From contig NZ_CP038141.1 in assembly GCF_006542355.1 (NCBI RefSeq), forward strand, positions 1,556,001 through 1,620,000: 64,000 bases of DNA, in the 5' to 3' direction. The position numbers and the translations under genes are program-made. This DNA is from Swingsia samuiensis. GTDB taxonomy: Bacteria; Pseudomonadota; Alphaproteobacteria; Acetobacterales; Acetobacteraceae. Below are positions 1 through 64,000 of this stretch, piece after piece (position 1 is the first letter of the stretch; each line of letters begins with the position of its first letter). The notes beneath the pieces are model-generated. The model saw nothing but the letters and a program-made list of their open reading frames with translations. It was not told where the DNA came from and did not search any database.

Positions 1-128
1 AGAAGTTTTCAAAAGATCCAGCGATTATAACTTATATGAAATCTGTAAGGCATGACCCTGATTTAGGGCTTAAACATTTAATCTCTATGACGTCTAAAGT
101 TCACATGGAAAAGAATAAACAATCATGA
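1..128 (+). CDS. 3' end of an unidentified gene upstream of the T6SS effector
   Basis: Only the last 41 codons are in the window. The frame starting at base 3 is open until TGA at 126-128. It overlaps the ATG of the next gene (ATGA), so the two are probably translationally coupled. The visible tail is basic and His/Met-containing, with no motif I recognise. In Agrobacterium the gene before tde1 encodes a DUF4123 adaptor/chaperone, and this gene sits in that place, but nothing in 41 residues confirms it. The gene starts outside the window. Confidence 0.6.
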   Translation, partial: KFSKDPAIITYMKSVRHDPDLGLKHLISMTSKVHMEKNKQS

Positions 129-853
129 GTGGCGCATTATTGGGAGGATTAGCTGGGGTTGAGATTGGTGGAGAAACAGGAGCTCTAGCAGGTCCAATAG
201 GGGCTGCGGTAGGAGCCGTTCTTGCAGGGATTGCGGGGCTTGCTTTAGGCTCTATTGATCCAAGTATATTTGCACATGTTAATAAAAAAGCAGATGAAGA
301 TTTAGAGCATAAAGAACCCTCTGGTCCATGTTATGATTGTGGGGACGGCCCTGATTGCTTTAAGCCTCCTAGTTCAGATCCGGACACTCTTAAAGAATTC
401 AGACGGCAACTGAAAGGGCAAGAAAAGGGGATTAATGAAATGTCCCCTGATGAACTGCTTAATAATATTGATCGATATTCTGAACTTGGTCGAGACGCGG
501 CTAATCCTGGTGAGAAGAAAATGCGCGAGGATTTTAGGAACCAGTGGTGGGAAGACTATTTTATTGAAGGACTGAATAAATTTGATAATAGGAATAAAGC
601 AACGGAATATGCCGATGAGCAAATGAAAGAAAAAGCTGCGCTTCATAATCCAGATATGCGTGCAGGCGGAAGACCAATGCCGACAGATATGGGGTCTTCT
701 AGAGTTAACTCTTCCATAGGTTCTCAATGGGGTAAAAAAGGACCATCAAGTACCTTTAAAAGATGGGAGCAATTGAAGAAGGCGGCAGAAAAAGCAAAAA
801 AATTAGGCAAAAAGTTTATGGATGTTGACTTACTTGAATGTGAAGATTCATAA
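125..853 (+). CDS. Tde1-like type VI secretion DNase effector (polymorphic toxin type 15)
   Basis: 242 aa. Residues 1-42 are a Gly/Ala-rich hydrophobic segment with repeated GxxxG spacing (a glycine zipper). A small Cys cluster follows (C69, C72, C78). From about residue 85 the rest matches my recollection of the Ntox15/toxin_43 fold, including the catalytic HxxD signature HNPD at 174-177 followed by MRAGG. In Agrobacterium Tde1 the zipper N-terminus helps the toxin cross the target's inner membrane, and the HxxD domain degrades DNA in rival cells. The start overlaps the stop of the gene before it, and the next gene fits the cognate immunity protein. There is no signal peptide, as expected for T6SS cargo. 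The family call is from motif and context; I could not run a search. Confidence 0.72.
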   Translation: MSGALLGGLAGVEIGGETGALAGPIGAAVGAVLAGIAGLALGSIDPSIFAHVNKKADEDLEHKEPSGPCYDCGDGPDCFKPPSSDPDTLKEFRRQLKGQEKGINEMSPDELLNNIDRYSELGRDAANPGEKKMREDFRNQWWEDYFIEGLNKFDNRNKATEYADEQMKEKAALHNPDMRAGGRPMPTDMGSSRVNSSIGSQWGKKGPSSTFKRWEQLKKAAEKAKKLGKKFMDVDLLECEDS

Positions 854-883
854 ATGTAATTATCTAAAAAATGGAGAAGTGAA

Positions 884-1579
884 ATGTCTGAAATAGATCC
901 TCGCTCTGATATTCGTGAATTTATTCAAGAATATGGAGAGTTAAAGAATCAAAAAAAAGTATCCAACGAAATTTGCAATGAATATGAAGAAAAGTTGCCA
1001 AATGCACTGATACAGTTTTGGCGCGAATATGGAATTGGAACGTGGTTAGAAGGGAAATTTCAGTTTTGTATTCCTTCTGACTATGCAGATATTATTGATA
1101 TTCTCTTTGAAGGAGACCCTGATATTCATCCCAAGAGAACTCATATTGTGGGTTTTTCAGCTTTTGGTGATCTACTTATTTGGAATGAAGACCTACAAAG
1201 TTGTGAGGTAAATTTACCTTTATCAACGATGAAGATACCCAAATGGAATTATAGCAAATTAGGAGTAAAAAACTATTTTTTAAAAGCTCCTATTTCTGGT
1301 TTAGTTTTTGATCGTTGGTATAATTATCCTACCGATAATAAAAATTACACTTCTTTATTTAAAGAGGCGTTAGATGTGATTGGAGAAATCACTTTAGGTG
1401 AATGTTATGGTTTCTTTCCTGCGTTAGCCCTTGGTGGCGCACCTGCTCTTAAGCATATTAAAAAAGTTGATGCTAAAGTTCATTTCAACATGTTAGCTCA
1501 AATGGGTCCTTTACGTATCCGTCGTTTAAATGAGCAAGAAGAGATTGAATTTTTCCGCTATGCAGGTGCAGAGCAATAA
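884..1579 (+). CDS. Tdi1-like immunity protein (GAD-like / DUF1851)
   Basis: 231 aa, cytoplasmic, no signal peptide. The first ~110 residues resemble the GAD-like domain (a YGxGTWLEGKFQFC stretch followed by aspartate-rich turns). The C-terminal ~80 residues, with the GEITLGECYGFFPALALGG segment and a MAQMGPLRI tail, resemble the DUF1851/Tdi1 C-terminal domain. In the known Tde/Tdi pairs this protein binds the nuclease effector and neutralises it in the producer. It lies 30 bp after the effector on the same strand with a GGAGAAG ribosome-binding site 7 nt before ATG. Order and domain pairing both support a cognate immunity role. The specificity is inferred. Confidence 0.7.
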   Translation: MSEIDPRSDIREFIQEYGELKNQKKVSNEICNEYEEKLPNALIQFWREYGIGTWLEGKFQFCIPSDYADIIDILFEGDPDIHPKRTHIVGFSAFGDLLIWNEDLQSCEVNLPLSTMKIPKWNYSKLGVKNYFLKAPISGLVFDRWYNYPTDNKNYTSLFKEALDVIGEITLGECYGFFPALALGGAPALKHIKKVDAKVHFNMLAQMGPLRIRRLNEQEEIEFFRYAGAEQ

Positions 1580-1585
1580 AATCCT

Positions 1586-1624
1586 TTAACAGGAAGGTAA
1601 TTTCATAATATTCCTTCCTGTTAA
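1586..1624 (+). terminator. Inverted repeat after the immunity gene
   Basis: Perfect 12-bp arms TTAACAGGAAGG / CCTTCCTGTTAA around a 15-nt AT-rich loop, 7 bp after the immunity stop codon. There is no long T-run, so it could be a weak intrinsic terminator or an mRNA-stabilising hairpin for the effector-immunity transcript. Confidence 0.5.
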
Positions 1625-1958
1625 TTAACATTCCCACAATTTCTGAGCGATTTAGTGCTCTTCCTGACTTGAGGCATTGGCGTAAAGAGCGGTGGTGGAC
1701 AACTGAACATGCCCTCATCGGTTTCTTCTGTACCTACTGCCGGAGCGCTCTTGCCTGGTCGTTCCAATCAGTCGTTCCCAGGACTGAGCCAAACAAGAAT
1801 GGACAAAGAGGTCGATTCCCACAACCCGCTGGTAAAAGCGCCAACAGTGATGCGAAGGCTTAATGAATTTTAATTGAACCGGAGCCGAAAAGGAAAAAAT
1901 ACGTTTTGGTCATGCTTTTGAATTTTAGGTAAAGTATTTATAATTTAGGCTCGATATT
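1625..1958. other. Degenerate gene-poor stretch, probably element remnant
   Basis: No intact gene. A plus-strand frame 1673-1873, entered after a stop at 1670-1672, reads like the middle of a protein (...GGQLNMPSSVSSVPTAG... ending TVMRRLNEF). It has no start with a plausible ribosome-binding site and no family I recognise. It also contains one copy of AATTGAACC near 1871, matching the half-site of the palindrome at 2274. I read the stretch as decayed DNA belonging with the integrase remnant that follows. Confidence 0.4.
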
Positions 1959-2272
1959 ATGTACCGTATTGATTTAATTTTATTACAAAGACTTGTTTCG
2001 AAGTTTCGAGGTGTCGTTCATTGGAACGGAAAGCCGATTCCTTATGGAATGAGACGGTGTTTTAGTAAGGCTTGTAAAAAAAAGCTGGTTTAAATTGGAC
2101 GCCTATATCGCATCATATTAAGCATAGTGTTGCATCATGGTTCGCGATGGATCGGGTGCCTATTGATCAAGCGGCTGATTGGTTGGCAACAGATCCCGTT
2201 ACATTGAGGCGTGTGTATCGCAAGTTTGATCCAAGTTATCTGAGGTCTATTGCGGATGATTTTGACCTGTAG
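1959..2272 (+). pseudogene. Frameshifted 3' remnant of a tyrosine site-specific integrase
   Basis: From ATG 1959 the frame reads ...VVHWNGKPIPYGMRRCFSKACKK and runs into a TAA after an A8 run near 2076. Shifting frame at that run restores a catalytic-domain tail: HHIKHSVASWFAMDRVPI, then AADWLATDPVTLRRVYRKF and DPSYLRSIADDFDL, ending at TAG 2270-2272. This resembles the end of phage integrases: the HxxR box (here HxxK), the WL-x-TDPVTLRRVY segment with the nucleophile-position Tyr, and DPSYL. The N-terminal half is missing. It is unrelated in sequence to the resident integrase at 49232. It lies 50 bp before attL, the same layout as the live integrase beside attR, so it is likely a relic of an earlier integration at this tRNA. 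Confidence 0.72.
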
Positions 2273-2273
2273 T

Positions 2274-2287
2274 GGTTCAATTGAACC
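2274..2287. repeat. Perfect 14-bp palindrome next to the integrase remnant
   Basis: GGTTCAATTGAACC directly follows the stop codon of the decayed integrase. A half copy (AATTGAACC) lies near 1871. By analogy with the TGTCAAACC repeats near the live integrase, these may be arm-type sites of the older element. This is inferred from position only. Confidence 0.4.
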
Positions 2288-2322
2288 ATAACGACTTATG
2301 TGGATAACTTAAAAAACGGCAG

Positions 2323-2344
2323 AAAACCTTGGTGGACCCGACGC
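2323..2344. other. attL core
   Basis: 22 bp beginning AAAACCTTGGTGGACCC and ending at ...ACGC, identical to 50323-50344. It duplicates the 3' terminal part of tRNA-Arg (T-arm edge, acceptor strand, CCA). To its right the sequence diverges (AACTAG here, GATTCG in the tRNA), so recombination occurred within this core. Confidence 0.9.
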
Positions 2345-2379
2345 AACTAGATAAAGTGTTTTAAATCAATAAGTTAGAC

Positions 2380-2440
2380 TGTCAAACCATAAAAATCTAT
2401 ATATGGAAAAACAAGGCCTAAATTGAGGTAGTGTCAAACC
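2380..2440. promoter_or_regulatory. Putative integrase arm-type sites at the left end
   Basis: Two direct copies of TGTCAAACC (2380-2388 and 2432-2440), 36 and 88 bp inside attL. Two more copies in the same orientation lie just inside attR (50260, 50281). Repeats on the phage side of both cores are typical of arm sites bound by the N-terminal domain of tyrosine integrases. Function is inferred from position and repetition. Confidence 0.6.
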
Positions 2441-2449
2441 GAAAAGATG

Positions 2450-2656
2450 TCATTGTATAGCTGAACAAGCCCTAACCTGATCGCGCAACCCAACATAATC
2501 ACCCAGCCACCGCATCGTCTCCGGCTGTGGAGACTTCTGGATCTCGGACGCCAGACGGGCCTGATCGTCTTTCGTGTAATGCACCAACACGGGACAAGGC
2601 ACATATTGAACTGATGTGCAGCTTGTGAGGGTAAGAGCGAGAATAATCCACTTCAT
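2450..2656 (-). CDS. Rz1-like small outer-membrane lipoprotein (spanin subunit)
   Basis: 68 aa. Short hydrophobic leader with a lipobox ending TLTSC, so Cys13 should be lipidated after signal peptidase II cleavage. A Pro-containing periplasmic segment follows. It is the last gene of the late operon. Its ATG overlaps the TGA of the gene before it (ATGA). In phages of Gram-negatives an inner-membrane Rz protein followed by a small lipoprotein forms the spanin that fuses inner and outer membrane at lysis. Unlike classic lambda Rz1 it is not nested within Rz. Sequence similarity to known Rz1 is not obvious, so the call rests on lipobox, size and place. Confidence 0.55.
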   Translation of the reverse strand: MKWIILALTLTSCTSVQYVPCPVLVHYTKDDQARLASEIQKSPQPETMRWLGDYVGLRDQVRACSAIQ

Positions 2657-2886
2657 GCGTTCCCATCCTTCAAGCGTGTTAAAAGAGCATCTTCTGTTGC
2701 AGGTTTATCCGCTTCAGCCTGAGCCATGGCTTGGGCTTTCTGCGTCATGACATCGGCGGCTTGTGCCTGCTGGCGGGATGACGCAACGGAGGCTTTGTTA
2801 TTTCCTGCGCGATAGGAGAACGTCACCAGAAAGAGCAAAACACCGAGAGCGCAAAGGCCCTCGGCAAGATGAGCATAGCCCAACAT
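2653..2886 (-). CDS. Putative Rz-like inner-membrane spanin subunit
   Basis: 77 aa. One N-terminal transmembrane helix (about residues 8-27, GLCALGVLLFLVTFSY) precedes a ~50-residue Ala/Gln-rich helical domain that could project into the periplasm. This N-in topology with a helical ectodomain is that of i-spanins, though it is shorter than lambda Rz. It overlaps the lipoprotein gene by 4 bp and its start abuts the stop of the 2886-3194 gene. No catalytic motif. The spanin call is inference from architecture and position between endolysin/holin genes and the phage end. Confidence 0.5.
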   Translation of the reverse strand: MLGYAHLAEGLCALGVLLFLVTFSYRAGNNKASVASSRQQAQAADVMTQKAQAMAQAEADKPATEDALLTRLKDGNA

Positions 2887-3194
2887 TATTGAGCGTATCC
2901 TGTGACAGGTACAGACGAAGCCGGAGTTGAGACAGGCTTGCCTTTCAACGCAACCTTAATGTCATCAAGACCGTCTTCAATCTGGATTGCGCCACCTTCG
3001 ACCTTGCTGATGCCCGCTAAAAGAGCATCCACGTCATAGCGCTCTTCTAAAAGAGGTGCGATATCATCGCCAAGACCTCCTACAATAGCGGCCGTTGCTT
3101 CCAGCTTGGCTTTCTGGGCAGGTTTAATCGCATTTCCTGCGGCATTTTCAATAATGGTGACAAGTTGTTTGGTAACGTCAGAGGCGGTTGCCAT
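2886..3194 (-). CDS. Small soluble protein of the lysis cluster, function unknown
   Basis: 102 aa, acidic, predicted largely helical, no transmembrane helix or signal peptide. The middle (IVGGLGDDIAPLLEERYDVDALLAGISKVEGG) shows no motif I recognise. ATG at 3194 follows a terminator hairpin by 17 bp and has a modest GGGA upstream. Its place between the putative holin and spanin genes suggests a lysis-related or virion role. That is a guess from position. Confidence 0.6.
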   Translation of the reverse strand: MATASDVTKQLVTIIENAAGNAIKPAQKAKLEATAAIVGGLGDDIAPLLEERYDVDALLAGISKVEGGAIQIEDGLDDIKVALKGKPVSTPASSVPVTGYAQ

Positions 3195-3210
3195 GGTGTG
3201 TTTTTCCCAT

Positions 3211-3233
3211 AAAAAAAGCTCCTCAGAGGGAGC
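3211..3233 (-). terminator. Intrinsic terminator inside the lysis cluster
   Basis: Read on the minus strand: GCTCC-CTCTGA-GGAGC followed by seven T. It lies between the putative holin gene (stop at 3297) and the next gene (start 3194), so it would cut the late transcript unless transcription is antiterminated or leaky. Confidence 0.75.
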
Positions 3234-3296
3234 ATTGAAAAGATCGTTCGGTCTGACAGCGCTGCCGCTGCCTCCTTCGGGGGTGTGAGGGTTCAG

Positions 3297-3536
3297 TCAC
3301 GTCTTGCCGGCGTGTGGATCCACATCATCGGCATTGGTTGCGTGATTGCTGTTCATGGCGATTTGATTGATCAGAACGTAAAGAAAGAGCCATTTTGATC
3401 CATCTTTAGGCCGCGCCCAGAAACGAGCGATCAAAGCACAAGTGGAAATCAGAAAGGTCACAATCGCCAAGAGGTCCGCGCTATAGCGCGCAGGCAGAAA
3501 AGGGGCGATAGTGTGCATCAAAGAGACAGGATCCAT
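3297..3536 (-). CDS. Putative holin
   Basis: 79 aa with two likely membrane helices (about residues 21-41 and 49-63) joined by a short basic loop (RFWARPKDGSK), and a polar C-terminus ending in DPHAGKT. Small size, two-helix topology and position directly beside the endolysin gene fit a class II-type holin that permeabilises the inner membrane. Sequence families of holins are too diverse for a firm call by eye. Confidence 0.55.
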   Translation of the reverse strand: MDPVSLMHTIAPFLPARYSADLLAIVTFLISTCALIARFWARPKDGSKWLFLYVLINQIAMNSNHATNADDVDPHAGKT

Positions 3537-3559
3537 AGTGGTCTCGTTTTAAAAAGGAG

Positions 3560-4054
3560 TTAGGCGAGGATTACCCGCTTAAAAGCAGGAATATTTCGCA
3601 CAGGATCAGCCGCCCCAAGAGCGGAATTATACCAGCGCTTGTGATAGGCGGACATGCCAACAGCATCATCGGCGGCAGGGAGGGATTGAGGCGCAAGCCA
3701 GACTTTCACCGCACACATTCCAGCAGCATAAAGCGGGTTAGTGATCATCTGGGAGGATGCTGGCTCAACGCCATGCAGAAGCTGATGCAATCCGTAAGCA
3801 ATGCGCGAGCGACATGGTGCAATCAATGAGTTCTTCCACAGATCATCATGCGTAAATGGCTCCATCTGCCAAAAGCCAAGAGCGGGACCGTCATTGAGTT
3901 GTTTCAGCCAGATGTAATTGCTCTCAACTAATCCAATCCCAGTGACTAGGTTGAGCCGTGCTGGCGATAGAAGCCCAAGAGTGGCAAGGGCAGGCTGAAC
4001 CCATTCATATTTTACCTGTGCCAGATCAATCCCGCGTGCAGCAACACCTCCCAT
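3560..4054 (-). CDS. Putative endolysin (lysozyme/transglycosylase-like)
   Basis: 164 aa from ATG 4054, which overlaps the stop of the preceding gene as TAATG. The longer 195-codon frame only reads through the other gene, so I reject that start. Around residue 40 the segment GIGLVESNYIWLKQLNDG, then PALGFWQMEP, has the arrangement of lysozyme-fold muramidases: a catalytic Glu in a helix, followed by a Gly-x-x-Q-x-E strand. A Trp/Tyr-rich C-terminal part follows (MSAYHKRWYNSALG). It should cleave peptidoglycan after holin opening. No signal peptide is visible, so release would be holin dependent. Family assignment is moderate. Confidence 0.62.
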   Translation of the reverse strand: MGGVAARGIDLAQVKYEWVQPALATLGLLSPARLNLVTGIGLVESNYIWLKQLNDGPALGFWQMEPFTHDDLWKNSLIAPCRSRIAYGLHQLLHGVEPASSQMITNPLYAAGMCAVKVWLAPQSLPAADDAVGMSAYHKRWYNSALGAADPVRNIPAFKRVILA

Positions 4055-4344
4055 TACGGATGCACTCCCGCTTGGAGCGCGTGCCAGATGGCTGATCCTG
4101 CCGCACTTCCACCAATGGTCGTAGCGAAGGTAATCCACGTCCGCCATGTGCGGATTTTTCCTAGATCAGCCCGCGTGTCCAGAAGGTCTTGGCGTAACTC
4201 TTTAAACCCAACCGTAATGGCAGATTCAATATTATCTAAACGTTTCTCGCTTTGATCTTGTCGTATTTTTTGTTCAGCGAGCTTGAATTGGATATCTTGC
4301 ATATCTATTGTTTGACGATATTGAAACTCTTGCGAATTGGGCAT
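4054..4344 (-). CDS. Small coiled-coil membrane protein upstream of the endolysin
   Basis: 96 aa. A long amphipathic coiled-coil (residues 5-65, with the RLDNIESAITVGFKELRQ-type heptads) ends in a single C-terminal membrane helix (about 70-90, FATTIGGSAAGSAIWHALQ). This is the layout of XhlA-like phage lysis accessory proteins. A similar architecture occurs at 44232-44645 in this prophage. Good ribosome-binding site (AAAGGAAAG). The stop overlaps the endolysin start, so expression is coupled. It could be an alternative holin or antiholin. Confidence 0.55.
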   Translation of the reverse strand: MPNSQEFQYRQTIDMQDIQFKLAEQKIRQDQSEKRLDNIESAITVGFKELRQDLLDTRADLGKIRTWRTWITFATTIGGSAAGSAIWHALQAGVHP

Positions 4345-4363
4345 GGTTCTTTCCTTTGGGTAT

Positions 4364-4386
4364 AAAAAAAGCCACCTGGAGGTGGC
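4364..4386 (-). terminator. Intrinsic terminator between tail and lysis genes
   Basis: Minus strand: GCCACC-TCCA-GGTGGC followed by seven T. It separates the 891-aa tail protein from the lysis genes. Its stem is closely similar to the terminator at 13415-13440. Confidence 0.8.
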
Positions 4387-4409
4387 TGAGAGTGTGGGAG
4401 ATAGGGAGA

Positions 4410-7085
4410 CTATTTACACGGGGTATCACTGCGAAATAACAGGCCGTTCGCATCAAGGCAGGCGAAGGCGTTTCCGCTTCCTTTAAGCATTGTCGCTTTT
4501 AATCCATCGACCTTTGTGACCATGTAGTGCGATGCTTCTTTGCCGATATTTGTTAGATAAAGACTACCATCTGGATCGGCATAAATTCGTTGGTCTTGAT
4601 TGTTGGAATCCGGCGTGGGACTGGAGAACTTCATATAATTCCCAGGCGTAGACAGAGTAATATTCCCGCCCGTATTGATATTTCCATCAATCGTTGCTTG
4701 ATTAGGTATATATACCGTCCCCTTAAATACAGCGGCAGCATTAGCTGTAAACGCTCCAACTTGAAGGCCGCCATCTCCGCCAGCGGTGTCGCTTAACAAA
4801 AGATGATAGTTATCGGCCGCATGGAAGTAAGGGTGTCCCGCCCCATCTCCTGTCGTTGGAACAAATCCGACACCTTGACCAGTATTTACGAGAACATCTC
4901 CTCCGTTGGCTGAAAGGCTATAAGCATTTAACTGCGAATACCCTCCTGCTGTTGCTTTCACATCCATTGCGTTTGAAGATGAAGCTGTAATGAATGGGTG
5001 TCCTCCTTTATCGCCGGACATAGGAACAAGGCCAACGCCTTGACCATTCATGACCGTAACCCCGTAAGAGTTTATACTCGCATAACCGCCAGCAGATGTT
5101 TTTGCGTCAATCGTATCGGGTGCAGACGCCGCTATAAAGGGATGACCTTTTGTGTCTCCTGAAAATGGAATCATTCCAAATCCGTTTCCATTCATAACAG
5201 TTGCACCATTAGGGAGCCAAACCGAACCACCTTGTGAGATATATTCTCCATAAGCTGGATTTTGGAAACTTCCACCTGCGCCTAGTCCAAGGCCGTATTC
5301 ATAACCGGGTGGATTATAAACAATTTGAGCGCCAACCGCTCCTTGCTCGGCTTGTGGATTGACGGTCGTATCCCAGCGCCATTGCAGATGAAGCGATACT
5401 TTGGATTGCGCTGCATCATTTGTCTCATTCGCAGCGGGTGCAGCGTCTCGATACTGAATGAGCCTCAACGTGGATGTGTTAATTCCGCCTTTCGCAAGTT
5501 CATTCCCCCATGATTGCAATACGCTTGTATCGCCTATATTCGCTCCTACTGCATAAGGGGTGTATATATTGGTTTGCGTGGTGCTACCATTCGACATGGC
5601 TTGGAAACCGGGAGAGCCTTCAAGTAGGTTACGGATATGATACCCTAAAGGAAGCGCACCGCCGCCAGAAACAGTAAAGGCGTAACTATCTTTCGTTAGT
5701 TTTCCGCCGCCACTATTATCAAAAACCATCGTATAGCCATGAATGGAATTTAGATAATCGGTAGGGTCACGGTTCCATAAATCGACCTCATGGTCGCACT
5801 CATGGACGAGGCTATAAACAGACCCATTCGGATTATTAAAATCTCCACCGGGCTTTTGAGGCTCAAGGTCACACAACTCATACTGAGGAAAAGCTTTGGT
5901 AAAAACGCCAAATAGGATGGCAGGACTGCTGATTTGGGTAAATACGGTATCCAGCGCAGGTTTCGACCCGTCTAGCGTGTCCTTGCCCGGAACTTTATTT
6001 CGATCATTCCCAAGATTATAATTGCCTTGTTGGAATATCACCCATCCATCAACAGAAACACTTGGTATGGTTCCATCCGGGTTTCTTTTCCAGCCAGTTA
6101 TAGTCCCAAAGTAGGTGTTGAACGGGCGTCTATATCCATCTGTATCCCAATTATTTTGCCAGATACTTTGCTTTATTGTTCCAGTCGCTACGCCTAATTC
6201 GTTTGTTGCAACATTCATACCTGTATGCAGCATCGTCCCCCAATAAGCTGGAAGAGCAGGGGAGAATGAGGCTCCTCTTGCCGTAAACGTAACAGCATGA
6301 CTTACCCCATCAGGGTCTTGAACAGATGCTGAAGCAACAAATTTTGGTGGGGTTGAGCCTGTTCTTGTGGCGCGAGCGGCGGCATCGTAATTCATGTAGC
6401 CCAGCATTGTATCAAATCCACCAGCGGAGACCCCCGTGCCTTGACCAGCCGACATACCATTCATAGCGACAAAATCAACAGCGGCTCCAAGATTTCCGCT
6501 GTCCGGTTGACCGAATATCCATTCGAACGCTTTTGCATAGGAACGCTGGCCGCCAAGCATCAATGCCCTTTCTATGGGGATGCCATCCGTTGCAGGGAGA
6601 TTAATATCGTTGGTGTTTATTGTTCTGCGCGTAAAGAAGCTTCCAAGAGGGGATGGGCTTTCTTGACCAAAGTAAGTATTTGTTCCTGGAAAAGAACCGA
6701 CGCGCAAAAAGTCGTTTGCGTCCATGTGCTGCGTATTAACGGGTGCTGTGACATTGCCGGATTTATCTAGCCCAGCCACCTTAGAACCAATATCGGCCTG
6801 TTGCACGGAATTGTCTGCATAGGTCGCAATATCGCCAAGATTAGGGGACCATGATGGGAAGCCCGATACGACGTTTTTGTTGGAGAGGCCGCCCGGTGCG
6901 AGCGTTGGACTTGCTTTTGTCGCAGGTTGTGAGTTTCCCATACGATCCATCAAGCCACTAGAATCTGCTTCATCTGAGTGCAGAGGATGTGCGATGTGGT
7001 TCGGAACAACCTCACCCGCATAGCTTGTAGAAGAAGCAAAGCAAAGGCAAAGCGCAGCGAAAAGGGAGTGGTGTTTTTTCATCAT
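4410..7085 (-). CDS. Large tail-fibre-like protein with an apparent signal peptide
   Basis: 891 aa. The N-terminus (MMKKHHSLFAALCLCF then ASSTSYAGE) has the n-, h- and c-regions of a Sec signal peptide with an AYA-like cleavage site near residue 23, which is unusual for a virion protein. The middle (residues ~130-560) is a large Gly/Asn/Trp-rich beta region with a HECDHEVDLWN segment. Residues ~610-740 hold three related repeats built on GxGxVP-SGD-GHPFIxAS, and the end contains fibre-like NGNIN/TGGNITLS beta repeats. It follows the other tail-fibre genes. It may be a host-recognition fibre, or a secreted or surface protein made by the lysogen. The signal peptide favours the second reading or a membrane-routed assembly. 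Confidence 0.6.
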   Translation of the reverse strand: MMKKHHSLFAALCLCFASSTSYAGEVVPNHIAHPLHSDEADSSGLMDRMGNSQPATKASPTLAPGGLSNKNVVSGFPSWSPNLGDIATYADNSVQQADIGSKVAGLDKSGNVTAPVNTQHMDANDFLRVGSFPGTNTYFGQESPSPLGSFFTRRTINTNDINLPATDGIPIERALMLGGQRSYAKAFEWIFGQPDSGNLGAAVDFVAMNGMSAGQGTGVSAGGFDTMLGYMNYDAAARATRTGSTPPKFVASASVQDPDGVSHAVTFTARGASFSPALPAYWGTMLHTGMNVATNELGVATGTIKQSIWQNNWDTDGYRRPFNTYFGTITGWKRNPDGTIPSVSVDGWVIFQQGNYNLGNDRNKVPGKDTLDGSKPALDTVFTQISSPAILFGVFTKAFPQYELCDLEPQKPGGDFNNPNGSVYSLVHECDHEVDLWNRDPTDYLNSIHGYTMVFDNSGGGKLTKDSYAFTVSGGGALPLGYHIRNLLEGSPGFQAMSNGSTTQTNIYTPYAVGANIGDTSVLQSWGNELAKGGINTSTLRLIQYRDAAPAANETNDAAQSKVSLHLQWRWDTTVNPQAEQGAVGAQIVYNPPGYEYGLGLGAGGSFQNPAYGEYISQGGSVWLPNGATVMNGNGFGMIPFSGDTKGHPFIAASAPDTIDAKTSAGGYASINSYGVTVMNGQGVGLVPMSGDKGGHPFITASSSNAMDVKATAGGYSQLNAYSLSANGGDVLVNTGQGVGFVPTTGDGAGHPYFHAADNYHLLLSDTAGGDGGLQVGAFTANAAAVFKGTVYIPNQATIDGNINTGGNITLSTPGNYMKFSSPTPDSNNQDQRIYADPDGSLYLTNIGKEASHYMVTKVDGLKATMLKGSGNAFACLDANGLLFRSDTPCK

Positions 7086-7088
7086 GGT

Positions 7089-7700
7089 TTATCCCGCTGA
7101 AATCATGACATATTGACCATTATTCCACAGCACCCCTGCGACGTGCGGGTCTTGGGTAGGAAGGTCGATGGATAAAAGCAAATGTCCGTCTGGACTGATT
7201 CCCATAACGGAAACGCCGCTCAGCATAAGGTGCTTATCAGCTGAAAGTGCGGCTATTCCATTGGCTGCGTCTTTTTGCGCATCCACAACACCCGAGACCG
7301 TAATGCTTGCTTTATTGACTTTATCAATAGCCTGATTGGCCGCATTTAACGATTGAGCGGCGGATTGAGCGGCATTTTGTTCACTGATGGAGGCAGCTTG
7401 CTTTGAATTATCCGCCTGTAGCGCTCGAGTTTTGACTGTATCGGATATATCATTCGCCTGAGCGATCACATTTGGAAGCCCCGCCTTATCAAGAGAGGCT
7501 TTGATCGATTGATCAAGATGATCGGTGAAGACGAGGTTTGAAGGCATCCCGGCAGCGACAAGGGCCTTAACGGTGGTGTTCTGAACGCCTCCGTTAAAAA
7601 CACCGAGAACTAGGTCGGAATGACTGATTTTTTCAGTTGTCTCAAGGGCTGAAACAGATTTCCCGCCGGATGCAGCCGTCGCATTGAGTGTCCCTGACAT
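7089..7700 (-). CDS. Tail-fibre-associated protein, function unknown
   Basis: 203 aa. N-terminal ~60 residues are mixed. Residues ~80-140 form a long Ala/Gln/Ser-rich helix (ISEQNAAQSAAQSLNAANQA) likely to trimerise as a coiled coil. A small beta domain ends the protein (VLWNNGQYVMISAG). Such a shaft-plus-tip arrangement is common in short fibre or fibre-adaptor proteins. Strong ribosome-binding site (AGGAG). It sits 3 bp upstream of the large fibre-like gene, so the two may act together. No family recognised. Confidence 0.55.
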   Translation of the reverse strand: MSGTLNATAASGGKSVSALETTEKISHSDLVLGVFNGGVQNTTVKALVAAGMPSNLVFTDHLDQSIKASLDKAGLPNVIAQANDISDTVKTRALQADNSKQAASISEQNAAQSAAQSLNAANQAIDKVNKASITVSGVVDAQKDAANGIAALSADKHLMLSGVSVMGISPDGHLLLSIDLPTQDPHVAGVLWNNGQYVMISAG

Positions 7701-7714
7701 AAGGAACTCCTGAT

Positions 7715-8182
7715 TTATTGAGAGAGAAGGTCATGCCCCCGATCTGTCGTTAAGGGCGTACCGTCTGGAAGAGTGAGAATGTTGGGGGCAAGAAGCGTAT
7801 CATCACCGGACAGTAAGGAGGGTTGAGGAGAGATATGAATATGGACAAAAGCCGTTAAAGATCGCCCCCCGCTGGTGAGGGCGGTCACTTCAACCATCTG
7901 TTTTCCTTTAGCCGTCCATGTAATCCACGCGGCAGCAGTTTTAAGGCCAAAGGTAGGCTTTCCACTCCATCCCAGAACACCTCCTGCGAGAGAAAAAGCG
8001 ACCTTAACAAGCGTTTCATCGCAACACAGATGATCTGAAAAATCGACGTGATAATCGGCCCCACTTCCAAGCGTTGCGGTCGGCCAAAAGAGATCGACTT
8101 TTGCATCCAGTCCACGAATACGAAAAGACGGCTGAGGCGTGATACGAACCGTGCGGGGGCGAGCGCATCCTTTACGCGTCAT
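7715..8182 (-). CDS. Tail protein with Ig-like beta fold, function unknown
   Basis: 155 aa from ATG 8182, which overlaps the end of the preceding gene by 11 bp. An alternative start at 8233 would overlap further. The sequence is beta-rich (VKVAFSLAGGVLGWSGKPTF, TAWITWTAKGKQMVEVTALT) in the manner of Ig-like or baseplate-decoration domains. Cys-Cys at the SDHLCCDETL segment. It lies between a fibre chaperone-like gene and fibre genes. I do not recognise the family. Confidence 0.5.
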   Translation of the reverse strand: MTRKGCARPRTVRITPQPSFRIRGLDAKVDLFWPTATLGSGADYHVDFSDHLCCDETLVKVAFSLAGGVLGWSGKPTFGLKTAAAWITWTAKGKQMVEVTALTSGGRSLTAFVHIHISPQPSLLSGDDTLLAPNILTLPDGTPLTTDRGHDLLSQ

Positions 8183-8624
8183 CGGTCGGAGCCTTGGGGA
8201 GTTCTTGTGATCGTTTGTCTGCGCCAGAAGCAATCGCCATTAAAGTCGTTTGGTAATCAATCCATGTTTGGGGAATTGGCTTACCTAAAAGCATATAGCG
8301 CTTAATGAGTTGGCTCTGCGTGTTTTCTAGTGCCGATTTTGCCTGTAATGCCAAGGGCGGCTGATACACAAAATCGGTGATGGCTCCATCGATCACGGCC
8401 ATCGTCCGCAGAATTGGCCCCTTCCACCGATCTGCCCACTGGGCGTCCGTTAAGGGAAAGAGTTTTGCTTCATCTGGGACGTTCTGTAGAGAGGACAGTT
8501 CGCCTAAATCATACCAAGCCGCAGGTCGATCATAGGTGGCGTAGTAACGGGTGTTCCATGTTCTCTTGCCATCCGTGTAAGCTGCTTTTTGCGGTTCAGG
8601 GCTATCTGATTGCGACAAAGGCAT
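8172..8624 (-). CDS. Tail fibre assembly (Tfa)-like chaperone
   Basis: 150 aa. The C-terminal half has the typical Tfa organisation: a helix of Leu/Gln/Lys, then a W-x-D-Y-Q-x-x-L-x-x-I segment (TWIDYQTTLMAIASGAD) and a Pro-rich end (LPKAPTDDA). The N-terminal part carries WYDLGELSSLQNVP, like the substrate-binding half of these proteins. Tfa proteins help trimerise fibres and may remain at the tip. It follows immediately after the fibre gene 8624-9775, sharing a boundary base, which fits the usual fibre-chaperone gene order. Confidence 0.62.
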   Translation of the reverse strand: MPLSQSDSPEPQKAAYTDGKRTWNTRYYATYDRPAAWYDLGELSSLQNVPDEAKLFPLTDAQWADRWKGPILRTMAVIDGAITDFVYQPPLALQAKSALENTQSQLIKRYMLLGKPIPQTWIDYQTTLMAIASGADKRSQELPKAPTDDA

Positions 8625-9775
8625 TATTTATTCCCTATGGCTAAGATGGAGCAATTAAGCCCATTCGGCGCGTCAATCGTGCGGACATTGCAGCCCGAAG
8701 CCGTCCAGTTATAGGTGGAGGTATCGTTATCCAAATCACCAATGGATGCGACGAGGATGATATCCGGCGTGGATGAAAAAACACTCGGGAAGGTGACGTG
8801 AGCACGATCAAAGATAACGCCCGTTTGGAAAAAGACCATTTTCTTGGACTGATCCATGGGCAGCATCTGATTGATGAGTGCTCTCACCCACCAGCATGTG
8901 GGGACATTGTTCCCGTTATCGCTCAGTAACGGCGTGTTATTTTGGTTAAGCTGCCCTTGAATGGCGATGGGAGCATTGGGTGTCTGAGGAAGAATATGAT
9001 CCGTATAGAGCCCGTTTGAGGGTACAATATGCAGATCCCCCGTCATTGTGTCTCCACTCTTAGAGACGCGACTGTTCGCATTAGCGTTGGCTTGATTAAT
9101 CCCGTCTCGTAAAGCGGTATCGGCTCCTGAGCGGATATTGGCTTCATTATCCAGCTTGGCTTGGAGGTCTGCTCGCACTTCATCATCGCGTGCGCCAACC
9201 CAATATGTGGTTGGCACATTATTTCCGCGATCAGAAGCGATAGGGGTGTTATTTTGGATCAACTGCCCCTGAACGGCAATTGGCATTCCAGGCGTTTGAG
9301 GAAGAAGGTAATTGGTATAAACGCCGCGTCCATCGACAATATGCAGATCGCCGCTCAGCGTTCCTCCGTTTAAGCTCAGGAACCCCGCAAAGAGATTAAC
9401 CCAAGCATCAGATTGTCCCGGAGTGGTGCTGTTATTATCGCGCGTTGAAGTCCAGTAGGTTCCATTCGAAAAAACCGTTGCTCCATTGGGATATCCTCCA
9501 ATCGCATTCGCAAAGTCGGCGTCGTAAGGGAGGATTCCATAGGCGGTATGGGCGCGGATTAAGGCTGTTGTTGCATTTAATACCCCGTTAAAGTCCCGTC
9601 CATCAGGTGGTGAGCCTCCCGCCGATGTCGGCGTGAAGGTCAGGGAAGGGAAACCAATAGACCAAGACGCAGCGGCATCATCGGTAGAGGTGACAGGGAT
9701 ATTGCGCTTGAAATTATCACTCGCATTTTGAGCAAAAGGCACCACAATTCTGGCAGGGATATCAGATTGTCGCAT
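8624..9775 (-). CDS. Tail fibre protein with a tandemly duplicated shaft unit
   Basis: 383 aa. The N-terminus (about residues 10-100, with GGSPPDGRDFNGVLNATTAL and then a TYWTSTRDNNSTTPG segment) matches the conserved attachment region of many Gram-negative prophage fibres. A ~54-residue unit beginning GDLHIV and containing LPQTP-x-PIA-QGQL-QNNTP, then NNVPT-x-W-V-A, occurs twice (about residues 145-200 and 250-305), separated by a helical segment. A distinct C-terminal tip (from about residue 315) likely binds the host surface. Followed by the Tfa-like chaperone. Good support as a fibre; the receptor is unknown. Confidence 0.72.
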   Translation of the reverse strand: MRQSDIPARIVVPFAQNASDNFKRNIPVTSTDDAAASWSIGFPSLTFTPTSAGGSPPDGRDFNGVLNATTALIRAHTAYGILPYDADFANAIGGYPNGATVFSNGTYWTSTRDNNSTTPGQSDAWVNLFAGFLSLNGGTLSGDLHIVDGRGVYTNYLLPQTPGMPIAVQGQLIQNNTPIASDRGNNVPTTYWVGARDDEVRADLQAKLDNEANIRSGADTALRDGINQANANANSRVSKSGDTMTGDLHIVPSNGLYTDHILPQTPNAPIAIQGQLNQNNTPLLSDNGNNVPTCWWVRALINQMLPMDQSKKMVFFQTGVIFDRAHVTFPSVFSSTPDIILVASIGDLDNDTSTYNWTASGCNVRTIDAPNGLNCSILAIGNK

Positions 9776-9784
9776 TGTAGCACC

Positions 9785-10351
9785 TTATGATGATGTGAAT
9801 TTGTAGGTGTAAGTCACCCCACTGGGGCGAGGGAGAACAGATGAAGCAATAATCGCTTCATCCACTGGATCAGGCGTAAAATCGAACACGAAGGTCATGC
9901 TCATATCTTGATGATCGACGACGTAGCATCGCCCTTTTGCGCCAAAGAGCAGCATCAAGATGGCATTGATGGAGGTGATGGAACTGTCAGTGATATTGGC
10001 CGAGGCCTTGGCAAAAATCAGGCGTCTGTAGGCGTCATCTGAAAGGCGATAGTTCGACGAAAGGGCGTTCCCGTTATAAAACACACCTTCTCCAAAAGTC
10101 TTGGAGTTCGGCAGTCCTTGCTTGAAACCGAAATACCCGCTTTTCGCGAGTTTCAGCGTTCGATTGACGCCAACAATGCGTCCCCAGACGTCTAATCCCC
10201 AGCCTGTTGCAGTTTTGGGGTTCCAGACATTTAAAAACCAGTCATCCAGAACTTTGTGTGGGTCAATCGCATCGTTAAACGCTTGCAGGATCGCCACAAG
10301 GCGTTTGCTGTTCGCGTATTGGTAGTGGAAGGTATCGAGGATATTATCCAT
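9785..10351 (-). CDS. DUF2612 baseplate protein
   Basis: 188 aa. The N-terminus (MDNILDTFHYQYANSKRLVA, then a DWFLNVWNPKTATGWGLDVWGRIVGV stretch) and the later YRLSDDAYRRLIFAKA and INAILMLLFG segments are characteristic of DUF2612 proteins, which follow baseplate J in contractile-tail phages and link the wedge to fibres. The start overlaps the baseplate J stop by one base. Length is normal for the family. Confidence 0.8.
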   Translation of the reverse strand: MDNILDTFHYQYANSKRLVAILQAFNDAIDPHKVLDDWFLNVWNPKTATGWGLDVWGRIVGVNRTLKLAKSGYFGFKQGLPNSKTFGEGVFYNGNALSSNYRLSDDAYRRLIFAKASANITDSSITSINAILMLLFGAKGRCYVVDHQDMSMTFVFDFTPDPVDEAIIASSVLPRPSGVTYTYKFTSS

Positions 10352-11310
10352 TAGACCAGCTTTACACTGATGTTTTCATCCGAGAGGGTCGGGTTCTGGT
10401 TGAGGTTCAGATCTACCCTGATCCCGGTTGGATTAGGGGCCGTGCCAATGGTGATTTCTTCCACCTGCGCCCAGTCGCCCAAATTGCTCACAGAGGAATA
10501 ATAGCGGCCAGCAATGATGGATGAGGCAATGCGCGGGCGAGGGATATTACTATTCCCCTGAAAAGCCGATTTAATGGCATTTTTAACGAGCATTTCAACG
10601 GAGGACGGAACCGAAGGCGCGTTAATGATCTGCACGGAAAAAAAGATCGGCGTATCCACGGCAGGGTCATATTTGACCGTGTAAGTCGGGCCGTTGCCAT
10701 TATAGACAGGGGCGGGGTCTTGTATCGTCACTACATTAGAGCCCGTAAACCCACATCCGGGCGGCTTCTTTTGGATAATCGCCAAAGCAATATCAGAAGG
10801 GTTTCCACCCGAAACGCAGCAATAGATTGAATTGGGCGCAAGTGAAACGCCGCGTGTGGTTACGGGAACATTGGACGGATTGTCGATAACGTAAGCGTCA
10901 TTCACGCCTTGCAGGGAGAGGAGTTTCCCTAAGATTGCGCCATTTTGTCCCACACTGTTATTGGCGACACTATTGGCCCGACGCACTTCAAAATCAGCAC
11001 GCCCTTCATTGGGGTTGCGCGTGAGGAAGTAAATATATCCAATCGCATCCTGCATCCGCCCCGAAGCCGTGCGGGGGTCAATTCCGTTGATCAGGCTTAA
11101 TAAAACGTCGTTACAGCGCCCAATGATCGCGGTCATGGTATTGGCAAGCTGGCTTTGAGGCGTGCCATTGCTTGCGCCAATATTGCCGCCAAGGGCTGCG
11201 TTTAAATCTGCTTTAACCCCATCACGGATATTCGGCTCGGAAGGGGAGACATAGCCACTCTCTGTCAAGCGAGAGGTCGGAACAGAAGTCGTATAATTAG
11301 AAGTCGACAT
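10351..11310 (-). CDS. Baseplate J / gp47-like wedge protein
   Basis: 319 aa. Begins with the TESGYVSPSEPNIRDGVKAD motif region, then ...PQSQLANTMTAIIGRC and DPRTASGRMQDAIGYIYFLTRNP, typical of the gp47/JayE family N-terminus. A central beta domain follows (VYNGNGPTYTVKYD) and a C-terminal part ending with VDLNLNQNPTLSDENISVKL. It forms the baseplate wedge that transmits the contraction signal. Overlaps the gp25-like gene by 14 bp, the standard wedge-gene order. Confidence 0.87.
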   Translation of the reverse strand: MSTSNYTTSVPTSRLTESGYVSPSEPNIRDGVKADLNAALGGNIGASNGTPQSQLANTMTAIIGRCNDVLLSLINGIDPRTASGRMQDAIGYIYFLTRNPNEGRADFEVRRANSVANNSVGQNGAILGKLLSLQGVNDAYVIDNPSNVPVTTRGVSLAPNSIYCCVSGGNPSDIALAIIQKKPPGCGFTGSNVVTIQDPAPVYNGNGPTYTVKYDPAVDTPIFFSVQIINAPSVPSSVEMLVKNAIKSAFQGNSNIPRPRIASSIIAGRYYSSVSNLGDWAQVEEITIGTAPNPTGIRVDLNLNQNPTLSDENISVKLV

Positions 11311-11650
11311 TCGCTGTTTCGCCTGTTTTTAACTTTACGAGGATTGTGCCGCCAAGGCTTCGATCCGCCCTTGGACCGACGAGAAGGCATTGAGCGCTTT
11401 GAACGCCATCGACAGAGGCCGCAGCCTGTTCAATTTGATTTTTGAGCGTGGCAACCGGAAAGCCCCCCGGAGCACTCATTTGCTGGTAAGAAATACCAAG
11501 GCTTGTGTCGTAGAAATGATCTCCAAGCCAGCACCGTGCGGCACAAGCCACCGCTTGAAGGGTGGCGTAAGGCTCATCACACAGGGCAAGATTGCCGTTC
11601 GCATCAACGACAAGGTCCCACGTTGATCGATCAAGCAGGAGAGAGCGCAT
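11297..11650 (-). CDS. GPW/gp25-like baseplate wedge protein
   Basis: 117 aa. Compact gp25-type domain: an N-terminal DLVVDANGNLALCDEPYATLQAVACAARCW region, FYDTSLGISYQQM, and a C-terminal ILVKLKTGETANVDF strand. gp25 proteins join the inner baseplate to the sheath and nucleate sheath polymerisation. It lies directly upstream of baseplate J, as in Mu- and T4-like gene orders, and the two coding regions overlap. Length is normal for the family. Confidence 0.8.
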   Translation of the reverse strand: MRSLLLDRSTWDLVVDANGNLALCDEPYATLQAVACAARCWLGDHFYDTSLGISYQQMSAPGGFPVATLKNQIEQAAASVDGVQSAQCLLVGPRADRSLGGTILVKLKTGETANVDF

Positions 11651-11716
11651 AAAGAGCCGAGCAGATTTTTTGGGAATATAGCAAATCTATATAAAAGATT
11701 GCCGACAAGTACAAGC

Positions 11717-12349
11717 TTATTCTGGCTCTTGGGTGTCACTATTTCCAGACTGAACGCCCGGATGTTTGTGTTGCTTCAGCGAAATGCCGCCGGCTTTAAC
11801 GTCCCCAGAGGCTTTAATATCGCCCTGAACGGTCAAATCGCATTGAATGGATGCCGATTGAGCTTGGATTTCAACCGTTCCTGTTGTGACCAGACGAACG
11901 CCATTTTGGGTGATTTGCAGATAGTGCTTGGGGTCTTTCCCCAAGAAGCCACCCACATAGACCGAATCAGATAAAGAGTGGCTGCGAAGCGTTGGTGGAG
12001 AGGCGGGTTTGCGTTGCTCGACGGCTTCACTTTGGTCGCGCCCGGAAACGATGATGTATCCAATATCTCCCACAGCGGGGTCAATCACGACCGCACATTC
12101 TCCGCCATGAATACGCATGTAAGGGATGCCATAGATCGTATCGTGTGGAATAGCGGTTCCGTCTGTGGTGCGTTGGTGAACCATAGGCTGCACGTCCACC
12201 TTGCCAACAATGCCATCCCCTGGGTGAACGGCCTTTACCGTGACGAGCGTGTTGCTTCCGATATTGGCGATGTGACGCGCAATCGCGGCATCCAGCGCAC
12301 TGTTAACGGTGTTGGTGTCCGAGGTGCGTAAGGTCGTTGATGGGGTCAT
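11717..12349 (-). CDS. Gp138-type membrane-piercing baseplate spike
   Basis: 210 aa. N-terminal OB-fold region (GDGIVGKVDVQPMV to VGDIGYIIVSGRDQ) matches Gp138_N. A slender beta-helix follows (TGTVEIQAQSASIQCDLTVQ and GDIKASGDVKAGG), and the tip has KQHKHPGVQSG, a His-x-His pattern that in other spikes binds an iron ion. The spike pierces the outer membrane on contraction. The start overlaps the hub gene stop (ATGA). Acidic tail SDTQEPE. Strong call from domain order and neighbours. Confidence 0.82.
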   Translation of the reverse strand: MTPSTTLRTSDTNTVNSALDAAIARHIANIGSNTLVTVKAVHPGDGIVGKVDVQPMVHQRTTDGTAIPHDTIYGIPYMRIHGGECAVVIDPAVGDIGYIIVSGRDQSEAVEQRKPASPPTLRSHSLSDSVYVGGFLGKDPKHYLQITQNGVRLVTTGTVEIQAQSASIQCDLTVQGDIKASGDVKAGGISLKQHKHPGVQSGNSDTQEPE

Positions 12350-13401
12350 GATTTATATTCCTGTGCGACTTGGTTTAAGGCGTAGTCCGTGCGTTGGGCT
12401 GTGACGTAGGTGAACCAGGGGCCATTTGGTGTTTCGCATGAGAGGTCATGCGTGATGAAGGTCGGGTTCCAAAGGCCGTTGACGGGCATGGGCGTAATGC
12501 TTTGCCCCATCTGGTTATTCACCCATCCAGCGGGGAGATAAGTGCTGTCGATCTTAACAGGGACATTGAACTGGATGGTGGGCTTAAAGAGCGTGGTGAA
12601 ATGAATACCTTGCTGATTGTAAGACGGATACCCAATCAACCCGGTATGTTTGCTGATTGTAACAGTCGTGGCATCCTTATTGACGCTGCGTGAGGCTGCC
12701 CAGACATGAAGATTTCCGTTCGTATCAAAGTGATAGGTTGCACCAATGGCTCGGGCTAATTCATCAATCTGATCGATCAGGTTGCCGCCTTTGTAGAAAT
12801 TGGTAATCGTCGTTTTACTTGTGAGCCCATGATTAACGAAAATGCCTGAGATTTTAGGGCGGCCATCATCTTTATTTGCAAGGCGTGAAAACCGTTCGGC
12901 TAAGTCCGAAAAGATGGTGGTAACAGGAACCTTGCCTTGATAACTGACGGGGGAGACAATCTCGGTCTTAGCTAAGCCCACGTCATACGCGAGGATCTGA
13001 AAAGCCACATCGGGTGCACCAGCAAAATCGGCGTAGGCTTCGGCAATAATGCCTCGGAAAATAGTGCTCAAGCCATGCTCATCATCACCCGCTTGGACAA
13101 TCACACTGGCATTGGAGGCGCGGATCGTGTTTTGATTGTCCTTGCTCGTCATGCCCTGAACGACCGACAGGCGGTTCATAGTCGCCAAAGGCAGCCCCTC
13201 AATTCGCAAAGAAGCCTGTGAGCCATAAAGCATTGTCCCGCCTGTAATCGTGGCACGAATACGATATCCTGAGATCGTCAGTTCATCACTGTGCCCGCTT
13301 GGCCCCAAAGAGCCGTCAGGAATATAAAACGTGATCGCAATGCGCTTTTTGGTGAAGCTCATTTCCGGCCGAAAGCCGACAACGTGAATATTTTCTTCCA
13401 T
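12346..13401 (-). CDS. Baseplate hub protein (gp27/gpD-like)
   Basis: 351 aa from ATG 13401. An upstream in-frame ATG at 13425 lies inside a terminator hairpin and is rejected. The sequence is beta-rich, with a SGHSDELTISGYRIRATITG opening domain, IFRGIIAEAYADF, and ATYHFDTNGNLHVWAA, which are recurrent in hub proteins that trimerise below the tube and carry the spike. It stands directly before the Gp138 spike gene. The gene begins 14 bp after a strong terminator, so its transcription depends on read-through or on a promoter I could not identify. Confidence 0.7.
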   Translation of the reverse strand: MEENIHVVGFRPEMSFTKKRIAITFYIPDGSLGPSGHSDELTISGYRIRATITGGTMLYGSQASLRIEGLPLATMNRLSVVQGMTSKDNQNTIRASNASVIVQAGDDEHGLSTIFRGIIAEAYADFAGAPDVAFQILAYDVGLAKTEIVSPVSYQGKVPVTTIFSDLAERFSRLANKDDGRPKISGIFVNHGLTSKTTITNFYKGGNLIDQIDELARAIGATYHFDTNGNLHVWAASRSVNKDATTVTISKHTGLIGYPSYNQQGIHFTTLFKPTIQFNVPVKIDSTYLPAGWVNNQMGQSITPMPVNGLWNPTFITHDLSCETPNGPWFTYVTAQRTDYALNQVAQEYKS

Positions 13402-13414
13402 GGGAGTTCTCAAT

Positions 13415-13440
13415 AAAAAAGCCACCCGGTGAGGGGTGGC
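13415..13440 (-). terminator. Intrinsic terminator closing the HTH-ImmA operon
   Basis: Minus strand: GCCACCCC-TCA-CCGGGTGGC followed by six T, 30 bp past the stop of the XRE/ImmA gene and 14 bp before the hub start. It marks the downstream edge of the inserted cargo operon within the late gene cluster. Confidence 0.8.
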
Positions 13441-13469
13441 TTGGTGTTAAGCGTTTTTGACTAAAAAAA

Positions 13470-14537
13470 TTATTTGACCAAAGACAGATTTTTGGATTCG
13501 TTCGACAACTTGCCTTTGTGTTCTAGGAATTGAATCAACCCTTCCAGTTCTTCTAAGGGCCAATTAAGATCCTGTGCAATTTCATGCTTGCTTATTTTAT
13601 TGCGCCAAAGGCTTTGTAAAACTTTTATCCAAATGGTTGAGGTTTCTCTTCGTACCCCAATTGGCTCATCTGTCCGATATCCTCGTCGACCAAGTTCAAT
13701 ACAGATTGATTTATACTGCCATGGGGTCAACATACCCAAAGTATGTAAGCGATAAGCTAGTGCCATTGCAGAAACACGCCAACGCAATTTGGCTTTTAGG
13801 ATTACGTCTACTGTAATCGGATAACCAATACGAGATTTGATATCATTTTCAGGCATAAGAAAGGCCGACGCAAAAGCATTCGCTTCTTTTTCAGCGTTCT
13901 TTATGTCACGTATATTGTCTTGCTTGTGCAGAACGAGATGCCCAAGCTCATGCGCTGTATCGAATATACTGCTTTCTGCAGTTTTAAAATTATTTAAAAA
14001 AACAAAAGGTTTGTTATCTCGCCAAAATGAAAACGCATTGACGGAAGATGTATCTTCAGAAAGCGAAAAAACCCGGATGCCATGAGTTTCTAATAATCCT
14101 ATTAAGTTACCTATAGCGCTCTCACCGATACCCCAAGCCTGACGAACTAGATATGCAGCAATAGCAGGGCTACTTTCATGATTAAGATCAGGTATATCAA
14201 CATTAGGGAGAGAAAAACGCGTTTCAACCCAATCCATGAGACTTAAAGCGAGTTGGCCTGCACCTTCAGCAGCCTGACGTTCTTTCGCACTCATTTTGGA
14301 AAAGCTGCGGAAACTTATAGAATCACTATTTAGATCCTCAGGGTCGTCCATATAAAAGAAGTTTCTAGGATATCCTAAGACACTGGCAATATTATTAATT
14401 GTGTTCGGGTCAGGTTCGTGCTGGCCTTTTTCTAGGCGTGCGATAGTATCAGTCGCTAAGCGTGCTTGTTCCGCCAAACTACGAGCAGTTAAACGCTTTC
14501 TTTGTCGTGCTAGGGTTAGTCTCTTAGGATTAAACAT
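13470..14537 (-). CDS. XRE-family regulator fused to ImmA/IrrE metallopeptidase
   Basis: 355 aa. Residues ~5-62 are a helix-turn-helix of the XRE type (RSLAEQARLATDTIARLEKG). Residues ~160-230 hold the COG2856 zinc peptidase with HELGH (FDTAHELGHLVLHKQ) and the third ligand region EKEANAFASAFLMPE. The C-terminal ~100 residues are helical. Such proteins act as repressors or antitoxins, or cleave other repressors (ImmA on ICEBs1 ImmR; IrrE/DdrO). It follows the 218-aa partner by 11 bp in an operon headed by a long palindrome at 15221. It interrupts the tail genes, so it is cargo rather than the phage's own immunity system. Confidence 0.85.
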   Translation of the reverse strand: MFNPKRLTLARQRKRLTARSLAEQARLATDTIARLEKGQHEPDPNTINNIASVLGYPRNFFYMDDPEDLNSDSISFRSFSKMSAKERQAAEGAGQLALSLMDWVETRFSLPNVDIPDLNHESSPAIAAYLVRQAWGIGESAIGNLIGLLETHGIRVFSLSEDTSSVNAFSFWRDNKPFVFLNNFKTAESSIFDTAHELGHLVLHKQDNIRDIKNAEKEANAFASAFLMPENDIKSRIGYPITVDVILKAKLRWRVSAMALAYRLHTLGMLTPWQYKSICIELGRRGYRTDEPIGVRRETSTIWIKVLQSLWRNKISKHEIAQDLNWPLEELEGLIQFLEHKGKLSNESKNLSLVK

Positions 14538-14548
14538 TGTAACCGGTG

Positions 14549-15205
14549 TTATTTTTTGATGATTTGTGGATCAAAGTCATAAAGAATATCTCCTTCGAGA
14601 TTCATCTTCGTTTCAGTGCTAGAGTTACAGTTCCCTAAGAAATTACGTTCTTTATAGCTGGAAAATGTTTTGTTTGACACAATAGGACGCGATAATTCCA
14701 TATTCCCTTTGTCATCTAGTAATAAGTAGTAAGTGGTAAAAATATCTTTCTTATCTGTATCTTCTGACTTTGTATAAGTTGGAAGATCAGAGAATAAGCT
14801 ATTATTTAGAGAACGCTCAGTTGCGGGGCCTTTTTTAGAGAGAGGTTTAGGTAGCACATCTTTTCGACAGCAAACATCAACCGTAGAGTATGCAACTCTT
14901 ATTTTCTTTGCTTTATTTTCAATATATTCAATACCTTTGCTAAAAGATGGTTCCCATTTTTCACCTACGAGTAAGTAACGCACTTGAAAAATCGCTGCCT
15001 GAAAAAGAAAAGTTCCTTTTGCAGTCTTTGCATGAAGGGGCGTAGCATCTGTTCTGGCATGCAAAGCTCTATGTCCAGCCAATAAAAACTGATTTCGGCT
15101 GGCATCAATAGACTCTAGGAAAAGATCGACCTCCTCTTCCTCGCTACGAAGAGTAGACTTTTCCCAATCTTGGGATGTTACTGTATTTTTTCTGTATGCG
15201 TTCAC
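14549..15205 (-). CDS. Partner protein of the XRE-ImmA regulator, unknown function
   Basis: 218 aa. No signal peptide or membrane helix. Acidic N-terminus (TLRSEEEEVDLFLESI), then a conserved-looking core with GHRALHARTDATPLHAKTAKG, EKWEPSFSKGIEYI and a CCRKD pair. The C-terminal half is polar and ends with ILYDFDPQIIKK. First gene of the operon behind the 15221-15260 palindrome. COG2856 proteins were proposed in comparative genomics as antitoxins paired with varied toxins, so this could be the toxin or effector. I see no known toxin motif, and it may equally be the substrate of the peptidase. Confidence 0.6.
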   Translation of the reverse strand: MNAYRKNTVTSQDWEKSTLRSEEEEVDLFLESIDASRNQFLLAGHRALHARTDATPLHAKTAKGTFLFQAAIFQVRYLLVGEKWEPSFSKGIEYIENKAKKIRVAYSTVDVCCRKDVLPKPLSKKGPATERSLNNSLFSDLPTYTKSEDTDKKDIFTTYYLLLDDKGNMELSRPIVSNKTFSSYKERNFLGNCNSSTETKMNLEGDILYDFDPQIIKK

Positions 15206-15220
15206 GATAAATAATCCAAT

Positions 15221-15260
15221 GTCGGTTTTTCTTACCTACAAGTAGGTCAAAAAAACCGAC
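15221..15260. promoter_or_regulatory. 40-bp operator palindrome of the HTH-ImmA operon
   Basis: 19-nt arms (left GTCGGTTTTTCTTACCTAC, right GTAGGTCAAAAAAACCGAC) around a central AA pair; 17 of 19 positions are complementary. It lies 15 bp upstream of the first operon gene (start 15205), where an autorepressing XRE protein would bind. Rho-independent termination is unlikely because it precedes the genes. Confidence 0.72.
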
Positions 15261-15271
15261 AAGGTCAAGTG

Positions 15272-15342
15272 TTAAGCGTGGTGAAGTGTTTTTCGAGGCG
15301 ATCGAAAGACGGGCGTTTTGAGTGTCTCTCGCCCAAGAAAGG
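15272..15342 (-). repeat. 71-bp inverted copy of the 3' end of the gene at 35913-36332
   Basis: The minus strand here is identical to 36262-36332 except for one base (near 15320/36284). The copy begins within codons for FLGRETLKTPVF and ends exactly at the TAA stop. It therefore carries a fossil gene end just upstream of the HTH-ImmA operon, pointing the same way as that operon. It suggests the operon arrived with flanking sequence from a phage in which it followed a homologue of the 35913 gene. Confidence 0.85.
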
Positions 15343-15363
15343 TACCTCTATGACGGAGGTACC
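15341..15363. terminator. Perfect 8-bp stem hairpin
   Basis: GGTACCTC-TATGACG-GAGGTACC. It overlaps the edge of the 71-bp duplicated segment by two bases. Only three T follow on either strand, so termination would be weak. It could mark a junction of the cargo insertion. Confidence 0.4.
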
Positions 15364-15413
15364 TTTACTAAGTACAGGATGGCGTTCTATTTTTTAGAGA
15401 AACGCTTACCTAA

Positions 15414-16145
15414 TCAAGAAAGATTATATCTCTTTGTGTAGTAAACGTTTTGAATATCGGCTTCAGGATATACCCATTTTTCCCAATTTTCTAACATCCA
15501 GTTTTTACTGAGTTTCTCATTTTCGTCTAAGCATTCATTAGGAAGAAAAACGAGAATATGGCCCGACTTTACACCTGAACTTACGACAAGGGCATATTTT
15601 CTATCTTTAGATGAGGATGGGATTTCACTGATTATGAAATCTACTTTTTCTTCGTACGGCCATTCAGCATCCAATCGAAAAACACCTCCAAAGTCTAGGA
15701 AATCTTCTTCATAATCGGCTAATTTTATGAAATTATTATTATCTTCTGGATTTATATGATAACTTTCAAACTCAATGTCGCTTCTGATGTAATTTTCTAT
15801 TTGATAATAATCTTTATATAAAACGTCTTTAACGTCACAGTCACAAACGTACTTTTCCCAATTCTTTAAAAGCCATTGTTTATTAATCATCCGGGTGCCT
15901 TCATCAAGGCACTCATTAGGAAGATTAACTAAAATTCTTCCTGCTTCAGGCCCAGTCCTTATCAACAAGCCCATATAAGTTGGGTCGCCAGTACCATTAA
16001 ATAAAATCATAAATTCTACTGGTTCTTCTTGAGTTTCTTTTCTATTAATTTGAAAAACTCCACCCCTTGAAAAATATGGCTGTTTAAAATCTTTAAGTTT
16101 TACAAATTTACTTTTCATTGTGGGGTAGTGTGCGATAAATGCCAT
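15414..16145 (-). CDS. Tandem Imm45-type immunity protein
   Basis: 243 aa made of two homologous ~110-residue halves. Each has a F-x-R/D-x-GGVF-[RQ]-x-[DN] opening, a EFMILF/DFIISE strand, a G[LP]LIR/VVSSG...G[RH]ILV-x-LPNECLDE core and W[LM]L[KE]NWEK[YW]V ending. This matches the Imm45 immunity family of polymorphic-toxin systems as I recall it. Start ATG 16145 has GGTGA 7 nt upstream. No toxin gene is adjacent, so it is an orphan immunity gene that would protect the lysogen from a rival's effector. The duplication could cover two effectors or form an intramolecular dimer. Confidence 0.68.
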   Translation of the reverse strand: MAFIAHYPTMKSKFVKLKDFKQPYFSRGGVFQINRKETQEEPVEFMILFNGTGDPTYMGLLIRTGPEAGRILVNLPNECLDEGTRMINKQWLLKNWEKYVCDCDVKDVLYKDYYQIENYIRSDIEFESYHINPEDNNNFIKLADYEEDFLDFGGVFRLDAEWPYEEKVDFIISEIPSSSKDRKYALVVSSGVKSGHILVFLPNECLDENEKLSKNWMLENWEKWVYPEADIQNVYYTKRYNLS

Positions 16146-16217
16146 TTATTTCACCAGTAAATTAATGAGTGCTAAGAGTTTTTTAGTCTTTATACTGTGT
16201 TCGTATATTAGGAAAAT

Positions 16218-16529
16218 ATGAAGATAATGTCGATATTTGGAAGCCGATTACTCCCCATTTTGTTTATATTGGGCTTGTCTCTGTCCTCCGCCCACGCTGA
16301 GTGCGAGTGGAAGTGGGACTGCTCGGGCGGTCAGTGCCGTCAGGTTCCGTTGTGCGATAACTCGATTGACTTACCGCCTGTAAGACCGCCAGAGGTGGCA
16401 CCAATTGCTCCGCCATCCATTGAGCCGATCAACCTGCCGACTGTTCCGCCTGTTGGTACAAGTAAGTGCCACATGGCGAATATCTGCGACGGGAGTGGGG
16501 ATTGCCATTGGCAGCAGGTGTGTCAGTAA
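16218..16529 (+). CDS. Small secreted Cys- and Pro-rich protein, function unknown
   Basis: 103 aa on the plus strand, opposite to the surrounding tail genes. Residues 1-27 form a clear Sec signal peptide (LLPILFILGLSLSSAHA). The mature part has two related Cys modules, CEWKWDCSGGQCRQVPLC near the start and CHMANICDGSGDCHWQQVC at the end, joined by a Pro-rich linker (LPPVRPPEVAPIAPP). Disulfides in the periplasm are likely. It is one of several exported cargo proteins in this prophage. It converges on 16535 with a 5-bp gap. No known family. Confidence 0.65.
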   Translation: MKIMSIFGSRLLPILFILGLSLSSAHAECEWKWDCSGGQCRQVPLCDNSIDLPPVRPPEVAPIAPPSIEPINLPTVPPVGTSKCHMANICDGSGDCHWQQVCQ

Positions 16530-16534
16530 GGATT

Positions 16535-17041
16535 TTAACGACCTCCCAATACTAAAAATAAAATGGCGACAATAAGAGTAAGTAATGGCGTTATACACCA
16601 AATGACCCATGCGACCCGCATGGTTCGTTGGTCTTTAATCCCAGCGGCATTGTTGATTGTATCTATTTCGTCGGCATATTCGGAATATAAATTAAGAAAT
16701 TCAAGTTCAGTTTTGTTTTCCATTGAGTCTGTGATGCCTTTTAATCCCCCTGGCGCTAGGGATAAATTATATATTTTTGTGGAATAAAGAACCTTGGCGC
16801 ATAAGAGAGATGCCGCAGTGAAGCCGATGGCAGCGCACCATGCTTCGACATTTTTGTCTGTTGATTGAGTTACAATCACGGCAACTGAAGCAGTGGCGAG
16901 AGTAATTGACCATCCAAGAAGAGATGTTGCGCGGGATTTCGTACGGTCGAGCGAAGCTTTAAAATTCTCATGTGCTTTTTCCGCTTGCCGAACTCTTTCG
17001 CGTGCCAGCCATAACTCGAAATCATTATTTTCTCGGGTCAC
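16535..17041 (-). CDS. Integral membrane protein in the tail cluster, function unknown
   Basis: 168 aa. An N-terminal amphipathic helix (residues 5-38) is followed by two membrane helices (about 41-60 and 68-90), a ~50-residue acidic loop (MENKTELEFLNLYSEYADEI) and a C-terminal helix (about 143-165). No enzymatic motif. Topology resembles small phage or defence-related membrane effectors, but I cannot place it in a family. It overlaps the plug gene (17038) by 4 bp and so is transcribed with the tail genes. It may be a superinfection-exclusion moron. Confidence 0.5.
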   Translation of the reverse strand: MTRENNDFELWLARERVRQAEKAHENFKASLDRTKSRATSLLGWSITLATASVAVIVTQSTDKNVEAWCAAIGFTAASLLCAKVLYSTKIYNLSLAPGGLKGITDSMENKTELEFLNLYSEYADEIDTINNAAGIKDQRTMRVAWVIWCITPLLTLIVAILFLVLGGR

Positions 17042-17340
17042 TGTTTTTCTCCTGCTGCGATGAAAACAAGAATAAATCGACTGCCTAAGCCATCATAACG
17101 GGGATCATCATTGCCAAGCGTGTCGATAAAGAGAAGATCGCCACCGATGCCGAGATAGGAAGCGTGAATAATGGGGTTTTTATTCTGACAGAGCGCGCCT
17201 GACACGATCATTGCACTATTGCGCCAGAGATTGAGGTAAAGTCCTGTCGAGCGCTGGTAGAGGTCAAGCCGATAGGATTGTTGGTTGAGAACCACATTCA
17301 TCGTTTGCGATGGGGTCGGGATGAGAGGGATTTGGATCAT
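17038..17340 (-). CDS. Baseplate plug protein (Pam3 gp18-like)
   Basis: 100 aa. The opening IPLIPTPSQTMNVVLNQQSYRLDLYQR and the YLNLWRNSAMIVSGALC segment fit the small beta-barrel plug family described for simple contractile phages, which closes the tail tube near the hub. It lies directly after the Dit-like gene, as in Pam3-type clusters. Normal length. Confidence 0.7.
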   Translation of the reverse strand: MIQIPLIPTPSQTMNVVLNQQSYRLDLYQRSTGLYLNLWRNSAMIVSGALCQNKNPIIHASYLGIGGDLLFIDTLGNDDPRYDGLGSRFILVFIAAGEKQ

Positions 17341-17351
17341 ACGTTCCTCCC

Positions 17352-18140
17352 TTAAAAGGCGTTTCTGATGGTGGAGGGAGGTTCGATAGTCTGGACAGAT
17401 CCACGCTGAACCGTATCGGCACCTGCAGGTTCTTTGGTGTTTTTATATTCCGCCGTTGCCGTTTGTCGGATTTCCTGAATGGCGATTTCAGCCACAATCA
17501 TGGTGATGCCGCTGCGGCTATCGCGCCGGAAACGATAGCCCGTAATATTGGCGTTCTCGTAGGTCTTTTCTGGCGTCACCACCTGATACAGTTCTGTATT
17601 CTTTGACAGCGCATCAAGCGTATCGAGAAAAGACTTCCGAACAGAGATCCCTTGGTCAAACCGCCCTCCACCAAGAACGGACATAACGCCGTTAAGAATA
17701 TCATCAGATCCAAGAATGCTTGTGCCTTGGGAGGTGAGGCTTTTAAGGCGCTGCAGAATACTATCATCGCCCGTTTCCGTGCCATCACACACCATTTCGA
17801 TGACAGCATTATAGGGCTGTGCGATCTTATTATACGCTGTAAAAGCCCCGTTTTCTAATGGCGCTGTTGCGACGGAGTGTTGAGAGCCAAAATCCACAGA
17901 AGCAACATGCCCTGACGAGAGAACTTTTCGCACACCATCCGTGTTCCCGATGCGTTGCTTGGCAAAGATGCCCCAATGTTGAGAGGCTTGATGAACAAGC
18001 CAGTTCTCAAGCACTTTGCCCGCTGTGGTTGAGACGGAAGCGCGGACGCCTTGCTCGATAGATTGACCCAACACAGCCGGAACACCGACAGCAACAGGCA
18101 CGTCCCATACGTCAGGGAGTGGAATGACAGGAAAGGGCAT
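17352..18140 (-). CDS. Dit-like tail/baseplate protein
   Basis: 262 aa. A variable N-terminus precedes a Dit-like domain (about residues 90-230): AYNKIAQPYNAVIEMVCDG, LDTLDALSKNTELYQVVTP, YENANITGYRFRRDSRSG and VAEIAIQEIRQT. These segments recur in Dit-like N-terminal domains of contractile phages that have DUF2612 and plug proteins. It connects the end of the tail tube to the baseplate. Sits between the tape measure and plug genes. Confidence 0.72.
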   Translation of the reverse strand: MPFPVIPLPDVWDVPVAVGVPAVLGQSIEQGVRASVSTTAGKVLENWLVHQASQHWGIFAKQRIGNTDGVRKVLSSGHVASVDFGSQHSVATAPLENGAFTAYNKIAQPYNAVIEMVCDGTETGDDSILQRLKSLTSQGTSILGSDDILNGVMSVLGGGRFDQGISVRKSFLDTLDALSKNTELYQVVTPEKTYENANITGYRFRRDSRSGITMIVAEIAIQEIRQTATAEYKNTKEPAGADTVQRGSVQTIEPPSTIRNAF

Positions 18141-18148
18141 AATCAGCC

Positions 18149-19906
18149 TCAGTGAATACTTCGAGCGTTGTTATTGGGAATACTGCGAGCAAGTTCGGCA
18201 TGAATATCACGCGCTATGTCACGCCCGTTATTCCCCGTCGTGTGGACGTTAATGTTGCCAATATGCACGGCAGTGCTGTTGTCCACGCGGCTTGATTTCT
18301 CTGCCTGTGCAGCGGTGGTCGCTGTCTCATATTGAGAGACAATCTTATCGGCGGCGAAGGTGGGGTTGGCTTTAAAGGCGTCTAGCACACGTTGAGCATA
18401 TTTCGTGCCAGAGGTTCCGAACGCATCACTTCCTGCAACACCTGTATTCAGCCATTGTAAAGCCCCGCCTGCGCCTTGATTGTGGGCGTAAGCGAGAATG
18501 GATAACTTTTCAGCAGCCGATGCATTTCTGAACTTGTCGCTGTGTGAGGAAAGGTATTGATCGTTCTGTGCTGTAAAGGCTTGGAAATACCTTTCTTGCA
18601 TGGCTGGATCGTGGAGGAACTCGTCCGTAGTCGGGACTTTCTCATGCAGGAAGTTTGCCGCACTCTTAATCGCCGCTTCTCCCATTTGGTACTTGCCCGC
18701 GAATTTGCCGCCAGCGCCTCCCATTTGGTCGTAACGTGCGCCTTCAATGCCTGCAATGGAGTTAGAGAAGGGGTTGAGTTTTGTATTGTCGTCAAACAAC
18801 CACATAACCTGTGATTGAGTGTTGGGATTGCTTGTCTTGTTGAGCAACCAGTTTTCTATTGGCGATCCAATATGTTTTTTAAATGCCTCATAGCCAGCAT
18901 CAATACTTGGATCGTCGTGAGAGAGGTAGTTTTTAATAGCCTCGCCAAGATCACCGATGCTTTTTTTAAAGTTATTTACGCTTTGCGTTGCGTTGTTTGC
19001 AAATTGTTCCCACTTGATAAGTCTGTCGATCCCTTTTTCCAGAGACGGAGTGAGATCGCCAAGAATAGTACGCCCCAATAGTTCGGATTGGGTTGTCAGG
19101 ACTGTAAACTCTTCCGTTAGTCGTTGACTGTCTTTGATCTGTTTTTCGGTAGGGCCAATATTCTGAAATTCTTTCTGGATACGGTCGAAGTCTTTAACGC
19201 TCTTATCGATGAGGTTAATTTCGCCGGGTCCAAATCCGAGGCTTGAGAGAAGGGTGTTCTTGACCCCTTGATCCATTCCTTGGGTTGAACGGTTCAGGCG
19301 TTTTAATATGTCCTGCCGAATATGATGGTGTTCATCGAGATAATCATTGGTGTTTAGACCGAGATTACCCATAATTCTATTAAGGTTTGCCGATTGAGCA
19401 GGGTCAACCGCCATATTCTGAAGCGTTTGGAACGTTGAGCCAACCTCAGATGCTGAACCTCCGACTGCCTCAACAGCCTTTTGCATTTGATAGAGTTTGG
19501 TTGGATCCATATTCAGGCGTTGGGCCATATATCCCAATTCTGAATTAGAGCGCGTAACATCTGAAAGGAAGTCTTTTAAGGCTTTCCCTCCGGTAAAAAT
19601 AGCAAGAAGGCCAAGCGCTTCTCGACGAACAAGAGAAAATGAATCTGCTGATTTTTTACCGCTCCTTTCAAACTCCTTTCCAGACTTTTCAGCCTTTTTG
19701 CTGCTTTGTTCGAGTTTTTTTCCTGCGCCTTCGGCTTTTTTGCCGCTATTCTCGGCGTTCTCTCCCGTTTCTTCTAAAGTAGAGCCTGCGGCATCTGCGG
19801 CATTATCCAGCGTTTTAAACGCTTTGGTCATCGCGTTCAGTTCAGCAGGGACGTTTTTAGTATCCAAAGCGAACTTAATGACGAGAGAGTCGAGGACGTT
19901 TGCCAT
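18149..19906 (-). CDS. Tail tape measure protein with lysozyme-like domain
   Basis: 585 aa, short for a tape measure, implying a short tail. Residues 30-90 are strongly charged coiled coil (GKKLEQSSKKAEKSGKEFER). Two hydrophobic stretches occur around 92-105 and 270-285. Around residues 385-500 there is a transglycosylase-like domain: AGIEGARYDQMGGAGGKFAG, then KYQMGEAAI and LSILAYAHNQGAGGALQWL. The Glu and the GKYQM turn resemble lysozyme-fold hydrolases. This domain would open peptidoglycan during DNA entry. Located after the two chaperone reading frames, the universal place of tape measure genes. Confidence 0.85.
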   Translation of the reverse strand: MANVLDSLVIKFALDTKNVPAELNAMTKAFKTLDNAADAAGSTLEETGENAENSGKKAEGAGKKLEQSSKKAEKSGKEFERSGKKSADSFSLVRREALGLLAIFTGGKALKDFLSDVTRSNSELGYMAQRLNMDPTKLYQMQKAVEAVGGSASEVGSTFQTLQNMAVDPAQSANLNRIMGNLGLNTNDYLDEHHHIRQDILKRLNRSTQGMDQGVKNTLLSSLGFGPGEINLIDKSVKDFDRIQKEFQNIGPTEKQIKDSQRLTEEFTVLTTQSELLGRTILGDLTPSLEKGIDRLIKWEQFANNATQSVNNFKKSIGDLGEAIKNYLSHDDPSIDAGYEAFKKHIGSPIENWLLNKTSNPNTQSQVMWLFDDNTKLNPFSNSIAGIEGARYDQMGGAGGKFAGKYQMGEAAIKSAANFLHEKVPTTDEFLHDPAMQERYFQAFTAQNDQYLSSHSDKFRNASAAEKLSILAYAHNQGAGGALQWLNTGVAGSDAFGTSGTKYAQRVLDAFKANPTFAADKIVSQYETATTAAQAEKSSRVDNSTAVHIGNINVHTTGNNGRDIARDIHAELARSIPNNNARSIH

Positions 19907-19917
19907 TTCAAAGAACT

Positions 19918-20046
19918 TTATGAGTTATACGCCGAGACGGTAAAAGCCTCCCACAACAGAAGCATATCTTCGGTGTCGTAGAGGGTTTTCAATTCGTGGA
20001 GTGTCGCAAGCCTAGAGGCGAGAACTGCCCCCATGATGGGGGACAT
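19918..20046 (-). CDS. Short second tail-assembly chaperone reading frame
   Basis: 42 aa from ATG 20046. It reads MSPIMGAVLASRLATLHELK and then TLYDTEDMLLLWEAFTVSAYNS. The GAVLASRLATLHELKTLY pattern is typical of the small T-part of tail assembly chaperones, which in many phages is produced only as a frameshift extension of the gene before it. It starts 2 nt after the preceding stop and lies in the -1 frame relative to it. It could be translated separately by re-initiation or fused by frameshifting. No canonical slippery heptamer is obvious. Confidence 0.68.
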   Translation of the reverse strand: MSPIMGAVLASRLATLHELKTLYDTEDMLLLWEAFTVSAYNS

Positions 20047-20048
20047 AT

Positions 20049-20498
20049 TCACGCAGCTTGCGGGTTTGCGGTGTCCCCTTGAGGTGTGAGGGCCGCCACG
20101 AGGGGGGAAATCTGGTAAGCGGCGGCCTTGAAGAAATCCACATGCAGCTTGAAGGCTTCCTCGCGAAGCTTTACGAGGGTTTCAGCATCGTCAATATCGG
20201 CGTCAAGGATTTCAGAAGGGACTGTCCCAGCACGAACGATCTTGGCGCATTTCATGAGGGCTTCGAAGGCTTTGTCGCACTCTTCATTGTCCATATAACC
20301 AAAGATGTTCATGGCTAAGCCGGACATTCCAAGAAGTCCCGCTTTAATGCCAGAAGGAGGGACTTTAACGCCCGCTTGGATTAGAGCCTTGATCGTATGA
20401 CGCGCCCACTTGTCAGCCGCAAAAGCCGACATGCGGGTGATGACAAACTTCTTGCCTGCATCGGCTCCTGATGTAGGAGACCATTCAATCTCTTTCAT
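20049..20498 (-). CDS. Tail assembly chaperone (G-type)
   Basis: 149 aa, mostly helical: TRMSAFAADKWARHTIKALI, FGYMDNEECDKAFEALMKCAKI, LVKLREEAFKLHVDFFKAAA. This is characteristic of the first tail chaperone gene between tube and tape measure. The chaperone coats the tape measure before tube polymerisation. Followed by the short -1 frame ORF 19918-20046. Confidence 0.7.
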   Translation of the reverse strand: MKEIEWSPTSGADAGKKFVITRMSAFAADKWARHTIKALIQAGVKVPPSGIKAGLLGMSGLAMNIFGYMDNEECDKAFEALMKCAKIVRAGTVPSEILDADIDDAETLVKLREEAFKLHVDFFKAAAYQISPLVAALTPQGDTANPQAA

Positions 20499-20501
20499 GG
20501 A

Positions 20502-20939
20502 TTATATTCCTGCTGGCAATACACGTTCCCATTGGAGCGTGTAGGTTTGATCTTCAAGGGTTGTTCCCGCACTTGGAAAGACAGAGCCATTGGTGAGGCA
20601 GCCATTGAGAAGCGTGAACTTCCGGCCTGTGTCTGGGATGGATATTTCGCCACCCAGGGTAATCACTGTTCGGGATTGCTGCGAGGCCATAATAAGAGCA
20701 TCAAAATAGGGGATGCTCTTACTGGCGGCAGAGAGTGTGACCGTCATACTCACAGCACGCGGCACATATCCACGGTTCAGAAAGCCATCGATTGACATTT
20801 TGGTCTCGGCCAGTTCAATCGCTTCGGCCTCAAAAGCCCGATCTGCCGAGAAGTTTTCCAAGCGAACAGGCGCGTTGAAAAGCCCGGTAAATGTAAGCAT
20901 GAAGATTGCATTTGCCGAGGTAATTAATCCACCAGCCAT
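20502..20939 (-). CDS. Tail tube protein
   Basis: 145 aa. Contains APVRLENFSADRAFEAEAIELAETKMSIDG and the later NRGYVPRAVSMTVTLSAASKSIPYFDALIM pattern of DUF3277-like tube subunits: a beta-barrel that stacks in hexameric rings. It is directly downstream of the sheath gene, sharing a boundary base, which is the normal sheath-tube pair. Normal length. Confidence 0.75.
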   Translation of the reverse strand: MAGGLITSANAIFMLTFTGLFNAPVRLENFSADRAFEAEAIELAETKMSIDGFLNRGYVPRAVSMTVTLSAASKSIPYFDALIMASQQSRTVITLGGEISIPDTGRKFTLLNGCLTNGSVFPSAGTTLEDQTYTLQWERVLPAGI

Positions 20940-22090
20940 TATTGAACCTCAACTGCTGCAAGTTTGATTGTCTGAACACTGCCGCCGTCTGTGTAGAACA
21001 GAACAGGCGTAATCGGTCCGCGTGTTGTGCGGACAAAGGGGAGCGCCTTGGATGCACCGGGGATGAAATACCAGCCTCGCGTTGCAAGCGTCTGTGCGGC
21101 GGATGTATTCCCCGCTTGGGAGTTGATGTTTTGAATTTGGGATTGGGCTAAGTTCACACCATCACGAATAGCGCCAAAGGTAACGGCCTGATTAATCGTA
21201 TCTTGTACGGCCGAGGAAATGTAGCTGTCCCCAAGCGCATTAAACGGAATGTTCTTGACCGTTTGCATCATGTTCACCAGCGCATTTTGAAGGCTGGTAT
21301 TGAGCCAGATCTGGTTGATGTAGCTGTCTGCAAAGCCAAACGAACCACTGACGGTTCCGGGATAGAACCACTGACGGCTGGACGCTTGCGTGTCATAAGA
21401 GCCGTAATAGTTATACCCGTTCGCTTCTAGTGTTCTGGCGGTTGTGCCATCGATCACCGTAGGGGTTACATTGCCATTTGATTGATAGCTTAAGCCCGTG
21501 CGGCCGTTGGTGGCTGTAAAGTCGATAGAAGCCATCCACCCCAACGCACCAGCGGCGGAAAGGCCTGTCGCATCATAAAGAACGGTTGTTCCATTGAGGG
21601 ATTGCCCTTGAAGCCAGGAGCCAAATGATTTGGATGAGCCTTGTGTGATGGCCTCTTGGTCATTATCCCACGCCACAAACCATTGGCGCTTGTTACGGCT
21701 TTCGACCCATTGCGCGCAGGCTTGTTTTTCTGCGAATGACAGGTTCCAGTTTGTGGTGAAGCCTGTGAAAGCAGCTTGTCCGGCAATAAGATCAAGATAG
21801 TCTGGTGTAATCCCTGATGAGGATGAACCCAAGCCCGCAATATACAATACGTTGGGAGAAAAGAGAGACGTGCGTGTGCCGGAGAAATACGCCTGCGCCA
21901 TAGCGTATTCCGCTGATGTTGCGCCAAAAGTCGTGGCAACACTGGCGGCACTTGTAAAAGGCACGACCTTTTGATCGGTCGCCTTGGTCGAGTTGCTGAT
22001 GATCAGGCCTGTGAGCTGATTGATTCCCGTTCCCGGCGTCAAGACCGATGGGGTGACGGAAATCAGCTTGGAAATAGGAATCCCAGCCAT
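20939..22090 (-). CDS. Tail sheath protein (DUF3383)
   Basis: 383 aa. The start IPISKLISVTPSVLTPGTGI, the SAEYAMAQAYFSG segment, RKR-free core with NKRQWFVAWDND and the end PFVRTTRGPITPVLFYTDGG match DUF3383 sheath proteins. This protein forms the contractile sheath and is the main evidence that the prophage is a myovirus. Followed by the tube gene. Confidence 0.85.
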   Translation of the reverse strand: MAGIPISKLISVTPSVLTPGTGINQLTGLIISNSTKATDQKVVPFTSAASVATTFGATSAEYAMAQAYFSGTRTSLFSPNVLYIAGLGSSSSGITPDYLDLIAGQAAFTGFTTNWNLSFAEKQACAQWVESRNKRQWFVAWDNDQEAITQGSSKSFGSWLQGQSLNGTTVLYDATGLSAAGALGWMASIDFTATNGRTGLSYQSNGNVTPTVIDGTTARTLEANGYNYYGSYDTQASSRQWFYPGTVSGSFGFADSYINQIWLNTSLQNALVNMMQTVKNIPFNALGDSYISSAVQDTINQAVTFGAIRDGVNLAQSQIQNINSQAGNTSAAQTLATRGWYFIPGASKALPFVRTTRGPITPVLFYTDGGSVQTIKLAAVEVQ

Positions 22091-22105
22091 TGTTTTTCCT
22101 TGTTG

Positions 22106-22663
22106 TTAGGAGTGGGGTTGATCTGCTTCAATGACGGTAAGCGTCACTTTATCAGCAGACCCGTTTGGAATAGTGACGGTGAAATTGACCTGCATTTTAA
22201 GATCAATCGTCCACATATCCTCGTAATTGCTTTGTTCGTTGACGTAGGTGACCTGACGAGGATCGCTGGCATAGAGTGGAGATATTCGGTCAGTCAGACC
22301 GCCGATAAACTCGGTCGCGTAATTATCGCGCCACAAGGTGGAAATAAGATGGATGGCATCACTGGCACCTTGTCCAAAGGCGCTGATTTGCATGGTGAGG
22401 ATCGTTGGCTGTGTGATCGAGCGTTCAGTTGCGGTATAGTCCGAGCCGTTTGTGGCAAGGCGACTGCGTAAGATGATCACCATCGTCACATAAGACGTGA
22501 GCGGCGAGGGGACGCGGTTTAGTTGGCCTTGGAGGACTTCAAAGCCACTTGGGAGGAATTGTAATAGCCACTGGCCAATAATCTTGTAGATATCGCTTTC
22601 CGATGGTGTCGTTATCAGCTGCGCGGTCGAGTGATTTGGCGGGACACCACAAGTTTCGTCCAT
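22106..22663 (-). CDS. Neck terminator / tail completion protein
   Basis: 185 aa from ATG 22663, with GGGGAA 8 nt upstream. The longer frame (22705) lies wholly within the previous gene and is less likely. Segments SESDIYKIIGQWLLQFLP, EVLQGQLNRVPSP, YVTMVIILRSRLATN and PNGSADKVTLTVIEADQ fit the phage neck terminator (LIC12162-type) family upstream of DUF3383 sheaths. It caps the tail tube at the neck. Confidence 0.65.
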   Translation of the reverse strand: MDETCGVPPNHSTAQLITTPSESDIYKIIGQWLLQFLPSGFEVLQGQLNRVPSPLTSYVTMVIILRSRLATNGSDYTATERSITQPTILTMQISAFGQGASDAIHLISTLWRDNYATEFIGGLTDRISPLYASDPRQVTYVNEQSNYEDMWTIDLKMQVNFTVTIPNGSADKVTLTVIEADQPHS

Positions 22664-23001
22664 TCTTCCATTCCCCATTCTTCCAAGACCTGCACGACTT
22701 TCCAATCAGACCCGTAGAAGTGCAAAATATCGCCGCCTGTTTGAAGCGGGCGGTTCAAGCCTTTAATGCCGCCTCGGATATAGACGGCCCGCATATCGGA
22801 TTGCTGATTGATGTTCTGGACTTGTCGAAGATCAGACGTGCTCATGGCTTGGACTTCAATCATCACGGAAATCTCAAGTTCATTGGGCGTTTTGCTGAAG
22901 TCATCATTGACCGTATAGCCGTTTGTGACTTTGAGAACGGCTTGGATCTGTCCATTGACTGGCGCAATCATATTCCCGGCGATCCCAAAAACATCAATCA
23001 T
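22615..23001 (-). CDS. Head-tail connector / neck protein, unassigned
   Basis: 128 aa from ATG 23001, which overlaps the previous stop (ATGATTGA). Beta-rich: MIDVFGIAGNMIAPVNG opening, VMIEVQAMSTSDLRQVQNI, FYGSDWKVVQVLEEWGMEEW. The closing W-KVVQV-E-W-x-x-E-W pattern is common in small connector proteins between gp10-like and terminator proteins. I infer the role from gene order only. Confidence 0.55.
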   Translation of the reverse strand: MIDVFGIAGNMIAPVNGQIQAVLKVTNGYTVNDDFSKTPNELEISVMIEVQAMSTSDLRQVQNINQQSDMRAVYIRGGIKGLNRPLQTGGDILHFYGSDWKVVQVLEEWGMEEWTKLVVSRQITRPRS

Positions 23002-23488
23002 CTTTGATCTCGTAGTGAACGCTGCGGAGCATGTTTCCGGTATCAATTAAGGGATTGTCGAAGCCTTTTTTCTTGATGGTCGATGCTGCATTGGGCGGTT
23101 CTTTGAAGGCTTTTATTTCATTTTGAATTTGCTCAACAATGCGCTCGGCGACAACATCCAAGGCCGCCTCGAAATCCCCGCCTGCTTGCGTCAAAGCAGC
23201 GGCAAACAGCTTCGGCCATTGCGCTTTGTTTTTCTCAATGGTTTGCCGCATGAAGGGGCGTTCTGGTATAGTTGGAGTGCCAAACTCGTTCCATATTGCC
23301 ACCGCTGCGACCGGAACGTTCCCGTCCATCGAACCATCTTCAAGGAATCCCGCATTGATGTAGGGAAGATTTTTTGTCTTATCCATCACACGCTTGGCAA
23401 TTGCATCGAATGTCGTTTTATTGGCGGATGCCTGTGGTTTTCCTCGCAAACGATTAAGTAGACTTTTAATTCCATTAATGACTGCCAT
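22994..23488 (-). CDS. HK97-gp10-like head-tail joining protein
   Basis: 164 aa from ATG 23488 (TAATG overlap with the preceding stop, AAGGA 9 nt upstream); the longer frame is rejected. Contains VAAVAIWNEFGTPTIPERPF, the signature of gp10-like proteins (A-x-x-x-EFG-T...IP-RPFMR), followed by helices and STIKKKGFDNPLIDTGNMLR, also a family hallmark. It bridges connector and tail. Strong match to the pattern. Confidence 0.8.
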   Translation of the reverse strand: MAVINGIKSLLNRLRGKPQASANKTTFDAIAKRVMDKTKNLPYINAGFLEDGSMDGNVPVAAVAIWNEFGTPTIPERPFMRQTIEKNKAQWPKLFAAALTQAGGDFEAALDVVAERIVEQIQNEIKAFKEPPNAASTIKKKGFDNPLIDTGNMLRSVHYEIKDD

Positions 23489-23934
23489 TAGGGCCATATC
23501 CTTGGTCGTGGTGCCGTGCCGGGGATGAGACGCATCTGTCGCAGAAATGCGGTCATCTGCCAGTATGTCGCGCCATATTGCGTTTGCATGAACCACGCCG
23601 CACTGCCGGCCTGCGTGCCATTATCAACACTGATGGAGACAGAGCCGCGTGAGGCATTGGAAACGCGCCCCACGATGCCAGCGCCGTTTCCGCCTGCTTC
23701 TTTGGGAAGATTCAACTGAGCGATATGGGCGGTCAAATAGCCCAGCAATGCCGCGCGTTTGTTCACGTCTCGGACAAGGCTGTAAGGCGTATTGTTAAGA
23801 AAGAGGGTGGCTTCATCAAAATACGCCTTCGCCAGTCCTTCATTGACGCTCTTGGCTAGAGAAGGGAAACGTTGCGACCACACGGTATAATCGAACGTGA
23901 CCACGCCCGGTGTTGGTGTGGTCGTATCGGTCAT
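23488..23934 (-). CDS. DUF4054 head-tail adaptor
   Basis: 148 aa. FRxRFP-type opening ([15 protein letters not shown]), a helix [34 protein letters not shown], and [17 protein letters not shown] then [19 protein letters not shown]. This is the standard DUF4054 pattern: an adaptor that docks on the portal. Overlaps both neighbours by 1-4 bp. Confidence 0.82.
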
Positions 23935-24377
23935 TTCTTATTATCCAATGCGTTTGCAGGAAGTTGATCTTCCGTTTTTGGCTCGAAGCCTGTTGCTTCA
24001 TATTGAAGCTCGGTCATCCGCGCTGAGGCGCTGGCTTCTGTTGCTTCGGCAAAGATGAGGTTGTTCTTGACCAGATCACTTTCTTTGTTTTGCTCAAGCC
24101 ATGTGTCCCAGAAGTCTTTATCGACAAGAGTGCGGCCTGCGCGTCCGAGAAGAATATTCTCTTTCGGATGAAAGCGCGGGTCAGTATTCGCCCCATTTAA
24201 TTCGACCGTTCTATAGGGGATAAGAGGGGAGAAGTCGGGAGCCTTTGCCGCAGAGCGTTCGGCGCGTGCTTCGATGGCTTCTTTCTTGAAAATGCCGATG
24301 GATATGCCGTGGATGAGACGGCAATACACAACGACTGTGCTGTTGGTTGTATCGGTGCTTTTAGGTGCTGTAGCCAT
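23931..24377 (-). CDS. Hypothetical head-region protein
   Basis: 148 aa, soluble, starting with a Thr-rich segment and a short hydrophobic strand ([18 protein letters not shown]). The middle [20 protein letters not shown] contains a polar turn, then an acidic helix. The C-terminus includes [19 protein letters not shown]. It lies directly after the capsid gene, overlapping DUF4054 by 4 bp. It could be a head decoration or connector accessory. No family recognised. Confidence 0.5.
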
Positions 24378-24380
24378 GTT

Positions 24381-25424
24381 TTATACTCCTACCATCTGTG
24401 CAACAGCGGTTGGGCGACGCCAGATAGTTCCCCAACTTCCGGCAGACATTTTCTGTCGTTCATAGGTCGAATATTGCTCAACCCGATGTGCGACGAGTTT
24501 ATCGACAAAGGCTGTTGTGACGGTATCCACGCCATCCAGTGTCGGGACAAACATTTGCACCAAGTTCGCGCTTTGCTGGCCGCCAGACATGGAGGTTCCC
24601 GCTTCGGGGAGGAACTCAATGGACATGGTTGGGAAGCCTTTTTTAAGCATATCTTCCAGCGTGATACCGAACTGGTTGGTGTAGCTTAAAACAGGGGAGA
24701 GTTCGCTCGGTAAAACCACCTTTACGGGTGTGCTTTGATCCATATTACCTTGGAGGCGCTTGTTAAGATCAAACCGCAGCGCAACAAAGTCATTATAGAT
24801 CAGGTTTGGATCACCCGTTTCCGTCCATTTCCCGCTGGCTGTTCCAGCTTTAGGCGTGGGCTGAATGGCTCGCGGTAGGGCAGGGTCATTCAACGCACCG
24901 TAAAGTTCGAGGCCTGATAATCCCCACAGGTTAATGCTGTTGGACGTTTTGTTCAGAACAGAGATGGCGGCCATGCGCTGTTCGTTTACCCATGAAAAGC
25001 CAGCAGCGCCCATCATCTCACTTTCGAGATTGCCGTACTGCGCCCATGTCTGGAACAGGTAGTTCTGGCGGTTCGTCCAGTTGGCGTTCGCGCTTGCTCG
25101 TCCTGCATCGGAATAATCGCCATAGGATGCCGTATAGCCAGAATATTCCGACAAGGGGAACATACGGTTACGCTGCGTTCGATCACCCGCCTTGGCAGAG
25201 CCATAGACTTGTTCCGAGCGCGTTGGCGTAATCAGCGCACGGATAACTTGCGGGTCAACAGCCGTTGTAAAGACGGAAGGAATACCGGAGTTAGGCGCGG
25301 TGACAGACGGGAAGGTCGGAGCGCTATCGAACGCGCCTTTTTCATGACCGTAGTGCGATACGCCGCCGAGATGAATACCATAATCCATCGCAAGGCGTGG
25401 TGCGTCTTTTCGAAATGTGCTCAT
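24381..25424 (-). CDS. Major capsid protein (DUF2184)
   Basis: 347 aa. Central blocks SEQVYGSAKAGDRTQRNRMFPL, YSGYTASYGDYSDAG, NANWTNRQNYLFQTWAQYG, EQRMAAISVLNKTSNSI and the end QKMSAGSWGTIWRRP are the conserved blocks of DUF2184 capsid proteins (HK97 fold). The length is typical. Preceded by the cement protein and the DUF2213 protease, the usual order for this head type. Confidence 0.87.
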   Translation of the reverse strand: MSTFRKDAPRLAMDYGIHLGGVSHYGHEKGAFDSAPTFPSVTAPNSGIPSVFTTAVDPQVIRALITPTRSEQVYGSAKAGDRTQRNRMFPLSEYSGYTASYGDYSDAGRASANANWTNRQNYLFQTWAQYGNLESEMMGAAGFSWVNEQRMAAISVLNKTSNSINLWGLSGLELYGALNDPALPRAIQPTPKAGTASGKWTETGDPNLIYNDFVALRFDLNKRLQGNMDQSTPVKVVLPSELSPVLSYTNQFGITLEDMLKKGFPTMSIEFLPEAGTSMSGGQQSANLVQMFVPTLDGVDTVTTAFVDKLVAHRVEQYSTYERQKMSAGSWGTIWRRPTAVAQMVGV

Positions 25425-25434
25425 GTTTTTACCG

Positions 25435-25971
25435 TTATTTGTTCAGTTGAGGAGTGGCAGCGAATGAGATTGGAGCCAGAGGACCGGAGATGATCGAAAC
25501 TTGTCCGGCTGGCGCACCTTTTGCGACAACCCATCCTGTGGCGACTGTTCCATCAGGGGGTGAACCCACGGGGGCTGTTTTAATGCTTCCATCCGTTGTT
25601 GAAGCGAAAACCCCTTGGCCTGTAATTGTGTCTGCACTTACGAGCGCGAAGAAGTCGCCGCCTGTTTTCAGCGTCACCATAAAACCGGGGTTCATGGTCA
25701 TGGTGCTGCCCTGATTAAACCCTGCGATGATCGCTGAATTGTCCCGGATGACAAAGCCTGTTGGGGAGGCTGATGCATTGCTGGGGTCGGGTTTGTTTAA
25801 AACCGTAACGCCGTCGCTCTGCGCCCATGCGAAATTGCCGATCGTGACACCGCCTGCGCCCGCTCTATGACCAAGTGCCCCTGCGATTGCTGTGCGTGTC
25901 GGATTGGCACTGGCGACATCACCAGGAAAGCCAACGGGCCAGTTGTAATTGATTTGGGATTGAAAGCTCAT
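25435..25971 (-). CDS. Structural cement (capsid decoration) protein, Gp24-like
   Basis: 178 aa. Opening MSFQSQINYNWPVGFPGDVA, then NPTRTAIAG, GNFAWAQSDG and the segment GFVIRDNSAIIAGFNQGSTM, MTMNPGFMVTLKTGGDF match the small beta-rich cement family located between protease and capsid genes. It stabilises the capsid lattice. Normal length and position. Confidence 0.75.
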   Translation of the reverse strand: MSFQSQINYNWPVGFPGDVASANPTRTAIAGALGHRAGAGGVTIGNFAWAQSDGVTVLNKPDPSNASASPTGFVIRDNSAIIAGFNQGSTMTMNPGFMVTLKTGGDFFALVSADTITGQGVFASTTDGSIKTAPVGSPPDGTVATGWVVAKGAPAGQVSIISGPLAPISFAATPQLNK

Positions 25972-25983
25972 CTGCTGGCCTCC

Positions 25984-27183
25984 TTATAGTTTTTTAGGGA
26001 GCATGGTGACGCCAAAGCGTGTGCTGAAGTCGTCTGCAGCATCCATCGCGTGGGTTGCAACGGGACGTTTGGGCATCCTTTGCTGCAAGACGAGATCGAG
26101 CATAACGGGCAGGGCGGAGGGGTGTGTATCTTGAGCCATGACACCCGCTTCTTTGAGCGCGTAACGGTAGATGTCCTCTGCGCTATCCATACCGATCACT
26201 TCACCAACGAGAGGGCGGACGGCGGTTCGGGCGACCATAGCCGCGCTATGACGTTGCCGCTCTGCTGTAATCGCAGCCTGAACGGCGCTATCGACGGCCA
26301 TTTTCACGTTGATAGCCCTGTCTTGTGCGCCTTTCTTTTTGTCATCTTCTTCCTCGTCCTCCGCGCCATCGTCATCATCTTCCGCCTTCTTGGTTGGCTC
26401 TTCATCCTCGGCTTTCTTGTCGTCCTCATCTTCGGACTTTTTGTCTTTGTCCTCTTCGTCTTCCGCTTTTTTCTTGTTGTCTGGGTCTTCATCCAGCCCC
26501 ATGACTTTCAGAATGTCGTCAGGGGTTGAGTCCATGCCGATCTTTCCGCTCTTGATGGCTTCTGCCAGAGCGGAGGCCGAGCGTGCGTTGTCGTTGCGGC
26601 TTTTTATTGCCATTTCAATTTCCTCATTATGTGGGAGTGTGAGTGCGCTATCGCCGATAATGGCCGTGGTGACGCGGGGTTTTTCAACGAGTGCGAGATG
26701 GTTGAACCGGATATCCACCATTTTCAGCGTGTAGGGCTGACCGTTGATCGACCCGCTTTCTGGCACGGCGCGGTAGGCATATCCGGCTGAAACAGATTTC
26801 TTCGTGCCGTCTTCGATGCGCTTGATGGCATCGCCATCCCACACCGAAAGCTGTCCAATCAGGTTTGGGGCTTCAAACGAGCAGTTATTAACGGAGCCAA
26901 CCGTGATTTCGCGCGGGTGATCATCAGCGCTAACGGGCTGGTGGATTTCAATGAGCGGTTTGCCATTCATGGAACTGGCCGCTTTGGCGAGTTCGTCTGC
27001 ATCCCGGTAGAGCCAGTAAAGCGTATTATCATCAAGTCCGAGCGCCTTACTGCCGGGTATTTCACGTCCGTAATAGGGCGAGACGACAGCGGCGCTTACG
27101 ATGCAGCGATCAACGAATAGATGGCCGTCATCGTCGATGCGTCTCACCGATCGGTCGAGCGCGATTGTGATATTGTCTTGCAT
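25984..27183 (-). CDS. DUF2213 head maturation protease/scaffold
   Basis: 399 aa. Residues 1-185 carry the DUF2213 protease-like region (SPYYGREIPG, MNGKPLIEIHQPVSADDH, KKSVSAGYAYRAV, FNHLALVEKPR). Residues ~225-290 are an extreme Glu/Asp/Lys low-complexity linker (about 65 residues of EDEED/KKAEDDDD type). The C-terminus is a helical scaffold-like part. The architecture suggests a protease fused to a scaffolding segment that is removed on maturation. Located between the minor head and cement genes, as usual. Confidence 0.78.
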   Translation of the reverse strand: MQDNITIALDRSVRRIDDDGHLFVDRCIVSAAVVSPYYGREIPGSKALGLDDNTLYWLYRDADELAKAASSMNGKPLIEIHQPVSADDHPREITVGSVNNCSFEAPNLIGQLSVWDGDAIKRIEDGTKKSVSAGYAYRAVPESGSINGQPYTLKMVDIRFNHLALVEKPRVTTAIIGDSALTLPHNEEIEMAIKSRNDNARSASALAEAIKSGKIGMDSTPDDILKVMGLDEDPDNKKKAEDEEDKDKKSEDEDDKKAEDEEPTKKAEDDDDGAEDEEEDDKKKGAQDRAINVKMAVDSAVQAAITAERQRHSAAMVARTAVRPLVGEVIGMDSAEDIYRYALKEAGVMAQDTHPSALPVMLDLVLQQRMPKRPVATHAMDAADDFSTRFGVTMLPKKL

Positions 27184-27185
27184 GG

Positions 27186-28010
27186 TTATTCATCAAATCC
27201 CGGTATGATCGTGCGCCAGTAACAGCGGCAGTTGATGGCCTCGCCGGGAAAGATGCGCTCGCCATCGATTAGTGCGCCCTCATCAAGTCGAAAGCGCAAC
27301 TTGTCGTTTCCCGCTTTGACGTGAGAGGGGCGAGGGTATTTGCCAGCCGTTGAGTGGATCCAGATCGCTTCTTTCAATCCGAGATCCATCTGACGCTTGC
27401 GGTTTATGGTGGCCGTTGCCTTGTTGTTCTGATCACGCGCAATAAGAGCGGCGCGGCGGCGTGAAATGCCGTATCGTTTTTGCAACTCACTCGATAGCGT
27501 CCCTAAATCACGACCCGCCATTGCCGATTGCATGACAAGCGTGTTGACCTCAGCCATATATTGTTGGGGGATGGATTTAATAAGCTGCACGTTCTCATTG
27601 ATGGAGAGTTGCGCGGCTTCACGCACGGATTGGGACGGGTTGAACTTCACGGTGAAGCCGGACTTTTTCAGCGCGTCTTTGAGGTTTGCTTGTGTGTGAT
27701 GATCAGCACGTCTGACAAAGTCTTCGGCGATATCCTCAGCTCGTTTGTCGAACCGTTTGACCCATTGGCTGGTCAGGTGCTCCATGATCTTGCGGAGGAT
27801 TTTACTGACGCTGATATCAAAAGCCATGTCCTGCGCTGGCACAACCTGGCTTTCAATCTTCCGATAGTTTGCCCGCAGCCAGTAAAGCGTGCTGTCGTGC
27901 ATATCATCGATAAGACGCATCAGATCACGGTAGTAAGCCGCTTGAATGGCAGCACTTGGACGCACGGGTCTAAGTAATAACCCGCGCTTTTTGTTCTGCC
28001 GTATCTTCAT
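27186..28010 (-). CDS. Minor head protein (Mu gpF / SPP1 gp7-like)
   Basis: 274 aa. The C-terminal third holds the family core: RYGISRRRAALIARDQNNKATATINRKR, LKEAIWIHS, PRPSHVKAGNDKLRF and a final INCRCYWR, the standard C-x-C-Y end of phage minor head proteins. The N-terminal helices (RDLMRLIDDMHDSTLYWLRA) contact the portal. It lies between portal and protease. Strong match. Confidence 0.85.
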   Translation of the reverse strand: MKIRQNKKRGLLLRPVRPSAAIQAAYYRDLMRLIDDMHDSTLYWLRANYRKIESQVVPAQDMAFDISVSKILRKIMEHLTSQWVKRFDKRAEDIAEDFVRRADHHTQANLKDALKKSGFTVKFNPSQSVREAAQLSINENVQLIKSIPQQYMAEVNTLVMQSAMAGRDLGTLSSELQKRYGISRRRAALIARDQNNKATATINRKRQMDLGLKEAIWIHSTAGKYPRPSHVKAGNDKLRFRLDEGALIDGERIFPGEAINCRCYWRTIIPGFDE

Positions 28011-28015
28011 GAGGC

Positions 28016-29662
28016 TTACTCTTGTTCTTCACCTCGACTGATGAGGCTGTCCAGTTGGCCGTCCTCTGGCCCTTCTGGGGGTTCAGGCGGTGGCCCGGTA
28101 AGATCAATGTTTCGGTAAATACTGTGCGCGTCTGTTGCTTGACGTTCACGGGCTTCTTCGGGTGAGGTAATGCCCGCCGCTACGAGGACAGCATCTTCAT
28201 CCGCTTTGATTTTCTCAATATCGGCAGCCTGTTTTTCGTCCATCTGCCACAGATGAATGAACTCAAACTCGATATCGGGGTCAATCTCGCCCCAGAGGTT
28301 GAGTTGAGCCAGTTGAATGATCTTCTCAAGGTTGGGGCGGATATGCGCTTCTTGGAAGGCGGCAATCTCGTCGTAGAACACCCGTATTTCGCCGTCTGAT
28401 GAGGCGTTTAGTCCTGTCGGCTGTATCCCGAACATTTTCACGAGAGGGATACCTGAGACAGACGCCATCGCTTCCTGCGCTTGAGCAAGGAGTTTATCGA
28501 GGTCAGTCAGCGGTGTAGCGACAACCTTCACATCCTCAACGTTTTTATCGGCAACGATGGTTCTTTGACCTTGTGAGAGGTCATTCATCATCGTAGCGCG
28601 ACCGGCAAGGCTCCCAACGTTGATATCGTTGTAATCCCCTCTAGAATATTGCTCTGTCGTGATCTCAGTTTGCATGTTCCCGTACATATCGGTCAGCAAC
28701 ACAAGGTTCGACGAATTGCGAACAATAGAGGAGACGCTGTTTCTTATTCCTAGAAAGTTATGCACATACGGACGCAAAAGCTGCGTCAGCGACTGGCCTC
28801 CAAAGTTAAAGGACGGCATGAGGATTTGCGAAACAGGGAAGGGCACCATCTGCAACAGGCGAGATTGGTCAATCAAAACGCCTTGCAGCCACCAGTTCCG
28901 GGGTTTGTAATAGTCTGGGTGCAGGTTGTTGTCGGAGTTGTATTGGTTGGGAGCCATCCACACAGGCTCGAGGTTTTCCAGCCGTTCGACAGAGCCAGTT
29001 TTGACGCCGTACTGATTGATCTTAAGCGGCTCTGATTGTCCCTCTGTCGTGAGAGGGCGGCCTTTCATGCCAATCCAGATGTGACCAATGCCGAACTTGA
29101 GAGCGTGCTCGACTTGTGTGTGAAAGACCTGACGCACCCGCAGGCGCTTTAATTCTTCTTCCAGTTCTTTAATCCGCTGAGCGCCTCTTTTATTCTGCGC
29201 TGCGTCTTTTCCGCTTTTAACGGAATTAAAGCGTATCCATTCGCGGGTGGCTTCTTTGGCAATGACCTCACAGGGTTTGCGGTATTCGAAGCGTTGCGCC
29301 ATTTCAGCGAGTTGCTGATAGCCTGCAAAGGTCAGACCGTCCTCGTAAAGGCTTTTGGCAATCTGGAAGTTATTGGCTCCCCAACCGCCTGTAAAGTCAG
29401 GTGAGGGGCCATATTCGGCGCTATCCATGGCAAGGTGAGGAGGAGCCTCGCCAATCACACCTTGGGGTGGTTCATACGGCTTGATGCTGTTCATCACCGT
29501 GACGTAATCAGAGCGCAGTTGATCGGCCGCCCCATACTGGAAAGGCCGCGGCTTCTCTTTGGCAGGAGATCGCACGTTATGCGCCCGAGGCAGGTTCACT
29601 CGTGGCTCGATACGTCCGCGTTGTGGGCGCGTCTGAGCGGTGCGGGTGAACCAGTTTTTCAT
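28016..29662 (-). CDS. Portal protein (DUF1073 family)
   Basis: 548 aa. Segments DGLTFAGYQQLAEMAQRFEYRKP, CEVIAKEATREWIRF, a coiled coil (RIKELEEELKRLR), KFGIGHIWIGMKGR, and SGIPLVKMFGIQPTGLNASSDG followed by a clip-like helix fit DUF1073 portals. Database names for this family sometimes say anti-CBASS Acb1-like. The position between large terminase and minor head protein and the full length support a portal. It overlaps the terminase gene by 4 bp. Confidence 0.83.
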   Translation of the reverse strand: MKNWFTRTAQTRPQRGRIEPRVNLPRAHNVRSPAKEKPRPFQYGAADQLRSDYVTVMNSIKPYEPPQGVIGEAPPHLAMDSAEYGPSPDFTGGWGANNFQIAKSLYEDGLTFAGYQQLAEMAQRFEYRKPCEVIAKEATREWIRFNSVKSGKDAAQNKRGAQRIKELEEELKRLRVRQVFHTQVEHALKFGIGHIWIGMKGRPLTTEGQSEPLKINQYGVKTGSVERLENLEPVWMAPNQYNSDNNLHPDYYKPRNWWLQGVLIDQSRLLQMVPFPVSQILMPSFNFGGQSLTQLLRPYVHNFLGIRNSVSSIVRNSSNLVLLTDMYGNMQTEITTEQYSRGDYNDINVGSLAGRATMMNDLSQGQRTIVADKNVEDVKVVATPLTDLDKLLAQAQEAMASVSGIPLVKMFGIQPTGLNASSDGEIRVFYDEIAAFQEAHIRPNLEKIIQLAQLNLWGEIDPDIEFEFIHLWQMDEKQAADIEKIKADEDAVLVAAGITSPEEARERQATDAHSIYRNIDLTGPPPEPPEGPEDGQLDSLISRGEEQE

Positions 29663-30882
29663 CGTAGGACTCTGTTTGGACTATAACGGCTGAAATCAGG
29701 GCGGCGGCGTTTATTGCGGATAATCGGGTTGAGGGCATAGCGAAGCGCATCAATCCCGTGGTTCCACTTATCCTCGATCTTGGGCAGAATATCGCCAGAT
29801 CGCTTATCCACGACATAGGAGTACATGCGGAACTCTTTGGCGAGGTTTACGCAGCGTGGATGAACGACAATCTTGGTAAAGGCTTTGAGACGCTCCACGC
29901 CGTCTTCAACACTTCCCGGCCATTTATCAACGGCAGAGATGCGAAAACGAAAACGGTTTGCCATATAGCTGATCGTTTCAGGTCGGGAGCTATCGGCAAG
30001 GATGGGCCAGTCTCTTGAACCTTGGATCCGGTCAAACAATTCTGGCAGTTCATCCATTTCCACGCCATGGCCGAACGCTTCATAGTCGATGTAGAGAATA
30101 TCATCGCTGATGAAGCATCGAACCAGCGCTGTAGGGTCTTGTGAGAAGCCCCAGTCAGCCCCGAAATAGAACCGTGCATCGTAAGGCGTTTCAAACTCTT
30201 CCACCACCACACGGTTCTTGAAGATTACCGCCTCACTGATCGTGCGACATTCACCTTCCCAGATGTGGTCGTATTTCTCCGGGTCGGATTTAAGAAGGCG
30301 GAGGCGTTCATCATTTAGTTCTGCGGGGAACCACGGATTATCCTGCCAGTTGACCTTACGAACGAGCGCTTTTGCGTCGTCTTGCAAGGACAGCATCAGC
30401 TTGTGAACAGGATCGTCGTCATTCTCTGGGTTGTACGTAAACCATATTTCAGATCCCGCTTTACGAATGGTCGGGACAAGCAATTCCAGCGAGTGAGCGC
30501 TGGTCGTTTGCGCTTCCTCAACCCAGCAAATATCGATACCTTCGGTTGATTTAATCCCCTGGGCATTGCGGGCTAGCCCTTTGAAGAGAAACTCGGAGCC
30601 TACGCTGGAGCGAATAGACGTGTCTGTAATATCAAACCAACGCGAAAGGCCGAGTTCGTCGATCTGGTCAGCCAGTAGCTTTTTAGAACTGTCTGCAATG
30701 CTGTTTTGAAACTCACGGCAGCACAGAACGCGAATGGGCTTGGACACAGCGAGTGCCACTAAAACACGCGCCACCGTCCATGATTTACTCGACCCGCGCC
30801 CGCCGTACCAAATGCGGTATCGGTAGTATTGTTCAAAATCACCAAAGACGGGGGGGATATCAATCAGTATTTGATTGGTCAT
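29659..30882 (-). CDS. Terminase large subunit (PBSX type)
   Basis: 407 aa. ATPase domain with a Walker A-like YGGRGSSKSWT (about residue 26), Walker B IDICWVEEAQ (about 115) and the coupling motif ITYNPEN-like FTYNPEND. The nuclease domain has FGADWGFSQDPTA, DSSRPETI and ...ILPKIEDKWNHGIDALRYAL, with the acidic residues of the RNase H-like fold. It cuts and packages DNA. Overlaps the small subunit gene by 23 bp. Confidence 0.92.
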   Translation of the reverse strand: MTNQILIDIPPVFGDFEQYYRYRIWYGGRGSSKSWTVARVLVALAVSKPIRVLCCREFQNSIADSSKKLLADQIDELGLSRWFDITDTSIRSSVGSEFLFKGLARNAQGIKSTEGIDICWVEEAQTTSAHSLELLVPTIRKAGSEIWFTYNPENDDDPVHKLMLSLQDDAKALVRKVNWQDNPWFPAELNDERLRLLKSDPEKYDHIWEGECRTISEAVIFKNRVVVEEFETPYDARFYFGADWGFSQDPTALVRCFISDDILYIDYEAFGHGVEMDELPELFDRIQGSRDWPILADSSRPETISYMANRFRFRISAVDKWPGSVEDGVERLKAFTKIVVHPRCVNLAKEFRMYSYVVDKRSGDILPKIEDKWNHGIDALRYALNPIIRNKRRRPDFSRYSPNRVLR

Positions 30883-31288
30883 TCGGTTGACTCATTCTCA
30901 AAATCAAGGTTGGCGAGGCGAGGGCGGCACCATTCGCTCCCGTGTGTTCGGTCGTGATTTTGTCGCCGTATTGTTTGGGAGCGCGTCGCGCCATAATCCA
31001 TTTGAGCGTGTCGCACCGAACACGGGCAATGGCTGGATCAGGGTTGTTCATTTCCTGCAAGAGCCTGTCCTCAAACGCGTCAGCCGCACATGCGCGTGCG
31101 TGCGCGTACTGCGCTATCGTGTAACTGTCTTTTTGGGAATAACGTCGTATCGTTTCCCATACTGGCATTCCGTCGCGCTCCGAGATTGACCGAAGCGTCT
31201 CGCCTTCTGAGATCAATTTTAGAATTTCTACCCAAAGACTTTCCGTTATTGTAACGGGGGATGCCCGTTTTTTAACTGCTTTAGCCAT
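30860..31288 (-). CDS. Terminase small subunit
   Basis: 142 aa. N-terminal helix-turn-helix region (LISEGETLRSISERDGMPVWETIRRYS), a RACAADAFEDRLLQEM helix, and ARVRCDTLKWIMARRAPKQYGDK, the oligomerisation part typical of terminase small subunits of the terS/terminase_5 type. It binds the packaging site. First clear gene of the packaging module. Confidence 0.82.
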   Translation of the reverse strand: MAKAVKKRASPVTITESLWVEILKLISEGETLRSISERDGMPVWETIRRYSQKDSYTIAQYAHARACAADAFEDRLLQEMNNPDPAIARVRCDTLKWIMARRAPKQYGDKITTEHTGANGAALASPTLILRMSQPNDQSNTD

Positions 31289-31578
31289 TAGAACACCTGA
31301 CTGCGAATTTTCGTAAGTTTTTTGCCGGGATACTGCGATTTGAGGAGATTAATCGCGGCTCGGCGTGTCTTGTTGGGACAAAAGCCAGCCGTGTCACACC
31401 ATGAGACGCGCGAGTGAAACCAAGCGCCGTTTTCTGCGGTAAGGAACTGAATGGCTTGGTCACGTTCTGTTCGTGTGAGCTTAGAGGAGTCACATGCGCC
31501 ATCTGGCCGCACACAATCCTCAAACGCACGCAGAATAACCGCGCGTGCGAGATCACGTTCGGGGAAAAAGAGGTTCAT
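31288..31578 (-). CDS. Hypothetical phage protein upstream of terminase
   Basis: 96 aa from the ATG at 31578 (MNLFFPERDLARAVILRAFE). An in-frame start at 31620 exists, but neither has a convincing ribosome-binding site. Contains RTERDQAIQFLTAENGAWFHSR and three Cys (CVRPDG, CDSS, FCPNK). It shares a boundary base with the small terminase gene, so it belongs to the packaging operon. The composition suggests a small DNA-binding or regulatory protein, but I recognise no family. Confidence 0.55.
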   Translation of the reverse strand: MNLFFPERDLARAVILRAFEDCVRPDGACDSSKLTRTERDQAIQFLTAENGAWFHSRVSWCDTAGFCPNKTRRAAINLLKSQYPGKKLTKIRSQVF

Positions 31579-31636
31579 ATTGTGGGGAGTTCTTGACGTG
31601 CGCGAGGCGCAGTAATCCAAATTTAAGAATTACATA

Positions 31637-32248
31637 TCAAGAATTGCCGACAGGTACAAGCTTTTTTTGTTTTACCCGTTCTTGGGCTTGCTCACGATAA
31701 AAGGCGGTCAGCATTTGGAGCGCCATTGCACATTGAGCGGAGGTCTTTGCGCGGGCTTGAGTGGACGCAACATCTGGGAAAAGCTTCTCTCCCATTGCGG
31801 AGAAGGAGAGGCCATTTACGAGCATCATCTCTAATCGGAGATGCACGCATAAACCAAAGCGCTCACGGCATAGAGAAATCCGTTCCGCCGCTTTGCCGCG
31901 ACTGATCGCAAACGTATGCACATCGCCACGAATATAGTCGCTGTCCTTGCTCTCATGAAGCGCGTCTGCATAGCCACTGGTGAAAAGGATATAGTCACTA
32001 TACCAACGCTCAGCAGATGTGACGTCCTCGCTTGTAATATCGCCTGATTGTTCGAGTGCTTTAAGCGTATTGACCTTTACGCGCTTTTTGCCGCAAGTTT
32101 CGTAGTCCGGCTTAGCTGTGCGTTCAGGGGTAGGGGAAACATCCTCGGCAAAAGCAGGGATGAAGCGCCGTTTTTTTGTCTCCATCGGCGTAGACATTTT
32201 ACGGAGTGTGGCGCCGTCAACAGGGCGGTATTTCTTGGCTTTTGGCAT
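31637..32248 (-). CDS. Putative late-gene regulator, DUF6456-like
   Basis: 203 aa. Very basic N-terminus (MPKAKKYRPVDGATLRKM), a Cys near residue 52, then a helical C-terminal part. That part has spaced blocks RWYSDYILFTSGYADAL, AAERISLCRERFGLCVHL, LEMMLVNGLSFSAMGEKLFP and QCAMALQMLTAFYRE. They resemble the conserved layout of DUF6456/helix-turn-helix proteins that precede terminases in alphaproteobacterial phages. First gene of the leftward late cluster, with a palindrome immediately before ATG. An activator or antiterminator role would fit the internal terminators of the late operon. This is inference. Confidence 0.5.
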   Translation of the reverse strand: MPKAKKYRPVDGATLRKMSTPMETKKRRFIPAFAEDVSPTPERTAKPDYETCGKKRVKVNTLKALEQSGDITSEDVTSAERWYSDYILFTSGYADALHESKDSDYIRGDVHTFAISRGKAAERISLCRERFGLCVHLRLEMMLVNGLSFSAMGEKLFPDVASTQARAKTSAQCAMALQMLTAFYREQAQERVKQKKLVPVGNS

Positions 32249-32268
32249 AGTTCGAGTTTAGACGAACT
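32249..32268. promoter_or_regulatory. Inverted repeat touching the start of the late regulator
   Basis: AGTTCGAGTTTAGACGAACT: 6-bp arms AGTTCG/CGAACT directly upstream of ATG 32248 and 80 bp from the divergent effector gene. It could be an operator or a leader hairpin. Spacing to a promoter is not resolvable by eye. Confidence 0.4.
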
Positions 32269-32348
32269 TTTTGGAGGGTACAAGGGGATGGATTTGTATA
32301 TTGGAGTATGAATATAATAAATAAGTTTTTTTAATTGAGGCGTATTTT

Positions 32349-33353
32349 ATGAAATATAAAGTTAAATCGGGAGATACATTAAGTAAAATTGCAAAACATT
32401 TTCATGTTAGTTGGCGTATAATTGCAAAAAAGAATAACATTTTAACCTCAAATCTTATTCATATCGATGATTTTCTCGATATCCCATTATTACATACTCA
32501 TACTCATACTCATACTCATACTCATACTCATACTCATACTCATACTCATACTCATACTCATACTCATTTGAAAAATGTACAATTGAATAATTCAGTTCAA
32601 GATACAGTAAGTGGGCCTATTAAATTAGGGGATCTCTCAATGCGTTATGAAACGGGTTATAGTCCTGGGCAAGAGCATTTGGCTGCAGGACGTGTTTCTA
32701 CAGGCATAGGTGATGCAGGTGGAGTATCTTATGGAGCGTATCAACTTAATAGTAAAGCCGGAGATAAAGTGAGAGATTTTCTCTCTAATGAGGGGGCATT
32801 ATGGCAAGCTCAGTTTAATGGATTGGATGAGACTATTTCTGGTGGGGATTTTGAAAAAAAATGGAAACAGATTGCTGATATTTCACCAGTAGCTTTTTTT
32901 CGAGCGCAACATGAATATATTAAAAGAACAAATTATGGTATGACTGTAAGTCGTGTTGAAAAAAATACGGGCATTAATTTAGATACTTTTTCTATAGCAG
33001 TAAGAAATGTCGTTTGGTCAGTGTCAGTACAGCATGGTGGGGCTCATAAAATATTAGAAAGGGCACTTCATGATTTAAATAAACAAGATTTTTTACTTAA
33101 GGGAAACTTATTAAATAATTCACCTGATATGAGTGGGTCGTTTTGGCAGTTTAATCCAGACCGAGACTTTAAAGAATATATTTTTCAAAATGAGATGAAA
33201 AGTTTAGATCGTGATTTGATTAAAGCTATATACAAGGAAAGGAAAAAATATCTGCATACTGATACAAAAATGTCACCGAATAGTATAATGGATAACGAGC
33301 ACCGATATAACAAAGAACTTCCTGATGCGTTAGCAGAGTTGGATCGATCATGA
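32349..33353 (+). CDS. LysM-linked muramidase effector of VgrG-associated type
   Basis: 334 aa. Residues 1-47 are a LysM domain (MKYKVKSGDTLSKIAKHF...NNI...I-x-x-DDFLDIP). Residues 49-73 are a pure (His-Thr)12-His linker. From ~95 a peptidoglycan hydrolase domain follows: LSMRYETGYSPGQEHLAAG, STGIGDAGGVSYGAYQLNS, FFRAQHEYIKRTNYGM, and VRNVVWSVSVQHGGAHKIL. This pattern (RYE-G...G-GD-GG-SYG-YQL...QH-FI...VVWS-AVQHG) is that of cell-wall hydrolases attached to or secreted with VgrG in type VI systems. No signal peptide. The next gene, overlapping by 4 bp, encodes a periplasmic lysozyme-inhibitor-like protein, the expected immunity partner. The region is markedly AT-rich compared with the structural genes, indicating acquired cargo. 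Confidence 0.75.
   Translation: MKYKVKSGDTLSKIAKHFHVSWRIIAKKNNILTSNLIHIDDFLDIPLLHTHTHTHTHTHTHTHTHTHTHTHTHLKNVQLNNSVQDTVSGPIKLGDLSMRYETGYSPGQEHLAAGRVSTGIGDAGGVSYGAYQLNSKAGDKVRDFLSNEGALWQAQFNGLDETISGGDFEKKWKQIADISPVAFFRAQHEYIKRTNYGMTVSRVEKNTGINLDTFSIAVRNVVWSVSVQHGGAHKILERALHDLNKQDFLLKGNLLNNSPDMSGSFWQFNPDRDFKEYIFQNEMKSLDRDLIKAIYKERKKYLHTDTKMSPNSIMDNEHRYNKELPDALAELDRS
32493..32567. repeat. Hexanucleotide microsatellite (CATACT)12
   Basis: Twelve perfect CATACT units followed by CAT inside the LysM effector, encoding alternating His and Thr. Perfect identity between units suggests recent expansion by slippage. Unit gain or loss keeps the frame and would only change linker length. Confidence 0.92.
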
Positions 33354-33745
33354 AAACACTATCGTTTATAACCACTTTAGCTTTATCAACTAGCATTTGT
33401 TTTGCGTCAGACTTTGAACAGTGTCGCAAACAAGCGGACTCTGTTGATCCTCAAATAATCGATTGCCAAGATCAAGAAATGGCAAGAGAAGACGCAGCAA
33501 TTAATAAATTATATCAGCAAATATTAGAAAAACTAAAAAGCCAACCAAAAGCTGTTTCTACAATGAAAGACGCTGAACGTGCATGGATAAAGTATCGTGA
33601 AGCTAATTGTGGGCTTATCTCTGTGGTCTTTGGTGATGCTTCGGCAGATCATATCAATAAAAATGATTGTTTTATAGATATGACATCTACTCGCATTAAA
33701 GAACTTGAGAAATGGAACACTTCAAGGACTGTTAACGAGGAATAA
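33350..33745 (+). CDS. Periplasmic LprI/DUF1311-type lysozyme inhibitor, probable immunity protein
   Basis: 131 aa. Sec signal peptide in residues 1-19 (MKTLSFITTLALSTSICFA). The mature part is a DUF1311/LprI domain: FEQCRKQADSVDPQIIDC, MAREDAAINKLYQQIL, KDAERAWIKYREANC and a final IDMTSTRIKELEKW helix, with four Cys in the expected spacing. LprI-type proteins inhibit lysozymes. It overlaps the stop of the muramidase effector as ATGA, so the two are co-translated. I infer that it shields the lysogen's own wall from that effector. Confidence 0.75.
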   Translation: MKTLSFITTLALSTSICFASDFEQCRKQADSVDPQIIDCQDQEMAREDAAINKLYQQILEKLKSQPKAVSTMKDAERAWIKYREANCGLISVVFGDASADHINKNDCFIDMTSTRIKELEKWNTSRTVNEE

Positions 33746-33758
33746 TCTACTCTAAACC

Positions 33759-33830
33759 TCACAAGAACCCCACCTCCGGCTTTCCAGCATGCCCGTGTTC
33801 GAACACGAACCACGCATTCTGGTTAGTCAT
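33759..33830 (-). CDS. Possible 23-aa peptide or gene remnant
   Basis: ATG 33830 to TGA 33759 reads MTNQNAWFVFEHGHAGKPEV then GFL. The base composition resembles the GC-richer core phage genes rather than the AT-rich cargo on either side. It may be a true micro-ORF or the beginning of a gene cut when the cargo was inserted. No convincing ribosome-binding site. Confidence 0.25.
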   Translation of the reverse strand: MTNQNAWFVFEHGHAGKPEVGFL

Positions 33831-33855
33831 CTGTTTCGAGGGTAAGTGGGTATCA

Positions 33856-34740
33856 TCACTTTTCTTTGCGCTGCATTGTCCCCGCCATGAACAATGCCAC
33901 ACACCATCCGAATAATGTCCAACCTAAAAGGAGATTAATAAAAGCAACCATTCCAATATTCTCATTGCCGCGCTTCACGGCAAATATGGTCGGTAGCATG
34001 TATATATATAAAAAAATAATACCAAATATTATTAATATTAGTAAAAAAATTATATGAAATGGACTTAAATCGGCTTTTTTTGTTGATGTGTCTGTTTTAT
34101 ATCCGCTTATATTTGATGAATTTAATTCGTTATTTATTTGTCGATCTTCATTATTACCATTACCATTTAATATACCTGCATCGTCATCCGAAATAAACCC
34201 GTTAACGAGCGGGCGGTTATTGACGCGCTGCCATGTTTCTATGGCCTGACGAACGGATGAGCCGTAAACACCGTCTATTTTTGTATTTGACGGCAAGAAA
34301 CCTAATTCTGCCAACCTCTTCTGCAACGCGATATGCTCATCAATCGGTCTATTCGCCTCTTCTAGAGCAGGGCCGCTTAAACGTTGTTTATATTTTTCAG
34401 TCAGCTTTTCTGTTTCGTTTTGAAAGCAGGTGGGGTCAACGTCTTGCCGTCCGTTTGTATCTGGAGCCCCCTGCAAACATTGAGCATTGCTTTTCTGGTC
34501 TTCGATAACTTCTTTTTTCAATGATTGCCAACCAGCGCGTCCTACTTGTTGACGTAGTGCATAATATGTTTGATCGAAGATAAGCTCCTGCTTGGCGGAA
34601 TCGCTATCGTCGCACAGTAGATGGGCGATACTATTACTTGGAGAAACTCTAGAACATTCAAAGTCAGGATGATAAGTCTGCGCTGTTGCGTGAAAAGCTA
34701 TAAACAACGGAAATAAAGCAATCAGACTAACTTTGTTCAT
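33856..34740 (-). CDS. Exported fusion: LprI-like domain, peptidoglycan-binding domain, superinfection-immunity membrane domain
   Basis: 294 aa. Residues 1-20 form a signal peptide. Residues 26-120 resemble an LprI/DUF1311 lysozyme-inhibitor domain (FECSRVSPSNSIAHLLCDD, four Cys, a WQSLKKEVIEDQKSNAQC block). Residues 135-191 are a peptidoglycan-binding PG_binding_1 fold (LQKRLAELGFLPSNTKIDGVYGSSVRQAIETWQ). After a polar linker there are two membrane helices (about 228-255 and 262-288), whose sequence LPTIFAVKRGNENIG, FINLLLGWTLFGWCVAL fits the Imm_superinfect family of phage T4 Imm. T4 uses two separate proteins, Imm (blocks DNA entry) and Sp (inhibits the tail lysozyme). Here equivalents appear joined. 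Exclusion of other phages is a strong inference, not shown. Confidence 0.72.
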   Translation of the reverse strand: MNKVSLIALFPLFIAFHATAQTYHPDFECSRVSPSNSIAHLLCDDSDSAKQELIFDQTYYALRQQVGRAGWQSLKKEVIEDQKSNAQCLQGAPDTNGRQDVDPTCFQNETEKLTEKYKQRLSGPALEEANRPIDEHIALQKRLAELGFLPSNTKIDGVYGSSVRQAIETWQRVNNRPLVNGFISDDDAGILNGNGNNEDRQINNELNSSNISGYKTDTSTKKADLSPFHIIFLLILIIFGIIFLYIYMLPTIFAVKRGNENIGMVAFINLLLGWTLFGWCVALFMAGTMQRKEK

Positions 34741-34741
34741 T

Positions 34742-34768
34742 CTTAATATCCCTTCGGGGGTTATTAAG
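34742..34768 (-). promoter_or_regulatory. Hairpin that buries the ribosome-binding site of the superinfection gene
   Basis: Minus strand: CTTAATA-ACCCC-CGAA-GGGA-TATTAAG, ending 1 nt before ATG 34740. The AAGGGA Shine-Dalgarno lies in the 3' arm of the stem. It may lower translation of a potentially costly membrane protein, or double as a terminator for the 34787 gene. Confidence 0.5.
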
Positions 34769-34786
34769 GCAGGAAAATGGCAAAGG

Positions 34787-34969
34787 TCAATCTTTACTTG
34801 CTTCCAGTCCTTTTTGAATTAGACGGCGAACTGCTTCGGCGCGGGGAATATTATGTTTTTCTGCCCATTTATCAAGTTGACCTAGCAAAGGCTGCTGAAC
34901 CCTTGAGCGAACTTCTTCGCTTTCAACTTTTGGGCGACCCATTTTTTTACGCGTATTAAGTATTGACAT
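34787..34969 (-). CDS. Ribbon-helix-helix DNA-binding protein
   Basis: 60 aa. MSILNTRKKMGRPKVESEEV, then RSRVQQPLLGQLDKWAEKHNIPRAEAVRRLIQKGL: a beta strand with alternating polar residues followed by two helices with the N-[IL]-x-R-x-x-A-[VI]-R pattern of Arc/CopG/MetJ regulators. Such dimers bind palindromes. An ACTATAT/ATATAGT palindrome lies 5 bp before its ATG, so it probably represses itself and the divergent rha gene. Confidence 0.72.
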   Translation of the reverse strand: MSILNTRKKMGRPKVESEEVRSRVQQPLLGQLDKWAEKHNIPRAEAVRRLIQKGLEASKD

Positions 34970-35032
34970 ACATACTATATACGCGCATATAGTTCGAGCG
35001 GCAACAGGAAATCCTACCTTCCTGCTCCGCTC
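34963..35032. promoter_or_regulatory. rha promoter with RHH operator and leader hairpin
   Basis: Plus-strand -35 TTGACA (34963-34968) and a CATATA -10 at 34986-34991 give 17-bp spacing. ACTATATACGCGCATATAGT (34974-34993, 18 of 20 palindromic) overlaps both. Downstream a hairpin (GAGCGG..CAGGAA / TTCCTG..CCGCTC, 34996-35032) would sit in the rha 5' leader. The arrangement suggests RHH-controlled expression of the antirepressor-like gene. Confidence 0.55.
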
Positions 35033-35058
35033 TAACTATCAGCAAGGGAGAATACCCC

Positions 35059-35916
35059 ATGCCAACAGCTAATATGCTTGTTAGCACACTTCCAAATAAT
35101 CTCGCTATGTCCAGTTTAGAAATTGCGGCACTTACTGGCAAAAAACATCTGCATGTCATTCGCGACATTAAAAAAATGATCTCAGATTTATATGATAGAG
35201 ACGCTACAAATTTGGACAATAGAATAGATCCCCCAAGTTTGGGGAATCTACATAAAATAGATGATCCAAATATGGATCATCCCAAAATTCAAGGAATTAC
35301 CGTCACAAAAGACAAGCGAGGCTATATCTCCCGCATTGATCTCGACTATAGCCACACCATCACATTAGTAACTGGGTACGATACAAAAGCGCGGAAGAAA
35401 GTCGTCGATCGTTGGATGGCGCTTGAAGCGAAAGAGCAATCCACGCCTACTATCAAACCATCCCCTCGCAAGCGCAAACCAGCCTTTGATGTTGCCTTCA
35501 AACGTTTACTCAACGTTGCGGAACTACTGCCAACGCTTGACGCCAATCAAAAGCGCCTGAAAGCAGCGCGTGGAACGTATGAACTGACTGGCGTTAATCC
35601 GCTTGAGCTTCTTGGTGAAACATCGCTCCCTGCACCTACGAATGAGAACTACCTCACTCCAACGGAGATTGGCACGCATATCGGCTTATCAGGCCAGCGC
35701 ATTAATCAAGTTCTCATTGAGCAAGGCTACCAGATACGAGTTAAAGGATCATCGACGGGCAGTTCTTACGAGCCGACCGAGAAAGGCAAGGACGTCAGTC
35801 GGTTCTTTGACACCACGCGCACGAATGGGAAAGGCTCCCAGCAGCAGCTTAAATGGTCGAACCAGATGGTATCTGTTCTGCGCCCTTTCGCACCTCGCAA
35901 GGAGAAAGTGTCATGA
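35059..35916 (+). CDS. Rha-family phage regulatory protein
   Basis: 285 aa. The N-terminal ~120 residues match phage regulatory protein Rha: MSSLEIAALTGKKHLHVIRDIKKM, GYISRIDLDYSHTITLVTGYD, ARKKVVDRWMALE. A basic linker (KPSPRKRKPAFD) leads to a second region with a winged-helix part (YLTPTEIGTHIGLSGQRINQVLIEQGYQ), also typical of phage antirepressors. Rha proteins interfere with lysogeny or host functions. Its stop overlaps the next start (ATGA). Expression is probably controlled by the RHH protein encoded divergently. Confidence 0.8.
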   Translation: MPTANMLVSTLPNNLAMSSLEIAALTGKKHLHVIRDIKKMISDLYDRDATNLDNRIDPPSLGNLHKIDDPNMDHPKIQGITVTKDKRGYISRIDLDYSHTITLVTGYDTKARKKVVDRWMALEAKEQSTPTIKPSPRKRKPAFDVAFKRLLNVAELLPTLDANQKRLKAARGTYELTGVNPLELLGETSLPAPTNENYLTPTEIGTHIGLSGQRINQVLIEQGYQIRVKGSSTGSSYEPTEKGKDVSRFFDTTRTNGKGSQQQLKWSNQMVSVLRPFAPRKEKVS

Positions 35917-36332
35917 GCGCTTTGGCATTAGCGGGAACAGCTGGCTCGCGCAATCACCTCAAACGCATTGACCACATGGGGCTTTATCCTGAGGTGCGTC
36001 GTGGGGATTATGTGATCTGGCAGGACGTTGCGGGCTTTGTTGAAGAAGGGCTTTATGTCACTCACGTTGGGGACATAGAGCAAGTCTATCTCGTGCAGAA
36101 CTGCGCCGGACGACTGCGCTTGCTTTGGCCGGAGCGCGACATTGACCCTGAGACGAGACGCCTCAAGCCTGATGCCAAACCGCAGGAATGTTCTCCGTCT
36201 GAATTTGCGTCCTGCTGCCGAGGATTTGTCGTCGCCTCCGTAAAGATGCACCATGAAGCGGCCTTTCTTGGGCGAGAGACACTGAAAACGCCCGTCTTTC
36301 GATCGCCTCGAAAAACACTTCACCACGCTTAA
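35913..36332 (+). CDS. Hypothetical protein after rha; its 3' end is duplicated at 15272
   Basis: 139 aa from ATG 35913, overlapping the rha stop. A central RRGDYVIWQDVAGFVEEGLYV, THVGDIEQVYLVQN, GRLRLLWPERDIDPETR region gives a small beta domain with a GDYVIW turn as in signal-peptidase-like or S24-like folds, but no catalytic motif. The last 71 bp, including the stop codon, recur inverted at 15272-15342. A strong terminator follows 5 bp after the stop. Function unknown; coupled to rha, so likely early. Confidence 0.65.
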   Translation: MSALALAGTAGSRNHLKRIDHMGLYPEVRRGDYVIWQDVAGFVEEGLYVTHVGDIEQVYLVQNCAGRLRLLWPERDIDPETRRLKPDAKPQECSPSEFASCCRGFVVASVKMHHEAAFLGRETLKTPVFRSPRKTLHHA

Positions 36333-36337
36333 ACATG

Positions 36338-36365
36338 AGCCGTCCTTCGGGGCGGCTTTTTTTGA
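36338..36365 (+). terminator. Intrinsic terminator of the rha operon
   Basis: AGCCGTCC-TTCG-GGGCGGCT followed by seven T. Stable stem with a UUCG-type tetraloop, directly after the 35913-36332 gene. Confidence 0.88.
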
Positions 36366-36422
36366 TATAGACGAATCAAAAATATAAAACTATTTGTAAA
36401 AAAACTATAGGGGGATGTTGTT

Positions 36423-36827
36423 GTGACTGAAACAAAAATTCAAGCTGCTGAAAGCAAATCTCAAGAAAATAGTAGCTTTTATGATATTGTTTTTAGTATT
36501 TTTACTAATTTAACAATTATTTCCCTTTTCTTTAAGGCTGCCGACACATCATTTAAGATGTCGGATAAAGAATTTTCCCACTACTTCCCGGGGGTAAAAC
36601 TAGAATGCCTCCCTCTAATTCATTATAGTTTGACAATTTTTCTGATAATTATAGTTTTATTTTTGAATGTCACATTATTTTTAAAATTAATAATGATTTT
36701 AGTAAAAGCCTATAAACATAAAGTAACCAACAAGATTAGATTTTTTGGTTTTTTTATTTCGATAATATTAACTGATTTTATTATTATCGCAATGCTTTTC
36801 TCAATGGCATATATGGGGATGATATAA
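36423..36827 (+). CDS. AT-rich cargo membrane protein, function unknown
   Basis: 134 aa. GTG start with GGGGGAT 8 nt upstream. About three membrane helices (residues ~24-38, 64-92, 104-130) with short polar loops. No catalytic residues. The coding region is clearly AT-richer than the replication genes beside it and is transcribed on its own after a terminator. A truncated opposite-strand gene begins just beyond its stop. Features fit a lysogenic-conversion gene, possibly exclusion. No family recognised. Confidence 0.55.
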   Translation: MTETKIQAAESKSQENSSFYDIVFSIFTNLTIISLFFKAADTSFKMSDKEFSHYFPGVKLECLPLIHYSLTIFLIIIVLFLNVTLFLKLIMILVKAYKHKVTNKIRFFGFFISIILTDFIIIAMLFSMAYMGMI

Positions 36828-36910
36828 TAGGAAAAATCTAACCATACCTCCACGCCGGCTGGCTCGACATACCAGTCCTCGGCGTTCCTCTCGTAGCCTG
36901 ACGCTCTCAT
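36828..36910 (-). pseudogene. N-terminal fragment of a phage early gene
   Basis: From ATG 36910 the frame reads MRASGYERNAEDWYVEPAGV then EVWLDFS, after which it runs antisense into the membrane gene and loses phage-like composition. The GYERNAEDWYVEP opening looks like the start of proteins common in alphaproteobacterial phages. It directly follows the 36922-37218 gene in the leftward operon. It appears cut off by the AT-rich insertion 36366-36827. Confidence 0.42.
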
Positions 36911-36921
36911 GTTCAAACCCT

Positions 36922-37218
36922 TCAACTAATTCGACTAAAATCGAACATACGCTCTAATGCCATTTTAAATCCGCCTGACGTTTCTACGCTACGATCTATG
37001 CAGACAAACTTTTCATCGCGTTCTACGCTAAAATTTACCGCCTTAGCGTTGATGTCTGAAACGATGTCGCGTCCCCATTCTCCGATATCGGCTCCGTGAC
37101 GCATCTGGGAGCGAGCACAGGCCGCGTTCCAGTTCTTGGGAGGGACGAGATCCATTTGCGCGGCATCGACACATTCGGGCCAAACGTCATTTTCTGGCAG
37201 ATTATCAACGATTTCCAT
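36922..37218 (-). CDS. Hypothetical early protein
   Basis: 98 aa from ATG 37218, preceded by TAGGGTG at 5 nt. A GTG at 37227 overlapping the previous stop is an alternative start. Acidic N-terminus (MEIVDNLPENDVWPECVDAA), a Cys pair, then VSDINAKAVNFSVERDEKFVCIDRSVETSGGF. No known motif. Last intact gene of the leftward replication operon. Confidence 0.55.
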   Translation of the reverse strand: MEIVDNLPENDVWPECVDAAQMDLVPPKNWNAACARSQMRHGADIGEWGRDIVSDINAKAVNFSVERDEKFVCIDRSVETSGGFKMALERMFDFSRIS

Positions 37219-37223
37219 GACTT

Positions 37224-37925
37224 TCACCCTACCATATCCGGCACTTCGGTACCAGCGGAAAAGTTGGTTTTTCTTGGATTTTCTGCGATTTTTTCTTCTC
37301 GAACGCTCCCTCTGAGTGCCGCACTTTTCCGATCTTGCTCAGCGTCAACGGCTTGGAGTTCTTCGCGCAGCTTGGCGAGCACAGCCTTGCGTCGTGCGAT
37401 TTCTGCCGCATCGAGTTTCGTTGGCTCGGGTTCGGGGGGTGTTTCAGCAATGGCAAGGAGGTTTTTCAGAATAGCCACTTCATCGCGCAGCTTTTGCCCG
37501 AACGTGTCGAGGTGATTGAAAAGTTCAGCCGGGGACGGCCAGAACGAACCAACAGCTACGCCATTGCGTCGTGGCTGCCGAACCCAAGCAAGGCGGCTCT
37601 CAGGTGTCCATGCGGCATCTGGAATGTCGGAGCAGACCTCGCAAAAGATTTGGAGAATTGCTCCATTGGGCTCTGGTGGGTTCGTAACCATGGGCGCAAG
37701 TCTTGCCAGCCATGATTTGATTTTTTCCGGGTCTGCTGGGGCTAAGGCTCGTTCCGAGATTGCCAACTGCTGGCGAAGGGCTCTGACGCGGTCTGGTGTG
37801 ATATCCCGTTTCCAGACGGCGAAGTGATCGCGTTTGAGCGCGATGAGATCAGCAACATCTCCCGAAGGGGCCGAATAGGCGGGGCGGCTTACGGCATTGC
37901 TGCGGCGTGTAATCGCTTGGCTCAT
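37224..37925 (-). CDS. Replication-associated helical protein (loader-like position)
   Basis: 233 aa from ATG 37925, with GGAGGG 9 nt upstream; upstream in-frame starts lie in the previous gene. N-terminal helices (SQAITRRSNAVSRPAYS, ITPDRVRALRQQLAISERAL), a Trp/Pro-rich middle (ESRLAWVRQPRRNGVAVGSFWPSPAELFNHLD) and a long coiled coil (ARRKAVLAKLREELQAVDAEQD). It follows the replication initiator, so it may help load helicase or act as a partner of replication. The SFWPSPAEL segment recurs in DnaT/lambda P-like phage proteins, but the call is weak. Confidence 0.5.
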   Translation of the reverse strand: MSQAITRRSNAVSRPAYSAPSGDVADLIALKRDHFAVWKRDITPDRVRALRQQLAISERALAPADPEKIKSWLARLAPMVTNPPEPNGAILQIFCEVCSDIPDAAWTPESRLAWVRQPRRNGVAVGSFWPSPAELFNHLDTFGQKLRDEVAILKNLLAIAETPPEPEPTKLDAAEIARRKAVLAKLREELQAVDAEQDRKSAALRGSVREEKIAENPRKTNFSAGTEVPDMVG

Positions 37926-37927
37926 GG

Positions 37928-38083
37928 TCAGCATCCCTCCACCATCACACCGCGTTGCCAAGCGGCGGCGTTTTGCTCACGGGTTGTTTGTCGGCTTGAG
38001 GTGCGGCTCGGGTAAATGCTTCTGTCGCGCCGAACCCAGTTGCGCCACGTTGCGTCCCAATCGAGTTTCGTGCCCTTAGCTCC
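37928..38083 (-). pseudogene. C-terminal tail of the replication protein, cut off by an in-frame TAA
   Basis: Directly after TAA 38084-38086 the same frame stays open for 51 more codons: GAKGTKLDWDATWRNWVRRD, then a Ser/Gln/Arg-rich stretch and WQRGVMVEGC, ending at TGA 37928-37930 next to the following gene. DW-x-[AT]-T-W-x-N-W is the usual C-terminal signature of such phage replication proteins, so this is original coding sequence, not chance. Confidence 0.78.
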
Positions 38084-38839
38084 TTAGACCCCGTGCCAGT
38101 AGTCGCGGAATGTCTCAGCCGTTTGCTCTGGGTCAACCTGATTATCAACCGCGAATTGGATTAATTCCTCAGACGGCCACCAATCGTCAGGCAATCGACA
38201 GCCGCGTTTTGACTTCGGCTTGGTAGCTTCAGCGGGCGCGGGAAGATTTTCGTTTCGAAAATCGCCCTCTCTCTCAATATCTGAACGCAGTGAAGATATA
38301 TCTGCTTCTGCTTCTGCTTCTGCTTCTGCTTCTGCTTTTATCCGCGTGGAGCTTAACCCCTTTGTGCAATCTAGGTTAACCGGGGGGTTAACCCCTTCTT
38401 GCGTGTTGGGGTTAAGGGGTGGGTTAACCCCACTTTCTTCGGATAGGTTAACCCCTTGCTTTTTGCTAGGTTTTCTCTTGCGTTTTAGAGCAGGGTTCCC
38501 ACCTTTTTTTCCGTTGTTATAAGCTTCTTCACTAGCAGTTTTTTCACGTACCATGCGTCGTGAAAAAATCACTCCATCATCCGTTTTTGAAAAAACTCCC
38601 GCTTCTTCTAACTCACTAATTGCGCTTGAAACTTCGTCAGAAGTCGCGCCAAAAATAACAGCCATTTGTCGAATTGTTGGTTGCTTTCCATTTACAAGCA
38701 GGTGTCCTTGTGGATTAGCGTCATGCATCAAACACAGCATATCCATCCACAATCCGCGCGCCGCAATCGAGCACATGCGCAAGGCTGGATCGCGTTGCCA
38801 GTCTTGCCACCAGAACTTGCCCCATTGTCTTGCGCTCAT
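38084..38839 (-). CDS. Phage replication initiator (O/DnaT-like), truncated by a nonsense codon
   Basis: 251 aa from ATG 38839 (ATGA overlap with VRR-NUC). The N-terminus (SARQWGKFWWQDWQRDPALR, ARGLWMDMLCLMHDANPQGH) and a winged-helix region (TIRQMAVIFGATSDEVSSAISELEEAGVF) resemble DUF1376/O-like initiators. A repetitive middle (GVNLSEESGVNPPLNPNTQE, then an AE repeat) is encoded by iteron-like DNA. The C-terminus LPDDWWPSEELIQFAVDNQV, TAETFRDYWHGV stops at TAA 38084, just before the conserved DWDATWRNW tail. Loss of that tail may impair helicase recruitment, or the stop may be read through or be a sequencing error. Confidence 0.75.
   Translation of the reverse strand: MSARQWGKFWWQDWQRDPALRMCSIAARGLWMDMLCLMHDANPQGHLLVNGKQPTIRQMAVIFGATSDEVSSAISELEEAGVFSKTDDGVIFSRRMVREKTASEEAYNNGKKGGNPALKRKRKPSKKQGVNLSEESGVNPPLNPNTQEGVNPPVNLDCTKGLSSTRIKAEAEAEAEAEADISSLRSDIEREGDFRNENLPAPAEATKPKSKRGCRLPDDWWPSEELIQFAVDNQVDPEQTAETFRDYWHGV
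38301..38336. repeat. Hexanucleotide repeat (TCTGCT)6
   Basis: Six perfect units encoding alternating Ala-Glu in the replication initiator on the minus strand. Slippage would change the length of an acidic helix without shifting the frame. Confidence 0.9.
38351..38457. other. Candidate replication origin: GGTTAACCCC iteron cluster inside the initiator gene
   Basis: Six near-copies of GGTTAACCCCTT in 107 bp: about 38351, 38373, 38384, 38407 (reverse orientation), 38419 and 38445. GTTAAC is itself palindromic. In lambdoid phages ori iterons lie within the O gene and are bound by its product. The same placement here suggests an origin, flanked on the left by the ATATAT-containing segment near 38295. 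The cluster also encodes the GVN-P repeat of the protein, so protein-level repetition is the alternative explanation. Confidence 0.5.
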
Positions 38840-39192
38840 GCCATCACCTCCGCACGCAGAGGCACACCACACGACTTCAGGTGGTTATGCACGTCTTCAA
38901 CCGAGCGACAGATGGCCACGGGATGGCCTGTCCGCTCTAGGATTGGAAATAATATCCTCTGGCTGGAATGGATCTTCCCATCGGATGTTTTCAATTCGAT
39001 GAAATGCATCCGGCCATTCCACAGAACCATCATGTCAGGCGTTCCAGCAAGGCACCCACGCGCCTTGCGACGCGCTCCTTCCTGTCTGCCATTATTCCGG
39101 TTCTCAATGCTCATCGCGAGCGCATCCGTGGGGAGGCTGTAATTGAGAAACCTCCACACTGAGGCATGCAGACGATCTTCTGTTCTGTTCAT
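38836..39192 (-). CDS. VRR-NUC domain nuclease
   Basis: 118 aa from ATG 39192; a GTG at 39198 overlapping the previous stop is possible. Core motifs G-x-PD (CLAGTPDMMVLWNG), FIELK (MHFIELKTSDGK) and a downstream SSQRILFPILERTGHPVAI helix-strand are those of VRR-NUC, the PD-(D/E)xK nucleases of phage and FAN1 type, which process branched DNA or Holliday junctions. It lies between DUF2312 and the replication initiator, so a recombination or replication role is likely. Confidence 0.85.
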   Translation of the reverse strand: MNRTEDRLHASVWRFLNYSLPTDALAMSIENRNNGRQEGARRKARGCLAGTPDMMVLWNGRMHFIELKTSDGKIHSSQRILFPILERTGHPVAICRSVEDVHNHLKSCGVPLRAEVMA

Positions 39193-39194
39193 AC

Positions 39195-39473
39195 TCACAC
39201 CCCCAAGGCGCGGCGGTAAATGTCGAAAAGGGTTTCTTCCTCCTCAACTTGTGCCGGGTCTTTTTTGCGAAGTGAGATGATCTGCTTGATGATTTTCACA
39301 TCAAATCCAGCCGATTTCGCCTCGGAGAAGATGTCTTTAATGTCCCCGGATAGGGCTTTCTTTTCTTCTTCCAAACGTTCCACGCGCTCAATAATCGAGC
39401 GCAGACGATCCGCTGCAATTCCACCCTCTGCTACGCCTGAATTGTGGCCCGTCATGTCGATTGAATGGCTCAT
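39195..39473 (-). CDS. DUF2312 protein, GapR-like nucleoid protein
   Basis: 92 aa. AADRLRSIIERVERLEEEKKAL, DIKDIFSEAKSAGFDVKIIKQII, LRKKDPAQVEEEETLFDIYRRAL: the full DUF2312 domain. Caulobacter GapR of this family is a tetramer that clamps overtwisted, AT-rich DNA ahead of forks. A phage copy beside the replication genes could stimulate topoisomerases during phage DNA synthesis. ATGA overlap with the methyltransferase gene. Confidence 0.88.
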   Translation of the reverse strand: MSHSIDMTGHNSGVAEGGIAADRLRSIIERVERLEEEKKALSGDIKDIFSEAKSAGFDVKIIKQIISLRKKDPAQVEEEETLFDIYRRALGV

Positions 39474-40426
39474 GTCAGTTCTCCTGATTCTGTAATTGAT
39501 GCGATGAAAGTTTCGATGAAGATTGCTGCGACTTGCGGGACGATGGCATTGCCATAACCGCGCAATCGTCCCACTCTGGCGGGTATCCCATCAGCCAACG
39601 GCTGTGTGCTGGGTTCAACCGCCCTGAACTTGCCATCGCGGCATCCAATCCAGTCAGGATTTGTCCAGAATGTGTTATCCTGACTTCTCCTGGATGATTG
39701 CTCCACCCTTCCAAAGAGGTCATTCTCGCAACCATCGCTACCCCAATTTCTCTCCCCAATTCCATTCGCCTTTCTATTGCTTTGGGGGTTGCATCCAGTT
39801 TGTCTCCATCTCGCGCTAGAGGGGTCGGCCACGCCGCTAATTGAGTCGCCATATTTAAAGTTTTGTTTTGTGCAAATGTGTTGTATTTTTCGCCGCGATT
39901 GGCATCTGTCATCGTTGGTGTCGGCCAGCCTGACAGCACCGAAAAACAAACGTTTTCTAAGGTGCGGCGCGCCGACGCTACAAGCTGGCAAAACTGCCGC
40001 CCCGCAGGCGTATCCGAAACTTTCCAGCGCATTGAATAAATCGTCGATCCATCCGTGCTTAATCGCTGCTTCAACCTGCTCTCCAAAGATGATTGGAGGG
40101 CAATGCTCTTTGATGAGATCGAGCCATATTGGCGCAAGGTGCCGCTCGTCGCTCTGTCCTTTTTGTCGTCCGGCAACAGAGAATGGTTGGCATGGCGGCG
40201 ATCCAGTCCAGCAGGCAAGCTCGCTATATCCTGCGAGTTTAAGCGCGCAAGGCCATCCTCCAATTCCTGCGAAAAAATGGCACTGTTCGTATCCGCGCAA
40301 ATCGTCGGGCCGAACATCTCGAATTGACCGGGTATCGATGTGCCCGGTGGGCAGATGATGTCGTTTGCCAAGTTCTGAGAGCCATGCGGCTGTTGGTTTG
40401 TCCCATTCGTTGTAGTAAACACGCAT
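39470..40426 (-). CDS. C5-cytosine DNA methyltransferase
   Basis: 318 aa from ATG 40426 (TGATG overlap with previous stop, GGAGGG 4 nt upstream). Motif I CHFFAGIGGWPCALKLAGY; motif IV GSPPCQPFSVAGRQKG with catalytic Cys; the ENV motif appears as GEQVEAAI; motif VIII VGAPHLRKRLFF; motif X RVGRLRGYGNAIVPQVAAIF. The Asn/Gln/Arg-rich part between VIII and X is the target-recognition region. No cognate restriction enzyme nearby, so it is an orphan phage methylase protecting or regulating phage DNA. Almost all of it is also open in the +1 frame (39475-40422). Confidence 0.92.
   Translation of the reverse strand: MRVYYNEWDKPTAAWLSELGKRHHLPTGHIDTRSIRDVRPDDLRGYEQCHFFAGIGGWPCALKLAGYSELACWTGSPPCQPFSVAGRQKGQSDERHLAPIWLDLIKEHCPPIIFGEQVEAAIKHGWIDDLFNALESFGYACGAAVLPACSVGAPHLRKRLFFGAVRLADTNDDRCQSRRKIQHICTKQNFKYGDSISGVADPSSARWRQTGCNPQSNRKANGIGERNWGSDGCENDLFGRVEQSSRRSQDNTFWTNPDWIGCRDGKFRAVEPSTQPLADGIPARVGRLRGYGNAIVPQVAAIFIETFIASITESGELT
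39475..40422 (-). CDS. Second long reading frame overlapping the methyltransferase
   Basis: 315 codons without a stop on the same strand, in the +1 frame of the methyltransferase, opening with a GTG at 40422. The predicted product is not random-looking. It has SMRWKVSDTPAGRQFCQLVASARRT, repeated W-PTP modules (LSGWPTPTMTDANRGE, LAAWPTPLARDGDK) and a conserved-looking end (LNPAHSRWLMGYPPEWDDCA). I recall similar GWPTP / LNPAHSRWLMG proteins encoded in or beside phage cytosine methyltransferases, which argues for real double coding. The true start may be internal. Function unknown; perhaps a modulator of the enzyme. Not verified by expression or search. Confidence 0.5.
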   Translation of the reverse strand: MFTTTNGTNQQPHGSQNLANDIICPPGTSIPGQFEMFGPTICADTNSAIFSQELEDGLARLNSQDIASLPAGLDRRHANHSLLPDDKKDRATSGTLRQYGSISSKSIALQSSLESRLKQRLSTDGSTIYSMRWKVSDTPAGRQFCQLVASARRTLENVCFSVLSGWPTPTMTDANRGEKYNTFAQNKTLNMATQLAAWPTPLARDGDKLDATPKAIERRMELGREIGVAMVARMTSLEGWSNHPGEVRITHSGQILTGLDAAMASSGRLNPAHSRWLMGYPPEWDDCAVMAMPSSRKSQQSSSKLSSHQLQNQEN

Positions 40427-40650
40427 CAACCCTCCAAAAATTCATAATGAGTGGTCACAACACGGCGCAGGCCAGCGGCTCTGAGGACAGCCTCACTAAA
40501 CTTGCGGCCATTACGTGCATGAAGTTGGTGATTGAGTGTTTTCTTGCTGAGGTCGTTCTGGACACAAAAGGCTGTTTGGCCTCCAGCTTTTTCTACAGCT
40601 TTGGAGACGATGGCATACACATCAATCTCAGAGAGAGAATTGCGTATCAT
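40426..40650 (-). CDS. Small Cro/XRE-like DNA-binding protein
   Basis: 74 aa from ATG 40650 with GGAG 9 nt upstream; longer frames are rejected. VSKAVEKAGGQTAFCVQNDLSKKTLNHQLHARNGRKFSEAVLRAAGL has the helix-turn-helix pattern of small phage regulators (A-GG-x-x-FA ... L-x-x-x-L ... VL-A-GL). Its stop overlaps the methyltransferase start, so it may regulate that gene. Confidence 0.65.
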   Translation of the reverse strand: MIRNSLSEIDVYAIVSKAVEKAGGQTAFCVQNDLSKKTLNHQLHARNGRKFSEAVLRAAGLRRVVTTHYEFLEG

Positions 40651-40820
40651 TTCAGCAACTCCTCTCGTGCAGCCTTGAGGGCGCGTTCCATCTTGTCTTG
40701 CCATTTTTCCCAGTGAAACCAAGAAATATGCAGGTAAAGAAGCTGGCAAGATGGAGGAGGGCCAGCTTCACATTTCACCCAATAAAAAGGGCGTTTAATT
40801 CTGATTTTAAACCAGGGCAT
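40647..40820 (-). CDS. Small 57-aa early protein
   Basis: ATG 40820 to TGA 40647. Reads MPWFKIRIKRPFYWVKCEAG, then PPPSCQLLYLHISWFHWEKW and a charged helix ending ALKAAREELLK. It overlaps the upstream gene by 14 bp and the next start by 4 bp (ATGA), so it fits tightly in the operon. Basic aromatic N-terminus; function unknown. Confidence 0.6.
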   Translation of the reverse strand: MPWFKIRIKRPFYWVKCEAGPPPSCQLLYLHISWFHWEKWQDKMERALKAAREELLK

Positions 40821-41142
40821 TGCTTGTTCCTCGTGCGCTCTGGCGTTCGTGAACCAGACGCAAAACTTCTTCTCGAAGCGTTTCAGATGAGGCCATCAGT
40901 TCAATTAGTGCCTCCGCATCCGGTGCGTTGAGACCTGACAGCCAGTTTCGGGCGGCGCGAGGGCTTTTCATGGCCGCGCGCGCTAACATTTCGGGTCCGC
41001 TGCGAAGGTGCGTAAATTCGCGTTTAATCGCAGCTAGAAGGCGCTCACGAACAAGCTGCGAGGATGATGCAGCACTCATTCGCGGAAACTTTCGGTCATT
41101 TTTTGGCAACATTCGGTCAATAATTGCCCGATTATTTCCCAT
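40807..41142 (-). CDS. HTH-like early regulatory protein
   Basis: 111 aa; ATG 41142 with a perfect GGAGG 6 nt upstream. The middle, LARAAMKSPRAARNWLSGLNAPDAEALIELMAS, matches the helix-turn-helix of phage proteins with the RNWL-x-G-x-x-P signature. Helical C-terminus. Likely a transcription factor of the leftward early operon. Confidence 0.65.
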   Translation of the reverse strand: MGNNRAIIDRMLPKNDRKFPRMSAASSSQLVRERLLAAIKREFTHLRSGPEMLARAAMKSPRAARNWLSGLNAPDAEALIELMASSETLREEVLRLVHERQSARGTSNALV

Positions 41143-41193
41143 CGTTTTCCTCCATACTCAGTCGTGTCACAGAACAGAGTCGAAGGAAGGGTG

Positions 41194-41382
41194 ATGGGAA
41201 AAGAAGGAGCGCGACCACCAAAGCTCCCCAAACGAGGGCCGGAGTTAGATGAACCCGTGTTGGCGCGCGGGCTCATCTTACAGGCACGGCTCTGGGCAAC
41301 ATTGCATCCTACAATGTGCCAAGAGGTGCGCGACCATATCGCGTTGCGCGTCATCGAGGAGTTGGGGGCTGCCATGGATTAA
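41194..41382 (+). CDS. Possible small plus-strand protein
   Basis: 62 aa from ATG 41194 with GGAAGG 4 nt upstream. MGKEGARPPKLPKRGPELDE then PVLARGLILQARLWATLHPT and VRDHIALRVIEELGAAMD. Basic, no motif. It lies within an otherwise leftward operon, divergent from 41142 and overlapping the end of 41855 by 4 bp, so I am unsure it is expressed. Confidence 0.4.
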   Translation: MGKEGARPPKLPKRGPELDEPVLARGLILQARLWATLHPTMCQEVRDHIALRVIEELGAAMD

Positions 41383-41855
41383 GCTCTATATCTCGCGGGC
41401 TGCGGCATCGGCTCCGAGCAGATCACACCCCATGTCAGGGGATGTCCTGGAGGGAGTGGTTCCGCCCCACATAAAGAGCGCTGTGAGATCGGTTTGGATG
41501 GGGCAGGTTTACGCATCCATTCCGACCGATCCGGGCCTCTACGCTTTGATGAGATGTAACACTGGATAGTTTTTTCATGGATGCCAACAGACCGAGAAAT
41601 CTCAGCCGTAGGCGCTCCGTTCACGTACATTTCTTGGATACGAGGGCTTAGTTTGCTCCAATTAATGTTTTTCATCTTTTGCCTTTTGACAGGCTCAAAG
41701 AAATACCCTTTCTCCCTTAATTTTTTCATTCGATCGGCAAGAGTATTTACGGTTGTCTTTAATTCGATCGCGATGTTTTCAAGTGATAGGCCCTTCTTTC
41801 GGAGGGCGTTCACAGCATCAACCCACGCTTGTGTTTCGGAGTATGTCTTTTTCAT
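41379..41855 (-). CDS. HTH-containing phage protein
   Basis: 158 aa from ATG 41855 with AGGAGC 9 nt upstream; longer frames run into ssb. It contains two helix-turn-helix-like segments: VNALRKKGLSLENIAIELKTTVNTLADRMKKL, and IQEMYVNGAPTAEISRSVGIHEKTIQCYI. The C-terminus is basic and Pro-rich (GAEPLPPGHPLTWGVICSEP), a tail seen in AAB phage regulators. Probably a DNA-binding regulator, expressed with ssb. Confidence 0.65.
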   Translation of the reverse strand: MKKTYSETQAWVDAVNALRKKGLSLENIAIELKTTVNTLADRMKKLREKGYFFEPVKRQKMKNINWSKLSPRIQEMYVNGAPTAEISRSVGIHEKTIQCYISSKRRGPDRSEWMRKPAPSKPISQRSLCGAEPLPPGHPLTWGVICSEPMPQPARYRA

Positions 41856-41865
41856 AACGGCGCTC

Positions 41866-42321
41866 CTAGAACGGGATTTCATCATCGAGAGGGTCAGCAT
41901 TACGGCTAGGGGCGGCGTTATTCGCTCCGTAGCGACTGTCCTGATAAGACGTGTTCTGTTGCTGCCTTTGAGGGCTATCCAGCATTACGAGAACGCCGTT
42001 GAAACTCTCCAGCGTCACCTCCGTCGTGTAGCGTTCTTGCCCCGACTGATCCGTCCATTTGCGTGTGCGAAGAGCGCCCTCGATGTAAACGTTGCTGCCT
42101 TTGCGAAGGAACCGATCCGCCACGTCTGCGAGGCCTTCATTGAAGATCACCACGCGATGCCATTCGGTTTTTTCCCGCTTCTCTCCTGTTTGCTTGTCTT
42201 TCCAATTCTCACTCGTGGCGATCGTCAGATTAACAATCTGCTTCCCAGACTGCGTGTTCCGCGTCTCTGGATCACGCCCCAGTCGACCAATGAGCATCAC
42301 TTTATTGACCGAACCCGCCAT
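41866..42321 (-). CDS. ssb: Single-stranded DNA-binding protein
   Basis: 151 aa from ATG 42321 (GGAGG 7 nt upstream). OB-fold blocks [68 protein letters not shown], then a Gln-rich linker and the acidic tip DPLDDEIPF, which recruits repair and replication partners. A phage-encoded SSB for replication and for the RecT-like annealing pathway. Confidence 0.95.
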
Positions 42322-42437
42322 TATTCGCCTCCCCAACGTCGAGAGGACACAACAATCGGAGCCAGAACGAGCATTTCAAACAGCAAAATGAGCGCACTAA
42401 ATGCGAGGAAAGCTTCGAAGGTAGACGATTTAAGCAT
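42321..42437 (-). CDS. 38-aa membrane peptide
   Basis: ATG 42437 with GGGGGA 7 nt upstream. [20 protein letters not shown], then [18 protein letters not shown]: one membrane helix with a short basic C-terminus. The stop overlaps the ssb start (TAATG). A co-translated small membrane peptide of the early operon; function unknown. Confidence 0.6.
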
Positions 42438-42906
42438 TGTGATTTCCCCCTTCTTGAGAAGCGGGATTACCCTTCGTGCGAGGGTCGGCTGCAACCGAGT
42501 CCTCGCGAGTATGATCAACTGAACAAGAGGATGAAACCGATGACTGATGATTCTCCAACCATGAAAGTAAAACTTCTTTCTTTACGTCGGCAGGGTGAAG
42601 ATCTTCCCCAAGGCCAAGCAGAAGCGATTTTATCTCTTCACGGACAGTTTGAAGGCGTTGAGTGGTCAGCGCAGCATGTAGTCCGCTTTCCTGAAGCAAT
42701 ACTTCAAGAGCAGCTTCCACACGGGATGAGTAGTCTGACCCGAAGAATTGCTCGACTACAGTTCTTAACGTATCACCGGATGTTCGAATTAAATGTAGGG
42801 ATTGAGTATTCTTGATAACCCAGCCGTTCGCTAAGGCTACGCAATCAAAGCGTTCTATTAGTTCTTCAGGGCTGGAGATAAACTCAGGAGATGGGGTGTT
42901 ACGCAT
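42430..42906 (-). CDS. Hypothetical early protein after cro
   Basis: 158 aa from ATG 42906, overlapping the cro stop by 8 bp. Helical, with SPEELIERFDCVALANGWVI, FFGSDYSSRVEAALEVLLQES and a Ser/His-rich acidic tail. No motif recognised. The position directly after cro suggests a second early regulator or an anti-host factor. Confidence 0.55.
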   Translation of the reverse strand: MRNTPSPEFISSPEELIERFDCVALANGWVIKNTQSLHLIRTSGDTLRTVVEQFFGSDYSSRVEAALEVLLQESGLHAALTTQRLQTVREEIKSLLLGLGEDLHPADVKKEVLLSWLENHQSSVSSSCSVDHTREDSVAADPRTKGNPASQEGGNHNA

Positions 42907-43153
42907 GAGCCGCCTCCTTCCGACTGGTAGGGCGGGGGCGGAGAGTATGTGCAATCAGGCTCTCTGACGAAATCTGACGGATGAAATCAAAAACCCTATC
43001 ACGAGTAGAGCTTCTTAACTCTCTCCCGTTTCTCAAATCAGATACGAGCCTTGGATCGCCAATGGATTTCATTCCGAATGCTGTGGGCGTGATGTTCTCG
43101 CGGGCTAAAATAGCCTCCACGATAGGCAACACTGGATCGTGTTTGTGCTCCAT
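42899..43153 (-). CDS. Cro-like repressor
   Basis: 84 aa from ATG 43153. PVLPIVEAILARENITPTAFGMKSIGDPRLVSDLRNGRELRSSTRDRVFDFI is an XRE-type fold with a short HTH (TPTAFGMKSIGDPRLVSDLRNG). It is divergent from the S24 repressor across an operator-rich 86-bp region and heads the leftward early operon: the Cro position. The longer frame to 43189 would start inside the operators and is rejected. Confidence 0.75.
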   Translation of the reverse strand: MEHKHDPVLPIVEAILARENITPTAFGMKSIGDPRLVSDLRNGRELRSSTRDRVFDFIRQISSESLIAHTLRPRPTSRKEAAHA

Positions 43154-43156
43154 AAA

Positions 43157-43219
43157 TAGGAATGTAATAGGAAATATCTTAATTTGCAATAGGATATTTC
43201 ATATTGGATATTTCCTATT
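43157..43219. promoter_or_regulatory. CI/Cro operator region
   Basis: Repeated half-sites in the 86-bp divergent gap: TAGGA at 43157, AATAGGAAATATC (43166-43178), AATAGGATATTTC (43188-43200) and the inverse GGATATTTCCTATT (43206-43219). They form spaced inverted repeats with TAGGA/TCCTA ends. The same ATAGGA-N4-TCCTAT motif recurs at 44711. These are the likely binding sites of the S24 repressor and Cro. Confidence 0.7.
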
Positions 43220-43239
43220 ATCTCGGATAAATAGAAAAT

Positions 43240-43926
43240 ATGAATTTACTTGATAAGCCGCGTGAAATCCTTTTGAGGCTCATAAAAGAGCATAACACCG
43301 ATCTAAAAACTGTTTCGGAGCAGGTCGGTAAAAATGCGGCATATCTTCAACAATATATTACGCGTGGTTCACCAAAGACCCTTCATGAGGATACGCGTGA
43401 TAGGCTTTCTGAAATATTTAACGTCCATCCAGATATATTTAGGTACGGCGAGGAAGGGGAGAGCCTTCCTATTCCATCAAAGCCTTCCAACGTTGGTTCT
43501 CTAAACCTACAGATACCGGAACTCGATATTTCTCCCCAAGCAGGCAGCGGCGCTATTATCTCAGATATCGTTGAACACCAGCAGCCAGTTGATCATTGGA
43601 GTTTCCCTAAGTCGCTTGTTGGGGCTTTCGTAACTGACCCGTCGAAACTGGCGATTATCCGCGTGGCCGGGGATAGTATGGAGCCAGATTACGTTGCTGG
43701 TGACCGAATACTCGTTGATACAGGGCACGTTATTCCATCTCCAGCAGGAGTGTACGTTTTGTGGGATGGGTTAGGCGTTGTCTTAAAGCGCGTTGAAATT
43801 GTGATGGGTTCTGATCCTAAAAGAATTAGGATTATGAGCATTAACCCAGCTTACCCTGCTTATGAACTTCTTCTTGATGAAGTGAAAATTAACGGGCGCG
43901 TAGTCGGGAAGTGGAATTGGAAGTGA
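43240..43926 (+). CDS. S24-family CI-like prophage repressor
   Basis: 228 aa. N-terminal HTH (LIKEHNTDLKTVSEQVGKNAAYLQQYITRG). The C-terminal S24 peptidase domain has the serine in VAGDSMEPDYVAGDRILVDTG and the lysine in GVVLKRVEI, the Ser/Lys pair for RecA-stimulated self-cleavage. It maintains lysogeny and should be inactivated by the SOS response. Divergent from cro. Confidence 0.9.
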   Translation: MNLLDKPREILLRLIKEHNTDLKTVSEQVGKNAAYLQQYITRGSPKTLHEDTRDRLSEIFNVHPDIFRYGEEGESLPIPSKPSNVGSLNLQIPELDISPQAGSGAIISDIVEHQQPVDHWSFPKSLVGAFVTDPSKLAIIRVAGDSMEPDYVAGDRILVDTGHVIPSPAGVYVLWDGLGVVLKRVEIVMGSDPKRIRIMSINPAYPAYELLLDEVKINGRVVGKWNWK

Positions 43927-43936
43927 GAATAAACAA

Positions 43937-44239
43937 ATGAGCGATGATAAAGTAAGAATAGGTGGACCTGTTTACGAGCGTAACGCTTATAAAAAAATAG
44001 AAATTTTTAATAAGTGGATGGAAATTAAGGGTATTAAGAATGAGTGTCCAGAATGTCGAGGAAAACAATTTAGCCTTATGGGGAAAGATGATGCAAGTAC
44101 GGTGCTAACTGTAGATAATAAAGTTGAATTTTATGCGACCTATAGCCTAGCGTGTGCTAACTGTGGTTATATAAAAAGTTTTGTGGCTAGCATGATAGAA
44201 GAAGGGATTAAGCAGGAAGAGAGCGGCGAACATGAGTGA
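43937..44239 (+). CDS. Zinc-ribbon-like protein co-expressed with CI
   Basis: 100 aa. Two CxxC knuckles (ECPECRGKQF and ACANCGYIKSF) 45 residues apart suggest a zinc ribbon. Acidic C-terminus. Starts 10 bp after the repressor stop, so it is expressed in the lysogen. Overlaps the next gene by 8 bp. AT-rich. Unknown function; a lysogenic-conversion or superinfection-immunity role is possible. Confidence 0.6.
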   Translation: MSDDKVRIGGPVYERNAYKKIEIFNKWMEIKGIKNECPECRGKQFSLMGKDDASTVLTVDNKVEFYATYSLACANCGYIKSFVASMIEEGIKQEESGEHE

Positions 44240-44645
44240 TGAGGTAAAAAATCCATCAAATGTTATACATTTAAATGATTCATTAATTACTACATCTAGG
44301 TATAAGGAAAAAGAAACAATTTCAGGTGATGGAGGAGGCGGTGGAATGAGTGACTTACCACGGCGAGTTGGAGTCTTGGAGACTAAGATGGATAAAGTTC
44401 AGGAGACACTTTCATCCATCCAGGTGATACTCGCAAAAATAGAGATTAAATTAGAAAATAATGTAGCGACTAAAGATGATTTAATGTCTGTAAGACACGA
44501 CCTGTCAAAAGATATTTTAGGCACGAAGGCAGATATTTCGTATTTAAAAGGGCGTGTTGAAAGGCTTCCAACTACTGGCACAGTTGTAGGGATAGTCACT
44601 ATTGTTAGCGCAATATTGGGAGGGCTAATTAAGCTTTTCCATTAA
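44232..44645 (+). CDS. Coiled-coil protein with C-terminal membrane anchor
   Basis: 137 aa. A disordered N-terminus with a GDGGGGG run, a coiled coil (LPRRVGVLETKMDKVQETLS, SIQVILAKIEIKLENNVATK) and a membrane helix at the end (GTVVGIVTIVSAILGGLIKL). Similar in build to the 4054-4344 protein and to XhlA-type proteins. Expressed with the repressor, so probably a lysogen-stage membrane factor, not a lysis protein. Confidence 0.6.
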   Translation: MSDEVKNPSNVIHLNDSLITTSRYKEKETISGDGGGGGMSDLPRRVGVLETKMDKVQETLSSIQVILAKIEIKLENNVATKDDLMSVRHDLSKDILGTKADISYLKGRVERLPTTGTVVGIVTIVSAILGGLIKLFH

Positions 44646-44702
44646 AAATTAGACATGCACGGTGATAAGATAGGAAAAATACAATCAATTATAATTTTCT
44701 TA

Positions 44703-44731
44703 TTGACTAGATAGGAATTATCCTATTATAT
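44703..44731 (+). promoter_or_regulatory. Repressor-controlled promoter of the antirepressor operon
   Basis: TTGACT (44703-44708), 17-bp spacer, TTATAT (44726-44731). The spacer holds ATAGGA-ATTA-TCCTAT (44711-44726), the same half-sites as in the CI/Cro region, so CI could block this promoter. A further TAGGA occurs at 44671. It would drive the rightward operon starting at 44768. Confidence 0.65.
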
Positions 44732-44767
44732 CCTCTCATACCGCACAATGCGGCATGGGAGAAACAA

Positions 44768-45589
44768 GTGAACGAACTTACAATCCTTAATATAAAAGTC
44801 CGTCAAGACGCAGAAGGGCGTTATTGCCTGAATGATTGTCACCGGGCTTCTGGTGTCGAAAATTCCAAACGTCCTAGTTTATGGCTTGAGAATAAGCAGA
44901 CACAAGAATTAATCGAAGAAATGGCAGGAAAATCCCAAAGCAGGAATTCCTGCTTTGACGGGAAACAGCCAGTTTCTAGGATTAGGGGCGGAAATAACTC
45001 GGGTGTGTGGGCATGCAAAGAATTGGTGTACGCCTACGCAATGTGGATCAGCCCAGCTTTCCATTTGCAAGTCATTCGGGCTTTTGATGCGCTTGTGGCC
45101 GGAAAGATCACACCACCACAATATGCCATCCCCAAGACCTACGCCGCTGCTCTTCTTGAAGCCGCTCGTCTTGCTGAGGAGAACGAGCAGCACAAAGTGG
45201 AAATCGCACTCCAAAAGGCGATGATTGACGAAGCTGCCCCGAAGGTGGTGGCACTCGGCATACTAGCGGCAGCGGAGAGCGACAAAGGCGTGCGCGATGC
45301 TGGGCGTGAATTAGAAGTCGGCCAACAATGGGTTTCTGCTTTTGTGCTGGAGCATAAATGGGCGTGCAAAGAAGGACGGAAGTTAAAAGCGGCTCATTAT
45401 GGGCGGGTGAATGGCTATGTCAGAATGTGTCCTTCTACCTACACGGACAAAGTGACGGGAGAGACGCGGGTAAGAGACGACTTCAAAATCACGCGCAAGG
45501 GGATTGATCGTATCGCGCATCACATCGCCAAGCGGAAACTCATGAATGAGCGTCGCAATGAAGAGCGCAGCCTTATGGAGGCGAACTAA
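44768..45589 (+). CDS. KilA-N / KilAC phage antirepressor
   Basis: 273 aa, GTG start. N-terminal KilA-N domain: YCLNDCHRASGVENSKRPSLWL, NNSGVWACKELVYAYAMWISPAFHLQVIRAFD. C-terminal ANT/KilAC domain: VALGILAAAESDKGVRDAGREL, WVSAFVLEHKWACKEGRKLKAAHYGRVNGY. Two-domain antirepressors of this type bind DNA and oppose repressors. It lies behind a CI-type operator, giving a possible induction loop. Confidence 0.85.
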   Translation: MNELTILNIKVRQDAEGRYCLNDCHRASGVENSKRPSLWLENKQTQELIEEMAGKSQSRNSCFDGKQPVSRIRGGNNSGVWACKELVYAYAMWISPAFHLQVIRAFDALVAGKITPPQYAIPKTYAAALLEAARLAEENEQHKVEIALQKAMIDEAAPKVVALGILAAAESDKGVRDAGRELEVGQQWVSAFVLEHKWACKEGRKLKAAHYGRVNGYVRMCPSTYTDKVTGETRVRDDFKITRKGIDRIAHHIAKRKLMNERRNEERSLMEAN

Positions 45590-45822
45590 TGGGCCTTCCC
45601 GACAACTTCTCAGACGTTGCCTTTGAGAGTGTCTGGGGGAACGAGCAGACCGATATCATCAATGACATCGAGAGGCTTGAGAAGGAACTTCTGGATCTGA
45701 AATGTAAGCTAGAGGATGAAGAGTTAGACGAAGAACCAGACGAAGCTGAAATCGAGAGATTGGAAGCTTTGATTTACAACTGCCAAGAAGAAATCGACGA
45801 ACTGAAATATTCCCTTGGGTAA
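45589..45822 (+). CDS. Small acidic coiled-coil protein
   Basis: 77 aa. NEQTDIINDIERLEKELLDLKCKLEDEELDEEPDEAEIERLEALIYNCQEEIDEL is almost entirely charged coiled coil, strongly acidic. TAATG overlap with the antirepressor stop. It could be a DNA mimic or an interaction partner of the following genes; function unknown. Confidence 0.6.
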   Translation: MGLPDNFSDVAFESVWGNEQTDIINDIERLEKELLDLKCKLEDEELDEEPDEAEIERLEALIYNCQEEIDELKYSLG

Positions 45823-45850
45823 GTCCAAGTAAATAGAGGAAATTTTTGAA

Positions 45851-46141
45851 ATGAGTGAAGCAGTCAACGCCCGAAGTGTGTCCAGTGTGTTCGCACAAGA
45901 CAAAGAATGGCAGCGCATCAAGAATAGGGTTGAGGCGAACAAGAACGGCCTGATCTTTAGCAAGAATATAGGTAATGTTTTTGGCATCAAAACATACTCC
46001 CATAATTTGTATGAGGCACAGAACGAACTCCGCGCTCATGAAGCGAAGATTGCCCCAGTCGTAGAAGCACCACAAAGCGGGTTTTTCCATCGCGTTATGG
46101 ATCGTGTCACGTCCTTTATCGGGTTTGGAGAAGTGGCATGA
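45851..46141 (+). CDS. Hypothetical protein with a duplicated leader
   Basis: 96 aa. The 5' leader and first ~13 codons (GAGGAAATTTTTGAAATGAG, MSEAVNARSVS) recur at 48810 before another gene. The rest, QDKEWQRIKNRVEANKNGLI, KTYSHNLYEAQNELRAHEAKI and a basic amphipathic end, has no known motif. ATGA overlap with the next gene. Confidence 0.58.
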   Translation: MSEAVNARSVSSVFAQDKEWQRIKNRVEANKNGLIFSKNIGNVFGIKTYSHNLYEAQNELRAHEAKIAPVVEAPQSGFFHRVMDRVTSFIGFGEVA

Positions 46142-46602
46142 GCGAGGTCTTAACAAAGGATCTCCGTGATCTGGTGAACATGGAATATGGCAGGATTATT
46201 AAACCGGCCATGCAAGTGTTTAACGCAGAGATAACGGCCATTCGATCTGCGAATGATCCAATTTCTGCGGCGGTTAACCTCATCGATGCGTCGGAACGCA
46301 TTGCAAAACTGATGAAGCACCTCAGCGAAGAATTAAGAACTGCCGTGGCTCAAGAAATGAAAGAGACAGGTCAATTTGAAGTGGAGGGCAAGGGTATTGT
46401 TGCATCACTACGCGCTGGGTCAACATCGTCTCAGGTTACGGACGAGAAAGCCTTAAGAGATGCTTACCCCGATCTATTTATTCCACAACCCGACAAGCTG
46501 GATAAAGCGCGTTTAACAAAAGCACTGAAAACGATTGGAGCAATACCAGGAGCAGAACTGACAACCTCAAAGGAATTTTCTCTTACTATTCGTAGGGCTT
46601 AA
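46138..46602 (+). CDS. Gp157-like protein of the recombination operon
   Basis: 154 aa. Helical N-terminus (SAAVNLIDASERIAKLMKHL) and a C-terminal region YPDLFIPQPDKLDKARLTKALKTIGAIPGAEL-TTSKEFSLTIR. The spacing of PDK-x-x-[KR]-x-x-x-K-x-G and an ending of [FS]-L-x-IR resembles siphophage Gp157, linked to recombination or nuclease protection. Precedes the RecT-like gene by 4 bp. Moderate support. Confidence 0.5.
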   Translation: MSEVLTKDLRDLVNMEYGRIIKPAMQVFNAEITAIRSANDPISAAVNLIDASERIAKLMKHLSEELRTAVAQEMKETGQFEVEGKGIVASLRAGSTSSQVTDEKALRDAYPDLFIPQPDKLDKARLTKALKTIGAIPGAELTTSKEFSLTIRRA

Positions 46603-46606
46603 AACC

Positions 46607-47464
46607 ATGAGTGCTTTAGCAAAAACCCACCAATCAACAATTCAAATAACAAGCTTTAATGAATTAATGCGTTTTGCTGATGTAGCGGCAAATAGCGGTA
46701 TGGTTCCGAACAGTTATGCAGGAAAACCGAATGCTGTTTTAATTGCTGTTCAAATGGGGTCTGAATTAGGCTTGGCTCCAATGCAGTCTGTGCAAAATAT
46801 CGCCGTTATTAATGGCCGTCCGAGTGTGTGGGGCGATGCAATGATTGCGCTGGTTAAAGGATCTTCCGTTTGTGATGATGTTATCGAAACATTTGAGGGA
46901 GAAGGCGATCAGTTAACAGCAATATGCGTGGCAAAGCGCAAAGGGAAAGCGCCAGTTGAAGCCCGGTTTAGCATGAAGGATGCGGAAATAGCTGGCCTTA
47001 AAAACAAACCGGGGCCATGGAAACAATATCCTAAGCGTATGCTGCAAATGAGAGCGAGAGGCTTTGCGCTAAGGGATGCTTTCCCGGATGTTCTGAAAGG
47101 GCTTATTAGTGCTGAGGAGGCTATGGATCTTCCTCAAGATGAAGGCAGAAGCACGGTTATAAATTACTCGGAACCTGCAAGAACCCCTAATAATCTAAAG
47201 ATCAGTCAAAATAAAGAACAAGACCCTATCCAGTGGTTTAAGGAGAAACTTGCGACCAAGAACACATCCGATGAAGTTCTTAGTTTTGAAGCAGATTGGA
47301 AGAAAATAATCCAGAAGCGGGATGAAAAAGGCAATCCGTTCTCTGATGATATCCTAGACGCAGCAAGCGATATGATTGCCGACCGCTATATGGAGTTGAA
47401 AAGCAAGGAATCTCAGGAAGTCGAAACCTACGCCCAAGAAGAAATTGAGGAACTCCCAGCATGA
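46607..47464 (+). CDS. RecT-like single-strand annealing protein
   Basis: 285 aa. Blocks FNELMRFADVAANSGMVPNS, KPNAVLIAVQMGSELGLAPMQSVQNIAVINGRPSVWGDAMIALV, then WKQYPKRMLQMRARGFALRDAFPD are the conserved core of phage RecT/Bet-type annealing proteins of Acetobacteraceae and other Alphaproteobacteria. C-terminal ~100 residues variable and acidic. With SSB it should promote recombination during phage replication. No exonuclease gene is evident next to it; the VRR-NUC protein is the nearest nuclease. Confidence 0.8.
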   Translation: MSALAKTHQSTIQITSFNELMRFADVAANSGMVPNSYAGKPNAVLIAVQMGSELGLAPMQSVQNIAVINGRPSVWGDAMIALVKGSSVCDDVIETFEGEGDQLTAICVAKRKGKAPVEARFSMKDAEIAGLKNKPGPWKQYPKRMLQMRARGFALRDAFPDVLKGLISAEEAMDLPQDEGRSTVINYSEPARTPNNLKISQNKEQDPIQWFKEKLATKNTSDEVLSFEADWKKIIQKRDEKGNPFSDDILDAASDMIADRYMELKSKESQEVETYAQEEIEELPA

Positions 47465-47631
47465 GACTTGACGAGCAATTCCGAGATGAGGACGCGCTGT
47501 TCTTCCTGCTGCAACAGGTCGCCCGTGACTATGCGGGCAAGCCTTGGGCGAGGGGATTAGAGGCAGATGCAATGGCGCTCCAACGTGAAAGTGGGCGCTT
47601 GGTGATGAATAGCTGGGAGTGTGTGCGATGA
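47461..47631 (+). CDS. Small 56-aa protein after recT
   Basis: ATG 47461 overlaps the RecT-like stop (ATGA) and TGA 47629-47631 overlaps the next ATG (47628). MRLDEQFRDEDALFFLLQQV, ARDYAGKPWARGLEADAMAL, QRESGRLVMNSWECVR. Coupling on both sides and ordinary composition support it as a real gene; function unknown. Confidence 0.62.
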   Translation: MRLDEQFRDEDALFFLLQQVARDYAGKPWARGLEADAMALQRESGRLVMNSWECVR

Positions 47632-48554
47632 ATGATAGATTAATGGTAATAACTAAAGACCTTCAACCTTCATTTTTTGAAAAAAATGGCGAGGCAGAGC
47701 GTGTCGTTAATGAGATTAAAACTTTCGTTTTATCCATTCAGACAGATGCAACAACAGATAAAGGAAGAAAGGAAATTAAATCATTAGCTCATAAAATATC
47801 ACGCTCCAAAACCTTCTTAGACGATTTAGGAAAAAAACAAAAAGAAGATATTTTAAAACGGTCAAAAATCATTGATTCTGGTCGGAAATATGTGCGCGAT
47901 AGTTTAGACGTATTGCGTGATGATATTCGCAGGCCAGTTGATGAATACGAAGCAAGAGAAGCAAATCGTGTTGAGCAGCATAGAGACGCAATTAAAGAAA
48001 TTGAAAGATTGCCAGCCTTTGACAATGAACCAGAAGAGCAACAAGTAAAAAATAGAATTACTAGATTGGGTGAATTAGCGCAGCGTGACTTTGAAGAGTT
48101 TTCTACACGCGCTTCTGAGATTTGTGATTCAGTGCGCGATATATTGTTTAAAAATTTGAAAGAGGCAGAACAAAGACGAGTAATCCGAGATGAAGAAAGA
48201 AGGGAGCAAGAAGAAAAAGAAAGGATAGAACAAGAACGATTAAAAATAGAGCAAGCAGAAAGAGAAAGGCGTATTGCACAAGAAGCTGAAGAACGTGCTG
48301 CTAGTGTTTATAAAATAGAGATAGAAAAAGAGCGCGAAAAAGCAAAACGTGAAATAGAAGAAAGGATACAAAGAGAGAATAGAATAGCAAAAGAAGAGGA
48401 GAGGAGAAGGTTAGAAAACATTGAATATAGAAAACAGGTAAACAATGGAATTTTGAATAAGTTCATAAAGTTTGGAATTGCAAATGATAAGGCAAAAGAA
48501 ATTATCATTGCCATAGCCTCTGGTGAAATTCCAAATGTCAAAATTACTTACTAA
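47628..48554 (+). CDS. Long coiled-coil phage protein
   Basis: 308 aa from ATG 47628; a GTG 9 nt upstream is less likely because ATG is coupled to the preceding stop. Residues 1-150 are helical (SFFEKNGEAERVVNEIKTFV, GRKYVRDSLDVLRDDIRRPV). Residues 180-275 are an extreme Glu/Arg/Lys coiled coil (RREQEEKERIEQERLKIEQ). The C-terminus ends KAKEIIIAIASGEIPNVKITY. It resembles phage recombination-operon coiled-coil proteins of unknown role, sometimes mislabelled TolA-like. Confidence 0.65.
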   Translation: MNDRLMVITKDLQPSFFEKNGEAERVVNEIKTFVLSIQTDATTDKGRKEIKSLAHKISRSKTFLDDLGKKQKEDILKRSKIIDSGRKYVRDSLDVLRDDIRRPVDEYEAREANRVEQHRDAIKEIERLPAFDNEPEEQQVKNRITRLGELAQRDFEEFSTRASEICDSVRDILFKNLKEAEQRRVIRDEERREQEEKERIEQERLKIEQAERERRIAQEAEERAASVYKIEIEKEREKAKREIEERIQRENRIAKEEERRRLENIEYRKQVNNGILNKFIKFGIANDKAKEIIIAIASGEIPNVKITY

Positions 48555-48565
48555 GCGGGTGTGCG

Positions 48566-48805
48566 ATGAATACGGATAAGCTGCAAGAACTAAGTTTGGA
48601 AAATATGCGTCTCAAGGATGAGGTTAAGGCTCTTAAAGAGAAGCTGCACATGAGCCTTCTCGAAAGCGCTTTGAGAAAAAGTCTTTATAAAAGCGACTTA
48701 ACCGATGAGTATGAGATGCCTGATGAAGCAGAACTTCGATATTTTATAAGTGAAATGAACAAGGCTGGCTGGTCGTTCGTGCGGGATGAAGTAGCCACAA
48801 AGTAA
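48566..48805 (+). CDS. Small coiled-coil protein, paralogue of the next gene's C-terminus
   Basis: 79 aa. Coiled coil first (LSLENMRLKDEVKALKEKLH), then EYEMPDEAELRYFISEMNKAGWSFVRDE. The last block resembles DVADVLELVEAINDRGWSFIRMGE in 48823-49005, suggesting two related small proteins. Function unknown. Confidence 0.55.
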   Translation: MNTDKLQELSLENMRLKDEVKALKEKLHMSLLESALRKSLYKSDLTDEYEMPDEAELRYFISEMNKAGWSFVRDEVATK

Positions 48806-48822
48806 TCAAGGAAATTTTTGAA

Positions 48823-49005
48823 ATGATTGAAGCAAACAGCACCCGAAGTGTGTCTGAAGCACGTCTGCACACCGATATTTTAGCCAGCCTGCGCGACTGC
48901 CATTTTTACAATGGAGCGCATGAGATTGATGTCGCAGACGTTCTGGAACTCGTGGAAGCGATTAATGATCGTGGGTGGTCATTTATTCGAATGGGAGAGG
49001 CGTGA
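48823..49005 (+). CDS. Small protein upstream of xis
   Basis: 60 aa. Leader and N-terminus (GGAAATTTTTGAAATGATTG, MIEANSTRSVS) repeat those of 45851. The end, ELVEAINDRGWSFIRMGEA, resembles the end of 48566-48805. So it looks like a mosaic of its two neighbours' parts. Its TGA overlaps the ATG of the excisionase-like gene. Confidence 0.55.
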   Translation: MIEANSTRSVSEARLHTDILASLRDCHFYNGAHEIDVADVLELVEAINDRGWSFIRMGEA

Positions 49006-49235
49006 TGGGGGAGGTTGTTATCAGGTTAAGTCCAAAAGTATTGGATATTGAAGAAGCTTCCTCTTATTTATCTATTTCTACAGGAGTATTCAGAAAAGAA
49101 GTTCTCCCTGAAGTAACGCAAATTAAATTATCTACTCGGCGACGAGGATATCTTGTTTCTGATTTAGATAAATGGCTGGAAAAAAGAACCGGACAGCGCA
49201 AAGAAAGCAGTAATCCTTGGGATGATATAATTTGA
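49005..49235 (+). CDS. Excisionase-like HTH protein
   Basis: 76 aa from ATG 49005 (TGATG overlap, GGGAGAGG 6 nt upstream). PKVLDIEEASSYLSISTGVFRKEVLPEVTQIKLSTRRRGYLVSDLDKWLEKR is a MerR-like winged-helix as in phage Xis/AlpA-type proteins. It directly precedes the integrase and overlaps its start (TTGA). Probably the directionality factor for excision. Confidence 0.7.
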   Translation: MGEVVIRLSPKVLDIEEASSYLSISTGVFRKEVLPEVTQIKLSTRRRGYLVSDLDKWLEKRTGQRKESSNPWDDII

Positions 49236-50275
49236 CGACTATTCGCTTACCTTACATCCAAAGGTTTGTAGATAGGCACGGAAAGGTAAGATATTACTTT
49301 AGGAAGAAAGGACAAAAACTAATTCCGTTGCCTGATTTAAGATCCCCGGAATTCATGATGGCGTATCAAAATGCGTCATCAGGACAAACCACAGAAAATA
49401 ATAAAGATGAGACTTTATTACCGAAAGAAAGCCTTCGTGCTGTGATAGAGGATTGGTATAAGACAGCTCACTTTAAGTCTCTCGAAGAAAGCACTAAAGC
49501 TGTTTATCGGCGGCTTTTAGAGCGGATGCGAGCAGAGAAATATTCGGAAAATCCTATTGCTCTTATGCAAAGTAAGCATGTTCGTCAGATTATGAATAAA
49601 TATAATAACTCGCCGACGACAGCAAATCGTATGTTGAGATTGCTATCAATGTTGATGGAGCATGCCATTCATATGGGCGTAGCAGAGAGTAACCCCACAA
49701 TTGGAGTTCCTCGTATGAGAATAAAGTCCCAGGGTATTCACTCGTGGACAGATATAGAAATTGCTCAATATGAAAAAAAATGGCCCAGTGGGACTAAGGA
49801 ACGGCTAGCTTTAGCCTTGTTATTATATACCGGCCAAAGACGTAGCGATATTGTGAAGATGGGCAGTCACTCTCTGACTCCACATGGATTATACGTAAAA
49901 CAGCAGAAGACTAAGACAGAATTATATATTCCTATCCATCCTCTGCTTCAGAAAGAACTTGATTTATGGGAACCCAATAACACAGGAAAATTTTTGGTAA
50001 CGGATAAAGGGAATCCGATGTCAGTGAATAATTTTTATAATTATTTTATAGAATGGTCTCGTCAGGCAGGTCTGCCACAAGGCTGCAGCCCTCATGGATT
50101 GAGAAAAGCCGCCGCCCGTAGATTGGCTGAAGCAGGATGCACAGCCCATCAAATTGCCGCCATTACTGGGCATAAAAGTTTAGCCGAGATAACTCGTTAT
50201 ACTAAAGCGGCAGAGCAGACGGGTTTGGCAAAATTAGCGATGTCAAGGCTTTTAAGTAGTGTCAAACCAGACTGA
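49232..50275 (+). CDS. int: Tyrosine integrase
   Basis: 347 aa with a TTG start overlapping the xis stop. N-terminal arm-binding region (FVDRHGKVRYYFRKKGQKLIPLPDL), SAM-like core domain, and a catalytic domain with Arg in LYTGQRRSDI, Lys in QQKTKTELYIPI, H-x-x-R in CSPHGLRKAAARRL, His in ITGHKS, and nucleophile Tyr in EITRYTKAAEQ. It recombines attP with the tRNA-Arg 3' end. Its stop lies 47 bp before attR. An arm-site copy TGTCAAACC falls inside its last codons. The non-ATG start and overlap suggest low, coupled expression. Confidence 0.93.
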   Translation: MTTIRLPYIQRFVDRHGKVRYYFRKKGQKLIPLPDLRSPEFMMAYQNASSGQTTENNKDETLLPKESLRAVIEDWYKTAHFKSLEESTKAVYRRLLERMRAEKYSENPIALMQSKHVRQIMNKYNNSPTTANRMLRLLSMLMEHAIHMGVAESNPTIGVPRMRIKSQGIHSWTDIEIAQYEKKWPSGTKERLALALLLYTGQRRSDIVKMGSHSLTPHGLYVKQQKTKTELYIPIHPLLQKELDLWEPNNTGKFLVTDKGNPMSVNNFYNYFIEWSRQAGLPQGCSPHGLRKAAARRLAEAGCTAHQIAAITGHKSLAEITRYTKAAEQTGLAKLAMSRLLSSVKPD

Positions 50276-50289
50276 ATAAGTGTCAAACC
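50260..50289. promoter_or_regulatory. Putative integrase arm-type sites at the right end
   Basis: Two TGTCAAACC copies, 50260-50268 (within the integrase 3' end) and 50281-50289, same orientation as the copies at 2380 and 2432. They lie 34-63 bp inside attR. Confidence 0.6.
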
Positions 50290-50322
50290 AAACAAAAAAA
50301 CGGCGGTAAACTAACGTTTTTA

Positions 50323-50344
50323 AAAACCTTGGTGGACCCGACGC
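50323..50344. other. attR core
   Basis: 22 bp identical to attL at 2323-2344, covering the CCA end, discriminator, 3' acceptor strand and T-arm edge of tRNA-Arg. The tRNA remains whole because the phage core carries the same 3' sequence. Confidence 0.9.
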
Positions 50345-50406
50345 GATTCGAACGCGTGACCTTTGCCTTCGGAGGGCAACGCTCTATCCAGCTGAGCTAC
50401 GGGTCC
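50330..50406 (-). tRNA. tRNA-Arg (anticodon CCG)
   Basis: 77 nt with encoded CCA. Acceptor GGACCCG pairs with CGGGTCC, discriminator A; D arm GCTC-AGCTGGATA-GAGC; anticodon arm TTGCC-CTCCGAA-GGCAA with anticodon CCG (reads CGG); T arm ACGCG-TTCGAAT-CGCGT. All stems pair without mismatch. It is the prophage attachment site. Confidence 0.95.
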
Positions 50407-50454
50407 TGCTGCGCATTCAATAAACGGTTCATGAGGCGTTTGCCAAGTCTTTTT

Positions 50455-51468
50455 TTAATTTGGTTGTGCTGTGGCATTCCAAACAGCAGCCGCAATATCC
50501 CCACCAGAGGGTAAAGGTTTTTGAGGAGTGAAAATCCAAGAGATAATATCTTGTGGGATTCGACGCTTATCGCGGCTGAGTAAATGATGCGCCGTAGGAA
50601 ACTCATCAATACGTGTGCTGGTGGGAAGTCGGTTGATTAAACGTTTGGTATATTGAGGTGTAACAAATTGATCTTGCCCGCCAAAAATCATCAAAACAGG
50701 GGGCTTTACATGTGGTGCTTTTTGAAAAGCATTTTTCATTAGTTCGGTTAGGCCATACAGTGGATGGATCGTAGAATTATGCTGGGTCAGTGGGTCGAAA
50801 TACATGCGACGCATGGCCTTCATATTATCACTGGCGATGCGGTGTCCGGGAACAGATGATCCATCCAGTTTCCAATGAGGGGCGAGGGCATCAATCAGGC
50901 TTAAAATCATGCGCCATGGTTGGCCGATATCCAACGCTGCGGGAGCGAGAAGAATTGTGCCAGATAGGAACGGCGGAGGTTGTGTGTCTGTCATCAGTGC
51001 AACAGCGCCTCCCATGCTTTCCCCCATGAGATAGAGTGGAAGCGGGGGGTATTGGTTATGTGCCCAGATTAATTCTTCCTGTGTGTCTTTGACCATGCGG
51101 TCTGTCGTGCTCCAGTCCTGACTTTTCATGGTTGCGCCAAATCCTCGTTGGTCTGGCGAAACAACGATGATGCCGGCTTGTGAAAGCGGAGGAGCAAAAA
51201 ACTCCCAAGCATCACGGCTATCTCCAAACCCATGGAGAGCGAGAATAACTGCTTTAGGGGGTACAGACGCTTGATAAATTCGCAAAGGAATAGGCACACC
51301 ATCAGACATGGTTAGTAATGCATCTGGAGGGATAAGCGCTGTTTCTTCCGATGTAGGATGAAGGTCAATTTTATGCGGTGGCGTACAGGCGCTTAACCAC
51401 CATAAAAGCGAGAAGAGAGAGGAAAGACGTATCAGGTGGTTTGAAAAGGTGAAGAATGTGCTTATCAT
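50455..51468 (-). CDS. Alpha/beta-hydrolase lipoprotein (lysophospholipase-like)
   Basis: 337 aa from ATG 51468. The N-terminus ends in a lipobox (SLFSLLWWLSAC), so it is likely membrane anchored. Alpha/beta fold with HGFGDSRDAWEFF (oxyanion loop), nucleophile elbow GESMGG, Asp in FGGQDQFVTP and His in FPTAHHLLSRD, the complete triad of the monoglyceride lipase/lysophospholipase group. First host gene past the tRNA, divergent from polA. A start at 51534 would overlap polA and remove the leader, so it is rejected. Confidence 0.82.
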   Translation of the reverse strand: MISTFFTFSNHLIRLSSLFSLLWWLSACTPPHKIDLHPTSEETALIPPDALLTMSDGVPIPLRIYQASVPPKAVILALHGFGDSRDAWEFFAPPLSQAGIIVVSPDQRGFGATMKSQDWSTTDRMVKDTQEELIWAHNQYPPLPLYLMGESMGGAVALMTDTQPPPFLSGTILLAPAALDIGQPWRMILSLIDALAPHWKLDGSSVPGHRIASDNMKAMRRMYFDPLTQHNSTIHPLYGLTELMKNAFQKAPHVKPPVLMIFGGQDQFVTPQYTKRLINRLPTSTRIDEFPTAHHLLSRDKRRIPQDIISWIFTPQKPLPSGGDIAAAVWNATAQPN

Positions 51469-51512
51469 AATGAGACTTGAAAAATATCTGCCCCTAGAGG
51501 GTGAGAAGGAAG

Positions 51513-54293
51513 ATGTCTGTGCCGTCTGAAACACCGCATTTGGTTTTAGTTGATGGGTCTGGTTTTATATTCAGAGCTTTTCATGCTTTGCCTCCCATGA
51601 CTAGCCCAGATGGTGTTCCAGTGAATGCCGTATATGGTTTTACGAATATGTTAATGCGTCTGTTGCGTGATCGCGTTGGGACGCATTTAGCCGTTATTTT
51701 TGATGCAGGCCGGCAGACGTTTAGGAATGATATTTATCCTCAATATAAGGCGCATCGTCCTGAACCACCAGAGGAGTTGCGCCCACAATTTAGTTTAATA
51801 CGGGATGCCACGGCGGCATTTAATGTTGCCTCGATTGAAAGCCCCGGTTGGGAAGCCGATGATTTAATTGCGAGTTATGCAAAAGACGTAGTGGAAAAGG
51901 GTGGCCGCTGTACGATTGTTTCATCAGATAAGGATTTAATGCAGCTTATTCGACCGGGTGTAGAGTTGCTTGACCCAATGAAGCAAAAGCCCATTCGTGA
52001 AGCTGAAGTCGAGGCTAAGTTTGGTGTTAAGCCTGAGAAGGTTGTCGACGTTCAGGCTCTTATGGGAGATTCCACGGATAATGTTCCGGGTGTTCCGGGA
52101 ATTGGCCCCAAAGGTGCAGCTCAGCTTGTGCAAGAATATGGCAGTTTAGAAGATATTCTGAGTGCAGCACCAAGCATGAAAACATCTAAAAGAAAGCAAA
52201 ACCTTATCGAGTACGCAGATGCTGCGCGTATGTCTTATAAGTTGGTTTTGTTGGCAGACCATGTTCCTCTTCCTCAAACATTGGAGGACCTGTCTTATCG
52301 TGAGCCTGATAAGGATGTTTTGGGCAGTTGGTTAGAAAAGATGGGCTTTTTCTCCACCATTCAGCGTATGGGGCTAGGGGCCGTTGCGCAAGCAAAAGGC
52401 AAAACATCTTCTCCTGCTGTTTCGGTCACATCAGAAGATGCAGACCAAGGACAGGTACAACTTTCCGAAGCGCCTTATGGGCCGTATGAGACAGTTACAA
52501 CTTTTGAGGCTTTGGATCAGTGGATTGCCGCAGCGTTTAAAGTTGGAATTGTTGCAGTTGATACGGAAACAGATAGCTTAAATGCCCGTCAGGCGAACAT
52601 GGTCGGTCTATCTTTGTCTACCGAGGCGGGGAAGGCGTGTTATGTCCCCTTCCTTCATGAAGGAACGTTGGACCAACCAACGGGGCATCAATTGGATCGG
52701 GCAGAAGTGCTTCAGCGGCTAGAACCTCTTTTTGAGGCTGAAAGTGTGTTGAAGATCTTTCAAAATGCGAAATACGACCTTACGGTTTTTAGAAAAGCCG
52801 GGGTAAAAAGAATCACTCCTATAGATGATACAATGCTGATCTCATATGCGCAGTCAGCAGGAGAACATGGGCAAGGCCTGGATGAGCTGTCAGAGCTTCA
52901 TCTTGGGCATACGCCCATTAAATATGATGAGGTGACGGGAACGGGACGTAAGCGTATTCCTTTTGCGCAAGTGCCGTTAGAGCGTGCTACGGAATATGCC
53001 GCTGAGGATGCTGATGTCACATTGCGTTTATGGCAGGTTCTGCGCCCTCAATTGCGTGTTAGAAAATCACTCGCCTTATATGAAGAGCTTGAACGGCCTT
53101 TAATTCAGGTTCTGACCGATATGGAAGATGTTGGTATTAAAGTCGATGCGACGGAGCTGCGCCGTATGTCAGCAGACTTTGCACAACGCATGGAAGAGAT
53201 TGAAGGGAATATTCACGCCGAGGTTGGGAGGAGTTTTAACGTAGGGTCTCCCAAACAGCTTGGTGAAATTCTGTTTGATGAGATGCAGCTTCCCGGCGGC
53301 AAGAGAACCAAAAGTGGTTCTTGGGGAACGGATTCCTCCGTGTTGGAGCAATTGGCGGAGCAAGGCCATGAGCTACCACAGAAAATTCTGTCTTGGCGGC
53401 AGTTGGCCAAGCTGAAATCAACATATGCTGATGCGCTGGTTCAGCAGATGGACCAAGGGACGGAACGTGTTCATACGTCGTTCCAAATGGCGGTTACAAC
53501 GACGGGGCGTCTATCTTCCAATGAGCCGAATTTGCAGAATATTCCGATCCGCACAGAAGAAGGCGGGCGTATTAGAAAGGCTTTTGTGGCTGCCCCAGGG
53601 TGCGTTTTAGTTTCTGCTGATTACAGCCAGATTGAATTACGCCTGTTAGCGCATGTCGCAAAAATTGAACCTCTTTTAGAAGCATTTCGATTAGGGCAAG
53701 ACATTCACGCACGAACCGCATCCGAAGTGTTTGGTATTCCCTTGGAAGGGATGGATGCTTTAACCAGACGCCGGGCTAAGGCTATTAATTTTGGTATTAT
53801 TTATGGCATTTCAGCCTATGGCTTAGCGCGTCAGCTTCAGATATCTCCCGGGGAGGCGCGTTCTTATATTGATGCTTATTTTGCACGTTATCCCGGTATT
53901 CGGGATTATATGGAACGGACAAAAGAAGAAGCGAAAGAGCATGGATATGTTCTAACCCCATTTGGGCGGCGTTGTTATGTCCCGGGGATTAGAGACAAAA
54001 ATGGTGCGCGCAGAAGCTATGCAGAGCGCCAAGCAATTAATGCACCTCTGCAAGGAGGTGCGGCTGATATCATTAAACGTGCCATGGTGCGTCTGTCGCA
54101 CTCGTTACCGAAAACAGATTTAGAAGCACAAATGCTCTTGCAAGTGCATGATGAACTTCTTTTTGAAGTGAAAGAGAAAGATGCAGAAATGCTTTCTTCC
54201 TTTGTTAAGAAAGAGATGGAAGCGGCTGCTCATTTGGATGTTGAGCTGAAAGTTGAAACCGGTATTGGTTCAAGCTGGGCAGACGCGCATTAA
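51513..54293 (+). CDS. polA: DNA polymerase I
   Basis: 926 aa from ATG 51513; a GTG at 51501 is possible. 5'-3' exonuclease domain in residues ~5-290 (LVDGSGFIFRAFHALPP, PGWEADDLIASYAK, GDSTDNVPGVPGIGPKGA). 3'-5' exonuclease domain begins near 345 with VAVDTETDSL, so proofreading residues look kept. Polymerase motifs A (VSADYSQIELRLLAH), B (RRRAKAINFGIIYGISAYGL) and C (LQVHDELLFEV) are intact. Full length for the alphaproteobacterial enzyme. Acts in repair and Okazaki fragment processing. Confidence 0.97.
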   Translation: MSVPSETPHLVLVDGSGFIFRAFHALPPMTSPDGVPVNAVYGFTNMLMRLLRDRVGTHLAVIFDAGRQTFRNDIYPQYKAHRPEPPEELRPQFSLIRDATAAFNVASIESPGWEADDLIASYAKDVVEKGGRCTIVSSDKDLMQLIRPGVELLDPMKQKPIREAEVEAKFGVKPEKVVDVQALMGDSTDNVPGVPGIGPKGAAQLVQEYGSLEDILSAAPSMKTSKRKQNLIEYADAARMSYKLVLLADHVPLPQTLEDLSYREPDKDVLGSWLEKMGFFSTIQRMGLGAVAQAKGKTSSPAVSVTSEDADQGQVQLSEAPYGPYETVTTFEALDQWIAAAFKVGIVAVDTETDSLNARQANMVGLSLSTEAGKACYVPFLHEGTLDQPTGHQLDRAEVLQRLEPLFEAESVLKIFQNAKYDLTVFRKAGVKRITPIDDTMLISYAQSAGEHGQGLDELSELHLGHTPIKYDEVTGTGRKRIPFAQVPLERATEYAAEDADVTLRLWQVLRPQLRVRKSLALYEELERPLIQVLTDMEDVGIKVDATELRRMSADFAQRMEEIEGNIHAEVGRSFNVGSPKQLGEILFDEMQLPGGKRTKSGSWGTDSSVLEQLAEQGHELPQKILSWRQLAKLKSTYADALVQQMDQGTERVHTSFQMAVTTTGRLSSNEPNLQNIPIRTEEGGRIRKAFVAAPGCVLVSADYSQIELRLLAHVAKIEPLLEAFRLGQDIHARTASEVFGIPLEGMDALTRRRAKAINFGIIYGISAYGLARQLQISPGEARSYIDAYFARYPGIRDYMERTKEEAKEHGYVLTPFGRRCYVPGIRDKNGARRSYAERQAINAPLQGGAADIIKRAMVRLSHSLPKTDLEAQMLLQVHDELLFEVKEKDAEMLSSFVKKEMEAAAHLDVELKVETGIGSSWADAH

Positions 54294-54321
54294 AATTAGA
54301 AAATGAGGTCATGAAAAGCAT

Positions 54322-54921
54322 ATGAAAACAGATAATAAGAGAAATATTAAACCGCTTATTGGCTTAATTTTTGCGATTGCTCTCATGTTGGGAGGTATTG
54401 TCTTTTATGCCACATCTCACGGTGGGCGAGGCTTATTGGTTCAGTCCAATGGGAATGAAGTAGGAGGGAGCTTTCGCATCGTTTCTTTAGGCGAAAGCGT
54501 GGTGACAGAAGGTGACTTCCGTGGCTCATGGATGCTGGTTTGGTTTTTTGATACGAATTGCCCAGATAGCCGTTGTCAGCCCGTTCTTAAGAGTATGGAG
54601 CAAGCCTATCAAGTTTTGCATCATCAAGGGGTTAAAGTATCGCCTATTGTCGTTTCGTTTAATCCTTTTGAGGAGGCAGATACGTTGAAAGATTATGTTT
54701 TAACCATTGCTCCACACGTTATGCCTTATACCGCAACACCGGATATGACAAAAGCAATGGCGGATGAATTCCATGTGCCATATAAAAAAGAAGGTGACTA
54801 TTACGAGCCTGCCCCTCGGGTTATAATTATGGACCCTCAAGGACATTATGCAGGGACAGTTGATGCCACAGGAGATGCGCAAGCATTAATTGCACGGCTG
54901 CAGCAAATAACTCATAAATAA
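54322..54921 (+). CDS. SCO1/SenC-like thioredoxin-fold protein with atypical metal site
   Basis: 199 aa. One N-terminal membrane anchor (PLIGLIFAIALMLGGIVFYA), then a thioredoxin-like domain with the SCO-type DFRGSWMLVWFFDTNCPDSRCQP segment and PAPRVIIMDPQGHYAGTVDAT. SCO copper chaperones normally have C-x3-C-P and a distal His. Here the Cys pair is C-x4-C and the region where the His is expected (KEGDYYEPAPR) lacks it. So it may be a redox thioredoxin-like relative rather than a CuA-assembly protein. It is immediately followed by the SBP gene. Confidence 0.7.
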   Translation: MKTDNKRNIKPLIGLIFAIALMLGGIVFYATSHGGRGLLVQSNGNEVGGSFRIVSLGESVVTEGDFRGSWMLVWFFDTNCPDSRCQPVLKSMEQAYQVLHHQGVKVSPIVVSFNPFEEADTLKDYVLTIAPHVMPYTATPDMTKAMADEFHVPYKKEGDYYEPAPRVIIMDPQGHYAGTVDATGDAQALIARLQQITHK

Positions 54922-56580
54922 ATGATGTTGAAATATGCTTTCGTATCGCTTGCAATATTATTAGGGACAACGGCTTCCGTTTATGCAGCGGACGTTACCC
55001 CGCCGGATTGGAACGGTGTTACACAGGGAAGCGTACATCGAGGTGGAACATTACGTTTGACGTCTGATGGGCCAGGAGGAACGTTGGACCCACAGATTAA
55101 TTACGGCACGCAATATATGCAGGTGTTCGTTAATGTGTATGACCCTCTTTTGACCTTTCGTCAGGCAGAGGGAGTAGCAGGGCTACAAGTTGTGCCAGAT
55201 CTGGCTGAGAGTATGCCTTCTGTCAGTGATGACGGTCTAACATGGACGCTGCATCTGCGGCATAATATAAAATTTTCAGATGGATCTTTAGTAACCGTTA
55301 AAGATGTTCTCGCTTCTTTTCGGCGTATCTATCTGGCGGGGAGCCCAACGGCAGATTCATTCTACGGTGGTATCGTAGGCGCGCATGACTGCTTAAAAGA
55401 TGCAATGCATTGTACGTTGCCAGGCGTGCAAGTGGATGCAAAAACAAATACAATTGTTTTTCGATTGGTTCATCCCGATGGTGAGTTTTTATATAAATTA
55501 GCATTCCCACATGCAGTTATCTTGCCTGCCCACACGCCTGTTCATGATGTTGGAAATGGGATTATCGCAGGAACAGGTCCATATCGGATTACCGCATATA
55601 GCCCTGAACATGGAATGGTTCTTGAGAGGAACCCGTTTTTTCATGTTTGGAATCCACAAGCGCAAACCGATGGTTTTGTTGATAAAATTGAATATCATTT
55701 TGGCCTGTCGGATGAAGCGCAGATCTCTGCTGTTGAGCAAGGCCAGTATGATTGGATGTTCGATACAAAACCAGCAGATCGACTGGGGGAAATCGGAGGG
55801 AAATATACCTCTCAAGTGCATATAGAGCCATTGAATGGTCTTTATTATTTGGCTCTTAATGTGCATGAAAAACCGTTTTCAGATTTACGTGTGCGTCAAG
55901 CCGTCAATTTGGCGGTAAGCCGTCATGCTATGGCTATTTTATTTGGTGGAGATGCAATAGCCGAGCCGTTGTGTCAGATGGTTCCGCATGGGATTGCCGG
56001 TGCTGATTTGGGAGAGGTGTGTTCCTCCTCTTCAGATATGAAGCACGCAAAAGAGCTTATTCATGAAGCCGGAGTAGAAGGGGCAGAGGTAACGCTGATT
56101 GTCCCTAACCGTGCGGTAGAGTTAGGTATGGGAACATATTTAAGAAATATTTTGCAGCAACTAGGATTTAAAGCAAATTTACGGCCAATAACAGCGGGGT
56201 TGGTTGATTCGTACGAGCAAAATACAAACAATCATGTGCAGGCTGCTTTAGCAGCATGGTATGCTGATTATCCATCTGCATCAACATTTCTAGATGATCT
56301 GTTTGGATGTGATAATTATCATCCTCAAACATCTGTATCCCCTAATATTACAGGGTTTTGTGATGCACATATTCAACGTTTGTTTGAACAAGCCAAATCC
56401 AGCTTAGATTTAGAGAAAGCAGCTGTTTTGTGGAAAGAAGCAGGCCAAGGTATCATGAAGCAATTACCGGGCGTGCCATTAATTCAGATCAGAATGGTTG
56501 ATTTTGTTTCAAAGAGATTGGGGAATTATTACTCAACAGAGTTAAATCATATGTCTTTTTCACATGTGTGGGTTCAATAA
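54922..56580 (+). CDS. ABC transporter solute-binding protein, family 5 (peptide/oligopeptide type)
   Basis: 552 aa. Signal peptide MMLKYAFVSLAILLGTTASVYA. SBP_bac_5 core: GTLRLTSDGPGGTLDPQINY, DGLTWTLHLRHNIKFSDGS, VTVKDVLASFRRIY, GTGPYRITAYSPEHGMVLERNPFF, and DLRVRQAVNLAVSRHAMAILF. It should deliver peptides or similar solutes to an inner-membrane permease. No permease or ATPase genes lie beside it in this window. Starts at the base after the SCO-like stop, so the two are co-transcribed. Confidence 0.87.
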   Translation: MMLKYAFVSLAILLGTTASVYAADVTPPDWNGVTQGSVHRGGTLRLTSDGPGGTLDPQINYGTQYMQVFVNVYDPLLTFRQAEGVAGLQVVPDLAESMPSVSDDGLTWTLHLRHNIKFSDGSLVTVKDVLASFRRIYLAGSPTADSFYGGIVGAHDCLKDAMHCTLPGVQVDAKTNTIVFRLVHPDGEFLYKLAFPHAVILPAHTPVHDVGNGIIAGTGPYRITAYSPEHGMVLERNPFFHVWNPQAQTDGFVDKIEYHFGLSDEAQISAVEQGQYDWMFDTKPADRLGEIGGKYTSQVHIEPLNGLYYLALNVHEKPFSDLRVRQAVNLAVSRHAMAILFGGDAIAEPLCQMVPHGIAGADLGEVCSSSSDMKHAKELIHEAGVEGAEVTLIVPNRAVELGMGTYLRNILQQLGFKANLRPITAGLVDSYEQNTNNHVQAALAAWYADYPSASTFLDDLFGCDNYHPQTSVSPNITGFCDAHIQRLFEQAKSSLDLEKAAVLWKEAGQGIMKQLPGVPLIQIRMVDFVSKRLGNYYSTELNHMSFSHVWVQ

Positions 56581-56582
56581 GG

Positions 56583-56612
56583 AAAAGCGGGATTTCTCCC
56601 GCTTTTGTTTTT
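56583..56612. terminator. Bidirectional terminator between the SBP gene and purD
   Basis: AAAAGCGGGA-TTTC-TCCCGCTTTT followed by TGTTTTT on the plus strand and preceded by A residues, serving both converging genes. Confidence 0.88.
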
Positions 56613-57840
56613 AAAGACCGATATCAGAACGAAAGATTTTATCGTCCCATTCAATGATCTCAGCCCCTTGGTAGGCTAGATTGCGTGCTTCATGTAAGTT
56701 TGGCGCGATGGCGCAAACAGTTAACACTCGGCCGCCATTGGCAAGAATGTCATTATTGACTTTCTTCGTTCCTGCATGAAAAACATGAACGTTAGGAAGT
56801 GCTTCGGCTTTTTCGATGTCGCGAATAATACCACCTTTTCGAGGTTCATCAGGGTATCCTTTGGCCGCAAGAACCAAGGATATAGCAACATCATCAGAAA
56901 ATTCGGCATGTGCGTTATCAAGGTTGCCTTCTGCTACTCCAGCGAGAATAGGCAGTAAGTCTGATTTTAAACGCAGCAGTAAAGCTTGTGCTTCTGGGTC
57001 TCCAAAACGCACGTTGTACTCAATGAGTTTAGGGCCTTCTTCGGTCAGCATTAACCCTGCGAAAATGACACCACGGAAAGGCGTTCCCCTGCGAGCCATT
57101 TCTGCGAGCATAGGGCGAACGGTTAGGTCTAATGCTTTTTCTTGAGCGGTTTTATCAAAGTTAGGTGGTGGAGAGATCGCCCCCATCCCGCCCGTATTGG
57201 GGCCTTTGTCGCCATCGCTTAGACGTTTATGATCACGGGCAGCACCAATGAGAACTGCTTTTTCATCAGAGCAGAAAGCAAAAAGAGAGACTTCTTCCCC
57301 GACTAAACATTCTTCAATAACGAGGGGCATCCCCAGGTGTCGAATAGCGGTTTCAGCCTCTTCAACGCTTTGAGCAACAACCACTCCTTTTCCTGCGGCC
57401 AAACCATCAGCTTTTACAACGATTGGTGCCCCACGGCGGCGCACAAATTCTAAAGCTGCGTCTTCATCTTCAAAACGTTCCCAACGAGCAGTCGGTATTT
57501 TGGCAGCATCTGCAACTTCTTTGGTAAACGCTTTGCTTCCTTCCAAAAGGGCTGCGGCTTTTGTCGGTCCTGCGCATGGAATGCCGTGGGCTATGCAGGC
57601 ATCGGCTAACCCTGCCACGAGTGGAGCTTCTGGACCGGGAACGATCAGGTCAATATGATTTTCTGATGCGAAAGAAACCAGCCCCTGCACATCATCGGCC
57701 TGAAGAGGAACAAGAGTTGCGATGTTTTCAATCCCCGGATTGCCGGGAGCAACATAGAGCTTGGAAAGCTGAGGGGATTTGGCAAGGCTTGCTGCTAAAG
57801 CGTGTTCACGCCCTCCAGAGCCGACAAGTAAAACACGCAT
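56611..57840 (-). CDS. purD: Phosphoribosylamine-glycine ligase
   Basis: 409 aa from ATG 57840; AAGGA is 9 nt upstream, whereas the ATG at 57849 touches it. N domain MRVLLVGSGGREHALAASLA; ATP-grasp region with GPTKAAALLEGSKAFTKEVA, APIVVKADGLAAGKGVVVAQ, the GAARDHKRLSDGDKGPNTGGMGA signature, and VIFAGLMLTEEGPKLIEYNVRFGDPEAQ. Catalyses the second step of purine synthesis, joining glycine to phosphoribosylamine. Divergent from xseA. Confidence 0.97.
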   Translation of the reverse strand: MRVLLVGSGGREHALAASLAKSPQLSKLYVAPGNPGIENIATLVPLQADDVQGLVSFASENHIDLIVPGPEAPLVAGLADACIAHGIPCAGPTKAAALLEGSKAFTKEVADAAKIPTARWERFEDEDAALEFVRRRGAPIVVKADGLAAGKGVVVAQSVEEAETAIRHLGMPLVIEECLVGEEVSLFAFCSDEKAVLIGAARDHKRLSDGDKGPNTGGMGAISPPPNFDKTAQEKALDLTVRPMLAEMARRGTPFRGVIFAGLMLTEEGPKLIEYNVRFGDPEAQALLLRLKSDLLPILAGVAEGNLDNAHAEFSDDVAISLVLAAKGYPDEPRKGGIIRDIEKAEALPNVHVFHAGTKKVNNDILANGGRVLTVCAIAPNLHEARNLAYQGAEIIEWDDKIFRSDIGL

Positions 57841-57921
57841 GGGGTTCATTCCTTCTTCATAAATGTGATTTCCTGCTTAAGCAGGGTTTCCTGATGAATG
57901 TGCCTAGCATACACTGAACGG

Positions 57922-59352
57922 ATGATGGAGAGAGAAGACGTGTCAATCCGTGCAAATGTACCGCAATATTCTGTTTCTGAGATTTCTGGGGCGATTAAAA
58001 GAACGCTTGAAAGTGGTTTTGGTCGCGTTCGTGTGCGTGGAGAAATAACAGAACTTAAGAAATATCCGTCAGGGCATGTGTATCTCTCTCTGAAAGATGA
58101 AGGCGGGAAAATTTCAGGTGTTATTTGGCGAGGAAGTGTTTCCCGTCTTGGAATGGTACCGGAAAATGGAAATGAAGTAATCGCCACTGGGAAGGTATCT
58201 TCTTATGGTGAAAGATCAAGTTATCAGCTGATTATAGATCGGATGGAGTTTGCTGGTGAAGGCGCTTTGCTGGCTAAAATTGAGCAGCTTAGACGTAAAT
58301 TATTGGAAGAAGGACTTTTCGCACCTGAGTTAAAGAAGCCTATTCCTTTTTTACCATCATTGGTGGGGGTCATTACATCACGTGCTGGTGCCGTTTTGCA
58401 TGATATTCAAACCACAATTGCAAGACGCTTTCCAAGGAATGTGTTGCTCTGGCCTGTGGCCGTGCAGGGAGAGGGGGCGGCCGCTCAGATTGTGGCTGCA
58501 ATTGAGGGCATCACACGCGTAAAGCCGCAGCCTGATGTTATTATTGTGGCGCGTGGTGGTGGCTCTTTAGAAGATTTGATGGCGTTTAATGATGAACGCG
58601 TTATTCGTGCGGTTGCGCAATGTCCCATTCCGATTATCTCTGCGGTGGGGCATGAAACGGATACAACGTTGATAGACCTTGTGTCGGATCGAAGGGCACC
58701 AACACCAACAGCTGCGGCTGAAATGGCTGTGCCTTTGCGTTCTGAACTGGTCGCTGATTTGGCGCATCGGAATGCACGCTTAGCGGGTGGGTTAAGTCGA
58801 GTAGTTCAAGTTGCAAAAGGAAGACTTGAGCAAGCTGGGGCTGGTCTGCCTGATCTCCCGTCGTTGTTGGAAACAGCGCGCATGCGTTTGGATGATCGAA
58901 GCCAACGTCTGGAGCTGGCGTTGCCAAGCTTTGTGTTGCGCATGCGCAATCAACTTGAGGCCCCTAACAAAAGGTTACCTGTATTTGACTTAATACTTTC
59001 TCGTCGGCAGCATCATTTAAATACGTTGAGTGTCGCTTTCGATACATCATGGCAGCGCTTATTTCAGAAATATTCATTAATAGTTGAACGCCAGCGCTTG
59101 TCTCCTGATGTATTAAAATCAGCCATTTATTTGCAAAAAGTACGCGTTGAAGGAGTAAGCAAACATTTAGAGGCCGTTTCGCCATTAGCTATTTTAAGCC
59201 GAGGATATGTTCTCGTGCAGGATAGTAAAGGCCAGCCGATGACGAGTTCTCATGCACAACCCGTGAATGGGCGCGTAATTTTGTCTTTTTCTGATGGTAA
59301 ACGTGGTGCAAAGTTGGATAATGTTACACATCAAGAAGATCTTGGATTATAG
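57922..59352 (+). CDS. xseA: Exodeoxyribonuclease VII large subunit
   Basis: 476 aa from ATG 57922; ATG 57925 or a GTG at 57940 preceded by GGAGAGAG are alternatives. N-terminal OB fold (SGAIKRTLESGFGRVRVRGEITELKKYPSGHVYLSLKDE), then the nuclease core with IGVITSRAGAV-like VGVITSRAGAVLHDIQTTIARRFP, IIVARGGGSLEDLMAFNDERVIRA and AVGHETDTTLIDLVSDRRAPTPTAAAE, followed by coiled coil. Degrades single-stranded DNA with the small subunit (not in this window). Confidence 0.95.
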   Translation: MMEREDVSIRANVPQYSVSEISGAIKRTLESGFGRVRVRGEITELKKYPSGHVYLSLKDEGGKISGVIWRGSVSRLGMVPENGNEVIATGKVSSYGERSSYQLIIDRMEFAGEGALLAKIEQLRRKLLEEGLFAPELKKPIPFLPSLVGVITSRAGAVLHDIQTTIARRFPRNVLLWPVAVQGEGAAAQIVAAIEGITRVKPQPDVIIVARGGGSLEDLMAFNDERVIRAVAQCPIPIISAVGHETDTTLIDLVSDRRAPTPTAAAEMAVPLRSELVADLAHRNARLAGGLSRVVQVAKGRLEQAGAGLPDLPSLLETARMRLDDRSQRLELALPSFVLRMRNQLEAPNKRLPVFDLILSRRQHHLNTLSVAFDTSWQRLFQKYSLIVERQRLSPDVLKSAIYLQKVRVEGVSKHLEAVSPLAILSRGYVLVQDSKGQPMTSSHAQPVNGRVILSFSDGKRGAKLDNVTHQEDLGL

Positions 59353-59395
59353 TTTTTACTGAGAAATAAAGATCTGAAAGAAGCATGGAGTTGAT

Positions 59396-59764
59396 ATGCG
59401 TTCACGTGGCTTAGGGGTGATGATTCTTTCTCTATCGTTATTAGCAGCTTGCTCGGGAGAGCCTCCTGTGACAGCACCTGTCGTCAATCAAGGAGCCCAC
59501 CCTAAAATACCAGTGCAAAACTTTGCGCCAGGTTTGGCCGATGAGGTTGCAACTACTGCTCCGCAGCAGCCTTTGAATGATCCATCCGCTCCATTAACAA
59601 CACCTCTTTGTGGTACAGCTTTACATGAAGTTAATCAGGTTGGGGCGATCATTTATCCCCAAGGTTTAGCAACAACAACATCTTCTTGTGCTCAAAATGC
59701 GTGTTTTGAACCTTTGACAGGTACTTTTATAGCCGCTGATGGCAATAGAAGCGTCTGCCGATAA
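59396..59764 (+). CDS. Small lipoprotein of unknown function
   Basis: 122 aa. Lipobox at the end of the leader (LSLSLLAAC). Mature part has a Pro/Ala/Thr-rich linker and a C-terminal region with four Cys (LCGTALHEV, SCAQNACFEPL, ending SVCR), probably two disulfides. It follows xseA by 43 bp and ends before a strong terminator, so it may be co-transcribed. A family limited to acetic acid bacteria is plausible; not verified. Confidence 0.75.
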   Translation: MRSRGLGVMILSLSLLAACSGEPPVTAPVVNQGAHPKIPVQNFAPGLADEVATTAPQQPLNDPSAPLTTPLCGTALHEVNQVGAIIYPQGLATTTSSCAQNACFEPLTGTFIAADGNRSVCR

Positions 59765-59787
59765 GTTTCTTTTAAAGAGCATATAAG

Positions 59788-59817
59788 AAAAAACCCGGGA
59801 TTTACCCGGGTTTTTTT
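59788..59817. terminator. Bidirectional terminator between the lipoprotein gene and rne
   Basis: AAAAAACCCGGG-ATTTA-CCCGGGTTTTTT: 12-bp perfect stem with A/T tails on both sides, serving the converging transcripts. Confidence 0.92.
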
Positions 59818-59820
59818 GTT

Positions 59821-62538
59821 TTATCGTTTCCACCAGCCGACGCGTCTTTTGGTCGGAGCCTGCTCGTCTATATTCACAGGTTGTAAGTTATTGTTGTCAT
59901 CGACAGGCAAAGTATCACTTGCTTTTGTACGAGATGATTTTGCAGGGCGCCGTGGGCGTTTAGTCTTTGCAGGTGTGGTTTCTGCCCCTTGGTGCTCTGC
60001 GGTGGTGTCGCCGTACGATGACGAAACATGAGTGGCACCATCATCGTGATGGGATTTTTGACGTGAGTTCCGCCGGCGTGATGGGCGCTTAGGTGCGGGT
60101 TCGGCTCTTTCTAAGAAAGGCTGTTCTTGTTCAGAATCAAAGTAAGACGAGCCGTAATTTACATCATCTGAATTCGTATCGTGATGTGGTGCTTCAGAAG
60201 AGGCATTGAAGTGTTGAGAAGAAACAGGGGTTTTTGCTTGTTCTGTTTCTGCTTGTTCAATTACTTCAAAGATATCGAAGCTACCTCCAAAGGGATCCGC
60301 AGGGGTTGGCCCATTGTAGTTGCGTTGTTCAGACCGATAGTTGTCTCGATCACGAGAGAAGCGGTCGTTGCGATCACGCCTGTTAGTGTTGTTATTATTA
60401 TAGCGAGCAGGTTGAGGTGCTTGTCTATTTTCCGTCGGCTCTCTGTGATCGGTAGAGGCATGTGCTTGATTATCAGGTTGGGAACGTTTGAAACGTGTCC
60501 GCCTACGACCGGGCACTAAGCCTGTTTCCTCATTATGTCGAACGTCAGAAATGGCTTCTTGCTGAGGGGCAGAACGTTCATTGTTTATCAATTTTTGCTC
60601 AAAATGTTCGTCTTGCTGATTGTCATAATCGCGACGGTTATTGGGGCGACGGCGTCTGCGTCTACGGCGATTATTATCGTAATTATCATCATCCATTTGT
60701 CGATGATCCTCATGTTGAGATGATATGTCCGCCGGGTGAGAGGTGGTTTCGTCTGTGGCGGTAGGCAAAGGTGCTGGAGGCGCAACATTTTCAATAATTT
60801 CAATGTTACGCACATGATGTGGTGCAGGGGCTTCTATTTGAGGTGCTGAATTTTGAGGTTTTAAGCGTTCAATTTTCATTTCAGATGCGGGAAGGTCTGA
60901 ATCTGTTTTGAAGATAACATGCATCCGATGGCGTTGTTCTATGTCAGACAACCAACTACGCTTATAGTTGAGGATATAAAGGGCAATATTGGAGCTGATA
61001 TGAACCTCAATTTCAGAGGCACGCTGACGGTTGCCCTCTTCATCAATGGCTCTAAGAACATGTAAAGCAGAACTCTCTGTGCCTCGAATGAAGCCTGTTC
61101 CCTGACAATGAGGGCAAGCACTTAGCAACGCTTCAGTGATGGAAGGGCGTAGTCTTTGACGAGACATTTCGAGCAAGCCAAAATGTGATATACGTCCAAT
61201 TTGGATACGCGCACGGTCACATTTAAGCGCTTCTTTAAGGCGTTTTTCGACTTGAGAGTTATGGCGCCGGCTTTCCATGTCAATAAAGTCAATGACAATC
61301 AAACCCGCAAGGTCACGCAGACGCAATTGACGCGCTACTTCATCTGCTGCTTCTAGGTTTGTACGAAGAGCCGTTTCCTCGATATTGCGTTGAGATGTTG
61401 ATTTACCTGAGTTGACATCAATCGAAACGAGCGCTTCAGTTTGATTGATAACCAAGTATCCGCCCGAACTTAACCGTGCTGTTGGAGAGAACATCGCATC
61501 CAGATGCCCTTCAACATTGTAACGGGCAAAAAGACTTTGCCCCCGGTTTTGCCAAAGCTTCACTTTACCCGTGTTGTGCGGCATTAAAAGGCGCATAAAC
61601 TCACGCGCACTTTTCCAAGCATTTTCACCATCTACATAGATGTCATCAATGTCTTTGGAGAAAAGGTCCCGAATAGCACGCTTAATCAGATTGGCTTCTT
61701 CATAAACGAGTGCAGGGGCAACAGAGGATAGCGCATGTGAGCGGATATCATCCCAGAGCTGAAGCAGATATTCACAATCTCGGATAATTTCAGGGCTTGG
61801 GTGGCCAGCGCCTGCCGTGCGAACAATCATGGCCATTGTTTTGGGGAGTTCTAACTCGGCAATGAGGTCCCGTAAGCGCCGGCGATCAGCATCAGATGTA
61901 ATTTTGCGAGAGACACCACCGCCGCGCAGGGCATTCGGCATCAGGACGCAATAACGCCCTGCTAGTGAAATATAGGTTGTAAGGGCTGCGCCTTTATTAC
62001 CGCGTTCTTCTTTGACAACTTGAACTAAAAGAACCTGTCGACGGCGGATCACTTCCTGAATTTTGTAGTTGCGTAGAAAGCGTGCGGTCCGGCGGGACGT
62101 AAAATTGTCCTCTCCCGTATCATGCTCACCACCTACGGTTTCAGGAGGCTGATGATCGTCCTGATTTTCATCGTCAGCTTCTAGAGTGGGGGACGCCTCG
62201 TCCTCTTCCGCTGCGGCACGCTCATTGCGTCGTTCGACTGCAAGTTCTTCTTCTTCCTGCTGTAAGGCGAGCAGTTTTTCGCGATCGGCGATAGGGATCT
62301 GAAAATAGTCTGGGTGAATTTCGCTGAAAGCAAGAAACCCGTGCCTATTCCCACCATATTCAACGAAAGCCGCCTGTAAGCTCGGCTCTACACGAATTAC
62401 TTTTGCAAGGTAAATATTACCTTTGAGTTGTTTGCGTGTTGATGTCTCAACATCGTAATCTTCAACACGGTCACCGTCCATGACCACAACGCGGGTTTCT
62501 TCCGCGTGTGTGGTATCGATAAGCATACGCTTGTTCAT
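59821..62538 (-). CDS. rne: Ribonuclease E/G
   Basis: 905 aa. S1 domain near the N-terminus (KGNIYLAKVIRVEPSLQAAFVEYGGNRHGFLAFSEIHPDYF), split by an acidic insert (about residues 95-145) as usual in Alphaproteobacteria. Catalytic DNase I-like domain with VSIDVNSGK and LIVIDFIDMESRRHN, whose Asp residues bind magnesium. Zn-link CPHCQGTGFI for dimerisation. The C-terminal ~350 residues are disordered, with an Arg run and Asn/Arg-rich stretches that would bind RNA and degradosome partners. Main mRNA-decay and rRNA-processing endonuclease. Confidence 0.96.
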   Translation of the reverse strand: MNKRMLIDTTHAEETRVVVMDGDRVEDYDVETSTRKQLKGNIYLAKVIRVEPSLQAAFVEYGGNRHGFLAFSEIHPDYFQIPIADREKLLALQQEEEELAVERRNERAAAEEDEASPTLEADDENQDDHQPPETVGGEHDTGEDNFTSRRTARFLRNYKIQEVIRRRQVLLVQVVKEERGNKGAALTTYISLAGRYCVLMPNALRGGGVSRKITSDADRRRLRDLIAELELPKTMAMIVRTAGAGHPSPEIIRDCEYLLQLWDDIRSHALSSVAPALVYEEANLIKRAIRDLFSKDIDDIYVDGENAWKSAREFMRLLMPHNTGKVKLWQNRGQSLFARYNVEGHLDAMFSPTARLSSGGYLVINQTEALVSIDVNSGKSTSQRNIEETALRTNLEAADEVARQLRLRDLAGLIVIDFIDMESRRHNSQVEKRLKEALKCDRARIQIGRISHFGLLEMSRQRLRPSITEALLSACPHCQGTGFIRGTESSALHVLRAIDEEGNRQRASEIEVHISSNIALYILNYKRSWLSDIEQRHRMHVIFKTDSDLPASEMKIERLKPQNSAPQIEAPAPHHVRNIEIIENVAPPAPLPTATDETTSHPADISSQHEDHRQMDDDNYDNNRRRRRRRRPNNRRDYDNQQDEHFEQKLINNERSAPQQEAISDVRHNEETGLVPGRRRTRFKRSQPDNQAHASTDHREPTENRQAPQPARYNNNNTNRRDRNDRFSRDRDNYRSEQRNYNGPTPADPFGGSFDIFEVIEQAETEQAKTPVSSQHFNASSEAPHHDTNSDDVNYGSSYFDSEQEQPFLERAEPAPKRPSRRRNSRQKSHHDDGATHVSSSYGDTTAEHQGAETTPAKTKRPRRPAKSSRTKASDTLPVDDNNNLQPVNIDEQAPTKRRVGWWKR

Positions 62539-63084
62539 GGAAAATTGATCTCCACGATGTTCCTAAACAGCTCATTTGGCCAGAGGAATCATCTTTTTTC
62601 ATTTTGTATAAGGGTGATGGGGGGAATAAAAACCAAGCTTTCGCGATAGTGGAAAAATGGGCTCCACTTATCGTTACGCGTTTGGTTGTAATCACGTGTT
62701 GTGACATTCGACCCCTGAGTAATATTCTGGCCCAATATAAATGAGGCGCCAGATAAACGCATTTCAGCCAGATGAACTGAGGCTGAATTGAAAATAGCTT
62801 CGTTGAACCACACGATCAGGACGTGGCGATATGAAAATTTAAGCTCACGTCAAACAATGATGCAGGACAACTGGATATGAACGCGATGGACTGTCAGAAC
62901 GTTCCTTTTCTTCTGACAATAAGCCAACACTCATTAATCCTTACTTTAATAAAATGACTTAAAGATGACAGGATGGCAAGCAAGACTTGCACAGTTTAAA
63001 AAGATAAAGATTCAACGAGCCTTTGACAGGTTGGTGCGTTTAAGGTTCAGTCTTTGTAAAAGTAAGGGGCCGGAAGGGAAATAA
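62539..63084. other. Long divergent intergenic region between rne and the amidase gene
   Basis: 546 bp with no credible gene; the minus-strand open frames here lack starts with ribosome-binding sites. It must hold both promoters and probably a long rne 5' leader. RNase E controls its own mRNA through a structured leader in enterobacteria, so a similar element is possible. An inverted repeat CATTTCAGCC..GGCTGAATTG flanks 62760-62795. I could not resolve promoters with confidence. Confidence 0.5.
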
Positions 63085-63906
63085 ATGCTGACGAGACGCA
63101 AGATAATAGGAGGGTTAGCGGGCTGTTCTGTAATTTCTCCGGTAGATGTATTGGCTCGTCCCAAGTCGCATATTTTACACGCTCCTGCCGTACATCGGAA
63201 TACGCCTGCGCCCAAACCTCTGATCATGCTTGACCCCGGGCATGGTGGAAAAGATCCGGGAGCTATTGGTGTTTCTGGAACGTATGAGAAACATATTTCA
63301 GAAGCAGCAGCGACAGAATTATATCGTCAATTAATGGCGTCAGGAAAATATCGTGTTGCCATGACGCGTTCGGAAGACCGGTTTATTCCACTTGAAGGCC
63401 GAGTGGAGTTAGCGCAAAAACATCAGGCTCAGCTATTTATTTCGATGCATGCGGATGCGCTACATGACTCTGCGGTAAGGGGAGCGAGTGTTTACACGCT
63501 ATCCAGTGGCGCATCCGATGCTCAAACCGCGGCTTTGGCTCAACGTGAAAATAGTGCGGATCGTTTTGAAGGTCCTGCCTTTCATGGAATGTCACCAGAC
63601 GTACAACAAATTCTGGCTAGTCTTGTGTCAGAAGAAACGCGACGGGGCTCGGCGCATATGGCAGCGAGCGTTGTTGGGGCATTTAAAAATCGGATTGGCT
63701 TGTTGAATCATCCATCGCGGCATGCTGCTTTTGTTGTTTTAAAATCTGCCGAAATTCCATCTGTGTTGGTTGAAATGGGCTTTATGTCCAATCATTTGGA
63801 TGAAGAGGCTTTAAGGCGGGCAGAGCATCGAGGGCATGTTGTCACTGCGATGCAATTGGCGATTGATCGTTACTTTGCAACGCAGCCAAGGGTGGTTTCT
63901 GGTTAG
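63085..63906 (+). CDS. N-acetylmuramoyl-L-alanine amidase (AmiC-type, Amidase_3)
   Basis: 273 aa. N-terminal TRRKIIGGLAGCSVI looks like a twin-arginine signal, as in E. coli AmiA/AmiC. Amidase_3 domain: zinc ligands in IMLDPGHGGKDPGAIG (His), GTYEKHISEAAA (Glu) and LFISMHADAL (His), catalytic Glu in PSVLVEMGFMSN. It cleaves septal peptidoglycan in the periplasm. It follows rne divergently, the common alphaproteobacterial arrangement, where a penicillin-binding protein gene usually comes next. That gene would begin at or beyond the window's end. Confidence 0.92.
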   Translation: MLTRRKIIGGLAGCSVISPVDVLARPKSHILHAPAVHRNTPAPKPLIMLDPGHGGKDPGAIGVSGTYEKHISEAAATELYRQLMASGKYRVAMTRSEDRFIPLEGRVELAQKHQAQLFISMHADALHDSAVRGASVYTLSSGASDAQTAALAQRENSADRFEGPAFHGMSPDVQQILASLVSEETRRGSAHMAASVVGAFKNRIGLLNHPSRHAAFVVLKSAEIPSVLVEMGFMSNHLDEEALRRAEHRGHVVTAMQLAIDRYFATQPRVVSG

Positions 63907-64000
63907 ATTTAAAGATTGTTTGTAAGGTTTTTTCTCTTTTGGGTTGCGTTCAAGATGAAAATCAGACATTTTCCTGACATATGAATTTCTTTTCGATCCT

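What the first reader, a model, noticed from the sequence alone, without database searches (positions are those of the whole stretch)
33856..34740. Single protein that seems to combine both T4 superinfection barriers
Seen: signal peptide, LprI-like four-Cys domain, PG_binding_1-like domain, polar linker, two membrane helices with a T4 Imm-like P-TIFAVKRG...NLLLGWT-GW-VAL block. Known: T4 excludes related phages with two proteins, Imm (blocks DNA entry at the membrane) and Sp (inhibits the tail lysozyme). Inference: this protein tethers a lysozyme inhibitor to the wall and to an Imm-type membrane domain, stopping an incoming phage at both steps. I do not know a described system with this architecture.
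Basis: partly seen in the sequence, partly recalled or inferred. Interest (0 to 1): 0.78.

Follow-up and report, generated by a model that had tools for sequence, protein, structure and literature searches.

The report
Likely phage-exclusion protein with swappable end
A dormant virus in an acetic acid bacterium carries a protein that probably keeps rival viruses from injecting their DNA; it joins a membrane part related to a known exclusion protein of phage T4 to a cell-wall-holding part, and relatives carry the same wall part with quite different ends.

Summary
The 294-aa protein (33856-34740, minus) is a composite: apparent signal peptide; four-Cys helical domain that Pfam LprI misses but profile comparison, and less firmly fold, place with LprI/DUF1311; PG_binding_1; disordered linker; C-terminal Imm_superinfect (Pfam 1.1e-14; T4 Imm itself, E 6e-9). 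It lies in a prophage. The Imm half of the reading is well supported. The Sp half is not: T4 Sp shows no relation to the LprI-like domain, and lysozyme inhibition by LprI domains is disputed. A true LprI gene sits next door (33350-33745).

Beyond the finding: LprI-like + PG_binding_1 is a constant module, largely of acetic acid bacteria, with exchangeable C-termini (Imm, TM + Mrr nuclease, TM + DnaJ, others). It was found at 11 distinct loci with phage genes, in 8 opposite to late genes. In 5 of 11 it follows a ribbon-helix-helix-type gene divergent from an antirepressor gene, the place of sieA in P22. Best reading: an inner-membrane, wall-tethered superinfection-exclusion protein acting at DNA entry. 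No function was tested. Against it: a clade without recognised phage context has the same three domains. New variant of a known kind.

The parts
33856..34740 (-). gene of the 294-aa composite protein
   Evidence: ORF; domains; AF2 pLDDT 86.0, pTM 0.64
34678..34740 (-). apparent Sec signal peptide, residues 1-21
   Evidence: read from sequence; no predictor run
34351..34677 (-). four-Cys LprI-like domain, residues 22-130
34198..34332 (-). PG_binding_1, residues 137-181
34075..34146 (-). disordered linker, residues 199-222
   Evidence: pLDDT under 50 but for one residue
33883..34005 (-). Imm_superinfect core, residues 246-286; hydrophobic helices from residue 227 to 288
   Evidence: Pfam E 1.1e-14; T4 Imm E 6e-9; AF2 helices
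34787..34969 (-). ribbon-helix-helix repressor-like gene directly upstream, same strand
   Evidence: PHROG 4738 1.6e-7; RHH_1 E 0.0017, 18.6 bits, just under cut-off 20.5
35059..35916 (+). Rha/Ant antirepressor gene, divergent from the RHH gene
   Evidence: PF09669 1.4e-8; PHROG 63 3e-20
33350..33745 (+). true LprI-domain secreted protein next door; the only PF07007 match in this genome
   Evidence: Pfam E 1.3e-19; genome search
32349..33353 (+). LysM + T6SS_VgrG3-like_C protein paired with the LprI gene
   Evidence: Pfam 7.6e-11 and 1.9e-37

Best explanation
It is a prophage moron (an extra gene carried for the lysogen's benefit) that excludes superinfecting phages at the DNA-entry step. Inferred path: the protein is exported; the LprI-like domain and PG_binding_1 lie in the periplasm on the peptidoglycan; the flexible linker leads to two Imm-type membrane helices in the inner membrane. 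The Imm part spoils the inner-membrane entry site, as T4 Imm is reported to do. The periplasmic module holds that part under the wall and may touch the incoming tail's lysozyme or tape-measure complex. Shown: domains, homology to T4 Imm, prophage location, recurrent placement beside an RHH-antirepressor pair, exchange of C-termini in relatives. Inferred: expression in the lysogen, topology, exclusion itself, and any contact with a tail lysozyme.
For: Imm homology: Pfam 1.1e-14, PHROG 1039 'immunity to superinfection' 4.6e-16, T4 Imm E 6e-9; predicted phage immunity proteins match in fold with TMt 0.72 and 0.79, though at E 0.07 and 0.26. Location: a 47.8-kb viral contig holds the same gene at 100% and the same neighbours, with integrase, CI, portal, baseplate hub. 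Position: in 5 of 11 distinct loci with phage genes (window, L065, L108, L110, L188) the gene follows an RHH-type gene and diverges from an antirepressor-type gene, like sieA-orf59a-mnt | arc-ant of the P22 record. In 8 of 11 it runs opposite to neighbouring late genes. Effector swaps: a relative in the same slot carries TM + an Mrr-type nuclease part (L110); L109 has a Shedu SduA_C ORF just upstream. Tape-measure homologues near family genes carry a Pfam phage tail lysozyme in 2 of 7 cases (L065, L111) and an SLT domain in a third, L109.
Against: No phenotype. A clade with a further N-terminal domain has the same three domains, or a single TM in place of Imm. Its loci showed no homologues of the window's prophage proteins other than this gene, and against the viral contigs only antisense ORFs of the family gene itself and one L080 ORF like an ORF of L109. 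Imm_superinfect is common in bacteria: 21 of 150 host-family genomes, and three of the ten proteins scanned have SHOCT, so it may be only a membrane module. RHH plus antirepressor was found in 5 of 11, not all. In the window the gene runs with the terminase genes, not against them. The window's own tape measure, and those of L066, L107 and L110, had no Pfam lysozyme at E 0.001.
Confidence: 0.55

Rival explanations
1. An envelope-maintenance protein of acetic acid bacteria, picked up by prophages as a fitness gene. The Imm-like helices are only an anchor and the LprI-like domain regulates the host's own wall enzymes, as proposed for ScwA.
For: The three-domain order also occurs in a clade with an extra N-terminal domain of single origin and no recognised prophage context; a single TM replaces Imm in 8 of its 18 members. 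ScwA, with an LprI domain, controls a murein transglycosylase and gives no lysozyme resistance (PMC7933661, passages).
Against: Prophage forms are AT-richer than their surroundings and sit in moron positions. The Mrr nuclease and the Shedu neighbour suit defence better. The Imm pattern is kept.
Confidence: 0.27
2. One reading: the LprI-like domain inhibits the incoming tail lysozyme and the Imm domain blocks DNA entry, so both T4 barriers are joined in one protein.
For: The domain is LprI-like; some related phages have Phage_lysozyme2 on the tape measure (2 of 7); LprI proteins are named as putative immunity to wall-degrading T6SS effectors (PMC12135965 and PMC8867033, passages).
Against: No relation to T4 Sp. 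The domain is far from LprI (no Pfam hit). ScwA does not inhibit lysozyme.
Confidence: 0.15
3. It protects the lysogen or delays lysis against the phage's own wall hydrolases, for instance the neighbouring LysM-VgrG3-like protein.
For: Adjacent LysM + VgrG3-like gene.
Against: That gene already has a true LprI partner; in loci L065-L111 neither of the pair is found except on the window's own contig.
Confidence: 0.03

Closest known systems
T4 Imm (PF14373, Imm_superinfect)
   Same: Homologous membrane segment, 31% identity over 51 positions, profile 98.3%.
   Different: T4 Imm is 83 aa without a periplasmic domain; here an exported, wall-binding part of about 200 residues precedes it.
T4 Sp (spackle)
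   Same: Both have a secreted part that could meet tail lysozyme (inference).
   Different: No sequence relation to this protein or to LprI found.
P22 SieA
   Same: Gene position downstream of an RHH-type repressor gene and divergent from an antirepressor gene (for P22); inner-membrane block of DNA injection (PMC10883804, passages).
   Different: Sequence not compared. In the window the gene runs with, not against, the terminase genes, and no second, arc-like gene was recognised there.
SNIPE (PMC13190303, abstract and one section read)
   Same: Membrane-placed anti-phage proteins with diversified domains; the family's TM + Mrr members could act at the same step (inference).
   Different: SNIPE is DUF4041 + GIY-YIG; this family has a periplasmic wall-binding constant part and a different nuclease.
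LprI / DUF1311 (PF07007)
   Same: Remote homology and similar fold; four conserved Cys.
   Different: Below Pfam detection; fused to PG_binding_1 and a variable C-terminus.

Membership tests
Imm_superinfect (PF14373) | score over the curated cut-off | tested here: met
   54.5 bits against 27.9
Imm_superinfect (PF14373) | homology to T4 Imm | tested here: met
   E 6e-9; 98.3%
Imm_superinfect (PF14373) | blocks DNA entry of superinfecting phage | not testable with these tools
   needs phage assays
LprI (PF07007) | score over the curated cut-off | tested here: not met
   no hit at E up to 10
LprI (PF07007) | remote sequence homology | tested here: met
   hhalign 94.3%, 13 controls at most 0.5%
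LprI (PF07007) | DUF1311 fold (3gi7) | tested here: inconclusive
LprI (PF07007) | lysozyme inhibition | not testable with these tools
   disputed even for LprI-domain proteins (PMC7933661 passages)
PG_binding_1 (PF01471) | score over the curated cut-off | tested here: met
   35.7 bits against 23
T4 Sp-like | sequence relation to Sp | tested here: not met
   best E 0.16 to the whole protein; profile 0.3%
SieA-type exclusion module | gene directly behind an RHH-type gene, divergent from an antirepressor gene | tested here: met
   window; also L065, L108, L110, L188: 5 of 11 loci
SieA-type exclusion module | gene opposite to the late genes | tested here: not met
   not met in the window or L067; met in 8 of 11 loci; L188 mixed
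SieA-type exclusion module | sequence relation to SieA | not tested
   no comparison made

The most novel reading that the evidence does not exclude
The LprI-like + PG_binding_1 module is the constant, wall-tethered sensor or dock of an anti-phage platform of acetic acid bacteria and their prophages. It detects or meets the injecting tail in the periplasm and carries interchangeable effectors to that spot: an Imm-type entry blocker, a membrane-anchored Mrr nuclease, a DnaJ part and several unknown ones. Prophages trade effectors by recombination inside the gene, often in the slot that holds sieA in P22.
Probability: 0.33. Interest if true: 0.82.

Novelty: new variant of a known kind. Interest (0 to 1): 0.62.

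Why it matters
How T4-type Imm proteins stop DNA entry is, to my knowledge (recalled), unsettled. A natural fusion that ties an Imm domain to a wall-binding periplasmic module, in a family where a nuclease takes the Imm domain's place, gives a direct way to ask what the two effectors share: perhaps a place under the wall where phage DNA enters. It would also give the industrially used acetic acid bacteria a testable superinfection-exclusion family.

Tried and rejected
Full-length relatives in deposited phages: tblastn against 50,697 phage records at E 1e-5 found none. The Imm part alone, at E up to 10, matched 1,375 records, so many may be chance; the 40 listed have E 3e-6 to 8e-5 and include T4-like Imm. 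Solved structures by sequence: one match at E 0.88 only. Whole-model fold searches gave no Foldseek match at E 0.001 or better; nor did the domain alone. PADLOC has no model for the protein at E 0.01. Plasmids: one weak match in 72,556 records, Methylobacterium, 24.7%. The domain's profile in the class: 4 of 385 genomes, own included, with at most 12 candidates scored in the genomes listed. In the host order 52 of 299 genomes match the LprI-like + PG-binding part, all 52 of the host family; how many of the 299 belong to other families is not shown.

The idea that the window's LysM/LprI pair travels with the family was rejected: among loci L065-L111 only the window's own contig holds them (L188 not examined), and a viral scan, which finds close relatives only, found only that contig. 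The idea that the hexamer repeat in the LysM gene is a frame-shifting switch was rejected: its period is 6, so it stays in frame. Promoter-like sites were no more frequent than in shuffles (11 found, 9.4 +/- 2.6 expected; terminators 4 against 2.1 +/- 1.4).

Literature: the terms 'superinfection immunity protein', 'peptidoglycan-binding' and 'fusion' together are in no held paper; 'Imm_superinfect' is in 2; three of four of superinfection exclusion, peptidoglycan binding domain, restriction endonuclease domain, transmembrane gave one paper, unrelated by its listing. Only open-licence PMC papers were searched, and of the larger result lists I saw only the first 10 to 20 rows.

Limits: the genome-contig scan used one peptide pattern, so it is not a census. 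The LprI profile used 22 of the 33 matches. C-terminal clusters were made at BLASTP E 1e-4; L092 and L094 probably belong with the single-TM cluster. L104 lacks a PG-binding match and is not in those counts. For the tree, L106 (same contig as L068) and L082 (copy of L076) were dropped, L188 was added, and L111 was labelled Mrr because Mrr_cat lies in the next ORF. L074 (integrase ORF nearby) and L081 (CI homologue) may be prophages too and are not among the 11. Where no RHH or antirepressor is reported, L067 could not show one: its gene begins 494 bases from the contig's start.

Full report
What is there. The ORF at 33856-34740 on the minus strand encodes 294 residues. Pfam finds Imm_superinfect at residues 246-286 (E 1.1e-14) and PG_binding_1 at 137-181 (E 9.6e-9), both over their cut-offs. 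PHROGs gives 'immunity to superinfection' for the C-terminus (4.6e-16). T4 Imm, read from the T4 record, matches directly (E 6e-9) and matches a profile of this family's Imm parts at 98.3%. The AlphaFold2 model has mean pLDDT 86.0 and pTM 0.64, with a disordered linker at about residues 199-222. The gene is single copy in its 2.19-Mb genome.

The neighbourhood. The gene lies in a prophage that is also a viral contig of 47.8 kb, with integrase, CI repressor, portal, major head protein, baseplate hub and a tape-measure protein whose C-terminal part resembles endolysins by PHROGs though not by Pfam. Directly upstream on the same strand is a small RHH repressor-like gene, and divergent from that a Rha/Ant antirepressor gene. 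In the P22 record the order is sieA-orf59a-mnt on one strand and arc-ant on the other; that Mnt and Arc are RHH proteins is recalled. The same order (antirepressor-type gene; RHH-type gene divergent from it; family gene) is seen in L065, L108, L110 and L188. L065 and L110 also have a second, arc-like gene on the antirepressor side (PHROG 228, 3.4e-7, and PHROG 3178, 0.0064). The RHH-type genes next to the family gene in L065, L110 and L188 are related to P22 Mnt (E 1.9e-8 to 0.002 in a ten-sequence comparison); those of the window and L108 are not detectably so, but both hit PHROG 4738, a repressor. [quoted passage not shown]

Relatives. Of 299 host-family genomes 50 match the protein or part of it. 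A genome scan returned 40 loci: 39 with records titled as genera of acetic acid bacteria or as Acetobacteraceae, one a proteobacterial MAG. A viral scan returned 7, and an Imm-profile scan added L188 among the best 80 of 528. Removing duplicates (L105 is the window; L106 is L068), 11 distinct loci with phage genes carry the family: window, L065, L066, L067, L068, L107, L108, L109, L110, L111, L188. In 8 it runs opposite to flanking late-gene homologues, in 2 (window, L067) with the terminase genes, and L188 is mixed. Contig lengths suggest that the host belongs to the genus Gluconobacter: genomes of the same genus carry contigs as long as those of G. kanchanaburiensis, G. potus and G. aidae; this is an inference.

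Swappable ends. Of 48 ORFs with both constant domains, 47 have a C-terminus of 25 residues or more. These fall into 14 single-linkage clusters: 16 (Imm), 6 (Mrr), 6 (single TM), 6 (DnaJ), 3, 2 and eight singletons; two ORFs are duplicates (L106, L082) and L105 stands for the window. Mrr_cat was confirmed by Pfam in L076 and L090 and in the ORF after L111's; the Mrr parts of L110 and L090 hit nuclease models in PADLOC. The window's constant part is 64.9% identical to that of L066, which has an unrelated C-terminus, but at most 55.4% to any Imm-bearing member. L074 and L078 share 85.5% in the constant part and have unrelated C-termini. L065 and L066 align at 80% from 44 bases before the gene to base 245 of it, then not until the downstream flank, at 79%. 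L107 and L111 are 92-93% alike in the downstream flank but hold different cassettes. On a tree of 47 constant parts the C-terminal type changes at least 15 times among 12 types (minimum 11), the extra N-terminal domain arose once, and a prophage label (the 11 loci plus L074 and L081) changes 9 times. In the window gene the C-terminal part is 31.6% G+C against 45.3% for the constant part and 47.8% for the prophage; but 13% of equally long windows in the prophage are as AT-rich as the whole gene. The nine other phage-borne members measured (all but L188) are AT-richer than their loci in both parts; so are some members without recognised phage neighbours (L076, L077, L090), whereas the clade with the extra N-terminal domain mostly lies near the G+C of its loci. 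L111 has a free 90-residue Imm ORF directly before the constant-part ORF, whose Mrr part lies in the next ORF. L109 has a Shedu SduA_C ORF about 130 bases upstream on the same strand.

Mechanism. The best reading is exclusion at DNA entry by a wall-tethered Imm protein, confidence 0.55. What is shown is composition, homology, position and modularity; exclusion, expression and topology are inferred. The most serious rival is an envelope-maintenance role. The clade with the extra N-terminal domain carries the same order of domains, shows no prophage context in our comparisons apart from one L080 ORF like an ORF of L109, and in 8 of 18 members has a plain TM in place of Imm. Imm_superinfect is also common in bacterial proteins, including ones with SHOCT. 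Against a mere anchor: eleven positions of the Imm pattern (Y, P, A, N, GWT, GW, A, A) are invariant in 11 sequences of this family, which seems more than an anchor would need.

Known systems. A review describes T4 Imm and Sp as preventing DNA injection (PMC11436027, passages). SNIPE is a membrane-bound nuclease that cuts phage DNA during injection and has diversified N-terminal regions (PMC13190303, abstract and the section on homologues). A Campylobacter Imm homologue is in an operon induced by phage infection (PMC6024767, passages). A paper on acetic acid bacterial phages mentions superinfection exclusion in one passage, in general terms (PMC8566455). In the listings I saw no paper on this architecture.

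Noticed in passing
32349-33353 and 33350-33745: LysM + VgrG3-like_C gene overlapping a secreted true LprI gene, a pair like the LysM/LprI effector-immunity pair reported for T6SS (PMC8867033 passages); inside a prophage. A viral scan for close relatives of the LysM protein found only this contig.
   Followed up: partly
32493-32567: Perfect 12.5-copy hexamer repeat inside the LysM gene giving a long His-Thr linker.
   Followed up: no
L109:9205-9822: Shedu SduA_C ORF just upstream of a family member in a prophage tail region.
   Followed up: no
L095, L096, L097, L099, L100, L101: Bombella, Saccharibacter and one unnamed Acetobacteraceae member carry a DnaJ-type part at the C-terminus behind one or two hydrophobic segments (Pfam DnaJ in the related L010 and L014).
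   Followed up: no
L083:8957-10852 and L088:8957-10852: A member of the clade with the extra domain lies about 2 kb from homologues of the host genes that flank the tRNA-Arg end of the window's prophage.
   Followed up: no
about 34979-34996: Inverted repeat in the short stretch between the RHH and antirepressor genes; possible operator (read by eye).
   Followed up: no
L228, L234, L220: Other viral Imm_superinfect proteins also have a secreted-looking N-terminal part that is not the LprI-like module.
   Followed up: no
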